From positions 1 to 64,000 of the forward strand of contig BDDD01001468.1 in NCBI GenBank assembly GCA_001972305.1: 64,000 nucleotides of DNA. The letters are read 5' to 3'. Below the pieces are notes generated by a model. It was not told the DNA's origin. It searched no databases and saw only the letters and a list, made by a program, of their open reading frames with translations. The stretch comes from Cephalotus follicularis (Eukaryota > Streptophyta > Magnoliopsida > Oxalidales > Cephalotaceae). The translations under genes and the position numbers were made by a program. Each line of letters begins with the position of its first letter. Position 1 is the stretch's first letter. Of the stretch, positions 1-64,000 are shown one piece after another.

Positions 1-69
1 AGAAAGCAAAATAGCGAGAAGGCAAGAGAGCAAGAAAGCGTAAAAGAGTGGCTTAGTGATTTAGGGTTT

Positions 70-77
70 CTTTTATA
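70..77 (-). promoter_or_regulatory. TATA box of the antisense accessory gene of element E0
   Basis: On the - strand this reads TATAAAAG. The upstream flank contains GAGGGCCAGGAT, which is shared with the copy at 63745..63752. Conservation of both box and flank between two diverged elements, outside the LTR, points to a real internal promoter for the antisense gene. Confidence 0.6.
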
Positions 78-481
78 GACCCCAGAATCTAATCCTGGCC
101 CTCCATCTAACAAAGATACAAGGGTTGGGAAACCAATAGACACTCCAAGCGCGGGGAACGAAAAGACAGGCGGGAAACCCTCTACTAGCGCCATGTGTCA
201 AGCAAAATTAATACACTACTTAAGGGTAATGATGAGGGTTCAAGACACGAAGACCAACGGAAGTGACATGAGAAGATAAGGGGGCAGATTTACTCTTCCA
301 TTAAGGCACGTTTAACAACCCAACCCCCTTCGAGAAATAATAATACAAGTCTTGGTCCTCAGTCACTGTGAACGAAGAGGTTTTTAGTAAGCATAGCAAA
401 GGTGGATTGCCTGGGCCATGGCTCTCAACTCTGCTCCTTCTCCTCTGACCAAGGTCAGAGAATAAGGACCAGGGGGGCATA

Positions 482-1559
482 TGATATGGGAAAAAATCAA
501 GTTAAATCTGATGCGACACGTGTCCTTATGCAAACACGGACAAGTGTTCAAGTGACAAGAATTGATGAGTTAAAGGCAGAGGAAGCCTGTTGACCTGTAA
601 AACAGTGATATAAAGAGGACTCTTCCTCGGCATAAGTGCCGAGGACACCCAGTGATTCCGGTGTAAACATTATCCACCTCGGATACATGTCCGAGGACAC
701 CATTTGAAGCAACCCAGCCGAGGATACCCTCGGCCACATAACAAGAGGTCTATTACAAGTGACTTCATAATCTGAACCGGTTTCGGATAGCCGAGGAAGC
801 AACAACTTTATGGAGAACCTCTCCTCGGCATAAGTGCCGAGGATACGCCCAATGGCACCACTTCCAAGATCTCTTTCCTTAGTCAAAGAACCAAAGGCCA
901 TCCAATTTAAATAAAGGTCCATAGGCCGAGAAGACTACGAGGTCAGGGGCTGACTATCTCATTGGCCTCACAGCAGCTCCTCTCCCCGGATAGAAGGTCT
1001 CCTCCTCATTCACGGAATGGGGATAGGGAGTTAGCCTAAATTCCAGGATCCTTATCCTCTAAGTAAAGGAGATAAGGATAACTACTAACGGATATGGAAG
1101 AAAGGATAAAGAGATTAACTTCAACAGATTTCACGGGATCTACACTTATCCAAACAAAGAGATAGAATCGTGATCAACTACAACAAAGGAAAGAAGAGAA
1201 AAATCAGGTGGAGATAAGGGAAATCCCGAGATCCTCGGAATTTCCTTAGGGGATAGTCATCAACTCCGGATTTCATGCTCAATCAGTTACTAAACACCAC
1301 TATAAATACAAGTTCAACATACTGAACAAAGGTCAGCAATTTTTATGTTCAAGAAAGATAATATTCCATCTGCACTTGGCTAACTTGAGCGTCGGAGTGT
1401 CCCCGGGAGAACAACCTCCTGGGCCTTCACCATTGTTGTTACTTGTGCAGGTGTCCTAAATCCGTTTCTTCCTTAAAGGCATCAGTTACAAGCGTTTCTC
1501 TTAACAAATCAAAGTCCTCCACGTAGGATACTGTTGAGAGAAGGATTTCTGTATCAACA
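482..1559 (+). repeat. 3' LTR of element E0
   Basis: About 1.08 kb, starting TGATATGGG and ending CAACA (TG...CA). It is related in reverse complement to the LTR at 62463..63338. The U3 part (about 610..930) carries many short inverted pairs of CCTCGG and CCGAGG, for example CCTCGGCATAAGTGCCGAGG near 625, which could fold as hairpins. A TATA-like stretch (ACTATAAATAC) lies near 1301, and CCCCGGGAGAACA near 1400 resembles the R/U5 part of the partner LTR. Confidence 0.8.
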
Positions 1560-3897
1560 GAAAATATCATGATCATTTATATTTTATAGATTCATTATGG
1601 GATTTAATGTTCTATTTATGTGGATTGTGAATTCTGAATTTTAAATTTATTGAATATCAATTTATTTCATCTATATATATAAGAATTTTATTCGTTATAT
1701 AATTTTCTCGTACGTAATAAAATAGTAGTTTATTTTAGTTCATTCGTTATATAATTTCCTCATATGTAGTAAGAGAGTAGTTTATTGAATGAAATATTTA
1801 TAAATAATTGATGATTTTCGTAATGAATCAAATTTAAATATTATATGTTTAGATTTATAAAATATAAATTATAAATAATGATTGGAATATAAAAAATTAA
1901 TAAAAAGAAAACATGAAATCATAATTTGATGAGTGTTAGGGTTTTGGTGGAGTCCAACCATGTGGAAGAGAGAAAATGCATCACAAACAAGCAATTAAAT
2001 AATTCAATAGTCAAACACCATAGTGGTTCGCCACGTCAGCAAAGCATAAGAATATTTCCAATGGTTAAGCAACACAAGGTCACAACGTTCAAAGTTCCCA
2101 AACCCAACGATTCCCATAAATAGCAACAAATCAATCCTCCATCCCTCATGCGTAGAGCGAAAATCGAAAGTTCTTTTACGTGTTAATTGGATTATTAGGA
2201 TGTCATTTCAAAAAATCAAAAACTCGAATGTTTTAAGTTGAATTTTCGTTGTTCAATAAAATATTTAAATTTATTTAATACATTTACTTTGAGATTTTTA
2301 CTTATAAGAACAAGAAAAAGAAAGTTGAAAAATAAAATTTCCACTAGAAAAACACATGAGAAAAGAAAAGGAATTAATAAGTAAGAATTGGAAAGGAATA
2401 TTATGTAACAAAAAAAAAAAAGAGAAGGAATGTGAGGTAAAAAATAAAATAAAAAATTGAGACAAATTTATTGAGGAGGGGGAATATAATAGCGTATTAC
2501 TTGCTGTCTGCCAAGAGCGTAACATCATAGCACGCACGCAATAGCTGGCAAATCAGTAATCACTACTGCCATTTACAACGTTAGATCAAACGCACACGTG
2601 ATGATGTGTCTACTGTAACTAGATGCCTATGTTCTTTTGTCCTTGTCCTAAACTTTTAAGCGTGTGTAAAATTACCCAATAAAATATACACAATTTAATT
2701 GTCAGACATTTCTAATCCATTATAACAACATTGGAGGAATCTTCAAATATTTAAAGCATTATATAAGTTTTTTTTAACAACATCCGTCCTTGTTTAAAAC
2801 GTCAATATATGATATTTGTCTTTCGAATTGAATTTGTAAGTATCGTGATTAAAAAAAGCAATTATGACTCGGTTAAAGTCATGTTATGTTGTTCTTGAAT
2901 GTTGTTGAAGATGATCGACTGATTCAATTAGGATCAAATTCTATATTACATAATAGTCTCGATTTGATAAAAGAAATTTGACTTTAAAATTGATATTATG
3001 TTTCTGAAAATGTACATAAAAATTGTTACCATGTTTCATTAAGTGTACTTAAAAACATGTTTTGGGTTGGATTTCAAAACGTAACATAAATAAACAACAA
3101 TTTTAAATAAAAAAACCTTATAAACCTATTATATAAATAGGTTCATTTGTAAAGAACAATGATTTTTTTTGTTAAATGTTGATTTACACCCAAAGTAGAT
3201 GTTAATTGGTCTAGGTAAAGTGTAATTTTTGTGTGCATTCAATGTAACACAATTATTTAATATTATATAATTACGTAAATATAATAAATAAAATTTACTA
3301 ATAAAATAAAAGGTAAAGTTAATAATTAAAGTTCACGTCTATATTGATTAGATTTAATAATTTTTTCTAGGTAAAACTATGTGTAAGATAAAGTTACTCT
3401 CAAATTCCTATAAAGACAAGAGTAAGACCGTAAGTAAAACTTTTTTACCAAGCATTAATGATTACTTACACATGAAAGTGGAAAGTAAAAAAAAAAAATT
3501 GCTTATTTCTAAACAACAAATGAAAAAAAAAACACTTATACGGGAAAGTAAAGAGAAAAAAAGAGAAAAAATTGTGAACCCAATAAAATGGGAAAAATAC
3601 ATACCTCGTTATTTCCTCACCGGCCAATAATATTGGAGAAAGCCATGCATCCATTATATACTATCCAAGTGAACGTCCTTAGTATATCTCAAAAAACATT
3701 GTGGAAAGTTATTTAATAATACAATATTATTAAATAAAGGTAAATTTGCTTATCACTTTTTAATATAGAAATTAATTAAATTTATCTTTTACTCTTATAA
3801 ACACGTATATATAAAAAAATGGATAATAGTACAATATTTTCAAACTCCTTTTAGTTCAAGTGATAACATAGTTAAAGGAGGTATATTATTGTAATAG
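1560..3897. other. Intergenic region upstream of the auxin response factor gene
   Basis: AT-rich and without a recognisable gene. A segment around 1930..2150 has promoter-like features (CCACGTCAGC, then CATAAATAG) but no gene follows it. The rest (2200..3890) is low-complexity AT-rich sequence with A and T homopolymers. Part of it (about 3220..3340) resembles sequence near 43620..43740, suggesting an old dispersed repeat. Confidence 0.5.
1690..1790 (+). repeat. Two-copy tandem repeat, period 52 bp
   Basis: The phrase ATTCGTTATATAATTT begins at 1690 and again at 1742. Both copies continue with a similar stretch ending in AGTAGTTTATT. It is a simple local duplication next to the LTR end. Confidence 0.6.
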
Positions 3898-3905
3898 TAT
3901 AAATA
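3898..3905 (+). promoter_or_regulatory. Candidate TATA box for the auxin response factor gene
   Basis: TATAAATA, about 650 bp before the start codon at 4554. It would give a long leader, as is usual for ARF genes. Two TGTCGG hexamers (3999..4004 and 4547..4552), a sequence ARF DNA-binding domains recognise, lie downstream. No transcript evidence is available, so the start site is a guess. Confidence 0.35.
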
Positions 3906-4553
3906 CATGGTGATTGGTGAATGAAATTTTTTAATGCTGAAAGATGTAGTGGAGTGTAAATTATTTTAACCAGGTCTGGTTTTGTACAGTCTATTTTATG
4001 TCGGCTTGTTCACAGATTTAATAATAAACTTAAAAATATATAAATATGAAAAAAGAAAGTCCTGTCTTCACTTTGCTTTTGGTTGGCTTCTGATTTCCCG
4101 GCGACAATTCAGTTTCTTCTCTACAACTTTGTTGATGGTGTCATTTCTATCTGCTCCACAACCCCTCCCAAAAAAAGATACCATTTTTGGCACTCATATT
4201 TTGTTTCATGTTATTTGATGAAGCAATTCATTATTTAAAAAAAAAAAAGGTTTCAACTTTGATGCAAGTTAGTTTCACATTTTGGGTTCATAGTTTTGAA
4301 CAGTTTGGTTTTGTTACTGAAGCTGGGAATAAAAAATCGTTGCCTTTTCTGTTGTTTTAGAAAGTACTATGGACACACACTTGAGGTTGCAGATTGGGAA
4401 TGATTTTTAGCTTCCAAAAATTTTATATTTTGAAGTTCCATTGGTAGCAAAGCTGTGTAAGAGAGTTGGAGTTGCATGATGTTTCAGTGTTGGTGAAAGA
4501 GAGGAAGTGATTGAATTACTTTATAGAGTTCCAGTTATTGGTATTTTGTCGGC

Positions 4554-7500
4554 ATGAAGGCTCCATCAAATGGGTTTTTGGCAAATTCTGCAGAAGGTTT
4601 GTTTTAGCACATGTTGTTTGTTTCTGTTGTTTGATTCTATTTTTCAGTTCTTAAGATCCTTTATTCTTCCCAATTTTAATGGAAATTTAGGTGGGACTGG
4701 TGCTTTTATTTTGTCTTCTTAGCTTGGTTTGTTATGCAGATTAAAGGTGGGACAAAAGCTATTATGGTTTTTTCCTATTTGTCCATGTTTTTTTGAAGAA
4801 GAAAAAATGATTACTTTGTGTTTGAAATTTAGAGTTTCTCATGCTATTCACTAGAACTGCTTAAAATTGGATTCAAGCTTGTTGTGTGCTCATTTTTCAC
4901 TTGCGTATTGTTTAGTTTAAGTAAATATACATTAAATGGGGGATTTAAGTAAATATCTAGCAATAACCAATTTCAGAGTTCAGCGAACCAAAAATATGCA
5001 GTTTATGTTTAATTTTGAAGCTGCCAATTTTTTTTTTTTAATGTTTCATTAAAGAAGCTGTTAATATTATTCCTACTCCAGATTTCAGCGGCTCAAAATT
5101 TGCAAAAGGTTATTTATTTAATTGATGAGATCAAAAATGTAAAATTTGAAGCTGAATTGATCAGTATTTTATGTTTTAACTTTCAAAATGTCACGAACAG
5201 TAGTTGCTTATGCTTGCTGTTTAAGCTGGAATCTTTTCGTTTTTTTTCGTTTGGGGAGTGTGATTTTGGCCAGCAATGTCATGATATTTTAGTATGACAA
5301 CATGAGTTTTTTTTACATTGCCACATTTTGATAAGTTTATATGAAGTTGGTGATAGTATGTTACTTAAAATACCACTCAGATATCATAAAATATTAAATC
5401 GGTATGAAGAGTTTATGTTTTTTAGACATTACTAATACTTTACAACTATCTGAGTTTTAATGGTCATAGGATTCTGATTGAATTGAGAACAGGGGAAAAA
5501 AAGGTTATTAATTCAGAGTTATGGCATGCTTGTGCCGGCCCACTGGTTTCCTTGCCTCCAGTTGGAAGTCTTGTGGTGTACTTCCCTCAAGGCCACAGCG
5601 AACAAGTATGTCACGTTCTATTTTGTTCTATAACAGCATGTATTGCTAGATTTTGGTTTCTGATGGAGTTTTTTTTGGGTACTGAAAACTTTCAGGTTGC
5701 AGCTTCAATGCAAAAGGAGACTGATTTTATACCCAGTTACCCTAACCTTCCTTCCAAGTTGATTTGCATGCTCCACAATGTCACATTACATGTATGACAG
5801 TCCTGCCTACTCTAATTAAATTTCATGAATAAAAATGTAATGTCTTTGAATGAATCATATGACGGATTTGACTTGATAGATATCGCTATGCCCCTTCATG
5901 TTTGACCAAAGTTCCAATCATAGCTTCGGGTTTATGTTTATTTGCCTCATGTCTGCTTTTAAGCTACTGCTATCAGTGTGTGTGGTTTTCGATATACTGT
6001 ACTGCAACGTAGTTCTGTTATCTGCTAGGAGATGAACAAAAGGGGAAAAAAAGAAAACGAAAGAAAAAGAGGGATAACTTATGACATCCTCTGATGTTGT
6101 AACTCGATTCCTCATGTGTGATTTGAATCAGGCTGATTTGGAAACTGACGAGGTGTATGCCCAGATGACTCTTCAACCCGTAAGCAAAGTAGGTCAGCCT
6201 TTCAATTTTGAGTATATCAACACACATAGAAACCCCATATATAATCTTCTCTACTGACAGTGAGTTTCTTTTTTTTTTTTTTTAATATCTGTTTCCCCAG
6301 TATGAAAAGGAAGCATTACTGGCATCTGATATGGCCCTCAAGCAAAGCAGGCAACCTGCTGAGTTCTTCTGCAAAACTCTAACAGCTAGTGACACAAGCA
6401 CACATGGCGGATTTTCAGTACCTCGCCGAGCAGCTGAGAAGATCTTCCCACCTCTTGTGCGTGCAAAATTTTCATATTGATTTTTTCTTAAATTTGGATA
6501 ATTGTGTATTGTATGAAAAGTGATATCTTTCCAATGCTCACTATAAAGATACTTGACAGGATTTTTCGATGCAACCACCTGCTCAGGAGCTGGTAGCTAG
6601 AGACTTGCATGACACTGCGTGGACATTCAGACATATATATCGCGGTATTGCCTTCATTTTACTAATCTACTTCTCTTTAATTCCCCATCTTTTTCCTCCT
6701 CCTATATGGCTCAGTAAATCTTTTGTTGAGTAATCGTGTTTAACAACAACAAAAATTTGGTTAGTGGTGGTGTGAAAGTATGTTTTGATCAAGTTTTACT
6801 TGTTAGTTTCTTCCCTTAGTATATTTCATATTGTTTAATACACTTTTTGGTCCGGGTATTTGTCGAGGATATGTATATTTTTTTTGGTGTGTAGTGCATG
6901 TATATATTATATATTCTATTGTATTAGACCTAGGTCATATCAAAATATAAGCTCTTGTCTATTTGTAAGATTTCTTGAGAAGGAATATGCCTATCAGGTA
7001 ATGTACATATAAGATATGGTACGGAATTATGATGTGATAAGCAGTGACCCTTGAATAAGCTCATACAAGTAGAAATGTGAATCCTAACTCCTCTTAGCAG
7101 TTAGCATGTATTGAAACCTCAATAAATCTGGCCGATTTCTTGGGAATTAAGATAGAAATGAAATATCATAACCTTTAGATTCCGCTATTCATGCATATAA
7201 CTTTTTACCGTTGTGCCTTCTACCCTGCTGTGGTGATCTGGAAAAATCTAGTGGTAGTATTCCAACTTGAAAAGATTAGCTGACTCACAAAGATTGATGA
7301 TATTGTATGTATATATTAATTGGAAATTAGAACAACAATACATTAAACTCGAGAAGTGCCTTGACTGCAGGACAACCAAAACGGCACCTGCTCACTACAG
7401 GTTGGAGTGTCTTTGTTAGCACAAAAAGGCTCTTTGCTGGTGATTCTGTTTTATTTATAAGGTATCATATAAATTTCCGAGAATTTAGCTTAATTATGAT

Positions 7501-8202
7501 GCTTCAGCTTCTGAGCTGAAATAATCTGGTTGGATGTAGAGATGAAAAGTCACTGCTTCTCCTGGGTATAAGACGTGCTAATAGACAGCAGCCAGCTCTT
7601 TCTTCATCAGTCATATCCAGTGACAGCATGCATATCGGAATTCTTGCTGCCGCAGCTCATGCTGCGTCAAATAACAGCCCATTTACCATATTTTACAATC
7701 CAAGGTACATCTGATTAATTAAAAGGTTTTCATTCCTACTATGGAGTCAATATCATAGTAGTTTCGGATAGCATGGTCTGACAAAGTTTAATTTATTTGA
7801 ACAGGGCAAGCCCTTCTGAGTTTGTAATTCCTTTAGCCAAATATAATAAAGCAATGTATACTCAAGTGTCACTTGGCATGCGATTCAGAATGATGTTTGA
7901 AACTGAAGAGTCAGGAGTTCGAAGATACATGGGTACAGTCACTGGTATTGGGGATTTGGATCCTGTGCGATGGAAAAACTCACAGTGGCGCAATCTTCAG
8001 GTATTACTTAGCAACTTAAAGGGTTGCATATTAGTCAGTAGAGATATTGTAACACATAACTAGACATTGTGTGTATCTCATCTTAAAGTTGATTGATTAT
8101 ATGACAGAATGTTAGATTCAGTTTAGAACTTAGTTTCCTAGTTAATAATGAACACAGAGAGTATTTATTTGTACTTTCTCTACTGTATGGACCTCCCCCC
8201 TC

Positions 8203-8248
<46 letters not shown>

Positions 8249-9910
8249 TTATCTATCTTTTTTTCCCCCATTTATATGCTTGTGTCATTTTGGTCTTGCT
8301 ATTTGATTTTTGGCACCTAAGTTAGAGTGTGTTTTGATTTTACATGTTCTTGACACATTCTTGCTTATCCATCTGGGTGCCTAACTTGGGGTGTTGAAAG
8401 TGCTGTTTATATATTCAGACGTCAAATATGTGGTTCTCTAGATCATTGTCTTTATTTTAGCTTACCTAGTACCCATTAATGTCAATTTTTATAGGTTGGA
8501 TGGGATGAATCAACAGCCGGTGAACGGCCAAGCCGAGTCTCGATTTGGGAAATTGAACCTGTTGTAACGCCTTTCTACATATGCCCACCACCATTTTTCA
8601 GACCCAAGTTTCCAAAGCAACCGGGCATGCCAGGTAAATCAGTTTCACTGATTTTGTAACTTCCATAACGTGTATTGTGTAAAATGATGCTATCCAAAAA
8701 AGCTGCTGTTAATATATTTATTCTGAGATTTGTGGACAAAGTCTTCTTTAGTACCTGCTTAGCCATAATTCTGGCTTATTCAAACTAAATTAACGGTATG
8801 TCTGACTAGACAGGTTTAATGAACATCAGTTTACCTCTGTGTGGTTATGCCAAAGAGTTATTAAGAACCTGATTACAATATTTCAAAAGTAAAATTTTTC
8901 ATCCATATCATATACTTCATATCATAATTTAATCATGATAAATTCGCTCTATATTCTCTCCCCCTGCCTTGTCGCCGTTTACTAAACATGATTCTAGGAA
9001 TGTTTTTCTGTGAAAATATTCAAATTTACATACTACTTATACATCAGATGTGGAAACGAAGAACTTTTCTTGTTCACTTTCTCTCACTTTCATTTTAAAA
9101 TAGAAACAATACAATAGACTTTACTATCTTCTTCCATATGTGACATGTTTTGGTTAGCTGAAACTTAAACAATCTTCCATGATAGGACTTATGATATTAT
9201 TCATGGAAGAAGACCATGACCAATCTGTTATGTGACTTTCAACTATCTGCTGTCACACTCCTGGGATTTATAGTCCACTAAGACTGTAGTCTCCTCTTTT
9301 ACAGCCAATGGCTTAACTAATCTAGCATAGATCTGCTTGGTGCCTTTTTCTTGTTATTGATCTCTAGTGGCGCTTTTGCAGATGACGAGTCTGACATTGA
9401 GAATGCTTTTAAGAGAGCCATGCCGTGGCTTGGAGATGATTTTGGCATGAAAGATTCTCCAAGTTCAGTCTTCCCAGGTTTGAGTTTAGTTCAATGGATG
9501 AGCATGCAACAGAATAATCAGTTTCCAGCTGCTCAGTCAGGATTTTTCCCATCTATGGTTTCTTCCACTGCCCTGCATAGTAATGTTAGCACTGATGATC
9601 CATCCAAGCTATTGAATTTTCAATCCCCTGCGTTACCTACTCCAAATCTCCACTTTAACAAAACAAATGCCCAAAATCAGGTCAGCCAGTTGCCACAGCC
9701 ACCTATGGGATGGCCTCAGCAGCATCTGCAACAATTATTGCAGAATCCTGTAAACCAACGGCAGCAGCATCACCATCAACAACAGCATCGACAGCAACCA
9801 CCACAACCACAGCAGCAGCAACAACAATTACATCAACTGCCACAACCACAGGTTCAGCAACAGCTACAGCCTCAACCCCAGCCCCAGCCCCAGCAGCAGC
9901 AGCAGCAACT

Positions 9911-9944
<34 letters not shown>

Positions 9945-11940
9945 CCACTAGCCCGACAATCACCACAACAACCACTACAGCAGCAGCAACTATTTCAACC
10001 AGCTTCTGCAAGTAATGGTGTAGTTGCACCTAACCAGATGGCAAGTCAAAATCTGCAGCAACCAGTTATGTACTCCCAGCTTCAGCAACAGCAGATGTTG
10101 ACAAGCAATACCCAATCCCAGCAAAGCGTTCCCCCTGCTAATAAGAGTTCGTACCCCCTAATGTCACTACCACAAGACTCTCAGTTTCAGCAACAAATGG
10201 AACATCAACCTAGCCTCTTACAGAGGCAGCAGCAGCAGGCACAGTTGCAACATTCCCCACTGCATTTGTTACAACAGAGCTTCTCACAGAGGGCACAGCA
10301 GCAACCACAGGTGCAGCAATTATCACAGCAGGGCCTCTCAGAGCAGCAGCTTCAATTACAGTTGCTGCAGAAATTGCAGCAACAACAGCAGCAGCAATTG
10401 CTCTCCCCAGTGGGCTCACTTTTGCAGCCTCAGCTGCTACAACAACAACAGGGCCTTCAGCAAAGCCAGCCATTAGAACAGCTGCCTCTGTCTCAGAATC
10501 ATCAGCAACCACTCAGCAGCAACAACTTCTCAACCTCAGCACTAGGAAAATCACAACAGTTTACTGTGAGCCAGCCGCAGAGCTTGCAGAAACCACCTAT
10601 AGCAATCAGGGCACAATCTGGTATCACAGATGGAGATGCTCCATCATGTTCAACCTCACCTTCTTCTAATAATTGCCAGGTACCACCATCAAACTTCCTT
10701 ACTAGAAACCAACAAGGGCCAGCCATATTGATGGGAGATTCAGTAGTTGAACCTGCAAATAATCTGGTTCAAGAGCTTCATAGCAAGTCTGATGTCCGGA
10801 TCAAACATGAGTTGACCAGCTCAAAAGGACCCGACCAACTGAAATTCAAAGGTACTGTGACTGATCAACTGGAAGCATCCTCATCTGTAACATCATATTG
10901 TCTGGATACTGGCAATATTCAACAAAGTTTTTCTCTCCCGCCATTTTGTTTGGATGGTGATGTCCAGTCAAATTCTCGGAATAATCTTCCTTTTGCATCT
11001 AATATTGATGGATTGGCACCTGACACTTTGTTGTCAAGGGGATATGACTCTCAAAAAGATCTTCAAAACTTGCTTTCTAATTATGGTGGCACTCCTAGAG
11101 ACATTGAGACAGAGTTGTCAACTGCTGGAATAAGCTCTCAGTCATTTGGGGTGCCAAACGTGCCTTTCAAACCTGGGTGCTCAACTGATGGTGCCATCAA
11201 TGACAACGGGATTTTGAGCAATGGATGGTGGGCCAATCAGACTCAGCGTATGCGAACATATACAAAGGTTTGTTCTTTCACTTGTTACTCCTGTATGTCA
11301 TATCAGGACAAGTTGCAATTCCTTTATCTTTTGCTGAACTTTCTGGTTAGCATGATTTATTCTGTCTATTTGTATCTGGCTCCAAAACCTCTGGGATTTC
11401 TCTTCAAAACATGCTTATGCCATTTTAAATGACTAAACTGCTTCAATCTCTCAAAGGTTCAAAAGCGTGGCTCTGTTGGAAGATCTATTGATGTCACCCG
11501 TTACAAAGGATACGACGAGCTCAGGCATGATCTGGCACGCATGTTCGGAATTGAAGGGCAGCTAGAAGATCCACAAAGTTCTGACTGGAAACTAGTCTAT
11601 GTGGATCATGAAAATGATATACTACTCGTTGGTGACGATCCTTGGGAGTAAGTTGGGAGTGTGTGTGTATGTGTGTTTGTGTGTGTGCGCACGAGCACTC
11701 GAGGAGAGGTTTCTTCTGCTTTATTTGCTGACGAGCATTCCTCTTTTAATTGCTTGCAGGGAGTTCGTAACCTGTGTCCAGAGCATAAAGATTCTGTCAT
11801 CTGCTGAAGTACAGCAGATGAGCTTGGATGGAAATCTAGGTAACGTGCCAGTTCCCAATCAAGCTTGTAGTGGGACTGATAGTGGAAACGCATGGAGAGG
11901 ACACTACGATGATAACTCAGCAGCCTCGTTTAATCGATGA
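4554..11940 (+). CDS. ARF19: Auxin response factor, ARF19/ARF7 type (transcriptional activator)
   Basis: A nuclear transcription factor that binds auxin response elements and is held in check by Aux/IAA proteins. I place coding exons at 4554-4596, 5493-5605, 5696-5791, 6132-6188, 6301-6456, 6560-6644, 7371-7461, 7540-7704, 7805-8000, 8495-8633, 9382-11267, 11457-11647 and 11760-11940. All introns are GT-AG, and the sum is 3399 nt (1132 aa) in frame. The start MKAPSNGFL matches the family N-terminus. Domains: B3 DNA-binding domain about residues 125-230 ([20 protein letters not shown]), auxin-response (dimerisation) domain about 250-335, glutamine-rich middle region about 480-755, and C-terminal PB1 domain from about 1010. 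The PB1 domain has the basic KRGSVGR face and the acidic [15 protein letters not shown] face. The glutamine-rich middle marks an activator. The length fits ARF19/ARF7 of other plants, and the details around [10 protein letters not shown] and the C-terminus favour ARF19. Nothing is broken. Confidence 0.97.
8206..8246 (+). repeat. (TC)n microsatellite in intron 9 of the ARF gene
   Basis: About 20 uninterrupted TC units within the intron 8001..8494. It is probably length-variable between individuals. Confidence 0.9.
9717..10530 (+). repeat. CAG/CAA-rich tract coding the glutamine-rich activation region of ARF19
   Basis: Imperfect trinucleotide repeats mixing CAG, CAA and CAC codons inside ARF exon 11. 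The longest glutamine runs lie around 9896..9944 and 10376..10396. Long open frames in other phases here (poly-Ala/Thr on +, poly-Val/Ala on -) are by-products of the triplet bias. Confidence 0.9.
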
Positions 11941-12670
11941 GAATTGTTAAGATTTGAAAAATGCTCTCTTTTACAACTGACGTTTACATTTGGATGGGTT
12001 GTCAAGGCCATGTGGAGGAGCGTCTGTGAATCCATGCCAGCCTCTTAAAGATGAGATGAGGGAGCCCCGTCTTCTCGTTCACGTCAGCCACTAACTGCAG
12101 GAAGAAGTTTGGTGAATAATTGAGAAGTGACTTATTTGTATCCTTTGTGTACGACATGTCCACTGGTTGGTGGGGTGTTGAGCTCTTTGTAAATGCAGTG
12201 GTGGGAATGGAATAGGTTCTGAAGCAGTCTTCCAGTGGCCCCTCTTTTTTTTTTTTTTAATCTTTCTTGAAATTAGCATTTACTATGCTGGAACTTTTGG
12301 CCTCTCGTGGAATTGTAACAGCGAGGTACAGCAAGCAGCATTTCTGTAAGTTTGAGCAGGAAATAGGGAGACATGTCCATGTCCATGCGTAAAATAATGT
12401 AAACTGATTTGAAGCTGATCGACATTTACTTTCTTGTTGTACATGCTTTCGAAAAGAAACTTAACCAACGGTAGTATCTGGTTTATTTTTGAGAATTTCT
12501 TACCATGTCCAACATATCTTCTATTTAGGTCGCACGCCAGTAAAAACACGGAAATCAGCACAAAGGCAACTAATTATTATAAGTGTTTGATTACATTCAA
12601 AATCCATATGCCTCGGGGCAACTCAACCAGAACATTCGGTGGTACATATGAAGCACATGCGAATAGACAA
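11941..12670. other. Convergent 3' regions of the ARF and Cpn20 genes
   Basis: No gene is seen between the two stop codons, 730 bp apart on opposite strands. The stretch should hold both 3' UTRs and poly(A) signals. A T-run at 12245..12260 lies just after the ARF stop region. Confidence 0.6.
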
Positions 12671-14579
12671 TTAAGATAGCACTGCCATCACATCAGAAGC
12701 CCTTAGAGCAATATAGTTAGTACCATCACTCCCCTTGAAGTCATTGCCTGCATATTTGGAGTACAACACTGTGTTTCCTTGAGAGATGGACAGTGGTTTC
12801 CTGCTCCCTTCCTCATCCAAGGGACCAGGCCCAACCGCAATTACCTGCTCCATCAAAATCAAGAGAATCGTTATTTTCATCTAGCATGTACAAAGATAAA
12901 CGGTAAAGGAATAAAGAAAAAAAAGAGAGGATTCATGTCGCTCACTGTGCCAATAGAAGGTTTATCCTTGCTTGCCTCTGTCAGCAACAAACCTCCAGCA
13001 GTTTTCTCCTCAGCTTCAGCAACCTGCATCAATGATCGATCCACACGGATAAATACCCCCAGATATTGCATCAGATTTCCTAGGGAAATAAAATTGGCAA
13101 TTATACACAAACCGCGTGCTATAATCCATCATCTAAACAAAATTTAACTACAGAATAATCTAAATCCAGAAATTAGTTACACAAGATATACCAATCACCC
13201 AAAGCAGCTAACAGATTTCAAGTAAACATGATCTTTTTAGAATCTGAAATATTTGAGACATCTGAAGTTGACACTACATTAGCACGATTTACATTGAAGA
13301 ACTACAAAGAGGATATGAAAGGCTAACTGACCTGTATGAAAACTCTATCATTCAGCGGCTCAAGATCCTTCACATTATCTGTCTCAAGAATACCAACTAT
13401 GTCATCCTCCTTCAAAATAAGATGATTTGAACCATTGAACTCAAACTCTGTCCCTGCATACTTGGAGTAGACGACATGGGTACCAGTCTATACGAACAAA
13501 ACAATAAGCAAGTGAAAAAATGGAGCATGCAAAAAGGAAGTAGAATCCCTTCAGAGAAATAGGAAAATATCTAATATCAATGGAATACCTTCAGAGAAAT
13601 ATTCACTTTAGTCTTCCCAATTGTTCTTCCCTCACCAACAGCAACCACCTCACCTGCTTGAGGCTTTGATTGAGCAGTTGTTGGAAGCAAAATACCACCA
13701 TCAGTCTTCTCCTCTACAGTTTTAATCTTAAACAGCACTCTATCACCCAAGGGCTTCACCGAAGTGTACTGCATAATTAATACCACCATCTCAAATGAGC
13801 CATAAAGATAATTTCAAAGCATATAAAAAAATACATATTATAAACAAAGAGAAACACTAAAGCCTCTATTCCCAACCCCATCTGAACAGTTATCTTAACA
13901 AAGATACAACAAATCAAATCCTCACTGAGACAAATTTGAAAACAAACATTATAAGGCAAGAGTTCTGTATTATATATGGATGGCCATGTTCTTAAACATA
14001 TGGAGGGTAAACTGCCATAGACCATACATAACATATGACACGAAGCTTAATTATAAAGATCTCTAAACAAACACAGAACTAAAAAAAATACATAACAAAT
14101 CTCAGAGATAAAAGATAACAACAAAAGCAGTACACTTATGCCATTTCTAAAAAACTAAGTCCCTACAGTCACAATAAGCTTTATAACAATATAAATCAGC
14201 ATACAACAACAACATAATATATACAATTCAAAAACAAAAAGCCTCAAACTTACACTCATCAATATTCCAATTCCAGAAAAAAAAAACAACTATAAAAACT
14301 ATTTTTTTGTGCATACAAAATGCTATAAAACAATCAATGATAATACTCAAATAAATAAAAAAAAACAGAAAAGAAGGAGATAGAATAGATTACCTTGGGA
14401 GCAACAGTAGTAGCGGCTTTGACGACAAAAGCAGCACGATTCGACCTTTGTGAGATGGACCCATTTTTCAAGCAGCCAAAAGATGCAAACTTTACCGTTG
14501 ATGGTCTTAGCCCTTCAAACGATGCTATGCTCCTCGCTGATACTGCGACTGAAGATGTGGTCAACTGTGATACCGCCAT
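12671..14579 (-). CDS. CPN20: 20 kDa chaperonin (Cpn20), chloroplast co-chaperonin with two GroES domains
   Basis: Co-chaperonin that caps the chloroplast Cpn60 folding cage. Coding exons in transcription order: 14579-14394, 13768-13589, 13487-13332, 13023-12946, 12844-12671. All are GT-AG, 774 nt, 257 aa, in frame. Residues 1 to about 55 are rich in Ser/Ala and basic residues, as in a chloroplast transit peptide, ending near AAFVVKAA. Two GroES-like domains follow head to tail. The first starts YTSVKPLGDRVLFKI, with mobile loop EEKTDGGILLPTTAQSKPQ. The second starts EPLNDRVFIQVAEAEEKTAGG. Each contains a V(L/V)YSKYAG core. Length and layout match plant Cpn20 (about 250 aa), and no defect is seen. 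The gene converges with the ARF gene and shares no obvious regulation with it. Confidence 0.96.
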
Positions 14580-14598
14580 TTCCTTTGTTTTTTTTTAC

Positions 14599-14693
14599 CT
14601 AAAGACTTAACCACAACAGATTTAATTATCGCTTCTAAACAACAAATGGATTTAAACTCAAAAGAAAATATTAAAAATGGGACGAATAAATAC
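14599..14693 (-). other. Probable 5' UTR intron of Cpn20
   Basis: Upstream of the start codon the - strand reads CTCAG then GTATTT (donor at 14693) and later CTTTAG then G (acceptor ending 14599). This would make a 95-nt AT-rich intron, leaving 19 nt of leader before the ATG at 14579. Splice signals are good but transcript support is needed. Confidence 0.45.
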
Positions 14694-14699
14694 CTGAGA

Positions 14700-16580
14700 A
14701 AGAAGAAATGAGAGAGATGGATGCTTTTGTAAATAAACCCTAGTTAGTAATGAGGTTGAGGGTTTTATTAGATAAGGAGGGTTCTAGAATTCCTCTTTTC
14801 TTGGATGGGTTTTATTTGTACCCGATTACAACCCGCTCCGATATATGAATTTGGTTTATTCTGGAATCACTATTGATGCTTTAGATACAGACACAGACAC
14901 AGCTGTCTTCCTTAACTGAATAAAAAGCAAGAGAAGATATCCATGGGCTGTCCTTCGCCAGTCCAGTATAAGCCCAAATCAAGTTTTCATTTTTCTTTTT
15001 ATGCAACTGTTCTCTTTTGGTTAATCACGTTAAATTAATGAGTTTAAATTTCTTCTAAGTTTGAGTCTTATTTAGATTAATAGGATTAACTCATTTAATT
15101 CAAAATCGATCTGCAAAATAATCTTGTTTAACATAATTATAACTCATCAATGATGATGTTTATTGCTATAAAGTTTATAACAACAAATTTTTGTACGTTG
15201 GTAGATACTAGACACTGGTTACAAATTTTTATACTGTCACTAAAATCTGTATTCATTGTAAGTGGATTTTATGTTATATAGACCAGTATGGCTATTTGCC
15301 ACTTTGCTAGTGCCCTTCCGTAAGTGTCTGCGCTGTTTATGTCTTATCATAAGTTTCTTGTGTTGTTTAAGACTATCCTATCATTTTCAAACAAATACAA
15401 AAAAGCTTCCAATATCATTGTTCTTTTATAGCATACTTTATCGATGACCATCAAATATAAAGAGAACTTGTTATTTGCAGTGTTAAGACAGAGAAAACAT
15501 CAATTTGCAAGTCAAATTTGATTCTCGTTAATCTTTTCAATTTCAATCAATTATCGAAACCCAGAAATGCAAACTTTAAATAAAATTAAAAACTTTGACA
15601 ATTTCCTACTTCATTTAAAACTACAAAAACAATTTTATCTCTAAAACCAAATTACTTAAATGTTTCATATCGAAATAATATTCGCCTCCTAAAAAACACC
15701 AATCCTAAAAAAAAAAATTGTGTCAAACAGCATCTGCCAATCTCTTCACTATATTTCCACAGCTGGTAAAACCAAATTTAGCTTCACATATTTCAATTGG
15801 ACATCTTTGCCAACACATTCCTACAAAAATATTAAAGACAGTTAATTTTAGTTAGATTAAAATAATTTAAATTTAAAAAAACAAAAAAAAAAAAAACAAA
15901 TTGATAAGACTCACATTTTACATAATAGATATCGCACCATTTACCCATTCGCAGCTGTCCTTCTCAAAAGATCTACAAATACCTTGTGGATTACCAAAAC
16001 TGACAAACTTAATTGACGAAATGGACCTAAATTGGTATAATAACTATAAAGTATTTTCTTCATAAGCATTAATGTCCGCATGTTGTTACAACCGTACCTC
16101 CAAGCAAAGACAGATTTAGGAGGAGGACGGCCTCATAAATATTTTTTGAAAAATTTTATATTATATAAAATTATTTTTAGATTTTTATGTTGATCTTTTT
16201 AAAAATTTTGTTTTTATATTTTGGTCCCTCAATAATTGTGGGTTGGATCCGTCCCTCCTTCAAAACCCTTCAAATATATCGTCTTGGATAAGGAAGCGAA
16301 AAACACGGTACCCAACAATTTGTTATTAAAAAAAAGGTATTATATGTCAAATTTTAGAGTTATAATATGTTGTAATAATTACTTAATTATAATCGTAATA
16401 TTGTATCATTATAATAAATTACCTTGTCATATACAACAAATAGTCACTAACATTATTAGTGACAACTTTCAACGATAATATACTTACTAACATTTTTATT
16501 AATTTTTTCATAGTAACACATATAGTATTATAACTTACTAACTTTTTTATACTAATACATGTGGCATTACATATGTCATG
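14700..16580. other. Intergenic region: Cpn20 promoter side and a decayed transposon remnant
   Basis: No gene found. About 14700..14900 should hold the Cpn20 promoter. The rest is AT-rich. Around 16100..16260 a GGAGGAGGACGGCC block and a downstream GGTTGGATCCGTCCCTCC block face each other across about 130 bp of AT-rich sequence. They resemble the termini of hAT-type non-autonomous elements but are too decayed to delimit. Confidence 0.4.
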
Positions 16581-17073
16581 TATTGATGCGAAAATCAATT
16601 TCACAGCAGTTCTCCACGTGTGGAGGTTTAATTTACTGGAAAAAGCGTTGGATGCTCCGAAGAAGGTACCGAACCTTGGTTCTTCGATCTTCCCTGCACA
16701 CAAGAAGAAAAAGATATCGAAAGTTCAGGAGTTTTCACTCCCGAGGACACTCCGATACTTAAGTCAGTTGATAACAAAAAAGACAGTATGTGTATAATAA
16801 ATTGCTCAACCCCCTCACTATATTTTTTTGGGGTATTTATAACCTTACTTGCCCATTATTTTTCTCGAACCGTTTAGGTACCGAAAGAGAAAATTATGAG
16901 AGTCCCTTAAAGAAAATATTGTCTTCCTTTTTTAAGGAAGGATTGTCGTCCCTTTTTGTGGAAAGAATATCTCTCCCTTTATGACCACAATCTTGGGTGT
17001 TTTACCCGTGTGATTTATTACCCCATGTGACACGTGTCAGTGCCTTATTCATACATATTGTTTTCCCATATCA
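16581..17073 (-). repeat. 3' LTR of element E1
   Basis: 493 bp. In - orientation it begins TGATATGGGAAAAC and ends near CATCAATA (TG...CA-like, last bases decayed). It aligns throughout with 28228..28722, sharing blocks such as GAGAAAATTATGAGAGTC and GACACGTGTCAGTGCC. Confidence 0.88.
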
Positions 17074-17554
17074 TATGCCCACATTGGTCCTCCTTTTCTG
17101 TACTTTGCAGAGGATGAGGAGCATTTGTGAGGTGGTCTTACTTTGAGCAGACCTTTGATGCTTAATTAAGCCTATTTTTGACTTATGGGCTTTGCTTTGT
17201 GGCCCAGCTCTGGTTTTAATCTATGCGTGGCAAAACGAGCACGATTCCCGCCTACGTCTTTTCGTTTCCCGAGTATGATTGATTGGTTGATGTAGGCCGT
17301 TTGATCCCGCAGAGATCGTATGGTCTGGAATCAAACTAAAGCTCTTTAAATCGCTTCTTCTTCTCGGAGAAGTTTCCTTCTAATCGTCTTCAAATTACAA
17401 AGCTCTTTTTTCAACAATGCTCTTCGATCTTCCAGACTTTTAATCAACTTTCTTCAAATCTTCTCTTGCGAAATCTCAGGTAAGTCGCTCTTTGTTATTT
17501 GCTTTCGCAAACTGATTTAGGTGTCTCTTTGGGTTTTTCTGGCTTTTCACCTTA

Positions 17555-17561
<7 letters not shown>

Positions 17562-17601
<40 letters not shown>
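17562..17601 (+). repeat. (CT)n microsatellite in the leader of the antisense accessory gene
   Basis: About 20 CT units directly before the TTTTTAG acceptor that precedes the ATG at 17616. It serves as the pyrimidine tract of the leader intron. Confidence 0.85.
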
Positions 17602-17603
<2 letters not shown>

Positions 17604-17615
17604 ACGAATTTTTAG

Positions 17616-19992
17616 ATGGCTAGAGTCAAGCAAACCTTCAGACCAACTACTCCAGCAGAAATCCGTCGCTTGGTTGAGGCAGTGACAGTTTTAGAGCGTC
17701 CTCTTGGCTCGGAGGATGCCATGGATGCCATCGTAGTGGGTGGTCCTGAAGTCGCCTCTTCTGAAGCTGGGACTCAACTCTTCAGAACCCACTTCGATAG
17801 GAGCATACTTCTTCGTGAGAAAGTGGAGAAACTATCATATTGCTTCCCTAGGAGCTTAACAATCTTCATTCCTCGAGATCTCAAGGAGGCCACAGAGAGC
17901 AGACCTGGCCTTTTTATGGTTTTCGAGGACGCTCTTACACATGGTTTGAGACTTCTGTTACACCCCTTTGCTGTTGTGGTTTTGGGGAGTTTCCAAATTC
18001 ATCATTCACTCCTTCAAGCGCAATCACGAAGCTTTATAATGGGCTTCTTAGTGAAATGCTTGGAAGTAGATGTGACAACTATGGTGAGGCTCTTCAAGGA
18101 GTTTCATGTCCTCACTGTGTCTCCTGGTAAGTGCGGGTACTACTTCAAGTCCAGCACTGGTCTGACCAAGAAGCTGCTGGTGGATCCTATGAATTCCATC
18201 AAGAACTGGAGGGAGAGGTACTTCCTTGTTAAGAATCTCACTAGCTTTATTCCCTCCCAGTGGTGTGATTCGTTGGATACCCAGCGCCTCAACCAGAGAT
18301 CAAATTTGTCTTTGGCGGAGGAAGCAAACCTCACAAAGTTGTTAGCGCTGGAGCCGGAAGAGGTTAATTTTACCATAATCGAGGATCGTTTGCCCGGCGT
18401 TGGGTTGAGCATGTCCCGAGGTCGTAGAAACGCCTTGGATGATGAAGAGGAGATCCCGGTGGGAATTAAGAGAGTGAGAGTTAAAGAGAGTAGAGAAGAA
18501 ACCGGAGCTACGCCTGGTAACGAGGGGGAAAGTTGTATTAAGCTTTTGTCTCCTCCTATGCTTCTAATTTCTTTGTTCTGTTCATTCCCTATTTCTTGTA
18601 GTTCATGTTCTTAACTTTGTTTTCCTTGTCGTCTGCTAGCAATGGCTTCCCAGCGTCCTTTTGCAGAGGTGCTAAAGGTTATTAGGGAGGAGCAAGGCAG
18701 TGCTGAAGATGCAAGGCAGAGAGACTTGAGGCAAGTCGCCTAGGGGGCGAAGAAAAGAGCTGAGAAAGAGGCTGTCAAAAAGAAGCCTGACCATGTCAAG
18801 CGAGTTGCTGAGGACTTGCCCCTCTCCTACTTTACCCATTCCTCTACCAAAGAAACAAAGAGGAGGAAAAAGTAGCGAAGGCTCTTCTCGCGGCCAAGAA
18901 GCTATTTCCCCTGCTGTGAGTTCTCGACACCCTATCCGCCTTGGTGTGCATAGGGACATCGACAAGATGGAAGAAGAGCTCGAGGCATTGGGCAACTCTA
19001 GTCTGGACTTGAATAAACCAGGAGCGCCTTTCGAGCTCAGCAGGCTTTGCATGCTTCCCTCAGAGCTGCGGGCACGAGATGGTTGGACCCACGAGCAGCT
19101 CTAGAATCACTGTGCTCGGAGCTGTATTAAGGTAGGTGACTTTTCCCTATTTTTCCTTTTCAATACCTTCTTTGAACTTCTCTTTACCCAGGTCCTTCAC
19201 TTTTGGCATGTTCTGAACGACATCCACTTAATGGTGGATAACTCAAAGGTGGATCAAGAGCTTATCAACCAGCTACGCCAAGAGAATGCGAATCTCAAAG
19301 GTGCGGCTGATTCGGACCATGCTCGGTTGGAGGAAGTTCTTGCGACCCAAGAGTCGATTTTGGAAGAAAAGAGGCAGGCCCTTGAGGCTTTGGCCAAGGA
19401 GAAAGAGGACAAAGAGGTGGTCATCAGGAGTCATATGAGAACCCGTGACTTGCTACAGGCTGTTGATGAAATGTTCTCTAGGTAAAAAAAGAGGGAAGCT
19501 ACTCGGGTTCAAGAGGCGGTTGACAAAGCTCTTGCGGAATTTAAAGCTTCAACCGAATTTCAAGGTGTTTTGGCTGGGGCCGTGGATGACTATAAGGCTT
19601 CCCCAGATTTTGAGGAGGAAGTCTTCAAGGAGTTTACAAGATACTTTCGTCGAGACTTCTACACCTGCAGCAACTGGGTGTCTGCTCTTCACCCTGAGGT
19701 TCCTCTGACCCCTATTATATATTGTGAGTCGGCTGGGGACTTCGACTTTCTCCCTGAAGGAATAGAGGCTGAGAAGGAGAAAGTTCGCCTTTCCCTAGTG
19801 GAAGAAACTCGCCTTGCCCTGGAGAATGAAGAGTTACAGAGGGCAGAGCTCCGAGATCCAATTATTTCATCCTCTGCCGAAGATGTTGAAGAGCTTCCTT
19901 CCTCTACACCTGATGCCCTTTTCTCTGAGCCTGCCTCAGAAGCTATTGCTGCTTCGCTGCATGAGGATGTTCAGAACCATGCTAATTTTTAG
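17616..19992 (+). pseudogene. Antisense accessory gene of element E1 (decayed), N-terminus MARVKQTFRP
   Basis: Lies opposite to gag-pol, between integrase and the 3' LTR. A leader intron is likely (CTCAG|GTAAGT near 17480 to TTTTTAG|ATG). Inferred coding exons: 17616-18516, 18640-19131 and 19192-19992, with GT-AG borders (CCTG|GTAACG, TTAAG|GTAGGT). Exon 2 has an in-frame TAG at 18739 and then a frameshift. Exon 3 has a stop near 19482 before the frame continues to 19992. The protein would have an N-terminal globular part of about 300 residues, a basic linker, and a long acidic coiled-coil-like C-terminus (ENANLKG..., many Glu/Lys/Leu heptads). No enzyme motif is recognised. The first residues match those at 63958, where they equal the histone H3 tail (see findings). 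Function unknown. Confidence 0.75.
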
Positions 19993-20127
19993 CTTTTATT
20001 ATGCATTGTACCTTTTTTGTAATTCCTACTCTGGTAATGTAATAAAACATAATTTTAGCTTCATTTGAGCTTTATAATTCCTTTACGAAAATTTATTTTA
20101 GTCTATCGTATTTATAGATATCTTTTA

Positions 20128-20978
20128 TACTGGTCTGATATTTTTCAGACTAGGTCACCTGAGCTTTTTAGCCCACATAGGGCACTTGTATCAAAGCCCT
20201 CAGCCAATGAGACTTGATCTTCTCGAGTTCTTATGTTATTCACAGATCGAGATTTGTTTATGGTCTGACAAGTTCTTATGGGTTTACAGACCAGAATTTT
20301 GTACTGGTCTGATATTCTTCAGACCAGGTGGTCTGAGCTTTCTATCCCCCGTGGGGGCACTTGTATCAAAGCCCTTAGTCCAAGTTCTTAAGTGTTTCGC
20401 AGATCAAGCTACGATATAGATCTAGTCTGAAAAGTTCTTATGGGTCATACTAGTCTGATGTTTTCAGACCGGGTCAACTGGGCTTTTTATCCCCCATGGG
20501 GACACCTTGTATCAAAGCGCTCAACCAACAGTTGATCTTTGCGAGTTCTTATGTGTTCACAGACCAAGTTACGCTTTGATTGCTCCTTTGAGAGTTTTTT
20601 ATTGTCGAAGTGTTAAAGGGTGTTCATTGAACATCCTTCTCTAACTGCTCCCTTAGGAGTCTTCTCTGATTGCTCCCTTATGAGTCTTTTATTGTTGAAG
20701 TGTTGAAGGGTGTTCATTAAACACCATTCTCTTCCCTTAGGAGTCTTCTCCAATTGCTCCATTAGGAGTTTTTTATTGTTGAAGTGTTGAAGGGTGTTCA
20801 TTGAACATCCTTCTCTGAATGCTCCCTTAGGAGTCTTTTATAAGCTTGTTAAAACTCTAGTCTGCTTGAGACCTTAGTCTACTCGGGACCTTGGTCTACT
20901 GCTTGAGACCTTAGTCTTCTTGGGACCGTAGTCTGCTCGGGACCTTAGTCTGCTTGGGACCTTAGTCTGATTGCTCCC
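20128..20978. repeat. Tandem subrepeats between integrase end and antisense gene of E1
   Basis: Two arrays. Array 1: about three copies of a 140-175 bp unit starting TACTGGTCTGATATT at 20128, 20302 and 20448, each with GCACTTGTATCAAAGC. Array 2 (about 20579..20840): a unit with TGAAGGGTGTTCATTGAACA and CTCCCTTAGGAGTC, three full copies plus partial ones. A run of GGGACCTTAGTCTGCTT-like short repeats follows (20860..20978). Tat-clade elements often carry such arrays here. Confidence 0.75.
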
Positions 20979-21057
20979 TTAGGAGTCTTTTGTTTGGAAC
21001 AGATTCTTTAGAAAAAAAAACAACTTTATTGAATGGATTGAAAATAACTACATACTT

Positions 21058-22237
21058 TACTGATAATATTTCCTCAAGTGTTCAGAATTCCAAGCCCTAG
21101 GTATCTCTCTGTCCCCCAGAGTTTCAAGTTTGAATGTTCCTAGTCGGAGCACATTTTTCACCTTATAGGGTCCCTTCCAGTTGGGGGCTAGCTTTCCTTG
21201 AGTGCCAACGGGATCAGAAATTGCTACATTTATGAGGACTAAGTCTCCCTCCTTTAGTGGTCTAGGGTTTTGTTATAATAGCTGCTTACCCTCTGCTGGT
21301 AGGCTGCTACTCTGATTGTTGCTTTATCTATGAGCTCTTCCACTAAATCCAAGCTTGCCCTTAAACCTTCTTCATTCTCTGCTTGATTGAAAAGTACCAC
21401 TTTGGGAGAATGCATCCCAATCTTTACTGGTATCATGGCTTCTGATCCAAAGTAAAGGCTAAAAGATGATTCTTCAGTTGTGGTCCGCAGTGTAATTCTA
21501 TAGGCCCATAATACACTGAGAAGCTCCTCTGCCCACCTTCCTTTGCTGGTCCGATACGTTTTTTCAACCCTGAGATGATTTCTCTGTTAATGACCTTTTC
21601 TTGGCCATTGCTATGAGGGTATGCTATGGATGTCAGCCTGTGTTCAATCCTCCATTCTTTGCAAAAATCTCTAAAGGCTTCACAATCAAATTACTTCCCA
21701 TTATCCGTGACAATTACTCTTGGGACCCTAAATCTGCAGATTCCAGATGAAGCTTTCCGTCTTCTTCTCTGTTATTGTGGCTAGGGACCCAGCTTCCACA
21801 CATTTGGTGAAGTAATCTTCTGCCACGATCAATAACTTTCTCTGCCCTGATGCCAGGGGTAATGGTCCCACAAAGTCCATTCCCCACAATGCGAAGGGTC
21901 GTGGCGTAGTGATAGAGATCAGAGGTTCAGAGGGCCTTTTGTTTATGTTGGCATTCCTTTGACACTTATCACATTTTCGCACAAAGTTAATGGCGTCTTG
22001 GTGCATAGTTGGCCAGAAATAGCTTTGCCTCAATAATTTATTGGATAAGGTTCTGCCCCCTGTGTGATTTCCACAGATTCTTTCATGGACTTCTCTCAGA
22101 GCATAATCGACCTCTGAGGAAGTTAAACACCTTAGCAAAGGAAAGGAGAATGACCTTTTGTACAAAACACATTCTTTGCATAAGTAGCGATTACACCTAT
22201 ACACCAAATTCCTTGCCTCCTCTAGGTTCTCTGGCAA
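21058..22237 (-). pseudogene. Integrase region of element E1 pol (decayed)
   Basis: The upper part (22237..21728) has the zinc-binding segment (HERICGNHTGG...CDKCQ) and the start of the catalytic core (GMDFVGPLP, then IVAEDYFTKCVEA). The reading frame breaks near 21728. Downstream 21436..21254 encodes a C-terminal segment (PVKIGMHSPKV, ENEEGLRASLDL, AAYQQRV), and the + strand text down to 21058 fits the final integrase C-terminal domain. Several frameshifts make it non-functional. It is the last gag-pol domain before the subrepeats. Confidence 0.85.
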
Positions 22238-22620
22238 AACGCCATCTCAGAGCCATCTTATGAATGGAGTCGTCCAATTTGGCTCATGTTGGATATCAAT
22301 GTCCATCACTTCTGCCTCAGAAATACTAGGCATGTCTAGATAATCTATCAACACAATTTGTTCTTCTCCAATTCTTCTACTGTAGCTAATTTCGATAGCA
22401 AGTCTACTCTAGTGTTCTCTATTCTAGGGGCTTTCAAAATCTAACAGACTCAAAAAGCAGACTTCAACCTTTGCATGTGGGCCAAGTACTTTGTAATGGT
22501 ATTTTCTCTGGCTTCGTACTCTCCACTGATCAGACCAACCACTAGTTGAGAATCACTAGAGACTTGTAGATTTTGAACCTCGAAGTGCTTCTCTATTGTT
22601 AGTCCGGTGATCAGAGCTTC

Positions 22621-22944
22621 TCATTCTGCCTCATTATTTGTTGCTTTGAATCCAAATATCAGAGCATACTCTAAGGTCCACCCATCTGGGCCAGTCAGCA
22701 CCAATCCTGCTCCACTTCTAGAAACGCAGGATGACCCATCAACGGACAGTTTCCAAATGCCCTTATCACTCTCCTCAATCTCAGAGGAGTCTTCTTCCGT
22801 GTACTCTATGAGTGTATTATCTCCCACAAACTCAGCCAAGACTTGAGACTTTATCATTGGTCTGGCTTCATATCTTACGTCATATTCACCCAATTCAACA
22901 GACCACTTGACTAGCCTTCTTGAGGTATCTGGCTTTGCTAGCAC
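22621..22944 (-). pseudogene. Archaeal-type RNase H domain of element E1 pol
   Basis: A 107-residue open stretch contains WKLSVDGSS, GAGLVLTGPDG, ALIFGFKATNNEAE. This is the signature of the second RNase H found in Tat-clade gypsy elements. The upstream part LAEFVGDN... links it to the main RNase H end. The solo LTR at 23084 separates it from RT. The frame is lost at 22621. Confidence 0.85.
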
Positions 22945-23083
22945 CTATCTAAGTGGTTTATCACCTAATACTTTGATGGTGTGGGCTTGAAAATACGGCC
23001 TAAGTTTTCTTGCCACAATGATTAGTGCATACGCACACTTCTCCACCTCTGGATACCTTCTGTCGGCATCATTCAAGGCCTTG

Positions 23084-25932
23084 TGACACGCCTGGACCCA
23101 GCCCAGTTGGAATCTGTCGCGTCCACTATGAAGCCAAACCTCCCATCAGAGACTCACCTCGTAGGTTCAACAGATCAGAGTTTCAGAAATACATTTTTAA
23201 ACAGAAGAATATCTTCAAAACCATTAAATAAACAGAAAAATTTCTTTGTAAAACTTGAAAATAATTCTAACTCTTAAATTTTTACAAAAATCGGACATGT
23301 AGTATTCGTTTAGAGGACTATGCCCCTTGTAAGGAAAACACAATTTATAAAATGGGTTCAACTCTCAGCAAACCACTCTCGTAGAAGGAAATCAGTAGTT
23401 AGAAATGGGCTCAACCTTCAGAAAATTACAAATGGGCTCAGCCCTCAGTAAACCATAATTTAAACAGAAAATAAGTATGGGTTAAGTTTTGCCTCAACCA
23501 TATTATCAAAACTTAAAACATGAATAGGGCTCAGCCCTTATAAACAAAACCGAGACATTTATATAAAACATAAATAATGCATAATTTAAAATGATGATGC
23601 AGTGATGTTATGCATGTGTGGACACTCTAGTAGGCATGCCCTTGTGGTCTCACCTCAGCAGACTGACTAACTCCAGCTGACAGAGCTCAGCAGACTAACC
23701 TGTAAGAACTAAAAATAAAAAAACATATGAGGAAATAGTCCATAGGACTAGTGAGATGGATCAAAAGACTCAACAGGGTTTTGCTCGCATAAAAAGTATC
23801 TTTGCAAAATAGTTATAAACAGAAGTATAAAACGACTTAAACTGAATTTCAGAAACAGAATAAAAATCCGAAAACCCGATTGTAAAGCAGATTTAAAATA
23901 AAAATTTACAAAACCAGCAGAAAGGTCAGATTTTTATCAGAAACAGATTTATCATCAGAAAATTCGGATATAAATAGTATTTAATAGAGTTTAAACATAA
24001 TAAAATATATAAAGATACAATGGATCTACTAGGTAAGGTTGACGACTCGGCCCCGTCGGGCCGAACGTCTAGTAGAAATAGTGGCAATGACACCGTCGTG
24101 TCAAACCATCAGCAGAAGGTCATACACGTGTAGACAAAGCCTCTCATGGACATCAGATATGTAACTAATACAATACCGAGATCACCATGCATTGAAATAT
24201 ATTTAAACAGATACAACATATACAAAAAAATTCCAATGTCTCAGAATAGATTTTTAAACAGATTTAAACATATACAGAAAACCATCAATGCCATCAAAAC
24301 AGATTGAAAACAGACTTAAAAAAATTCAAACAGACTTAAAACATATTCAAAAAGATACAGAAATCATTTTCTTATCAAATACAGATATAACTAAAAATAG
24401 CGTCATATTATGACTACCATCATGCCAGCACTTGAAATCATTTAAAAGAAAGTTTCAAATATTGAAACTTTCACAGATTTCAGAAAAGAACAAAAACCAA
24501 ATTCATTCAGATACAAAAATAAATAAGCGAACACGTTTATACATTCATAACATTAAAAACATTTCAGAGTAAAAAATGTTCAAAAAAGGCGTTCCACTCA
24601 CAGAACAGACAAGCAAGTCCCACGATTGGTCACCTCCATAGCCAACCTCAAAGGCAGGATCCTCTACCAACAAACAGATAACAGACTATCAAAACTCAAA
24701 CACGTACTAAAACGTGCAATACGTTATGCAATGAAATACGTGTAGATGTCAAAAACAATAATCGACCTATTCGGTCAACAGCAGCAAAAGTCTAATTGTT
24801 AAAAACATCATTTAAACCTTTAATTAACACACTCTTTCAAAATCATTAAAGTAAGTCCAAGTGGTCATCCAGGTTATCCAATTTGAATCGATTATACGAT
24901 TCAAGTTTATAATATCACAGAAACAAACACAAAATAACAGAATTCAGCGAAAAACAAAATAAACAAAGCAGAGTTCAGAGTTTAGTTAAAGCAGATGAAA
25001 CGGAGCACAGAGCTGGAATCTCGGAGCCGAACCGGAACAGATCACGCCTAAGTGGAAAACAGAGTCAGAAAGCTGTCAGAAACTGGCCGCCGGAGGCTGC
25101 CAGAGTATGGGCCCGCGCGCCCCCACTGGCCTGCAAGTGTCAGCCACGCGCGATGGTGCGAAACCGCAAGGTCGGATCTTGAGCGCCAGAGGACGAGGAT
25201 CACGGCTCTGAGGCGCGTTGGTCACGACGCCGCTACATCTAGCCCGAATGGGCGCGTTGACCGTGGCTGCCTTAGCCGTCGATCTGTGCTGTCGGGATCG
25301 GGACTGGTCGCTTTCAATTCGCCGCTACGCCAGGATGCCTAATTTGGGCTCACCTTGCCGTGATGGTCACTGGAGACGACGGATCGAAGCAAAATATAGG
25401 TTGAGAAAGAGAAGGTCGTTGCGGGCACACGGCGCGGTTGCCGGCGCCGGGGTGGGGTCCGGTGCACTCAGGAGGTCGCGGTGATCACGCTGGTACCTTC
25501 GTCGGTGTCGTTTCGGCACTGAAGCAGATGGAAAGAGCAGAGAGAGAGTGAGAACGGGAGAGAGGAGAGAGAAAATGGGGAGAGAGAGAAATCCCCAAAA
25601 ATAAGGACAATTTGGCATTTTTCCCTTTATATTTAACCAAAACGGACTGGTTTTGTCCAGAGTTTAACTGATACAGACAGAAATTGGATGTTTAGGACAT
25701 ACCACTTGGCTTATTTTCTGAATTCAGCAACAATTTCATTAAGACATCATTTAATTTAAAGGACGGAAACATTTATTTGTTATGCAGAAAAACCATCAGA
25801 ATGAAATCACAATGGTAAAAATTTTATTAATACCGTGATGCATATGTCATGAATGCGAGAAAAACAGACTAACAGACAGACAGAAAGCCACGTAGGCTCA
25901 CAGACACAGACTACTGGGACACGGATGTCACA
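23084..25932. mobile_element. Solo LTR (2.85 kb) of another gypsy element, inserted in E1 pol
   Basis: Pol coding sequence stops abruptly at 25933 and resumes at 23083. The insert starts TGACACGCC and ends GATGTCACA (TG...CA), flanked on both sides by CCTTG (23079..23083 and 25933..25937). A 5-bp target duplication and no internal coding genes indicate a solo LTR left by recombination. It contains an AT-rich half with many CAGA/ACAGAT motifs and a markedly GC-rich segment (about 25000..25620). The terminal style (TGTGACA...) is typical of long chromovirus-type LTRs, but it is not the same family as 54213..58047. Confidence 0.8.
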
Positions 25933-26955
25933 CCTTGCTCACGTAATATACTGGCCTCTGAACTTTGTCTTCTTTTCTTACCAGCACCGCACTTACCGCA
26001 CATTGTGTCACAGCTAAGTACAAATACAAGTCTTCCCCATCTTTTGGCTTTGATATCATTGGAGGGGACGCCAAATACTTCTTTAGATCTTTGAAAGCTA
26101 TTTGACACTCTTCTGTCCAGAGGAACCTCTTGGGGTCCCTTAAAACTTTGAAGAAATGAAGACACTTCTCTGCTGACTTGGAGACAAATAAGCTCAGAGT
26201 TGTAATATTGCCATTTAGTCTCTGCACATCCTTTATAGACTGTGGAGGTTTCATGCTCTGTACAACTGAGATTTTTTCTAGATTGACCTTTATTCCTCTG
26301 CTGGAGACCATAAACCCGAGAAACTTTCCTGAGGTAACCCCAAAAGTGCACTTGGAAGGATTGAAGCGCATCCTGTATTTTCTTAACACCCCAAAGGTCT
26401 CCTCCAAGTCCTTGATGTGTGGGCTCCTTGCTGAAGTTTTGACGAGAATGTCGTCAATGTAGACCTTCATATTTCTCCCAATTTGGGGCTGAAATATCTT
26501 ATTGACTAATCGTTGGTAGGTCTCTTCAGCATTTTTTAAACGAAGGGCATGACTTTATAGCAATACATACCCTTATCTGTGATGAAGGCTATCTTGTTGT
26601 CATCTGATCCATACATAGGAATCTGATTGTAGCCAGAATAAGCATCCAATAAACTAAGCATCCTGTAGTCGGAAGTCGCATCCACTAGCTGATCAATCTT
26701 TGTGAGTGGAAAGTGATCTTTAGGACAAGCCTTGTTGAGGTCTGTAAAGTCTATATACATCCTCCACTTACCGTTTGCTTTCTTGACTAGTACCGTGTTC
26801 ACCAGCCAGTCAGAGTACTGTACTTCCCTGATAAAGCCTGCTTGCAGAAGTTTATTCACCTCTGCCTCTATTGCTTGCTGCCTCTCTGGGGTAAATTTTC
26901 TCTTCTTCTGCCTGGTTGGGGTCCGTGCTAGATCCACATTGAGTTTGTGAACCAT
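25933..26955 (-). pseudogene. Reverse transcriptase and RNase H of element E1 (decayed)
   Basis: 26955..26536 encodes the RT fingers/palm (WRMYIDFTDLNKACPKDHFP, LLDAYSGYNQI). A single-base change near 26536 breaks MPFGLKNA. 26470..25933 continues with the catalytic VYIDDILVK and GFMVSSRGI, then the RNase H connection and the start of RNase H (VLVRKEDKVQRPVYYVSK). The solo LTR at 23084..25932 interrupts it. The YIDD motif is intact but the gene is broken. Confidence 0.9.
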
Positions 26956-27227
26956 TATTTCAGGGCTGATCCCCGTGACCTCCTCGACAGACCAGGCGAA
27001 TACATCTTTATTATTTTTTGAGGAACGTAATTAGTTCCTCTTTCTATACCTCTCCCAGCTGAGAACCAAATCTGGAGTACCTTGTCTGAATTACCTTCTT
27101 CTAAAGGCACTTGCACCACATCCTCTACTGGTTATGGACGCTCGGGCTCTACCTCTCTTCTAAGCTCCACATTTGCTATGGGAAAGGCCTTTTCCTTCCC
27201 CTTATTCTTCACAGCAGTCTGATAGCT

Positions 27228-28184
27228 CTATCTTACAGCTTGTTGATCTCTTCTGACTTGCCCCACACCAAACATGTTCAGAAATTTTACCAACAAGTGC
27301 CTTGTAGACACTATTGCCTCTATTGTGTTCAGTTTCGGACGCCCGATTATAGCGTTGTAAGGGATTGGTGTATCAACCACTGACTTCGGTGGCAACGTGG
27401 AGTACCACGCTTGAGTTGCACCCGTCAGAGTTGCCGAAAGTCCTCGGTAAAGGACTGCGTCTGAAGCTTGGTGTACCAGCATTATTTGGGTGTAATATCT
27501 CATGTGTTGTATTGGGTTAGAGGACTCGTCATATTCTCTGAACGTAGGAAACATGAACCCTCTCCGCATTGGCTCCCTTAATATCTCAGACGCGAAGGGG
27601 GTGCAGTTTAGGTTTCGCACCTCTGACAAGTATCCCTTGGTCTGCTCGGCTCCTCTGAGTCTTTTCTCCATCTCTGTAAACCTCCTATTCATGGTCTGGT
27701 CAATATCTTCTTGGTCCCTAGACTTACTAGAGACCTATATTGGCCCTCCAGTTGGTTTGACAGAGTAGTCTGACCTACTCTTTGGCCACGATACAGTCCT
27801 ATGAGTCCCGTAGGAATGTACACGGAGCTTCTCTTTGTCTGCGTAGGAGTCTGAATAGCTTTCCTCCATTGAATCTTGCTCTGATAAGTCTTGCTGGGGA
27901 TCATAATTATAATCCCTGATACTTGAAAACTCTGCTCTCAGAGATGTATCAATCTCTGACTGCCTTGGAGGGCGCCTGGCCCCCCTTGGCAGGTTTCACC
28001 TAGCCTCTTGAGGTTGTGATTGTTCTGGGGCTGGATGGCTTGGTCCAGCCTGATTCTGGCTGGCCAAGTTGTTTGCCAGCAATGTAGTGAGCCTCCCCAT
28101 CTCTTGGAGAAGCTGGTTAAGTTGCTCACTGGTGGCAGGAGCTTGACCGAGAACGGTCGTTGGGTTAGTTCTCTTCGGAGGCAT
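27228..28184 (-). pseudogene. gag-protease remnant of element E1, internally deleted
   Basis: gag starts at 28184 (MPPKRTNPTTVLGQ), about 25 bp after the primer site. Its N-terminal part is broken by frameshifts. 27692..27385 encodes the capsid core (FMFPTFREYDESSNP, ATQAWYSTLPPKSV). Directly after it, in the same frame, comes the C-terminal end of the protease (PIPYNAIIGRPKLN, TRHLLVKF). The rest of capsid, the zinc knuckle and the protease active site are missing, so the junction near 27375..27385 is a deletion. Confidence 0.8.
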
Positions 28185-28210
28185 TATTGAAGCAAATCAC
28201 GTCGTGTTTC

Positions 28211-28227
28211 TCACAGACGGCGCCAAC
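28211..28227 (-). other. Primer-binding site of element E1
   Basis: On the - strand GTTGGCGCCGTCTGTGA follows the LTR end CATCAACA at once. TGGCGCCGT complements the 3' end of plant tRNA-Asp (ending ACGGCGCCA), but the match stops after about nine bases. The TTGGCGCCGTCTGTG form is usual for Tat-type elements. Confidence 0.7.
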
Positions 28228-28722
28228 TGTTGATGCGAAAATCAACTTTACAACAGTACTCCACGTGTGAAGGTTTAATTTGCTGGAAAAAGCGTTGGAT
28301 GCTCTGAAGAAGGTACCGAACATTGGTTCTCCGATCTTCCCTGCACACAAGAAGAAGAAGATATCGAAAGTCCAGGAGTTTTCACTTTCGGGGACCCTCC
28401 GATACTTAAGTTAGTTGATAACAAAGAAGACAGTAGGTGTATAATAAATTGCTCGACACCGTCACTGTATTTTTTAGGGTATTTATAGTCTTACCTATCC
28501 ATAATTTTTCCTGAACCGTTTAGATCCTGAAAGAGAAAATTATGAGAGTCCTTTAAAGGAAATATTGTCTTCCCTTTTTAAGGAAGGATTGTAGTCCCTT
28601 TTTGTGAAAAAAAATATCTCTCATTTTATGACCACAATCCTGAGTGTTTTACCCGTGTGATTTATTATCTTATGTGACACGTGTCAGTGCCTTATTAATA
28701 CATGAATTTTTCTCATATATCA
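28228..28722 (-). repeat. 5' LTR of element E1
   Basis: 495 bp, in - orientation TGATATATGAGAAA... to CATCAACA. It is the partner of 16581..17073. Differences include a 2-bp insertion next to the outer end and scattered substitutions. Confidence 0.88.
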
Positions 28723-29445
28723 TTTATGAAAATTAATGAAACAAAATTATATATTTTACTCTCTAAATATTATTCATGTGTAGTGTCATATACGTTAAAT
28801 AAAAAAATTAATAAGTCTATTATTATTATTAGTAGTAGTAGTAGTAGTCAGCTTTTGGATCAATAAGTTGATTCGCAACAACATATCATTTTCCTTAATC
28901 AAGCATATGAAGACCAACGAAGAGAAAGGGGTTCATTTTCAGATTTATTTGATTTTTTAACCATCACTAAGTTTGGGTATTTAAACACTTTATAAACATG
29001 TATGTTTAAACTACACAAAAAAACTTCTACTATAATAGTTAATAAACTTTACAATACAGACCAAGCAGGAACAGTGTATACCCTTTCTTGGAAAGTAATT
29101 GTAGTGTCTGTCATAGTATTTTAATTACCCAAAAAACAATTTGACCCTTCTGTTCCGTAGCCTAAAGACATCTGTAATATATGAATGATAACAAAATTAC
29201 CAAGATCCTTGTTGAAGAAATATTTCCACGTGTGAGTCTTCTACATCTTCAAATGCTTGATTCAATGAAAAATAGTCCTATTTATAATATTTAATAGTCG
29301 AATAATACTAAAATTTAATTATATTATGAAATTGAATGAGCCCATTAATTATTTTGTAAATATACCATATTCATCTCAGTGGTGCATGGTAATCATACGA
29401 GGTCTTGATGTATAGCTCACCTGCTATTCTACTAAAGTTAATAGG

Positions 29446-29750
29446 TTCTGTTTGGTAATACTGTATTTTTTGTAAGAGTGTTTTTTTAAATTATTTTTAG
29501 TAAAAATGATGTTGTTAAAAGTATTTTTATAGTGAATATGTGTTTGGTAAATATATTTTTGAAACTGTTATATGTATCATAATTTTTTTTGTCAAATTAA
29601 AACATGTGATTGACAAAAATACTTTTCGAATTGATCTCACCAGGCCAGTTTGTAAAGTGTTTTGGCTCATTTTAAAAACAAAATTATTTTTACTACAGTT
29701 TTACAAAATACTAAATTGAGGCCGAAAAGTTTTACAATACCAAACAGGGA
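29446..29750. mobile_element. MITE-like element with GTTTGG termini
   Basis: The left end reads TCTGTTTGGTAATACTGT. The right end, reverse-complemented, reads TCCCTGTTTGGTATTGT. About 300 bp without coding capacity lie between. Short inverted termini of this kind are common in non-autonomous hAT-like plant elements. No target duplication is clear, so the exact ends are approximate. Confidence 0.45.
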
Positions 29751-30129
29751 GTAGCATCACTTTTTTTTGTTGATGTAGTTGTGGCCAAACAAATAAACAG
29801 TTGTCAACAGTCTTATAGTTGAATTGACATCACGTAAGCATGAGTTATATCGTTTTTATCTAATATATGTTCAAATAAACTATGAGTTAAATTATTTTTC
29901 TTTCCCAATCATAAGATAAATATCATTTCTTCAATTATATCAAAAAATAAAAATAAAAATAAACACCCTTTATCGAAGATATAAATGTACATATAAACAT
30001 AGAAAAAAATAAACAGTTCTCATTTTTATTTTCGTTTATGGAAGATATATATGTACATATATACGTACAAAAAAAGTTTCAAAGTAACAAAGAAGTTTTT
30101 TTACCCCACATAAAAATAATTTGAAGAAC

Positions 30130-30134
<5 letters not shown>

Positions 30135-30195
<61 letters not shown>
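30135..30195 (+). repeat. Compound microsatellite (TA)n(GA)n
   Basis: About 15 TA units followed directly by about 15 GA units. Confidence 0.95.
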
Positions 30196-30198
<3 letters not shown>

Positions 30199-30907
30199 TT
30201 ATTCATTAAGTTGTAAAAACATGAAATATGGCCATAAACAGTAAACTACTAGGTGTAGAATATAATATACACATATAGTTAAGTAATTAAGCTAAGGTGA
30301 GATAGTTTATTGTTTGTTGCTCATTAATTAAGCTAGGCAACTGATCGGCATATATAGTAGACTTAATTAATGTTACAAATCTAATTTGTTACAATATATA
30401 AGTATTAATTTTGGGCCACACGATGTGTACTTATATGGATTTTTGGCGTGTGCTATATAATTTTTACAAATATTTGGTTTATCATACTATTCTTTAGTAA
30501 AAATAAATACTACTTCAAAATATTTATTTATAAGTTTTTTACATTCAAATGAAAATTGGTATGAGCAAACACGTGAATCATTTACAAAAAAATAATTTTA
30601 TAGACACTAACTTAATTTTGATTTTTTTTCTTCTAAAAGTGACATGATAAAATATTATTGATCATTTTAAAAAGTTATAAAATTAATATATTTTGTTGAG
30701 ATAATTCCGTTACGTTAAAATAGTAATACAAAATAGAAAATCTTTGGAGTTGACGAAAAAATACATTATTAAATTTTACTATATTTGGATGGAAAGAATA
30801 AAGAAGAAAATAAAAGAAATTGATAGAGTAAATTTCGCTTTTGTTTGGATGTTTTTTAAGAGAGAAAAAAATTAGAGAGAAAATTTAAAGGATTTTTTAA
30901 AGGTAGA

Positions 30908-31252
30908 AGTATTAATTAAGGTCCTGATCTTTTACTCAAAATATTTATTAAGGTCTGAACTAAAAAATAGATCAATTTAAGGATCGAATTATATAAATTA
31001 AATCAATTAAAGATTAGATTGATGCTTTTACTTAAGAAAATCAGATAAATTAGATATTGGTTTAATCACTACAAGACAATTTAAGTGACATTGTGTTTAT
31101 TTACACATAAAATTATTAATTTTTTTAAGAAAAAAGTATCAATTTGATACTTAATTGATCCAATTTTTTTAATTCAGTCCCAAATTGATCTATTTTTTTG
31201 TTCATATCCCAATAAATATTTTGAATAAAAATTAGAACACAAATTGATACTT
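30908..31252. mobile_element. Fold-back MITE with arms of about 125 bp
   Basis: The left arm (about 30908..31034) and the reverse complement of the right arm (about 31126..31252) run parallel. Shared blocks include CTCAAAATATTTATT versus TTCAAAATATTTATT, and AAAAATAGATCAATTT in both. A spacer of about 90 bp separates them. Long arms with phrases like 'aattaaggtcctga' are typical of Mutator-like non-autonomous elements. No coding sequence. Confidence 0.7.
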
Positions 31253-32480
31253 ATGGCTTTTTCATTTACGAAAATTTTCACATTTCCTATTTTACCCAAG
31301 TTTTTTTTTTTTAGAGTTATATATCACACCATTAAATTTCCATCTGGGCTATACTAACTAAATGAATTTTATTTCCAACTCTTCTTTTAGAACTTTGGTT
31401 AATCACCAGAGCAGTTTGTTTTTGTTTTCAACTCTCTTTTTAGAACTTTGTTTAATTAATGGGTATAGTAATTAATCCTAATCAATCACAATCATCCTTT
31501 TTGTATTGAGGTTCGTTATTGGACTTTTTAAGTTTTAGTGTGTACAAATTGAATTTGTCGTGTTAGAAAGACACAAAACTACATATTCTCATAACATTTA
31601 ATTTCAAAATTATATTGTCAAAAAAGTCTTTGTACATCATCATGACTTCTCGGGTTGTGAGTTTTTTTTTTTTTGCACTATAAGTTATATTTAATATTCA
31701 CTTTGCTTATATTTTAGTTTCGCTATTTACCAATTTGCATGAATTTTATATTAACGAACTGAGCCCCTTTTGAATAATTCAAACCAAAAACAATCCCAAC
31801 TACCAGGATATTTAGTTTTCATATTAGTTTCGTATTCTTTAGTTTGATTAAATCACTTACACTTCTTGAACCAAAACAAACAGTGTTTCACGTTTAGGGT
31901 TAATTTAAATTTGACCCAAATTATGTTAGCTTTTTACGAGAAAACATTTAATATTACTGAAGTATTAAATAATCCGTATCTTTTTCGTATATTTCTTTAT
32001 ACCTCACTAATTTCTTTTTTTTCTTGTTATTTTTTTCTTACTCTTCATTAGAAACTTACACGTGAATTAGCATCGATCATGTGACGAATTATGTATAGCA
32101 GAGTTTTTAAATATTCAATACCCTTATGGTACTAGATTTTTTTTTAGAGATTTATGGCTAAAATTAACTTTGTAGTCTCAACAAAATAATCTAAACTTTA
32201 AAAACAAAAAAAATTAGGGTATAAATCCTGTAAAGTATTGTATATTTTGGGTTCAACCATGTGTCATACTCGCGATTAGAGATATAATTTATAACCACAA
32301 TTACCATATGATCTACTTCAAATCCTCAAGTATTATGATTCGAATCGTATTCACGAAGAAACATTTTCTAACTATTTAAATCTTTTGTGATGATTAAACA
32401 TTTCAAGAGACTTTCTGTGACGATGATGCATCTTTTCTCGTTAATTTCTCTGATATGATAACAACTAACCTATTAATCCA

Positions 32481-33011
32481 TCATATTTCATACGTGATAC
32501 TTTTATCTATAGGGAAAAAAAAATAATGTATGTATGAATTGTCAAGCATAAACACTTCAGAGATCAAACCTACCCAAAACGAATAATATCTATCAAGATT
32601 GTGACGAGCTTTCAAGATCTCTCGTTGTATTCGCGGGAGAGAGTGCGATCTGACGATCTCAGCTCCAAAGCAATCCGCGGTCGGAGGATGCTTAACTGTT
32701 TGCAATGTATTCTCCATAGAAACAACAGACGACTTATGAAATGACAATCTTATTCTATAAAGAGATTCGTTTTGTGGCATTCTCATCCCCAATAATTCAA
32801 TGTCAAAGGTCATTTTCGACCAAGAATAAAAATCTTTTTGTGTGGGCCTCACCGCAATCGCTTTCAATTCCAATACAATATGGGCCCCCAATTTTTCAGT
32901 GGGCTCAACCAACCCTTTGTTGGTTTCAACTTTCAATAATTGTTGCCACTCCACATCTCTTCGATTACCGACACGTACACACATATAGACGTTGGCCACC
33001 CAGTGGCTCAA
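32481..33011 (-). CDS. Unrecognised open reading frame of 176 codons upstream of the FLZ gene
   Basis: An uninterrupted frame in an AT-rich setting, ending about 340 bp before the FLZ start on the opposite strand. It has no domain, repeat or signal that I recognise. The end (HYFFFPIDKSITYEI) looks like translated AT-rich DNA, while the middle (SLPRIQREILKARHNLDRYY) looks more protein-like. It could be a decayed exon, an upstream transcript of a shared promoter, or chance. Confidence 0.2.
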   Translation of the reverse strand: MSHWVANVYMCVRVGNRRDVEWQQLLKVETNKGLVEPTEKLGAHIVLELKAIAVRPTQKDFYSWSKMTFDIELLGMRMPQNESLYRIRLSFHKSSVVSMENTLQTVKHPPTADCFGAEIVRSHSLPRIQREILKARHNLDRYYSFWVGLISEVFMLDNSYIHYFFFPIDKSITYEI

Positions 33012-33350
33012 GAAGAGAATCTCTTCTAGTGTAAGACAATGGCCATTGGTGGGCCATATCCCAAAGATGAGGTCTCAATCATTAGAAATGGACATTTTTT
33101 GAACTGGCCCACTGACAAGTGACATCTTGACATTAAAATTAAATAATAGTAGAAATAATTGAATGATAAGTAGGTCTTTTGTTTGCAATTTCCATATTAT
33201 TATATAATTCCAAACAAAACCATGGGCTAGGTCCCCCACTCCAATTCCATCATAAATTAATGTGCATAACATAGATTTATATGCCCCGTTTTATAAGGTC
33301 TCCATATCTTCCTTTCTCTGTGAGATCATTTTTGGTAACATATTTGAGTC

Positions 33351-34314
33351 ATGTTAGGCAAAGGACCCCGGCCGATGATCGGAAAACTATCCGAATTATT
33401 CGTATCCGGTTACCGTGCCGGAATTCTAGATGTTGCCACTAGCCCAAGAAGCCCCCTGGACTACAAAATTCAATCACCAAGAGGCCTAAAAAGTTATGAT
33501 GTTGGTGGGGTTGGATTGGGTATTGTAGCAGCACTAGAGAAGTCTAGTAATGGGGGTCATGAAATATTGGCCAAATATGCTATTTGTACCTCAAATCTGA
33601 ATAGGTCCAATCCAATCCCAGTAAATTCAGGCAAAAATTGTGATGGAGCTAGAGGAGCTGTTGAGGAGTTGGGGATGGATAGTTTGGAGGATTATACATA
33701 TGTGACATGTCATGGGCATAACAAGTCCATCACCAAGGTGTATTATGATGGAGGTGATCGTAAGGGAAGTGAGCATGTTAGAAGTAAATTTGATATCGGT
33801 GTTGTTGAGGAATCACCAGCGAGATTTATGGAGGATTTTTTAGCTTATCCCACCTCAGATTTTCTCAATTCATGCCACTTGTGCATGAGAAAACTACATG
33901 GCAAAGATATATACATGTACAGGTGCAAATCTTCTCTCTCTCTCTCTCTTTTTTTTTTTTTATTAATTTAGTCGGTTTTGGTTCTGGGTTATCAAGAAAA
34001 ATCTTTATTGATATGTATTTTATAAGTTTTGTTCATGTCTTCGCTTGATATCTCTAGTTTGTTTTCCATGTATTTGTGCAAAAGCATGTTTAACTTTTAT
34101 ATTGATGATGTTTATATGAGAAGTAATCACCAATGATTTATTATTGATCAACAGAGGAGAGAAAGCATTTTGTAGCACAGAGTGTAGATCAAGTCAGATA
34201 ATGATGGATGAGTGCAAAGAACGGTGCAGATCAGAGACATCAAGATCTGCAGATTTTTCAAGCTCACCTTATAGTAGAGACCAAATATTCTCCACTGGTA
34301 TTCTTGCAGTCTAG
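33351..34314 (+). CDS. FCS-like zinc finger (FLZ, DUF581) protein
   Basis: FLZ proteins are plant-specific small adaptors. Their zinc finger binds the SnRK1 kinase complex and other regulators in energy and stress signalling. Exons: 33351-33922 and 34155-34314 (GT-AG, phase 2), 732 nt, 243 aa. The N-terminus MLGKGPRPMIGKLSE is typical of one FLZ subgroup. The FLZ domain covers about residues 171-210. Zinc ligands are Cys175 and Cys178 (SCHLC), then Cys197 and Cys201 in AFCSTEC, the diagnostic FCS motif. As in other FLZ genes, the intron lies between the two Cys pairs (after IYMYR). A TATA-like TTTATAAGG lies near 33290. Which FLZ paralogue it is cannot be decided here. Confidence 0.93.
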
Positions 34315-36582
34315 CTCAAAAAAAAAAAATATTGAGGCAACTGCAATCATAAAAACTACTTATATACACATATACACATTATAATCAACCACAAACAGTT
34401 ACTGAAAAATGGGGAGGGGGAAATGAATTTTTGCTCGGATTTAAGATTAGTGTTTATGTTGTTATGAGAATTATTGGGTTTGAAGTAATTTATTGGACTC
34501 TTTCTTGTATGTTCATCAAGAGACATGAATATTGATTTTTTTTTTAAAAGTCAAACTACAATTTAATATTTCAACTAATCAATTTTTAAGGGTGCCTCTC
34601 AGCTCAGGTTTAATTTAGACAATCTATATCTTGAAGTTTTAAATTGATTTTGTTATTAATGTGTTGTTAGTTTAAGTATTTTGTTTACTGAATTTATGGT
34701 TATAAATTTAGTAGCTGAAAAAATTATTAAGTAAATATGACATATAAATATATATTATTAGTTTTGAAAAATTTTAAATTTTAAATTAATTAAATTAATA
34801 ATATTTTATTTCATAATTGGATATCATCACGTATGAATTTTATATTGATCAGAATCTCTAAAAAACTTGAGGTGAATCCTAATTAATAGTAGGTTCCTAC
34901 GTTTTCAAATCCTACCCAAGAGATACAAATTATGGGAACACTCATTCCATAAATATCAAAGTCCTTTCAGTCAAAATTGATAACTTTTTCTTTAAAAGAC
35001 AAAAGCAGAACATAACCAAGTTTATGGTTTTTATACACCTGGCTTGCTAACTGATTTTTAATTTCACTTGAATTCCAATTTTTTTCTTATTTTTCTTTTC
35101 TTATTTTGTTCCCTAAATTTTTTATAAAAAAATTAGACATTACATGACATTCACAAACTAATATCATTAATAGTTTTATCAGACTATCCAATCAATCAAA
35201 ATTTTAAAATACTCAATCATTCAAATTCAAAGTTTAATTATTCAATCAATCAAAATTCTGAGAATTGAACTAATCTCAAAGTTTCATACTATATCAATTA
35301 AATTAGTAAAATTCAAGTACCTAAAGATGCTGTTGCCTAATATTATGTTATTAATACGAAGGTTATGTTCATAATCATTTTCGTGAACTCCTTGTTCCAT
35401 CTTAGATTTATCAAGGTATCTGAAACAAATTGTACTACAATTTTCTCAATCCTAACAAAACTCGATAGAAAATTCAATTTAAAAATCCAAGATGAGTTTG
35501 TCCAAACTGAAATTCAAGGAGACACTCTAAGAATTTAATGTAACTTAAAAGGGAAAATATGTAATTTGTTGGAAAAAGAACTTCAAAATCAAACATGTGA
35601 AAGCAAAAAGATGTAAAATAATAATAATAATAATAATAAATAAAATGAAGAAACTGAATTGTATTATAGTTGTTCAATGAGACATTAATAAAACCCATTC
35701 TCACGTATACTTTATTTTGTCTTTTCCTTATTTCACGCTTACGAAGAAATGCAGTTCTTCAAGATTATGTAGACATCTTATTAAAAAAAACAAGATTTTG
35801 TAAACATCAAATTCCAAAAACTTCATGATTCCAGTAGTTGAAAGCCTTGATGAGCCAGGGTAATTCTGGCTGCCTTGTTTAATCACTGTACCCATCAAAC
35901 CAATAAACCTGGAATTGAAAATTGATTATCAATTTATCTTCAAGCTTTTTTTTTTTTTGTTGAAATACCAAAAAATGCACTCAAAGATGGCATAAGAGTC
36001 GCAGGAGTTCAAAGTACAGTAGTAGAAAGCGAAGCTGATGTTGATTTTGTCCCAGAAATGCTGTATACACGACCTTTATTGATTAGTACAAGCGAACTTG
36101 AAAAGAATGTAGCGTTGCCAATTCATCATGAGCTTCAAGGGGCTTCTTTAAGTTGCAAATAAATACCAAGACCGTCTCTAAATGCTGAACCAACACCACC
36201 TTAAAGTAAACTACCATCTGTCTGTCATACAATAGAGGCCGACATCACAAGAATATTTGTCACTTCCATGCTCAGAACAGCAGATGCAGACGTATATCAA
36301 GGGCGGAAATACAAGATAAACTGCCACTGTAATTCTTAAAAAGCAGCACACATAAAGCTATAGGTGAAACAGTTGATCAAACGGATCATCCCAAAGAGGG
36401 TTGGTAGTAAATAGTACACATAAACATAGGTGGTGATACAACTCAACATGGAGAAAATGGTGACATTGTGAAAAGGGGAAGGAAAACAAAGGAGGATAAC
36501 ACCACAACATCAAACAGTTCTTTTAAAGTTTTATTACTCCCTGTTAAGATATTAAAGGGAGCATTTATGTCTTCCGTCATTA
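34315..36582. other. Intergenic region between FLZ and UBP1 genes
   Basis: No gene found. An ATT/TAA microsatellite lies at 35616..35640. The right part (about 36200..36582) is less AT-rich and probably holds the 3' UTR of the UBP1 gene, which ends at 36583 on the - strand. The rest is AT-rich sequence without visible structure. Confidence 0.5.
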
Positions 36583-39500
36583 TTACTGATAGTACATAAG
36601 CTGCTGGGTACTTGCAACATTCTGGAACCCACCATCGTAGACAGCCTGACTGGCTCCAACTGAAGCCATTCCCATCCCTGCCTGCTTTAGGGCATGCTGA
36701 CCTTGCGGATGCATTAGAGCCTGCACACCAGCCATTTTGTTCAATGCCATTTGTTGTTCATATGCCACAAAATCGATGGCAGAAAAATTGGGCATTTGCA
36801 CAGCAGTTGGTGGGGGAAGAGGGGTGGAATTTGTTCCTGGTGGAGTTGGCTTGCTACCCCATGAACACTGCCACAACAATAAACAACCATGCCATTGTTC
36901 ACTTCCACAGAACTTGGAAAATATTAAACATTAATTTCCATGCGCTCAAAAGAGAAAAGGCCAAAAAGGGGGAAAAAAATGCAACCAGTGATGGATATAG
37001 GAACACTTATAACCCATAATAAGTTGAACCTATAGGCTATGGCCTATCGACCATGAATATCAAGTTACGCCGTCTTCTAACTAAACTTTTCCAAACCATG
37101 ATAAGTTAATAACAAATTAACCAACACTTTATAAAAAAGAAAGAAATAGAATGACCCTCTGATTGTTTTGTACATTTGTAAATCCCCTTCCACTCCACAC
37201 ACAACTAATGCCTGGGACACTTTCAACAAGCCAACAGTATCAGGAATTCTTTATCTTCTTTTGAGTAATTTTGATCAAAAAGTTACTGCTGTCTGCCTTC
37301 ACAAAATATTCTGTGTTTTAGAATACCTACTAGTTTAAGGTACATGTGGAAACAACATTAAATATGTTGTACATGCACCTAAAAGCAACAACTTCAAGGC
37401 CTATGATGAGTCCATTGAAGAGAGATGTTTTAGAAATTCGGTCAGAAAAGTATTTACAAAACTCTCTAAATACATAAATAAACAATTCACAGCTTTTCAA
37501 TCATCAACTTCAAAAGGCCACTTCCCGAAAAGCTGCACCAAATCACTTCAGACCCATGATTTAAAGATCTAGTTGGGACTGGATGAATCATTTAAGATCA
37601 CGGAAGGTGTAAATAAAAACACTAGTAAATTTCATGCATTTCACTATGCCACTTTATGTAGGAACACATACTGTTAAGGTATGATATTTAACTATCCCTC
37701 AACACCTAGTAGAGTCAATCAGGGTTATCCCACTGAATAAGACAAACATTAGCATCACTTCACCTCAAGCCTAATTAAACCAGTAACCCTACACGTAAAA
37801 CAACAAAATTATCAATACGAAAGGACCTTAATAGGTTTGCCACAGAGAAGTCGAGCATTTCCCATCTGAATAGCCAGAGCTGCTTCAGCATGTGTGCTGT
37901 ATCTCACAAACCCAAAACCTTTATCTCGTTGCACCCGAACATCTTCAATACTACCAGCACCAAGGACAAGAAATTGCTGGTGGAGAAAAGCTGAAGTAAC
38001 CTGCAAACTTTTTGTTGATAAGGAACACCAACAATATTAAGGAATTTTTAAAACAATAATGCTACATGCCTAAAAAATTCTAATGGTTTTTTTTCCCCAA
38101 AAGCTGTGCCATTTTACTTCACATTATACCAAGAACTACTTGTGCATTTTGCGCACGTAGAGCACAATGTGGCATTTATTATAAGTTGCCTTTTATTTGG
38201 TAAGCAAAATTTGGTAAAAGACTTGGGCTTATATGTTTCTGCAACGAAGGAGGAAGTATCACATAGAAAATTTTCACTGTAATATTTTAGACAGAAAATT
38301 TCATCTCCTCACAAGATAAGTGACACGGGTTCAATATTATCACTAAAAACATAACACCTTGTTTCATAGCAATTGTATAGAGATTACTTGTCTCATCTGA
38401 ACAGTTATTGGCTCTGGCAACAAGTTACCACTTGATTAAATTCCTACAGTTGGGTTATCTACCGACTGAAAGTGACAGATTCAGACCATCACAACAACAA
38501 CTGAAATTCAACGAACATAGATTATTGCAACAACAGCTATGCCTCAATTTCAACTATTTGAGATCGGCTACATGAATCCTTGTTTTTATCCGTTGTAAAA
38601 ATAAAAACAATCCAATATTGCATTGGTCCATATTTTTTACCTCATCATACGAGTTAAAAGCCCAAACAGCTAAAAAATTTCTTCACTCTACCTGGTGAAC
38701 CGGTAGGACCAACCTAATGTAAACATTTAACTATTTGTAAGAAGGAAGGGCCAGAATAACTAAAATTTTACACACAAAAAAAAAAAAAAACTAGAAGTAT
38801 GTGACTAATACAACAGAAACTGTTAGTAAATGGATAAATGCTTGCCTCAGGAGCAAGATTGCCAACATAAACAGTGGTGTACTGAGGATTGTTCTCTGGA
38901 GCATCATCAGTAGTTCTCTCTTGACCATCTTCTGCACAACGGGAAAAAAAACTATAAGCTGAAATGGTAGCAAGACATAAAAAAGTAGTAGTAAAAACTC
39001 TATATTAAGCATCCGTACTTAAATATCATCCATGTAACAGCCAAATCTCAGGCATCCATATCAAGTGTCCAGAAGGTGTTGATACCAATACAAGAGAACA
39101 AGCATGAAATAGTTTCACTGTTTAAGGTGATAAGCACATGGAAAATGTGAAGATCTGCTCACACAACCAAACTATCTTGATTCCATAAGACGATGAAGTT
39201 GAAAGATCACAATTACATGTTTGCAGATAAAAGAACAATCACAAAAACAGTCGAACAAGTTTATATGATGAAAAAATTTCATAGATGAACTCACCAGATG
39301 TTCCACTAGTTAACTCTACAACGCTTTTGGCATCGGATTGTTTGTCGTCATTAGAAGTAGAACCTTTTGTAGCCCAGTTACATCGAATCTGTCTGCTTCC
39401 AAGCCACTTCCCTGTCATATCATATCACCAGAGAGCTTGACAATTCAAATTAATTGAGATGGAAAGATAGGAATAAAGCATAGAAAGATAGGTTGCATCT

Positions 39501-42321
39501 TTAGGAGAAGGAAATATTTCATATTGGCACTATATAGAGTACAAAAAAGGAGTTCCCAGATATTTTTGCAAGCATATCATCACTTTCTTACTTGTTCCAG
39601 AAGCACATTGTGATATAATTAGCCAAAAACAACTGTATGACTTGTCATCTTAGCTGACCATGGAAAATCTAGTCTAACATTGCCTTTGCTATTTCCTAAT
39701 CTTGAACAATATACACACTTCAAATTTCTCATAAGTCATTCACATTTTACTTCAGTTCCAAACAGCCCAAGCATAAAGTACTTAAGAACAACTAATGAGC
39801 ACTAAAATAGGAATTATCTATAACAAGAACAATGAAAGAAAGTGAAACCCAATAACACCACCACAAGAAATGGTGAGTTGAAGTCAAAAAAGAAAAAGGG
39901 AAAAAAGAAAAAAAAGAAAAGGAAGCAATCTGTCAAAGCAATAAAAACTTTCATACCGGTCAAGTCATTTATTGCACTTTGGGCATCCTAGCCACAAAAA
40001 GAAAAAAAGGAAACAATCATCTCATGAACTATTAACAAAAACTGTAGATGAAAAATCATTCACATAAAGAAACACAAACCAGAAACAGAATTAAAAATTT
40101 ATCAATACCTGCTGGTTCCGAAATGAAACAAACCCAAAACCCCTTGAACGCCCAGTCTTCTGATCCCACATAACCCTCGCATCTCTAGAACCAATTCACA
40201 AGTCACATTAGTCTTTCAATAACTTAGTCATACCTGGCTATCTATAATATCCACATTGCCAGATTTTTGAAAAAGTTTTATTGGAGTAAAACAAATAATC
40301 AGGAAAAACAGAACTTACGAACAACTTTGGTAGACAGAGAAGCATGCATACAGAGTTGCATCTGTAACTTCAGGGCTAAGATCACCAACAAAAATGTTGT
40401 GATGACCTGAATCCCAAGGTGATATTAGCATGTGTAGTGGGAATAATAAGATTGGCAACACCATTAAATGATCATAAGAAATACGTATGCACAAACCTGA
40501 TGTATCTTCTCTCTGACTACTCGCATATGCCCAATTAACTTTAATGGGCTGCCCAAACCTGAAAACCACATATTAGAATACTGGGGAGGGCAAAAATGAG
40601 CCATAATGTTGGGACTTCTACTCACAGATGCCTTCCATTAAGAGCCACAATAGCAACGGCCGCTGATCTGCGATCAAAATAGTCCACGAAGCCATAGGAT
40701 GACTGCATAGAGAAGAGATGTGCAACTATATGAGAAGAAATTTGAACAAAAGGTAAAGAAGCTGACATAAGCCAATAAGATGCAAGTTCAGAATGAGGAA
40801 CAACTAGACCAACAGGGGAAAAACGTGTTAGCTATGAAGTTACTTTCCAGACAATTTATAAACAGCCGGAATTTTTCATAGCACTCAAAACACTGTATGG
40901 TCAGTTGGATCATCTGATCAAACATGGATGTAGCAATGTAGCACACAAACGTGACCTTATCTTTCCTGATGAGCTTGCATCCCTCAAGGGGACCAGTACT
41001 AGAGAAAACCTCTTGAAGAAGGGGCTCCGTAACCTGCGGGTGAATGTTCCCTACATACCTGCATTTTCCCATAATTAATAAAGATTAAAGCATGAAAGCA
41101 CAATCACATCAAACATAGCAAACTAAAGATAAAAATATAACCATGCAAGCATATAACACATCACATATGCATAACAAATAAAATAGAAACAACTGCTTTG
41201 GATATTCAATGCGTGCAGATTAAGGCTGAGACACAGATTTAAAAATAAAACTAAATCTTTAAAGTAACATTTATAAGAGCATCAATGAATAAGATGATTA
41301 ACATGAATCTAGGTATAAGAAACCAAAAAAAAAATGATTCAAAAAAAGTCTATGCAACACTCACACACTGCGGCATGTACTTGAATCAAACCCAGGAGGC
41401 AGGTTTCCACTCAAGATAGGTTCTATCTGCAAAATAAAAATGTAAAAAACTAGAAGAAGAAAGGGGGAAGAAGAAACCAAAAAACCTAAAAATAAAAATC
41501 CTATGCCTCACACGAAATTCTCATATTAATGAAAACAAAACAGCATTAAATTCAAGCATTATACCAAAAATGCTTTAAGCAAAGGACCTCTAGAAGCAAA
41601 AAAAAAAGAAAAAAGAAAAAAAACGAGTTCAGGTATGCATCCAACACAAATATGTCTGATGGGGTTCTTGACTTTCTCTTTCCTTTACCAAATCTTGATT
41701 TACTAGTCTAACTGTAAACATAGACCACTTGAAACACAAGAAGATGGGTACACGTGATTGGGTGTAATGTTCCGAATAACAACGAAAAAAATGCATACAC
41801 CAATCAAAATAGCAAAGAGAAAGCTACAACAGTTGAGTGCAAAATCATTATGTTAATTATGCCCGAGTAAAAATCACCAAACAGAAAAATTGTCACGAGC
41901 AAATCGACTTATAAAAACGAACCGGCAAGCAAATCAGGTCAACCATAAAAATACAAAAATTTGAAATACCCGATTGAGAAAACTAAGAAACGACACATTT
42001 TAATGATTCAACCAAAAACATATTTTGGAAAAAAGGGGTTTCAATCAGAGTTGCAAACTATACATCCAGCATTATAATTATTTTGTTAACCGAAAAAAAT
42101 CAACAAAATACAAAAAAAAACAACATACGATATCAGAATATTAACAAAAGATGAATAACTAATCAAACATTAAAAAAACTATTAACCAATCAGAAAAGCT
42201 ATAAAAAGTTTAAAATGAAGAAAAAGAAAAAAAATACCTGAGGAGCTGCTAATAGACCAGTGTGGTGACCGTACAGAGACTGCTGCATCATCGCCTGTTG
42301 CTTCAGCCTATGATGCTGCAT
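36583..42321 (-). CDS. UBP1: Oligouridylate-binding protein UBP1 (three RRM domains)
   Basis: A TIA-1-like RNA-binding protein that binds U-rich RNA, aids splicing of U-rich introns and stabilises mRNA, and forms stress granules. Exons in transcription order: 42321-42238, 41426-41365, 41058-40956, 40702-40626, 40558-40497, 40406-40319, 40184-40109, 39987-39957, 39411-39295, 38931-38846, 38000-37827, 36867-36583. The sum is 1245 nt, 414 aa, in frame. RRM1 is about residues 48-122 (RSVYVGNIH), RRM2 about 132-208 ([24 protein letters not shown]), RRM3 about 252-325 ([19 protein letters not shown]). The C-terminus ends [16 protein letters not shown], as in UBP1 proteins. Intron 10 uses a GC donor (GAG|GCAAGC), and exon 8 is only 31 nt. 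It is close to UBP1B/UBP1C of other plants; the exact paralogue is undecided. Confidence 0.95.
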
Positions 42322-42381
42322 ATTCGATCAATAGAGTTTATTGGTGATTAAGAGTTAGGGTATGAGAGAGGGTGGAAATGA

Positions 42382-42420
42382 AGAAAAAAATTTAAAAAAA
42401 AAAAAGAAAAAAAAAAAGAA
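42382..42420 (-). promoter_or_regulatory. Long U-rich tract in the probable UBP1 5' leader
   Basis: Read as RNA, this is two runs of more than ten U, split by single C, then AAAUUUUUUUC. It lies 60-100 nt before the start codon. It is a ready binding site for the encoded oligo-U-binding protein, so autoregulation is possible. Leader limits are inferred. Confidence 0.4.
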
Positions 42421-42559
42421 TGAACAAGAAAACCCTCGAAAGAGAGGGAAGCAAATGAGAGAGGTGGGTAAAGAGAAAGGAGTCAAGTGAACAAGAATTG
42501 AGTCCGTCAAAAATAGATCATATATAATATTTATTTTCAAAATAAAGACAAGAAAAGAG

Positions 42560-44975
42560 TAATCGCTCACTGTTTGTCACGTGCAACGTGCTGAGTGGAA
42601 TCAAGTGAGATCATGTTACATTGGTGAGTCTTCCATTCCATGGTCATGGGCCAGTCCTGGGCCTAAGACCGTGTCTTTACGGGCCATAATCAAGATCGAT
42701 TTGTTTCTTAACAGGCCAGTTGAACTGGTCTTATTTCTTAAGGATCATGAGAGATTGGATCGGTCCAATATCCGTTATTAACCACGACAAGCGGGTCGGG
42801 CCGTTTATAAAAGATTTTGAAATTTTATGTATTTTTTAATTTACTAATACCGGTGTACGTATTTATTGTCCATTTTAAAAAAATGAATATTTATTGAAAA
42901 ATTCTATATGTTTAGTTTTTAATTCAATAAATTTATGAAAAAATTCTGAATACAAAATATTTATGATCATTGTTAATAATTTTACAATAATTTTAATGTT
43001 TTGGTAAACTCGATATATTTTTCGTTTTTATTAAATAAGCAGCAATATTTCTGTTATAATTCAACAATCACGATATTGTTTACTTTTGCTCTTAATAATT
43101 CTACAATATATTATTATTTAGACATTTATTTTAATTTACTATATGGTTTGATGTTTAGTACATGGTTATCATTTACTTGAATTTTTTACTGTTTTATTAA
43201 ACTTTACTTTTTTAGTTGAAAACTAGTTATTTTGGAAATGTCTTACCATTATTATGTTTAATTTTTACCAGTTGGGTTACCTCGAGTTTTTAAAAATAAA
43301 TTACGTAATTAATTATAATGTTATTGTTTCTGCTATTTTTCACTTTATTTTTTTATACTTTATCATGATTGTTACATTTTACTAGAAATCTTGTATTGTA
43401 CAATTTTGTTATTATATATATAGTTTCTATTAAGCATTAAAGAATTGGTTACATTTTACTATTATGACGTGTGTTACAGTTTATTATATGTGTTATAGTT
43501 TACTACTTTTATTAAGTTTTGATAAATCTGCTATAATTCCTAACTGGTAACCTATTTATAAGATGTTGATGTTTACACAAATAGCAGTCGCTCATTTAAA
43601 AAGATACGCATTGTGTAAATAAAGAATAATTTTTGTTTGAATTCGGTGTACAATATTTAACTAATAATATATAATTATATAAATATAATAATAAATAAAA
43701 TTTATTTATAAAAGAAAAGAAAAGGAAAAATTAATTAATATTTATATAAATACGTAATTTATACCTTAGATACATGCAAAAATTATGATTTATTTTAACC
43801 GGACACGAATCTAAGACAATCTTGAAATAAATTTGAAGACTTTTATCCAAAAAAGTAACAAGACCAAAGGAGAAAGTATAGAATTGGGTGCCTTACAGAG
43901 GCATGGGAAAGGAAAGGCGGCCAGGATGTGGAACCCACCGAAAAGCCAAATTTAGGATGGAAATATAAGCAAGCAAACGCGTGACCAATTTAAAAATAAT
44001 AATTAGATCCAAGTAAAGTGGACCCTACCACCTTCACCATAGCCATGTGATGTCTAATTTTTATCCTATTATATCACATCACAAATGGGCAGCTGTCTGC
44101 TTTTTCTTCTTTTAAATAAATGTAGTAATTAGACGTGAACAACGTGACTATATAGTATATACAATCTTTATGCTTTGCTAGTATTATAGTAGAGGATGTT
44201 TACAAGGCACCTGGTTTTGCCTACTTATAAATGTGGACCAGTTAATGTAGCCACCTGATTTCCAGCTTTAACTATTTGTGTTTTTAAAGGTAAGTGTGTT
44301 TTTTTTTAGTCGACAATCATATCTCTTGAATGGTTATGGATCAAACAATTCAAATGTAAATACTTGTATCAGTTCCTTTTTTTTATGGTCAGGAGTGATG
44401 CTATCAAGATTTTGGTCAATTTGGACACTATCTTCAGATTTTTCACAATATAAAAGAGCATAATACTTAATCATGGTGCAGTAGAACTACAAAAGAAAAT
44501 GTATGGTGCATGCTCTAACAGTTGTGATAAGATGTTGACATTTAGACCAATAATTAATTGCGTATTAAAATGTATAAACGATTTACTAGTGATGTTGTGC
44601 TTTCAACAAACATCCTCAAAGAGAATCAAATTTGAAATGAATAATTGGTTCAAATTTAACATTGATTAATTTCTTCTCAATAAAGTTAATTACATAACTA
44701 ATAGAAAAAATGACAAGACCGTTAGATCTCAGCTTGGAACATTAGAACATAGCTAAAAGCAACAAAATAGAGATCTAATGAACAAGAGAAGCAGATTAGC
44801 CCTCCCAAAAGAAAAACAAGAAGATAACAGGCTCAAATTATAGAGCTAAAAAGAGAGAATTAGAGCTCAAATCTACTATGCAAGCAGATGTTTTCCACAT
44901 TCTTTCTTGGCCGAGATAGAGGGCCCTCTGGAATATATCGTGCCTAGCGTAATGAAGGAAAACATTTGCTGGATA
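42560..44975. other. Intergenic region between UBP1 and JAZ genes
   Basis: The two genes are tandem on the - strand. 42560..42800 is less AT-rich and may belong to the UBP1 promoter, with CACGTG-like GTCACGTGCAACGTG near 42575. 42830..44870 is AT-rich and has no gene I can support. A segment around 43600..43760 resembles 3220..3340. The part just below 44976 should hold the JAZ 3' UTR. Confidence 0.5.
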
Positions 44976-47600
44976 TTATGCAGCCAAACCGAGCCATGAC
45001 TTGCCTTCAGCTGGCTTGGAAGGAGTTGCTGATGGGCTAGTTGTTTGGAAGGGTGCTCTTGCCTTGATCCTGTGAAAAAATTCCATGACAAGAATATAAA
45101 GATCCATTCATCGAATCAATTATTCATACAGTGTTACATAAACCTGTGTAAAAACAGCAGCTGGTTGAAATAAAGGAACAATGATTTGATTGCAAGATAT
45201 ATTTGCTTTAACTTTCGGTAATAGATACCAAACGCAAGACCAATTTTGGAAACTCCAATCCTAGCCCCCAACAATGCACTGACAAAACAATACCCTTAAT
45301 AATCATCAAAACATCTCAGCCACAATCAATGAAACCAACAAAAATCAATTGCCCGTTGCGAAACAATTTCGACCAAAATTTTTCCTAAATGATATTAAAC
45401 TTACACAAACAAACAACACTAGAAGAATTTGTGAATAATACTCTCCTACGTTTGTTCTAAATGCCTACCTATCTTTCCTCTTCTCCAAAAACCGGTGGAG
45501 TGAAGCATTCCTCTTAATTGGCAGATCTGCATATCATACATAGAAAATAAAAATAAGGAAAACAGTAAACTTTGTTGTAAAATCCAAAACTTTCACACTT
45601 CCCAATTAAATACGAAGTGGACATTAAAGATTACCGCAAACAATGGGTCGCGAAGTAGGTTGATTAATCTCCTGAATTACATTGCCACCAAAATTAGGAA
45701 GAATACTGGAGCTCACAGGAATTAAACTGGTAGGTTCGACTGGATTTTTGACAATGTTAGAACCAAATGTGGCTTGGTTCTGGGCAAGACTACTAGAAGG
45801 GTAGTCCACATGGCTCTGGGAGCATCCATTGCTAGCTAAGAGCATAACTTCCTTAGCTTTGTGAGCTGGGAAATCATTGAACACAATTACTTGGCCAGCA
45901 TAAAATATAGTCATCTGGGCAGTTTCAGGCTCGGAGACGGAAGGCTTGATTTCACTGGTACAAGATAAACAAATGATATACACTCAGTGACTTGCAAATG
46001 TTAAAAAAACCCTTCATAATATAAACATGCTGATCACTTATATGTCAATAATTCAAAACAAATAATTCATTCATTTCAAAAAGGAGAATAACTTCAAATG
46101 AAACTATATTCTAGTGAATTGGTAATTGATGGCATAAACAAAACATAGTGACTAATTTGCTCAGAAGGTGTGCTCGAATATAAAACAGAGGTCATAAGTT
46201 CGACACCCATTTGAACTATGGGGCTTGTGGTTTATGTTAAGAAAATAATAATAATAATAACAATAATAATAATAAATGGTGTATAGATCATGTTAACAAA
46301 CCTTTTATCAAGGGTCTTTATGACATCTTCCTTATGAATGGAAGGGAGAAAATCAGAGCACTGAGGGAAAAATTCCATGGATTTGATGTTTCGAGGTACC
46401 GCCATGTTTCTGCTCCAAACATCACCAGGATTCCCAGTGACTGGAAACAGATTCATCGTTGCCGCGGTGGCGCGCAACATCTCAGGGGTCCCTGCAACAT
46501 TTATACCCATCATCAGATATCTTCTTCATTCTAGAAATAGATATTTCAACACTTTCAAATTTGGATCCATAATCTGGTTCTGGTAAACACTTCATATGTT
46601 TCAAAAGACGAGCAATCCTAGACGGCTATTTATAATCAATAGTTTCATTGTCATATTTAAAACTATATATAATTCCTGCAAAAGTGGAATTATCTTAACA
46701 GAAATTAAAACAGCATATTGGATTAAGCACATGGTACTTTCTTCTGATAAGGAGAGATAAAACCCCCCAAAAAAGGGAAATATTCAAAATGGAGTGTCTT
46801 GAGGAGAGACCGAGAGGATAGAGAACGTGTTTATATGACCGTTGAACCATTAAACATGAACATGACAATCAATATCCGATTTTAATGGATCTGCGGAGAA
46901 GACCATAAAACAAAACTGTGAGAAACAACAAAAAAAAAAACTTAACTTGCCCTTTTCGCTTAACAGATCTAAGATTAGATTCTACTAAGAATCAATCAAC
47001 AAGAGACTTAGAAAATAGAGGATTCGAATTGAAGTACTAAAAATAGGAAAAAATCACAACCCTTAATTCAATTTATGGGATATACAAAACCTTTGAGCAT
47101 AACACAAGGCTTCATTAAAGGAGAAAATTAAGCATCCAATCCTCCCAGTATGCTAAATAAACCAAAATAATTAAGATTATATCCAGATAATTACTGGTAC
47201 GATGCCTCAGCCATTTACAATTGAGTTTTTTTCCTTCAATGGTTGACTATTTAAATAAATAAATAGCGCACACACACACACAATAAGATATTAAACAACA
47301 GACAGCCCCGTCACAAAAAAAAAAATAATAATAATAATAATTGTTGGTTAAGGCCCAAAATCCAAAAGAGAAAACCCAGAATTGATTTTCTATCTTTTCA
47401 TTAGGAAAATGAAAACCTTAGTGCTTACCATTAGCTTCAAGATTGCAAGTCATTCCAAGGCTAAGATCTCCAAAATCACCTTTCTCTTTCAAGTACTGAC
47501 TCAACTTACTACACTTCTGGTTAAAGCTCGATTTTTCCGGCGCCTTCACGGCGTTGTGCCCTACCAAGTCCTCAAATTCCGACGAACTCCCCATACTCAT
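44976..47600 (-). CDS. JAZ1: JAZ1/TIFY10-type jasmonate ZIM-domain repressor
   Basis: Nuclear repressor of MYC2-type factors, degraded through COI1 when jasmonoyl-isoleucine is present. Exons in transcription order: 47600-47429, 46491-46302, 45954-45635, 45526-45469, 45069-44976. GT-AG, 834 nt, 277 aa, in frame. The N-terminal segment FGDLSLGM (residues about 43-50) matches the extra MYC-contact region of JAZ1-like proteins. The TIFY domain starts at about 132 with TIFYAG at 136-141 and VIVFNDFPAHKAKEVM. The Jas motif is at 228-255 (DLPIKRNASLHRFLEKRKDR then IKARAPFQ), so the COI1 degron LPIKR is intact. The protein ends KSWLGLAA. The start codon is chosen at 47600; no in-frame ATG lies further upstream. 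The paralogue number (JAZ1 or JAZ2) is by resemblance only. Confidence 0.94.
45070..45468 (-). promoter_or_regulatory. Jas intron of the JAZ gene
   Basis: A 399-nt intron splits the Jas motif after KRKD(R). In many JAZ genes, retention of this conserved intron yields a protein lacking the Jas C-terminal part, which resists hormone-driven degradation. Here the intron begins GTAGGC (AG|GTAGGC). Read-through would replace IKARAPFQ with other residues. Confidence 0.75.
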
Positions 47601-48388
47601 CAATTAACCAATATATTCAAACACAAAAAGCAGTCTGAGTCTGTATAGAAAGAGAATTGTCAAATTCTGATGCCTCGATCTTCGTGCCTTCTTTGGTTAT
47701 GTTTAAGGTTGCAGAGAAATAAAAATGGAGTAGTTTTTCACTTGAACTGCATTATTAGTATATTAATATATTTATGTCGGGGTTGTTGTAATTATCAGAT
47801 TAGGGAGAGAAAGAGAGAGATTTTTCTTTTTCTTAATCGGCGATTGAGTTTAAAAGCACGAGGAATAAATGGGGCTTTTTTTAAGGTGGTCCCGTGTAAG
47901 AAGGGTTCCCATTTGTGTTATTATTCTCGTTTGCTTTTGTTGATTGTTATTTCAAACACGTGTTGTTTTCAGTTTTCATTTGTTAACGGCGATGTTTGCG
48001 TCCCCATTTATTTATGTTTCCACATTTGTAGTTTTTTTTCTCACCATATCTTTTACGTAATTACCTTTGGTTCCCACGCGACACAACACAAGCGTTATAC
48101 AAAAATGTAGTAAACATATTTTACACAATTTTTTTAGTAAATTATATTAGTTTTGCTAAGATAATTGTTAAGAAAATATATTGTCTAAATAATACTAATT
48201 TTGATTAAAATCATTTTTTTCTTATTAGTTCAGCAATCAAAAATATATTTAATAAGTAATAATATCTAATTATATTTTAATAGTTGAGGTTTTTTTTTTT
48301 GTAATAAATACAATTCAGTCTATTAATAAAAGCAATTTAAAATATTACGAATCCTTTTATATTGGATAAAATATTAAAAACCTTTCGA
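47601..48388. other. Promoter region of the JAZ gene
   Basis: No other gene here. An AT-rich TATA-like stretch lies near 47755..47772. The G-box is listed separately. From about 48100 the sequence becomes low-complexity AT-rich. Confidence 0.5.
47957..47962 (-). promoter_or_regulatory. G-box upstream of the JAZ gene
   Basis: CACGTG within the palindrome AACACGTGTT, about 360 bp before the start codon. MYC2-type factors bind G-boxes in JAZ promoters, giving negative feedback. A related CACGCG lies near 48076. Confidence 0.55.
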
Positions 48389-49134
48389 TGTTTAATCGCA
48401 TAAATATTTTGGTCCCTCTAGTTTATTAAATGACAAATAATTTCACAAGTCATTAACTAATTTGAATTTAAATGACACTTAGATCCCTCATGTATCTTAG
48501 TGTTAATATTTTCGTTAAAAAAGTTAACATATGTTTTTGGCTAAACTTTTTACACTTGATAAGACAATGATACATTCTACCCTTGACTCATTCCTATTCA
48601 ACCTTACTTTCAACACCATCAACTTTGTCCAACCTTCAACATCCAACCTCTAAGACCGCCTCAATCCGCCACTGTCTAGTCCCAAAATGGCAGCTCCGCC
48701 ATCTCAAAATTTCCTCAAACCTCAATCCTCCATTGTCAATACTCAACGTCTTAAGCTCATGTCATAACCCTCAATACAAAAGTCCACAAACTCCACACAT
48801 CTCTAACATAAAATCACTCAAGCAAGCCAACACGTCGACAACCATCAATAGATTCAAACCACCAACTCCCAATCTATCTTAGCATACAGCAATGCCATTG
48901 TTCAACCACTCAAACCACCATCACACTCTGTCCAAACCCCACCACAACTTTCCAAACCACAAAAACCCACAACACCCAAAATCGACAAACCATCAATACT
49001 CACAAACGAACCAAGAGGCGCCAACGGAACTAATACCCACAACTGGCATCACCTGTTCCACAATAGCAAACCCATTGACATCAAAACAACCTAACAACCA
49101 AAGACAATCCCCCACTACCATTGAAGCTTAGACC

Positions 49135-49815
49135 TAGGGCTGTCAATTTGGGTCATGACACATGAACACAACTCGAAAACGATACAAAGTTAACAGGTTT
49201 GATTTTGGCCTAAATGAGTTTGGATCAAGTTAAGGTCAACACCTTTAACATGATTAATAAACAAGTCATTTTATGGTCAACCCGTTTAACTCGAAATTGA
49301 CCCACAATTAACTTGTTATTAATTATGTCTACTATCAATCTAATTAATTTGACATAATAGTGTTATCTTCATTATAAATCTTTAACAATAAAACATAATG
49401 CATATTTCATTAACTATGAATATAATAAAATAGTATCAATTTACAATAACAATTATCTTTTTCACTCTTTTTCATATATAGATAGATTAACATATTAATT
49501 AAGTAATTTATGTTTATTAAAGTGTGTACATGTGTGTGTGTGTGTATATCAATCATTAATTATTATTAAAATTTAAGTATGAATGGAATCAAATTCATAT
49601 TATTAAATAAGTTAATCGACTTAATTTGACTTGATTCGTTTATTAAATGTGTTATAGGGTCGACACGTGCAACACGTTTAATAAACGGGTTGTGTCAGAG
49701 TTTTAGTTTTTGACACGATTAAAAAATGAGTCGGGTTAGAGTTGAACTTTATAGTGTTGTAACTATTCCTCAACATAACACGGACTTGACCCATTAACGC
49801 GAATTTTTAGCCCTA
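49135..49815. mobile_element. Non-autonomous hAT-like element (681 bp)
   Basis: Starts TAGGGCTGTCAATTTGGGTCA. Its end in reverse complement reads TAGGGCTAAAAATTCG...GGGTCAAG. Flanking 8-mers CTTAGACC and CCTACACC agree at six of eight positions, as expected for an aged 8-bp hAT target duplication. There is no coding sequence; the interior is AT-rich with several GGGTTGTG/ACCCGTTTAA-like pieces. Confidence 0.6.
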
Positions 49816-50023
49816 CCTACACCAAACCACATACCCACATATGCACTAGAAGGAGGACACCAAATTAAGAACCAATAACTAGCGGTTCCACTCATCACCT
49901 CTACCACCAAAGCACATATTGTCAAACCACCAAAGCACATATTGTCAAACCCCAAAGCGCAGCCACCGTACTACATGTCACAACAAATCACAAGACCCAC
50001 AGCAAAAACCCCATAGCGCCACG

Positions 50024-51112
50024 TCACCCAGCTATGCCACGACCCATTCTGATCTTTTCTAAAGTTTCCTCCACTAACTCAGCCCCGAGTAAATGTCGCT
50101 CCCCGACCTCGTCCCAACAAACAGGAGATCTGCATTTCCTCCCATACAGCGCTTCAAACGGTGCCATGCCGATACTGGAATGATATATGTTATTATAAGA
50201 GAATTCTATCAAAGGAATGTGATCCTCCCATGTACCAGCAAAGTCAATAACGCAAGCCCGTAGCATATCCTCCAAGGTCTGGATGGTATGCTCAGACTGC
50301 CCATCGGTCTGAGGGTGAAAGGCAGTACTCATGTTCAGCTTTGTCCCGAAAGCTGTCTGAAATCTCTTCCAGAAGTTGAAAGTGAAGATGACATCTCTAT
50401 CACATACGATGCTGACTGGAACACCGTGTAGCCTCACTATCTCCTTCACATATAAACGAGCTAGCTTGCTCGCAGAATCAGTAACGTGTGTAGGCAGAAA
50501 GTGCACTGATTTGGTGAGTCTATCTACAATAACCCACACGGCGTTGTGACGGTTCTGAGTCAGAGGAAAACCCTAAACAAAATCCATCGCAACATGTTCC
50601 CATTTCCACTCTGGAATTGGTAAAGGTTGTAGCAGTCCTGCCGGTCTCTGGTGCTCGGCCTTAACTGTCTGGCAAGTCAAACACCTTGTCACATACTCGA
50701 CGATCTCTCGTTTCATGCCAGGCCACCAGTAATTCTTCTTCATGTCTTGGTACATTTTTGTGCTACCCGGGTGAATGCTGTACTGAGATCTATGAGCCCC
50801 GTAAAGTAACTCACTCTTCAACCCAGGTTCATTCGGAAGACACACATGTCCCTGAAATCTTAAGACACCATCGACATGTACCCAAAAATCAGACTCCGAG
50901 TCCAGATTCTCTCGAATCTTTTGCAATTCTGGATCGTGTGCTTGAGCGTTCTTTATTTCATCAAAAAAAATTGGCTGTACTATCATGCTAGCCATAAAGA
51001 CTCCAGGTGACTGACTAAACGGAAACCACTCTTGGAAGTTTTCTAACATCTTCCATTGCGACACCATCGAACTGGCAACCATAGCCTTGCGACTCAAGGC
51101 ATCAGCGACCAC
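50024..51112 (-). pseudogene. Integrase of element E3, 3'-truncated
   Basis: 51112..50573 holds the end of RNase H (DALSRK) and the zinc-binding domain (SIHPGSTKMYQDMKKNYWWP, TRCLTCQ). It is broken by a stop after MDFV. 50539..50024 holds the catalytic core: [14 protein letters not shown], and the Glu in [17 protein letters not shown]. Conserved [15 protein letters not shown] follows. Similarity ends at LEKIR (about 50045); the last few codons before the stop at 50024 belong to other DNA. Confidence 0.9.
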
Positions 51113-51178
51113 ATTCGCTTGCCCCGGGTGGTACTGAACACTGCAATCATAATCGTTAAAGAATTCTACCCATCTTCG

Positions 51179-52609
51179 TTACCTCATGTTCAGTGTATCT
51201 TGACAAAACAGGTACCTCAAACTCTTATGATCTGTAAAGATCTCAAACTGTGCCCCATAAAGATAGTGCCTCCACTTCTGAAGGGTGAAGATAATAGCTG
51301 CAAGTTCAAGGTCATGTGTCGGGTAGTTTTCTTCATATGGCTTTAGTTTCCTGGAAGCATAAGCGATCACTCTTCCTCGCTGCATCAGTACGCAACCTAA
51401 GCCCTTACCCGATGCATCATTGTAGACTGAAAAGCCCTCATTGCCATCAGGTAATGTCAAAATAAGAGCAGAAACTAACCGATCCTTCAACTCACGGAAA
51501 CTAGCTTCACAATCTTCGTCCCAGACAAATAAGGTCTTCTTCTAGGTCAGTCTAGTCAAGGGCACGGCTATCTTTGAAAAGTTCTGGATAAACCTCCTGC
51601 AGTACCCCATCAAGCCAAGAAAACTACGTACCTTCGTCACATTCTTCAGTTGTGGCCAGTCTCGCACCACTTCAGTTTTGGACGGATCCACCGTCAAACC
51701 TTCCCCAGATAAGATGTGACCGAGAAAGATCACATGATCAAGCCATAATTCACACTTGCCAAACTTGGCGTACAACCGATGTTCTCTGAGAACTTGCAAT
51801 ACTAGCCTCAGATGATGAGTGTGCTCCTCCTCACTCCTTGAATATACCAGTATGTCATCAATAAACACCACGATAAACTGATCCAGGTATGGCTGGAATA
51901 CATCATTCATCAATGACATGAAAGCTGCGGGCGCATTAGTAACATCGAACGGCATCACCAAGAATTCGTAATGACCATACCATGTCCGAAAGGCAGTCTT
52001 CTCAATGTCTCCTTCCCTTACTCTCAGTTGGTGATAACCCGATCTCAAATCGAGCTTGAAAAACACCCTTGATCCTTGCAACTGGTCAAACAACTCCTCA
52101 ATGTGGGGTAAAGGATACTTGTTCTTGATAGTTGCCTTATTCAACATTCTGTAGTCGATGTAGAGCCTCATCGACCCATCTTTCTTATTGACAAATAACA
52201 CCGGTGCACCCCACAGAGAAACACTGGATCTAACAAAACCCTTATCAATCAGGTCTTTTAACTGTAACTTCAGCTCTCGCAACTCGGCAGGAGCCATCCG
52301 ATAAGGTGATTTAGAGATAGGAGCCGTTCCAGGAACAAGATCAATAACGAACTCCATACTCCTCTTCAGTGGCAAAGATCCCAAGTCGTCAGGAAATACA
52401 TCCAGAAATTCACACACCACTGGAATCTCCTCCATGCTCAACCCCTTTTCTTTCCTCCGATCAATCACATAAGCCAGGTATCCCTCGCATCCTTTCTCGA
52501 ATAAAGGATATGATCGGTGTCCAGAACCCTTTGTCTCCCTTGAACTGGAATGTCGTTCCGTCGGGTAGACAAAAATCCACAGTTTTATTATAACAATCCA
52601 TGTGAGCAC
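51179..52609 (-). pseudogene. Reverse transcriptase and RNase H of element E3
   Basis: 52609..51542 contains the [47 protein letters not shown] and the catalytic [13 protein letters not shown] at about 51542 interrupts it. 51490..51179 continues with RNase H ([38 protein letters not shown]), ending at another in-frame stop. The active-site residues remain, so decay is moderate. Confidence 0.92.
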
Positions 52610-52859
52610 GGTATGCTGAAAGCCAATCCATCCTCAGTATAACATCGAAGTCACGGATAGGCAGTACTATCAAATCTGCATATAAAGAAATGCCTACCAT
52701 AGACATCTCACAACTCATATATATCGAGTCAATGTACATAGAAGTACCAGTTGGTGTACTCACATCAAGCATATATGACATGCAGTCAGGGGTGACATCT
52801 AAGCAAGATGCAAAACGTGCAGATATAAAAGAATGCGATGCTCCAGAATCCATCAACAC
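52461..52859 (-). pseudogene. Aspartic protease of element E3
   Basis: The catalytic motif MDSGASHSFIS is at the start, with conserved [14 protein letters not shown] further on. It is in a different frame from the RT that follows, so a frameshift lies between about 52500 and 52560. Confidence 0.88.
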
Positions 52860-53959
52860 TCTAGCAGAAAAACCATATATATATACAGAGTACCTCCAAC
52901 CACGGAAGTCGACTCTGGAACCTCTGTCTGAACAAGTACAAAAACTCTACCTTTTGCGACACCCTTGCCGGTGTCCTTCCTCTGTGACAGTCTCACTACC
53001 GCACCACTACTACTTCCTGGCCCAATAGCTGCTGTAGCTGAACTCTTAGGACAGTCTTTCACCAAATGACCAGGTGTCTCGCACCTCAAGCACCAGCCAT
53101 TGAACCTCCAACAATCTTTCTGTTGGTGTCCCGTGCGACCACAATAGTAACAACCTCCGGATCTAACATTACTCCCCTGGCTGGGAGAACCATGTGAAGC
53201 TGTCTGCTGAGACTTGTTCTTGGATGACTTCATCAGAGAACCACCATCTTGCCATTTTGAAGATGCTGGTCTTGATTGTGTAGGACTCTGTTTATTCTGC
53301 TGTGCGCGAGCTCTCTCAGCCCAGTCTTCACTGGATATGGTCTCCAGTAATCTTGCTTTCTATGCAACCTCCACAAAAGTCCCCAGTTCCATAGCCCTAA
53401 TTCTTGATCAAAGATCCGGCCGCAGACCTCTCAGGAACCTCCGTATCTTCTTCACTTCATCAGCTGCCAGATAGGGTGAATGTCTGGCTAGCTCCATGAA
53501 CCATGCTTGATACTCTGTCACCGTCATCTCTCCCTGTCGTAACTCCAAGAGCTCCGCCTCCCATCGCTCTTGTTCAATCCATGGAATATAGGTCTCCAAG
53601 AACTCTGTCTGGAATCTGCCCCAAGTGCTGTCAAGCCTCTGAGATTCCCACTTTGCTTTGACCATTTCCCACCAATGAGTGGCCTCACCCCATAGACGGT
53701 ACACAGCAAACTTCAATTTTTGATTGTCAGTACAGTCCATCACTTCAAAGATTTTCTCCAAATCCTGCAGCCATGTTTCAGCAACGGTGGCATCAAGTTC
53801 CCCCCAGAAAGTGGGTGGATTCTGCCTCATGAACCTTTCAATGTCTCTCCCAAACTGGTTTCCCTCCTCTCCCGGGCAATGGTCAGGAGCTCTATGTTGC
53901 GGCCGAGCTTGCGCGTAGTACTGGCGCATCTCCTCTGCATTAGCCATATTAAAGGCCAT
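52853..53959 (-). pseudogene. gag of element E3 with two zinc knuckles
   Basis: 53959..53408 encodes the capsid region (AETWLQDLEKIFEVM, WWEMVKAKWE, RFLRGLRPDL) and ends in a stop. The same region continues to 53233..52853 with two CCHC knuckles, CYYCGRTGHQQKDC and CLRCETPGHLVKDC. Two knuckles are less common than one in gypsy gag proteins. Confidence 0.88.
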
Positions 53960-54196
53960 CTGTTGCTAAAAATAATCTGCAATTCGGGTCATCGGATCTC
54001 TATCATCCTGGGGGACATTCATCCCTTGCGGAACATTCGCTTCCGCAAGGGCATTGGCTCCAACGGCTCTAGCCCTAGCACGTGTTCTCCTTCGGTCCAT
54101 TGGTTCCTATAAGAAGGATGACGATTAGTCACGACTTTAGGAAAATAATTCATTAATTACCAAGGAAAATATCCTAACTAAGCATATATGAAATAT

Positions 54197-54208
54197 GCTC
54201 TGATACCA
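54197..54208 (-). other. Primer-binding site of element E3 (tRNA-iMet)
   Basis: On the - strand TGGTATCAGAGC, complementary to the 3' end of initiator tRNA-Met, four bases after the LTR end GGGGCGTGACA. Confidence 0.9.
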
Positions 54209-54724
54209 CTCTTGTCACGCCCCGTTTTTGATAAACGCACATAAAAGTGGTAAAAGCAATTAACATAAAGATTCAGCTTATGAAAAAATGTAAAATTTAA
54301 ACTTTTCAAACATGATATCAGTTGCGGAAGCATTAAAACTCATAAGCTGAAAAATACGTAACGTGCATCCCATACTGCACGCTACTCAATACATATCTGT
54401 CATTGTTAAAAGCCCACAAAATGGAGCGTGATCTATAATACATTAACCCAAAAGTAAAGTACAACAAATAACCATCTGTACAGTACATCAGTATCCTTAA
54501 ACAAAACCAGTTTATTACAAAACAGGAGAATATGAAACCAACAATAACAACAACATAAAGGCTTGCTCTCCGTCTAAGCTAGTCCAACCGGTCCACTGCA
54601 TCAATCTGTAAAGTAGGGGGTTAGCCTTTGTCCTCACTCGGCTAAGTCATAAGAGCAGTTTGGGATCAACATTAAATGCATGTCATGTAATGTATGCGTA
54701 GATGATGCAGCATAGTAAAAACAC

Positions 54725-54729
<5 letters not shown>

Positions 54730-54784
<55 letters not shown>
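54730..54784 (+). repeat. (AT)n microsatellite
   Basis: About 27 AT units inside the LTR of element E3. Confidence 0.95.
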
Positions 54785-54788
<4 letters not shown>

Positions 54789-55589
54789 ATATATATATGT
54801 TTAACAGTACAGTAAAATATCGGTAGGGACATATATATGAAAACATATGTATGCAATAACAGTACAGTAGTAGCCAGACCAGGGCTACATCAACATGCAC
54901 AGTAATGTCCGAAAAGGACCAATAGGCAGTACAGTAAGTCCGTAAAAGGACCACAACAGGCAGACAGTATGTGTAACGCCGCCATCTCCTGGCCCCACGT
55001 TACACTCCCACTTCGGTCCCTCCTCAAGGCAACCAAGCGAGGCAACATTACAGTATAGTGAGTTACCCAGCCAACTCCTGGCCCCTAGGTCAACCCTGCC
55101 ACTAGTCATCGTTGGCAGTCCCCACCACGTAACTAGTACGGCTCAAGCACAACCACAGTAAATTCACAGAGCAACACAGTGAATCAATACAGTAAACAAT
55201 GCAGTAAACAGTACAGTAGTGATCGTTTAGATCGACAACAGACAGTTCATTTCAAAATGTTTTCAAAGGTCATAAACATTTGAAATATGCATTTTCAGTA
55301 GATAGAAAATACTTTAAACCGTTTTAGTAGTGGAAATTGCTTTCCCAGTATGTTTGAAAATATAACAGTACTCATTTTATATTTTCGTATTCAAACATAG
55401 TAGTTTCCAACTCATATGTGCATTTATAATATAACAATACTTAGAAATCATAATCAATTTATAAACAGTCCATAAACAGGCAGTAAACAGTACATATGCA
55501 ACGCATACAAATGCTCGAATGCATCCTAACAGGAATCAGGATCGTTTCGTATCGTTAAATAAGAAAACTCCCAAACAGGACAAGAAGGC

Positions 55590-56755
55590 GTCGATGTCCA
55601 TTTTTAGGCGTCGATGTCTTTGTCCTCTAGCGTTGACGCTCAAGTCCTTAGCGTCAGCGCTTTCCACTATTTGAAAACGTCGATGTCCATCTTTATACGC
55701 ATCGACGTTCAAGGTATGGAACCTTAAACGTCAGCGTATTGCTTAAGGCGTCGACGAGTTAAGGTAGGAACCTTAGGCGTCGACGTATAATACGTCAATA
55801 TCCAAGCAGGTAACCCAAAGGCGTCGATGTTTTTTAAAGACGTCGACGTGTTTCGAACACCAGTCGTCTTCTTCTCACGACGTGACAAACAGTGACCATC
55901 AAAATCCACATACATGCAAGACAACATGTAATCAAGGCAGGAACCAACATGCAGATACATATCACATATCCAGCATAACATGGCATTGATCCAGTGATCA
56001 AAAAGAGTTTAATAGTCATGCAATATATGCACCAAAACCATAGTCCATGCATGAACATTAATCTAAAAAATACAATTATGGCTTCCCCTACCTTTTTGTT
56101 CCAAGTTAGGAACTAGAAAGTCAACCTCTTTAAGTCGTAGAACTGTCCCCAACAGCTCCAAGGATCATCCCGTTGCTGCTAGCCACAAGCTTCAAGTTCC
56201 AAGCTCCAAGGTTCAACAATGGTGGTTCCCTTCTCTCTTTCACTTTCTGTTTTTTTACTCTGGTGTTTTAGCCGAACCAAGGATGAAGAGAGGTGCATTT
56301 ATGCTTTGGGGAACCCTCTCTCTCCTTCTCTATGTCTGTTGCATGCACCCTCTCCCGTGTCCTCCACCTTCACTTACTTTTTTGTCCTTTTCCTCTTCAT
56401 TTTTGCAGGTTGCAGGTCATGAAGGTTCAGCCCCCTTGCATGCCAAAGGTTGAGGACACATTTTGGTGCATGTCTGGCATCGGGCCGTATGGCCAACACG
56501 TTGCATTTGGTGCTCCTAGATGCCTGCAAAGTGATCCAGAATTGTTTCCCTCAGCACGTTACTCTGTCAGCAGAATAACGTGCCCGTCATTCGATGTTAC
56601 GCATCGACGTCTTCTTTAGACGTCGATGTATTCCCCTTTTTACACGAGGACGTCGATGTTCTTGCCTGCATCGACGTGCATGTGCATGCAGTTACGTGCG
56701 TCTCTCTGTTCCAAAGGCATCGATGCGTTCGAAAAGGCGTCGACGCGTTTTTCTC
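55590..56755. repeat. Two clusters of a GCGTCGAYG motif in the E3 LTR
   Basis: About seventeen copies of (G/A)CGTCGA(C/T)G(T/C) or close variants on either strand. Roughly eleven lie in 55590..55860 and six in 56600..56755, often 15-30 bp apart. Many contain the palindrome ACGTCGACGT in part. Confidence 0.75.
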
Positions 56756-59454
56756 AAAACAGCGTTGTTTTACTTCAAATTGCCCTTTTTACATTTCTTT
56801 AACATTTTTATCCCAAAATCAAAATCATTAGAGTTTGGATAACATCATCATTTTATTAATTCCATAATAAAGGTACATTTACATCATGAAATTATAACAT
56901 ATGAAAATCTCGGGCGTTAAAAGGACCTTCGGGTACTAGCGTTGTGGTATGGTATGGTTGGACCTAAGAGAACACCATTATGGGTTAGGGCCATTGAGGA
57001 CTAGTATCATGGAAATAGTTTTGATGGATGGATCCTACGCGATCCTTTATAATTAGGTACCTATCATTTAAATAGTTATAGGTTCATGGGTTACGGGCTT
57101 TTAATGGTTATGGTTCTTGTTTGATGTTATTTGAGACTAGACGAGATAACCCACTTATAAGCTTTATTTCTGTTATGAAATTTATGGGTGTTAGACCACA
57201 TCATATGTGAGGGAATGGAACACCCCTTTAGGGGTGAACCTACGGGGCTCACCGCATTGTGGATGGGCTAGGACCTTTGCGAACTAGCGTTATGGTATAG
57301 TTGATGTGGTCAGTGTTATCTCGACTCCACTCGGCTATGACCCAAAAAGGGTGGGTAAACGGTGGTGGTACTATCTCGGGCCGGAGAGGCAAGATAGTAC
57401 TTAAACCTTATGGATTATTTATACCCATGTATGATTATGGTTTGATTTATGGAGTGTCTATAGACCTATAGTATTTTCTATGATTAGGACTCATTAGTAT
57501 ACCACCGCTTATGGACGGTTGATATACTAACACTGTCCATAATTGACATTCATTCATTTCACATGCAATGCATATATCTGTATATACCTGTTCACTTGAT
57601 TGCATATAGTATTACCTACGTAATTGTGTTTGGCTGACCCATTCTTGAAATGGGCACAACATCTAGGGTTAAGTGCAGAGGACATCTCGAAGTGAGTCAG
57701 ACCAGACCTCCAGGGCAGGACTCCAGTTCCAGTTTGCAGCTCATTTTCTCTTGTATCTACCTTGTATGAGTTGGTATAAGACTTGTTGTATGAGACTGGT
57801 TGTATAAGATATGATGTATATGACTTGTGGTGCATTTTTAGTTGTTTTGAACTGCCGGTTTGTGACAGTGCTTCAGATATATGTTGAGGTGTATAAAAGT
57901 ATCTGTATGGTTTTCTGCAGTATGGTGTATTAAAGTTTTAAATTATAACATATTTTAGATATTATGCTATGATGATATGGTAGGATTGTATAAACGGTTT
58001 GCCACGTGTCGGGCTGTGGGGGTCCTCCCGTGGTTCGGGGCGTGACAATGTGGTAGGTCCTTTGGCTAAGTTCTTCAATCCCGACAATTTCTTCAAAGTT
58101 TGAGGATGATGTGTTATGGACGGGTTTGTGGCAGTGGTGGGTTGTGACAGTTGTGGGTGGTTTGTGGGCAGAGTGTGTTGGATATGTATTGTATTAGTAC
58201 TTTTATGTATTAAGTTTTGCACATATATATGTGCTTGTATACACGATGGGTGCAGTTAAGGCTTATAATTTTTTTTTACTAATGTGTTGTAATTCATATG
58301 GGGTAATATTATCATTTTACTTTTTCCATTAAGGTTGTTAGTTAGCAGGACGAATATGTCATCTAATAAACTAGAGAGACGAAAGTTTTTACATGATTAA
58401 ACCTTGAATCCATTTCCTCTACAATAATTGTAGGTTTAATTATTGTAGAGAGCCGTTGGATTAAAATCCAATGACTATAAATGCACAATATCAGAAAATA
58501 CATTTTTTGAGGTGGTGAATTTGTAACAATTGCATTTTAATTTAATGATTGAAATTACAATAATTACGGATATAATTATTACATAGGATTTAGATTCTTA
58601 ATGCTTGAAGTTTTTTTAAACTTTACCCTTTTGTATATATCTTTATAAATAAATAACCCTATCCCCTTAATTATGTCTTTGACCGTAACACTCTAATTGC
58701 CTCGTCTCTCTCCTAATTCTATCTATAAATCGAAGCGAGTGCAATCACTTACAGTTATTGAAGTTTGATGTAAAAAACATTGATCCTTATCAAAATTAGC
58801 GCGTCCATCAATATTTTGTGTCATAACGCATGGTTTGGGTGGTGGAGCTATAGTGGTTTGGGGTGGTGGCTATGTGCTCGTGACATGTTTGTACTGGTGG
58901 AGTATATGGTGGTGCTATGATGGTTGACAGTGACATGTGTGATGGTTGGTACAGTGGCGTGTGTGAGATGCTATTGTAGTATTGGTGTTGAAATGGTTTC
59001 AAAGATGTAGAGGAGAACCATAGAAGTGGTTAATAGTGATAAAAGTGGAAGTGATGAGAAATATGAGTAGTGTTAATGCGAGTTAAAAATGAAAGAGATG
59101 ATAATAACGATCAGTGCTAATATTTTTTTTATATAAATGTAGTTGACTTTGTTATCAATCATAACAACTTAATAAAGAGACTAATTATCTCATAAATTCA
59201 AATTTATTAATAGGTCAAAAAAACCAACGATCAAAGCGTATTTTATATCCAATAAACAAAACCTATGGGGTTTATTTGACTTTGTACCTAAGTATTAGAT
59301 TTAATTTGGTTGCTTTTGTTTATAGTCATGACAACGGTAATTCAAAGGAAGGACCACAGTGTGGTGTCTAATGAAGTCAAATTTTCTAATAGGTTTGATT
59401 ATAGTAAAATGAGATCTTATCCTCTACGTCGTTATCTTCTTCGTAATCTTTTAT

Positions 59455-59766
59455 ACTTATTTTTTTTATCATATTATGAAATTATATTTTTTAAATTTAA
59501 TCGTTAAATTTCGTCTATTATCTAGATAGATTGTACATGTTAATTTTTAAATTAATTGAAAATTAATAAGTATGTTTTTGATATATAACAAATTCAACTG
59601 TTATATAATTTTTTACATATATAGTTAAAAAATTTATTATTCAAAAACTTACTTATAGATTTTTGATCGACTTAAAATCGATGTTTATGATCTATCTAGA
59701 TAGTAGACAAAATTCAACAGTTAGATTTAAAAAATATAATTATATTATATGATAAAAAAATTAAAT
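59455..59766. mobile_element. Fold-back (MITE-like) element with arms of about 130 bp
   Basis: The sequence is an imperfect inverted repeat about an axis near 59610. ATCTAGATAGAT at 59520..59531 pairs with ATCTATCTAGAT at 59690..59701. Pairing extends inward (AGTATGTTTTTGATA with its partner) and outward (TTTTATCATATTATG with its partner). Similarity fades beyond the stated limits. No coding sequence. Confidence 0.6.
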
Positions 59767-62269
59767 ATAAAAAAATATAAATATAATAAATATAAAAAGA
59801 ATTTACTCTTATAATATTTTATCAAAACGTATAAAACTCCTTTAGATATTGTCTTTAACATTAACTATTAAATCAAAAGCTTTCATTCCTCTAATTTGTT
59901 GGATATCACTATCAAAGTTTTATGTTAGCTGCTTTTTTACCACATGTTTTAATAATTAATATTAAAGCATTGCTCATTCTCAGCGACTACCCACTTTGTT
60001 GAGGTGTGGGGCAATTGACCTTTGTAAACTTAAAGAAAAAAACATTATATGTATTAGTATTTATTTTTATCATTTGTTTACATGTGATGCTCTTTGTTGA
60101 GTTATCTTTCATTGGGTTATTTAGTTTTAATAATTTAAAGATTTTATTTGAGCTTAGAAAACGAATAATGTTATATACCCGAGCCATTATATTATCATAA
60201 TTAAAATTTTAAAATATTATTTATGTATTTTTAAAATATATTAATGATATTTTAATTTTTAATAAAAAATCATTAATAATATTTTAATATCTTAATTATA
60301 ATAATTTATGATATCACATCAATTATAATTAATAATATTACTCATGTGTAATTAATACAACGTGCTTTTTATGATTAAAATTAGATAGGCTATCTAAATG
60401 GTGTTGAAACGAAAAATAAACGCAAAACTACAATCAAATATGATCTGAGTGTTTTTAGTTGAAAGAGATTATGGACATTACTAAGAAATTAGTTGTGTTG
60501 AAAAAAAATTGTGTATTCATTAACGTATAAACTTGCGAAACTTGTATTAATTCTACTAATAATAATTGTTATTATTGAAATAGTATTTTTAAAATAAAAA
60601 TTATGAAAAATCGGTTAGCAATCATTAATGATTGTCTTGTCCCATGAATGGAGAAATATAATTTAATTCACTCCTATTTTTATGGGGAGTTATATAACCC
60701 TAGATAAAGAAAAAGGAAATTTAAATGGAGGACAGGAATATTGCAATTATGTAGTAAAAATGTGTGTAATATGGTAAAATAGGGATGTTTTGACTTTAAT
60801 ATAGTAGTCGGCGTCAGAGATAGAGCTTTAGGTGGCGGCGTGCAGGTAAACGACAGGACCAGGGTGGGCCCCCTTGTTTGAATATAAAAGCAAGCAAGCA
60901 AGTTGCACGTTACCTCCACCAAAGGATAATCAACACGTGGAATACGTATGTTCATGTCAATAACGCGTGGGGGGATTCTCCATTCTACCATTAATGAACA
61001 ATTACACACTACGCTTGTTTTGCACAATTATTTTCCAAATCACTGTGTCTAAATCTTCTTCTCAACTTAGATTTCAAACTTATTTCACAAGCATGCATAT
61101 TGAGAAGTGATGTGGCATGTCTATGAATATATAAGTAACATTTGATGTGATATCAGAGCTGATATAAAATTAGAAATTGTTTTAATATTATAGTGATATA
61201 AAATGATAGGTAATTTCTTAAATATATTTTTTATATATCAATTTTTTTTTAATTTTATGTAAAAAATATAATAAATATCTTTAAAAAATGTATAAAAAAG
61301 TTATGATAAATTATAATTTTTTCTTATAGCATCATGTTTAAACTAAACATAATTTATCAAAAAAAATCAAAACAAAAAGTCAAAATCAAAAAACTCACGA
61401 GATAATATTTTTCTCTCCCTAGCTCCCATCCTTTTTCTCTCTCATAATATATAGATTTTCCATGATGTCTGATTCTTACAAAAGGAGCAAATGACATTTT
61501 GCGTGCATTTATTGTCCCATGTTACATCGGACAAAACTTTCATATGTTACCATACTCCTAGTATCAACCCTAGCCACATTCTGTAATCGACTTTCATTAT
61601 CTAAATTCATCACATAGAAGAGGTTCTTGTTCCTGGTTTGCTTTCTAACAAATTAATTATGCATTATTTTTACGTCTCTAGCTCCCAGGCATGACCGTCT
61701 TGTTTTCATAATGTAAAATCTACAATATATCTTTAAAACATTTTGTTGATAATCTTGTTTATAGGTTTGAATTAATTCTATTTATTTACAGTATCTTTTG
61801 TATTACACCGATATTATATTGCCTTCACAGGACTCAAATCGTAATTATATACAAGATCAACAAAAGACACTCTAAACCTTCCATTAGCACATAAAGAAAG
61901 ATGCATTTATTTTGATTTTACAAATTTTCTTCCCAGTGGATTCGACGTAAGAATGTTATTAATATGCTTAATTGGCTTTTCCCTTTGCTTTAGCGAGCAC
62001 GCAAAGTAAGGTATCTCAATTTCCCACAATTACCACTTTTACAACTTCTTCTTGTAAACTTTCTTGCTTAGCAAAATATACATAATAATTTAGATATCAT
62101 TCCAACATTGAGTTAATCAACTATTTTTTTACATCATGTCTCTTTTCTAATTCATCCTCAATTTCTTTATTTTCATCACCAAGATCCTAATCTCATTGTA
62201 TTTCTTCTTCAATTTCATCTGCCAAATTTGAAATAAACTCCTCCATTTTCTGTAAAAGAAAGTTAACAA

Positions 62270-62293
62270 ATATATATATATATATATATATAT
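62270..62293 (+). repeat. (TA)n microsatellite
   Basis: About 12 TA units. Confidence 0.9.
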
Positions 62294-62462
62294 GAAACAT
62301 TAACTTTAAAGTTCAACGTCAACAAGCTAACGCAATAACGACGTATAAATAAACAAAAGTTTTAACTAAGCAATTAGGGATATATCAACAGTGCATAGCA
62401 AAACTAACCTAATTTAAAAACTTATTTCCTAAACTATATCGTTTTGAACTTATTTTAAAAAC

Positions 62463-63338
62463 TGTTGATACATAAATTCTCCCCTCAACAGTATCCCACG
62501 TGTAAGGGCTTGATTTGTTTAGGGAAGCGTAGCTTATGTGCTCCGAAATGAAGGTAGAAGATGATCGTAAATGTTTTCCCTGCACAGAAGAGCAAACACG
62601 TTGAAGGTCCAGGAGGATGTTCTCCCGGGGACACTCCGACGCTCAAGTTAGGCCTTTGCACAGAGAAAACTAGGTTCTTTTAGGAGTAAGAATGACTGAC
62701 CTTTGTTCTGACTGTTGAACTAGTATTTATAGTGTAGGAGTGTAACTGTCTGAGCGTGAAATACGGAGGTGATAGCTGTCCCCTAAAGAAATGCCGAGGA
62801 TATCGGGATTTTCTTTATCTCCACCTGATTTGTCGCTACTTTCCTTGCAGGTTGTGTATTATATCTCAACTTTCATATCTGGAAAAGGTAAATCACTGAA
62901 AAGTAGGCTGATTTTATGGTCTTGTCCTGCCGAGGACAAGGTGAGATAGGTTCTCTTGTTATTTACCTACTTCAAGGTCTTCAACTTCCAAAACTTCTTC
63001 AAGGGCTGATGCCTGAAGCATTAAGTCCTCTGTCAAGCTGCCGAGGACAAGGTCTCCTACAGCGCAGCTGGGGAGGATTCCCCTGGTGTAGGTCCTCTGT
63101 ACTATGTTGGAAGGAAGATCCTCTGCATTTGTACCGATGAGGGTGGGTCTTACAATGCCACTAAATAGGGGTTCCTCGGACCTGGTTCCGAGGAGGATGT
63201 ATTCGTCAACTCCTCCTGGCAGGGATTGATAGCTTCCTCTGACCAGTATCCATATAAACTTTAAAAACCCCTGGACACTTGGTTATGTTCGTGGAAGACA
63301 CGTGTCGTCCTTGGTATAAACTAATTTTTCCCATATCA
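62463..63338 (-). repeat. 3' LTR of element E2
   Basis: 876 bp; in - orientation TGATATGGGAAAA... to GTATCAACA. It resembles the LTR at 482..1559 (reverse complement), which is about 200 bp longer. It carries CCGAGGACAAGG-type repeats (near 62928 and 63040) and the hairpin CCTCGGACCTGGTTCCGAGG near 63175. Confidence 0.85.
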
Positions 63339-63361
63339 TATGCCCCCCCTGATCCTTCTTC

Positions 63362-63377
63362 TCTGACCATGGTCAGA
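63362..63377 (+). promoter_or_regulatory. 16-bp perfect palindrome upstream of the antisense gene
   Basis: TCTGACCATGGTCAGA. The same place in E0 (444..459) has TCTGACCAAGGTCAGA, one base different. Conservation outside the LTR suggests a protein-binding or structural site shared by the antisense promoter and the 3' end of the element. Confidence 0.45.
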
Positions 63378-63744
63378 AGAGGAGGAACAGAGCTGGGAGC
63401 CGTGGCTCAGGCTGGGCTCCTCTGCAGAGCTTTACCTTAGCTTTTCCTCGTGTAAAAGAGCTGAGGTCTGATGGTGTAGCTTTTAGAGATCCCCTGACAC
63501 AAAACCGATCTCGCCTTAGCAGAGGATTGAAGCTTGCCTCTGTCTGGATCTATCTCTTCTAACGGGCCTCGTGTCTTGAGCCTAAATCATTTACATTTAT
63601 GTTGCGTATTGGACACGACTTACACGTGGCATAACCTGAGCATTTTCCGCCTCTGTCTCTTCGTCTCCCACGTCTGATTTGATGGTTCACTCCTCAGCCG
63701 TTGGATCTGTGTTAGGTGGAGGGCCAGGATCCATGCTATGGGCC

Positions 63745-63752
63745 TATAAAAG
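63745..63752 (+). promoter_or_regulatory. TATA box of the antisense accessory gene of element E2
   Basis: TATAAAAG, 206 bp before the ATG at 63958. Box and upstream flank (GGAGGGCCAGGAT) are shared with E0. A leader intron seems to follow (TTTG|GTAAGT near 63880 to GACATAG|ATG at 63957), as in E1. Confidence 0.65.
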
Positions 63753-63957
63753 GATATCTACTTCACAAAGCAAACCTTTCACTCCTTCAAACTCTCATCT
63801 TCATCTTGTTGCTGTGAGATACTGAGATTTACAGTGCCCTCAAAACTCCATCTCCCTACCATTCTTTCATCAAGATCTTTGGTAAGTTGCCAGTCTTCTT
63901 GTTGTTCTAAGTTGAATCTAGGACTTCTCTAGCTTCTTCTTTTTTCATCTGACATAG

Positions 63958-64000
63958 ATGGCTAGAACTAAACAAACTGCTAGGCCTTCTCCTCCCTTAG
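63958..64000 (+). CDS. Antisense accessory gene of element E2 (start only), N-terminus equal to the histone H3 tail
   Basis: Only 14 codons lie in the window: MARTKQTARPSPPL. It is homologous in position, leader structure and sequence to the accessory gene at 17616 of E1 (MARVKQTFRPTTP). Residues 2-9 equal histone H3 residues 1-8 (ARTKQTAR), and Ser at H3 position 10 also matches; H3 Lys9 is replaced by Pro. The start is supported by the acceptor-like GACATAG directly before the ATG and by the related copy. The full protein is unknown; by analogy with E1 it should run for several hundred residues and end in a coiled coil. Confidence 0.7.
   Translation, partial: MARTKQTARPSPPL

Follow-up and report, generated by a model that had tools for sequence, protein, structure and literature searches.

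In Cephalotus follicularis, a Ty3/gypsy retrotransposon of Retand type encodes an antisense TRP28 accessory protein that begins, immediately after its initiator Met, with a tract resembling the N-terminal tail of histone H3. The tract is ARTKQTAR in some groups of copies and mostly ARVKQT(S/C)R in another. Constraint measured in the latter group (E1-type copies) appears to act on the amino acids and not on the DNA, indicating that the ARTKQTAR-like tract is selectively maintained. Mimicry of the K4 end of H3, with putative binding by host proteins, is the leading explanation for the conserved tract, and we give it about an even chance of being correct. We analyzed bases 1–64000 (hereafter, the window) of a contig that is 232 kb long and belongs to an assembly of 1.58 Gb, and read the remainder of the element that crosses its end from the contig continuation.

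H3-like starts of two antisense accessory genes

The element at the end of the window, E2, is a Ty3/gypsy element whose gag-pol lies on the contig minus strand and extends past the window end; the ATG at 63958 is antisense to gag-pol. The first 14 codons of the E2 antisense TRP28 ORF (63958–64000, plus strand) are ATG GCT AGA ACT AAA CAA ACT GCT AGG CCT TCT CCT CCC TTA, that is, MARTKQTARPSPPL. Hence, Met is followed by residues 1–8 of H3 (ARTKQTAR), with P replacing K9, S10 in common, and divergence beyond (M-ARTKQTAR-PSPPL). This reading confirms the initial annotation of the window, which had the antisense gene of E2 opening with M-ARTKQTAR-PS. Its description of the H3 identity as "lacking only Lys9" is loose, since only S10 matches past R8.

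We compared the residues following each of the 2433 testable ATGs on both strands of the window with ARTKQTAR. A match of 8/8 was observed once, for E2 at 63958, and a match of 6/8 once, for the antisense ORF of a second element, E1, at 17616; the next best match was 4/8, observed three times. Therefore, the top two H3-like starts across the 64 kb both belong to antisense accessory genes. Hence, the H3-identical N-terminal tract expected of a mimic of the H3 K4 end is complete in E2 (8/8), with E1 reaching only 6/8.

E2 has the layout of a Retand element (Tat clade, Ty3/gypsy), as assigned from its domains and ORF arrangement. Its 3' LTR (62460–63338, minus strand) is 94.8% identical to a partner LTR at contig positions 72996–73875. 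A single piece of E2 contains, in order, RT_RNaseH (2–66), RVT_3 (118–228) and Integrase_H2C2 (324–374) matches. We read RVT_3 as the second RNase H-like (aRH) domain, and on that reading a second RNase H-like domain lies between RNase H and integrase, fitting the order that Neumann et al., 2019 describe (PMC6317226, as far as the available portion of that paper goes) for Ogre and Retand, both of which have aRH. The antisense ORF in frame with 63958 matches Transposase_28 (PF04195; E 4.2e-8; 33.7 bits versus a cut-off of 26.2) at contig positions 64108–64581, between pol and the 3' LTR. The E2 continuation thus bears out the proposal that the ATG at 63958 opens the antisense accessory ORF of a Tat-clade (Retand-type) element. 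Examination of the full copy to the right of the window, as the initial annotation had suggested, revealed the Retand layout and an in-frame TRP28 region, but in a decayed copy: there is an in-frame stop at codon 50 (contig 64105–64107), with TRP28 resuming afterwards in the same frame. This copy of E2 is therefore a pseudogene.

Two further sequences relate to E2. Downstream of TRP28, at contig positions 65465–66358 (L009:1565–2458), there is another antisense ORF with a weak GAGA_bind match (E 5.7e-4, below the cut-off), which is possibly a later exon of the same antisense protein. At the other end of the window, positions 70–1560 contain a fragmentary LTR and adjoining sequence, in minus orientation to E2 and related to it at ~79–88% in pieces; the antisense start of this relative would fall just beyond the left end of the window.

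The E1 antisense ORF (17616–18614, plus strand; M-ARVKQTFRP...) encodes a TRP28-like protein of 332 residues, with a PF04195 match (E 3.7e-4; 21.1 bits) that falls below the curated cut-off of 26.2. The nearest protein to it is P0001, a 60% identical protein of Cephalotus follicularis named Transposase_28 domain-containing protein. The AlphaFold model of the E1 protein has a pLDDT of 37.8. The E1 3' LTR lies at 16583–17071 and the 5' LTR at 28230–28718 (both minus strand; 89% identical), and pieces of reverse transcriptase and integrase mark E1 pol on the minus strand. Between E1 pol and the E1 antisense ORFs, at 20123–20969, there are direct repeats of a kind reported for the POL-3'LTR region of Retand elements.

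Pfam analysis of the E1 ORF and the E2 TRP28 piece matched only Transposase_28 (PF04195), and gave no indication of a histone fold. Because the histone domain is absent from the TRP28 ORFs, we rule out that the antisense ORFs are histone genes. Elsewhere in the window, positions 50024–53959 (minus strand) are a further Ty3/gypsy-like region that matches Retrotrans_gag, Ty3_capsid and RVT_1, and positions 9351–11432 contain a glutamine-rich ORF that we take to resemble the middle of a plant auxin response factor.

Recurrence of the tract and constraint on its codons

We searched the whole genome with a degenerate MARTKQTARP pattern, which fixes P after R8 and also admits Ser at H3 position 8. 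The pattern matched 187 places (104 forward, 83 reverse), and a reversed control pattern matched none. We read 50 of these copies, comprising the first 30 loci listed of the 187 and 20 more, mostly picked for unusual codons. MARTKQTAR was spelt in 48 of the 50, using 24 different 27-base DNA spellings, and MARTKQTAS in the other two. By eye and with a simple pattern, we split the copies into an E2 type (40 of 50, 21 of them with SPPLEVEPLA), whose members resemble one another, and a third group (10 of 50, six with GSQPIS) that includes L015 and L085 among its distinct members. The start peptide is the same in both groups although the residues after position 10 differ. Comparing the third group with the E2 type gave a pS of 0.99 and a pN of 0.01 for codons 2–9, versus 0.67 and 0.67 for codons 11–18, with L081, which belongs with the third group, counted as E2 type and with stop codons skipped. 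The low pN is built into this comparison because both sets were collected by the motif; its informative part is that synonymous sites are saturated despite the common peptide.

We also collected relatives of E1 with the whole E1 protein, independently of the motif. Of 15189 candidates only 121 were scored, so the E1-type sample consists of the copies most like E1. Of these 121 we examined 48, counting E1 itself: 8 loci, 20 that followed in rank, and 20 taken from lower down. We calculated pN/pS from all 48, skipping stop and gap codons. Many of these copies are decayed; the ATG is kept in 42 of 48, and the full A-R-x-K-Q-T-x-R is intact in 23 of 48. They start mostly MARVKQT(S/C)R(P/Q). Relative to H3, the E1 type retains A1, R2, K4, Q5, T6 and R8, without T3 and A7: V occupies the T3 position in all 47 readable copies, and S (30 of 48) or C (10 of 48) the A7 position, while P (28) or Q (12) stands at the K9 position in 40 of 48. 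Since T3 and A7 are missing, exact identity to H3 is not universal, and selection on the E1 type does not demand an exact copy of H3.

For codons 2–9 of the 48 E1-type copies, pN/pS was 0.22 (bootstrap 0.17–0.28). By contrast, the bootstrap median for codons 11–50 was 0.68 (0.61–0.75), and the order of the two regions was reversed in none of 500 bootstrap resamples. Codons 2–9 had the second lowest pN/pS of 86 eight-codon windows. The difference was also observed with seven representatives of <80% identity (0.18 for codons 2–9 versus 0.56 for codons 11–50). Values from the E1-type versus E2-type comparison were 0.29 for codons 2–9 and 1.01 for codons 11–18, with stop codons skipped and L005, L006, L040, L048, L050 and L062 excluded from the E1 set. 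In steps of ten codons, pN/pS of the E1 type was 0.31 for codons 2–10, 0.71 for codons 11–20, and between 0.28 and 0.41 for codons 51–80, indicating that the N-terminus is as constrained as the stretch into the conserved domain, and not more so. Synonymous variation in the first codons is no lower than elsewhere (pS of 0.41 for codons 2–10 versus 0.35 for codons 11–90), which argues that a DNA signal is not the cause and rules out constraint at the DNA level, from a splice or start context, as the sole explanation.

The initial annotation had proposed comparing conservation of the tract with that of the residues following it. For the E1-type copies of this one genome, the comparison favors the tract (0.22 versus 0.68), and the outcome named there as contrary, a lack of conservation of the first ten residues among homologous copies, did not occur in this set. 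A tract conserved beyond its surroundings, as expected of an H3 mimic, is therefore present in the E1-type copies (48 of the 121 listed). The initial annotation had also allowed for chance similarity to H3. We reject pure chance as the source of the likeness, based on the scan of 2433 ATGs, the genome-wide pattern counts with their reversed control of zero, and the pN/pS contrast in the E1 type.

Predicted antisense promoter, leader intron and start codon

Upstream of the E2 start codon we predict a probable antisense promoter, with a TATA box at 63745, and a leader exon without an upstream ATG (together 63745–63881, plus strand), followed by a probable 5'UTR intron (63882–63957, plus strand) with a GTAAG donor and an AG that abuts the ATG. 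A probable E1 5'UTR intron at 17480–17615 (plus strand) likewise ends with an AG abutting the ATG; the predicted E1 leader contains one upstream ATG. In E2 and the 30 listed motif loci, the distance from a TATA-like box to the ATG is 204 to 241 bases; in E1 it is 271. Of the 30 loci, 26 have a GTAAG or GTGAG donor located 69 to 108 bases upstream of the start codon (76 in E2, 136 in E1). Assuming that transcription begins 30 bases past the TATA-like box, the predicted leader exon measures between 101 and 112 nt at 23 of the 30 loci (107 in E2, 105 in E1). An AG directly precedes the ATG in 22 of the 30 loci and, by type, in 34 of 40 E2-type copies, 37 of 42 E1-type copies, and 2 of 10 third-group copies. 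The recurring TATA-like box, leader, GT donor and AG-ATG junction make it plausible that the ATG at 63958 is the real start codon; for the third group, the prediction of a spliced leader is weak. The layout predicted for E1 and E2 agrees with the report, in the accessible part of PMC7264820, of an antisense promoter that lies upstream of gene23 in maize Grande.

All 13 proteins returned by the protein searches were from Cephalotus follicularis, and none of the 13 models begins with the tract. Four TRP28 models among them (P0002, P0004, P0005 and P0013) start, by eye, at the same later Met, equivalent to residue 21 of L010; this may reflect either a choice made in building the gene models or a real loss of the tract. 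Motif scans of viral contigs gave no matches, TRP28 scans of viral contigs and genome contigs gave no confirmed relative, and a PDB sequence search with 25 residues gave no matches.

Explanations for the tract and comparison with known systems

Starting from the observed sequence, its recurrence, the constraint in E1-type copies, and the ORF layout, we propose the following. Transcription from the antisense promoter would yield a spliced mRNA in which the start codon opens exon 2. Because the residue at position 2 is Ala, the initiator Met is expected to be removed, which would expose an H3-like tail with a free Ala end. N-terminal Ala is often acetylated in plants, and acetylation would block many H3 readers. 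A host reader or modifier of the H3 K4 end would dock on the free A-R-x-K-Q-T tail. Such docking would bring the host protein to the element, whose DNA TRP28 may bind, or, alternatively, would keep it off H3; either way, the element would be less silenced. We speculate that loss of K9 (P or Q) would separate binding at the K4 end from K9 silencing marks. In its full form, the proposal is that Retand elements, from an antisense promoter of their own, encode a protein associated with DNA that, once processed, presents a false H3 tail without K9 at its N-terminus; that this tail engages host proteins of the H3K4 end (e.g. LSD1-like, SAWADEE or ATXR5/6-type modules), so that silencing is blocked or redirected; and that it has been kept for this across diverged lineages. 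We advance this form tentatively, as somewhat short of an even chance. Counting against mimicry are the lack of T3 and A7 in the E1 type, the equal constraint on parts of the TRP28 region, the pseudogene state of E2, the absence of the tract from all 13 Cephalotus models, and the collection of the E2-type and third-group copies by the motif itself.

A credible but doubtful alternative is that the tract is kept for another job, such as nuclear localisation, nucleic-acid binding, or a protein contact within the element machinery, with the likeness to H3 arising by convergence on a short basic sequence. The tract is indeed basic, E1-type copies retain only A, R, K, Q, T and R of the H3 tract, and the Grande antisense protein is reported to be nuclear (PMC7264820, part of the text). 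However, the exact eight-residue identity is found in two groups, at position 2 precisely as in H3, and the conserved Q5 and T6 exceed the needs of a basic segment.

Capture of host sequence is improbable as an explanation. Here, an ancestral Retand element would have acquired the 5' part of an H3 gene from its host, with promoter, leader intron and first codons, leaving the tract as a remnant, whether or not it acts as H3. Plant H3.3 genes with a leader intron exist, and the promoter, the leader intron and the AG abutting the ATG recur in copies, all in keeping with capture. The H3 likeness nevertheless ends after R8, with K9 replaced by P or Q in 40 of 48 E1-type copies and by P in the motif copies (as the pattern required), and capture alone leaves the constraint unexplained. 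Still less probable is hitchhiking, in which a chance H3-like start without function was amplified with one family. Retrotransposon copies have recent common ancestors, E2-type copies are alike, and a famous motif was chosen post hoc; but hitchhiking is already largely contradicted by the contrast of 0.22 versus 0.68 in copies found independently of the motif, by a start common to E1 and E2, and by the saturated synonymous difference between the third group and the E2 type (pS 0.99, motif-conditioned). Imitation of centromeric H3 (CENH3) in place of canonical H3 is hardly credible. Plant CENH3 also begins ARTK, but Q5, T6 and R8 fit canonical H3 better than the usual CENH3 starts.

Returning to mimicry of the H3 K4 end, a constrained H3(1–8)-like start offers a hypothesis that is concrete and cheap: the transposon would encode a histone mimic that acts on the very chromatin machinery responsible for its silencing. 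If this is true, we know of no earlier such mimic from a transposable element of plants.

Antisense TRP28 ORFs have been described before, as a characteristic feature of Retand elements (Vicient, 2025, PMC11963269), and examples of H3 mimicry exist among host factors and viruses (PMC12612597; PMC12937675). The available portions of the Retand literature give these elements the features of E2, namely an antisense ORF with PF04195 between pol and the 3' LTR, and a second RNase H-like domain between RNase H and integrase, but do not describe a conserved H3-like start (PMC11963269; PMC6317226); the words "histone", "N-terminal" and "intron" are absent from the main text of PMC11963269. None of the papers listed by full-text searches of the open-access literature links an antisense TRP28 ORF to H3 mimicry in its title or the opening of its abstract. 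According to the accessible text of PMC11963269 and PMC7264820, no function is yet known for Retand antisense proteins. PMC7264820 also reports nuclear localisation and a promoter of its own for GENE23, the antisense protein of Grande, another plant element.

Histone H3 itself has residues 1–8 after Met in common with the E2 ORF, whereas the histone domain is absent from the E2 TRP28 piece. The SNAG domain sits at the N-terminus and only loosely resembles H3. As described in the part of PMC12612597 available, the short SNAG peptide of Snail1 and GFI1 imitates the tail of H3 and recruits LSD1. SNAG belongs to host transcription factors, whereas E2 residues 1–8 are identical to H3. Influenza A NS1 is, according to an available portion of PMC12937675, a protein of a genetic parasite that resembles the amino-terminal tail of H3. 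NS1 uses its C-terminus for this (H3N2 virus); by contrast, the E2 type carries the likeness at its N-terminus, in a plant retrotransposon and in many copies.
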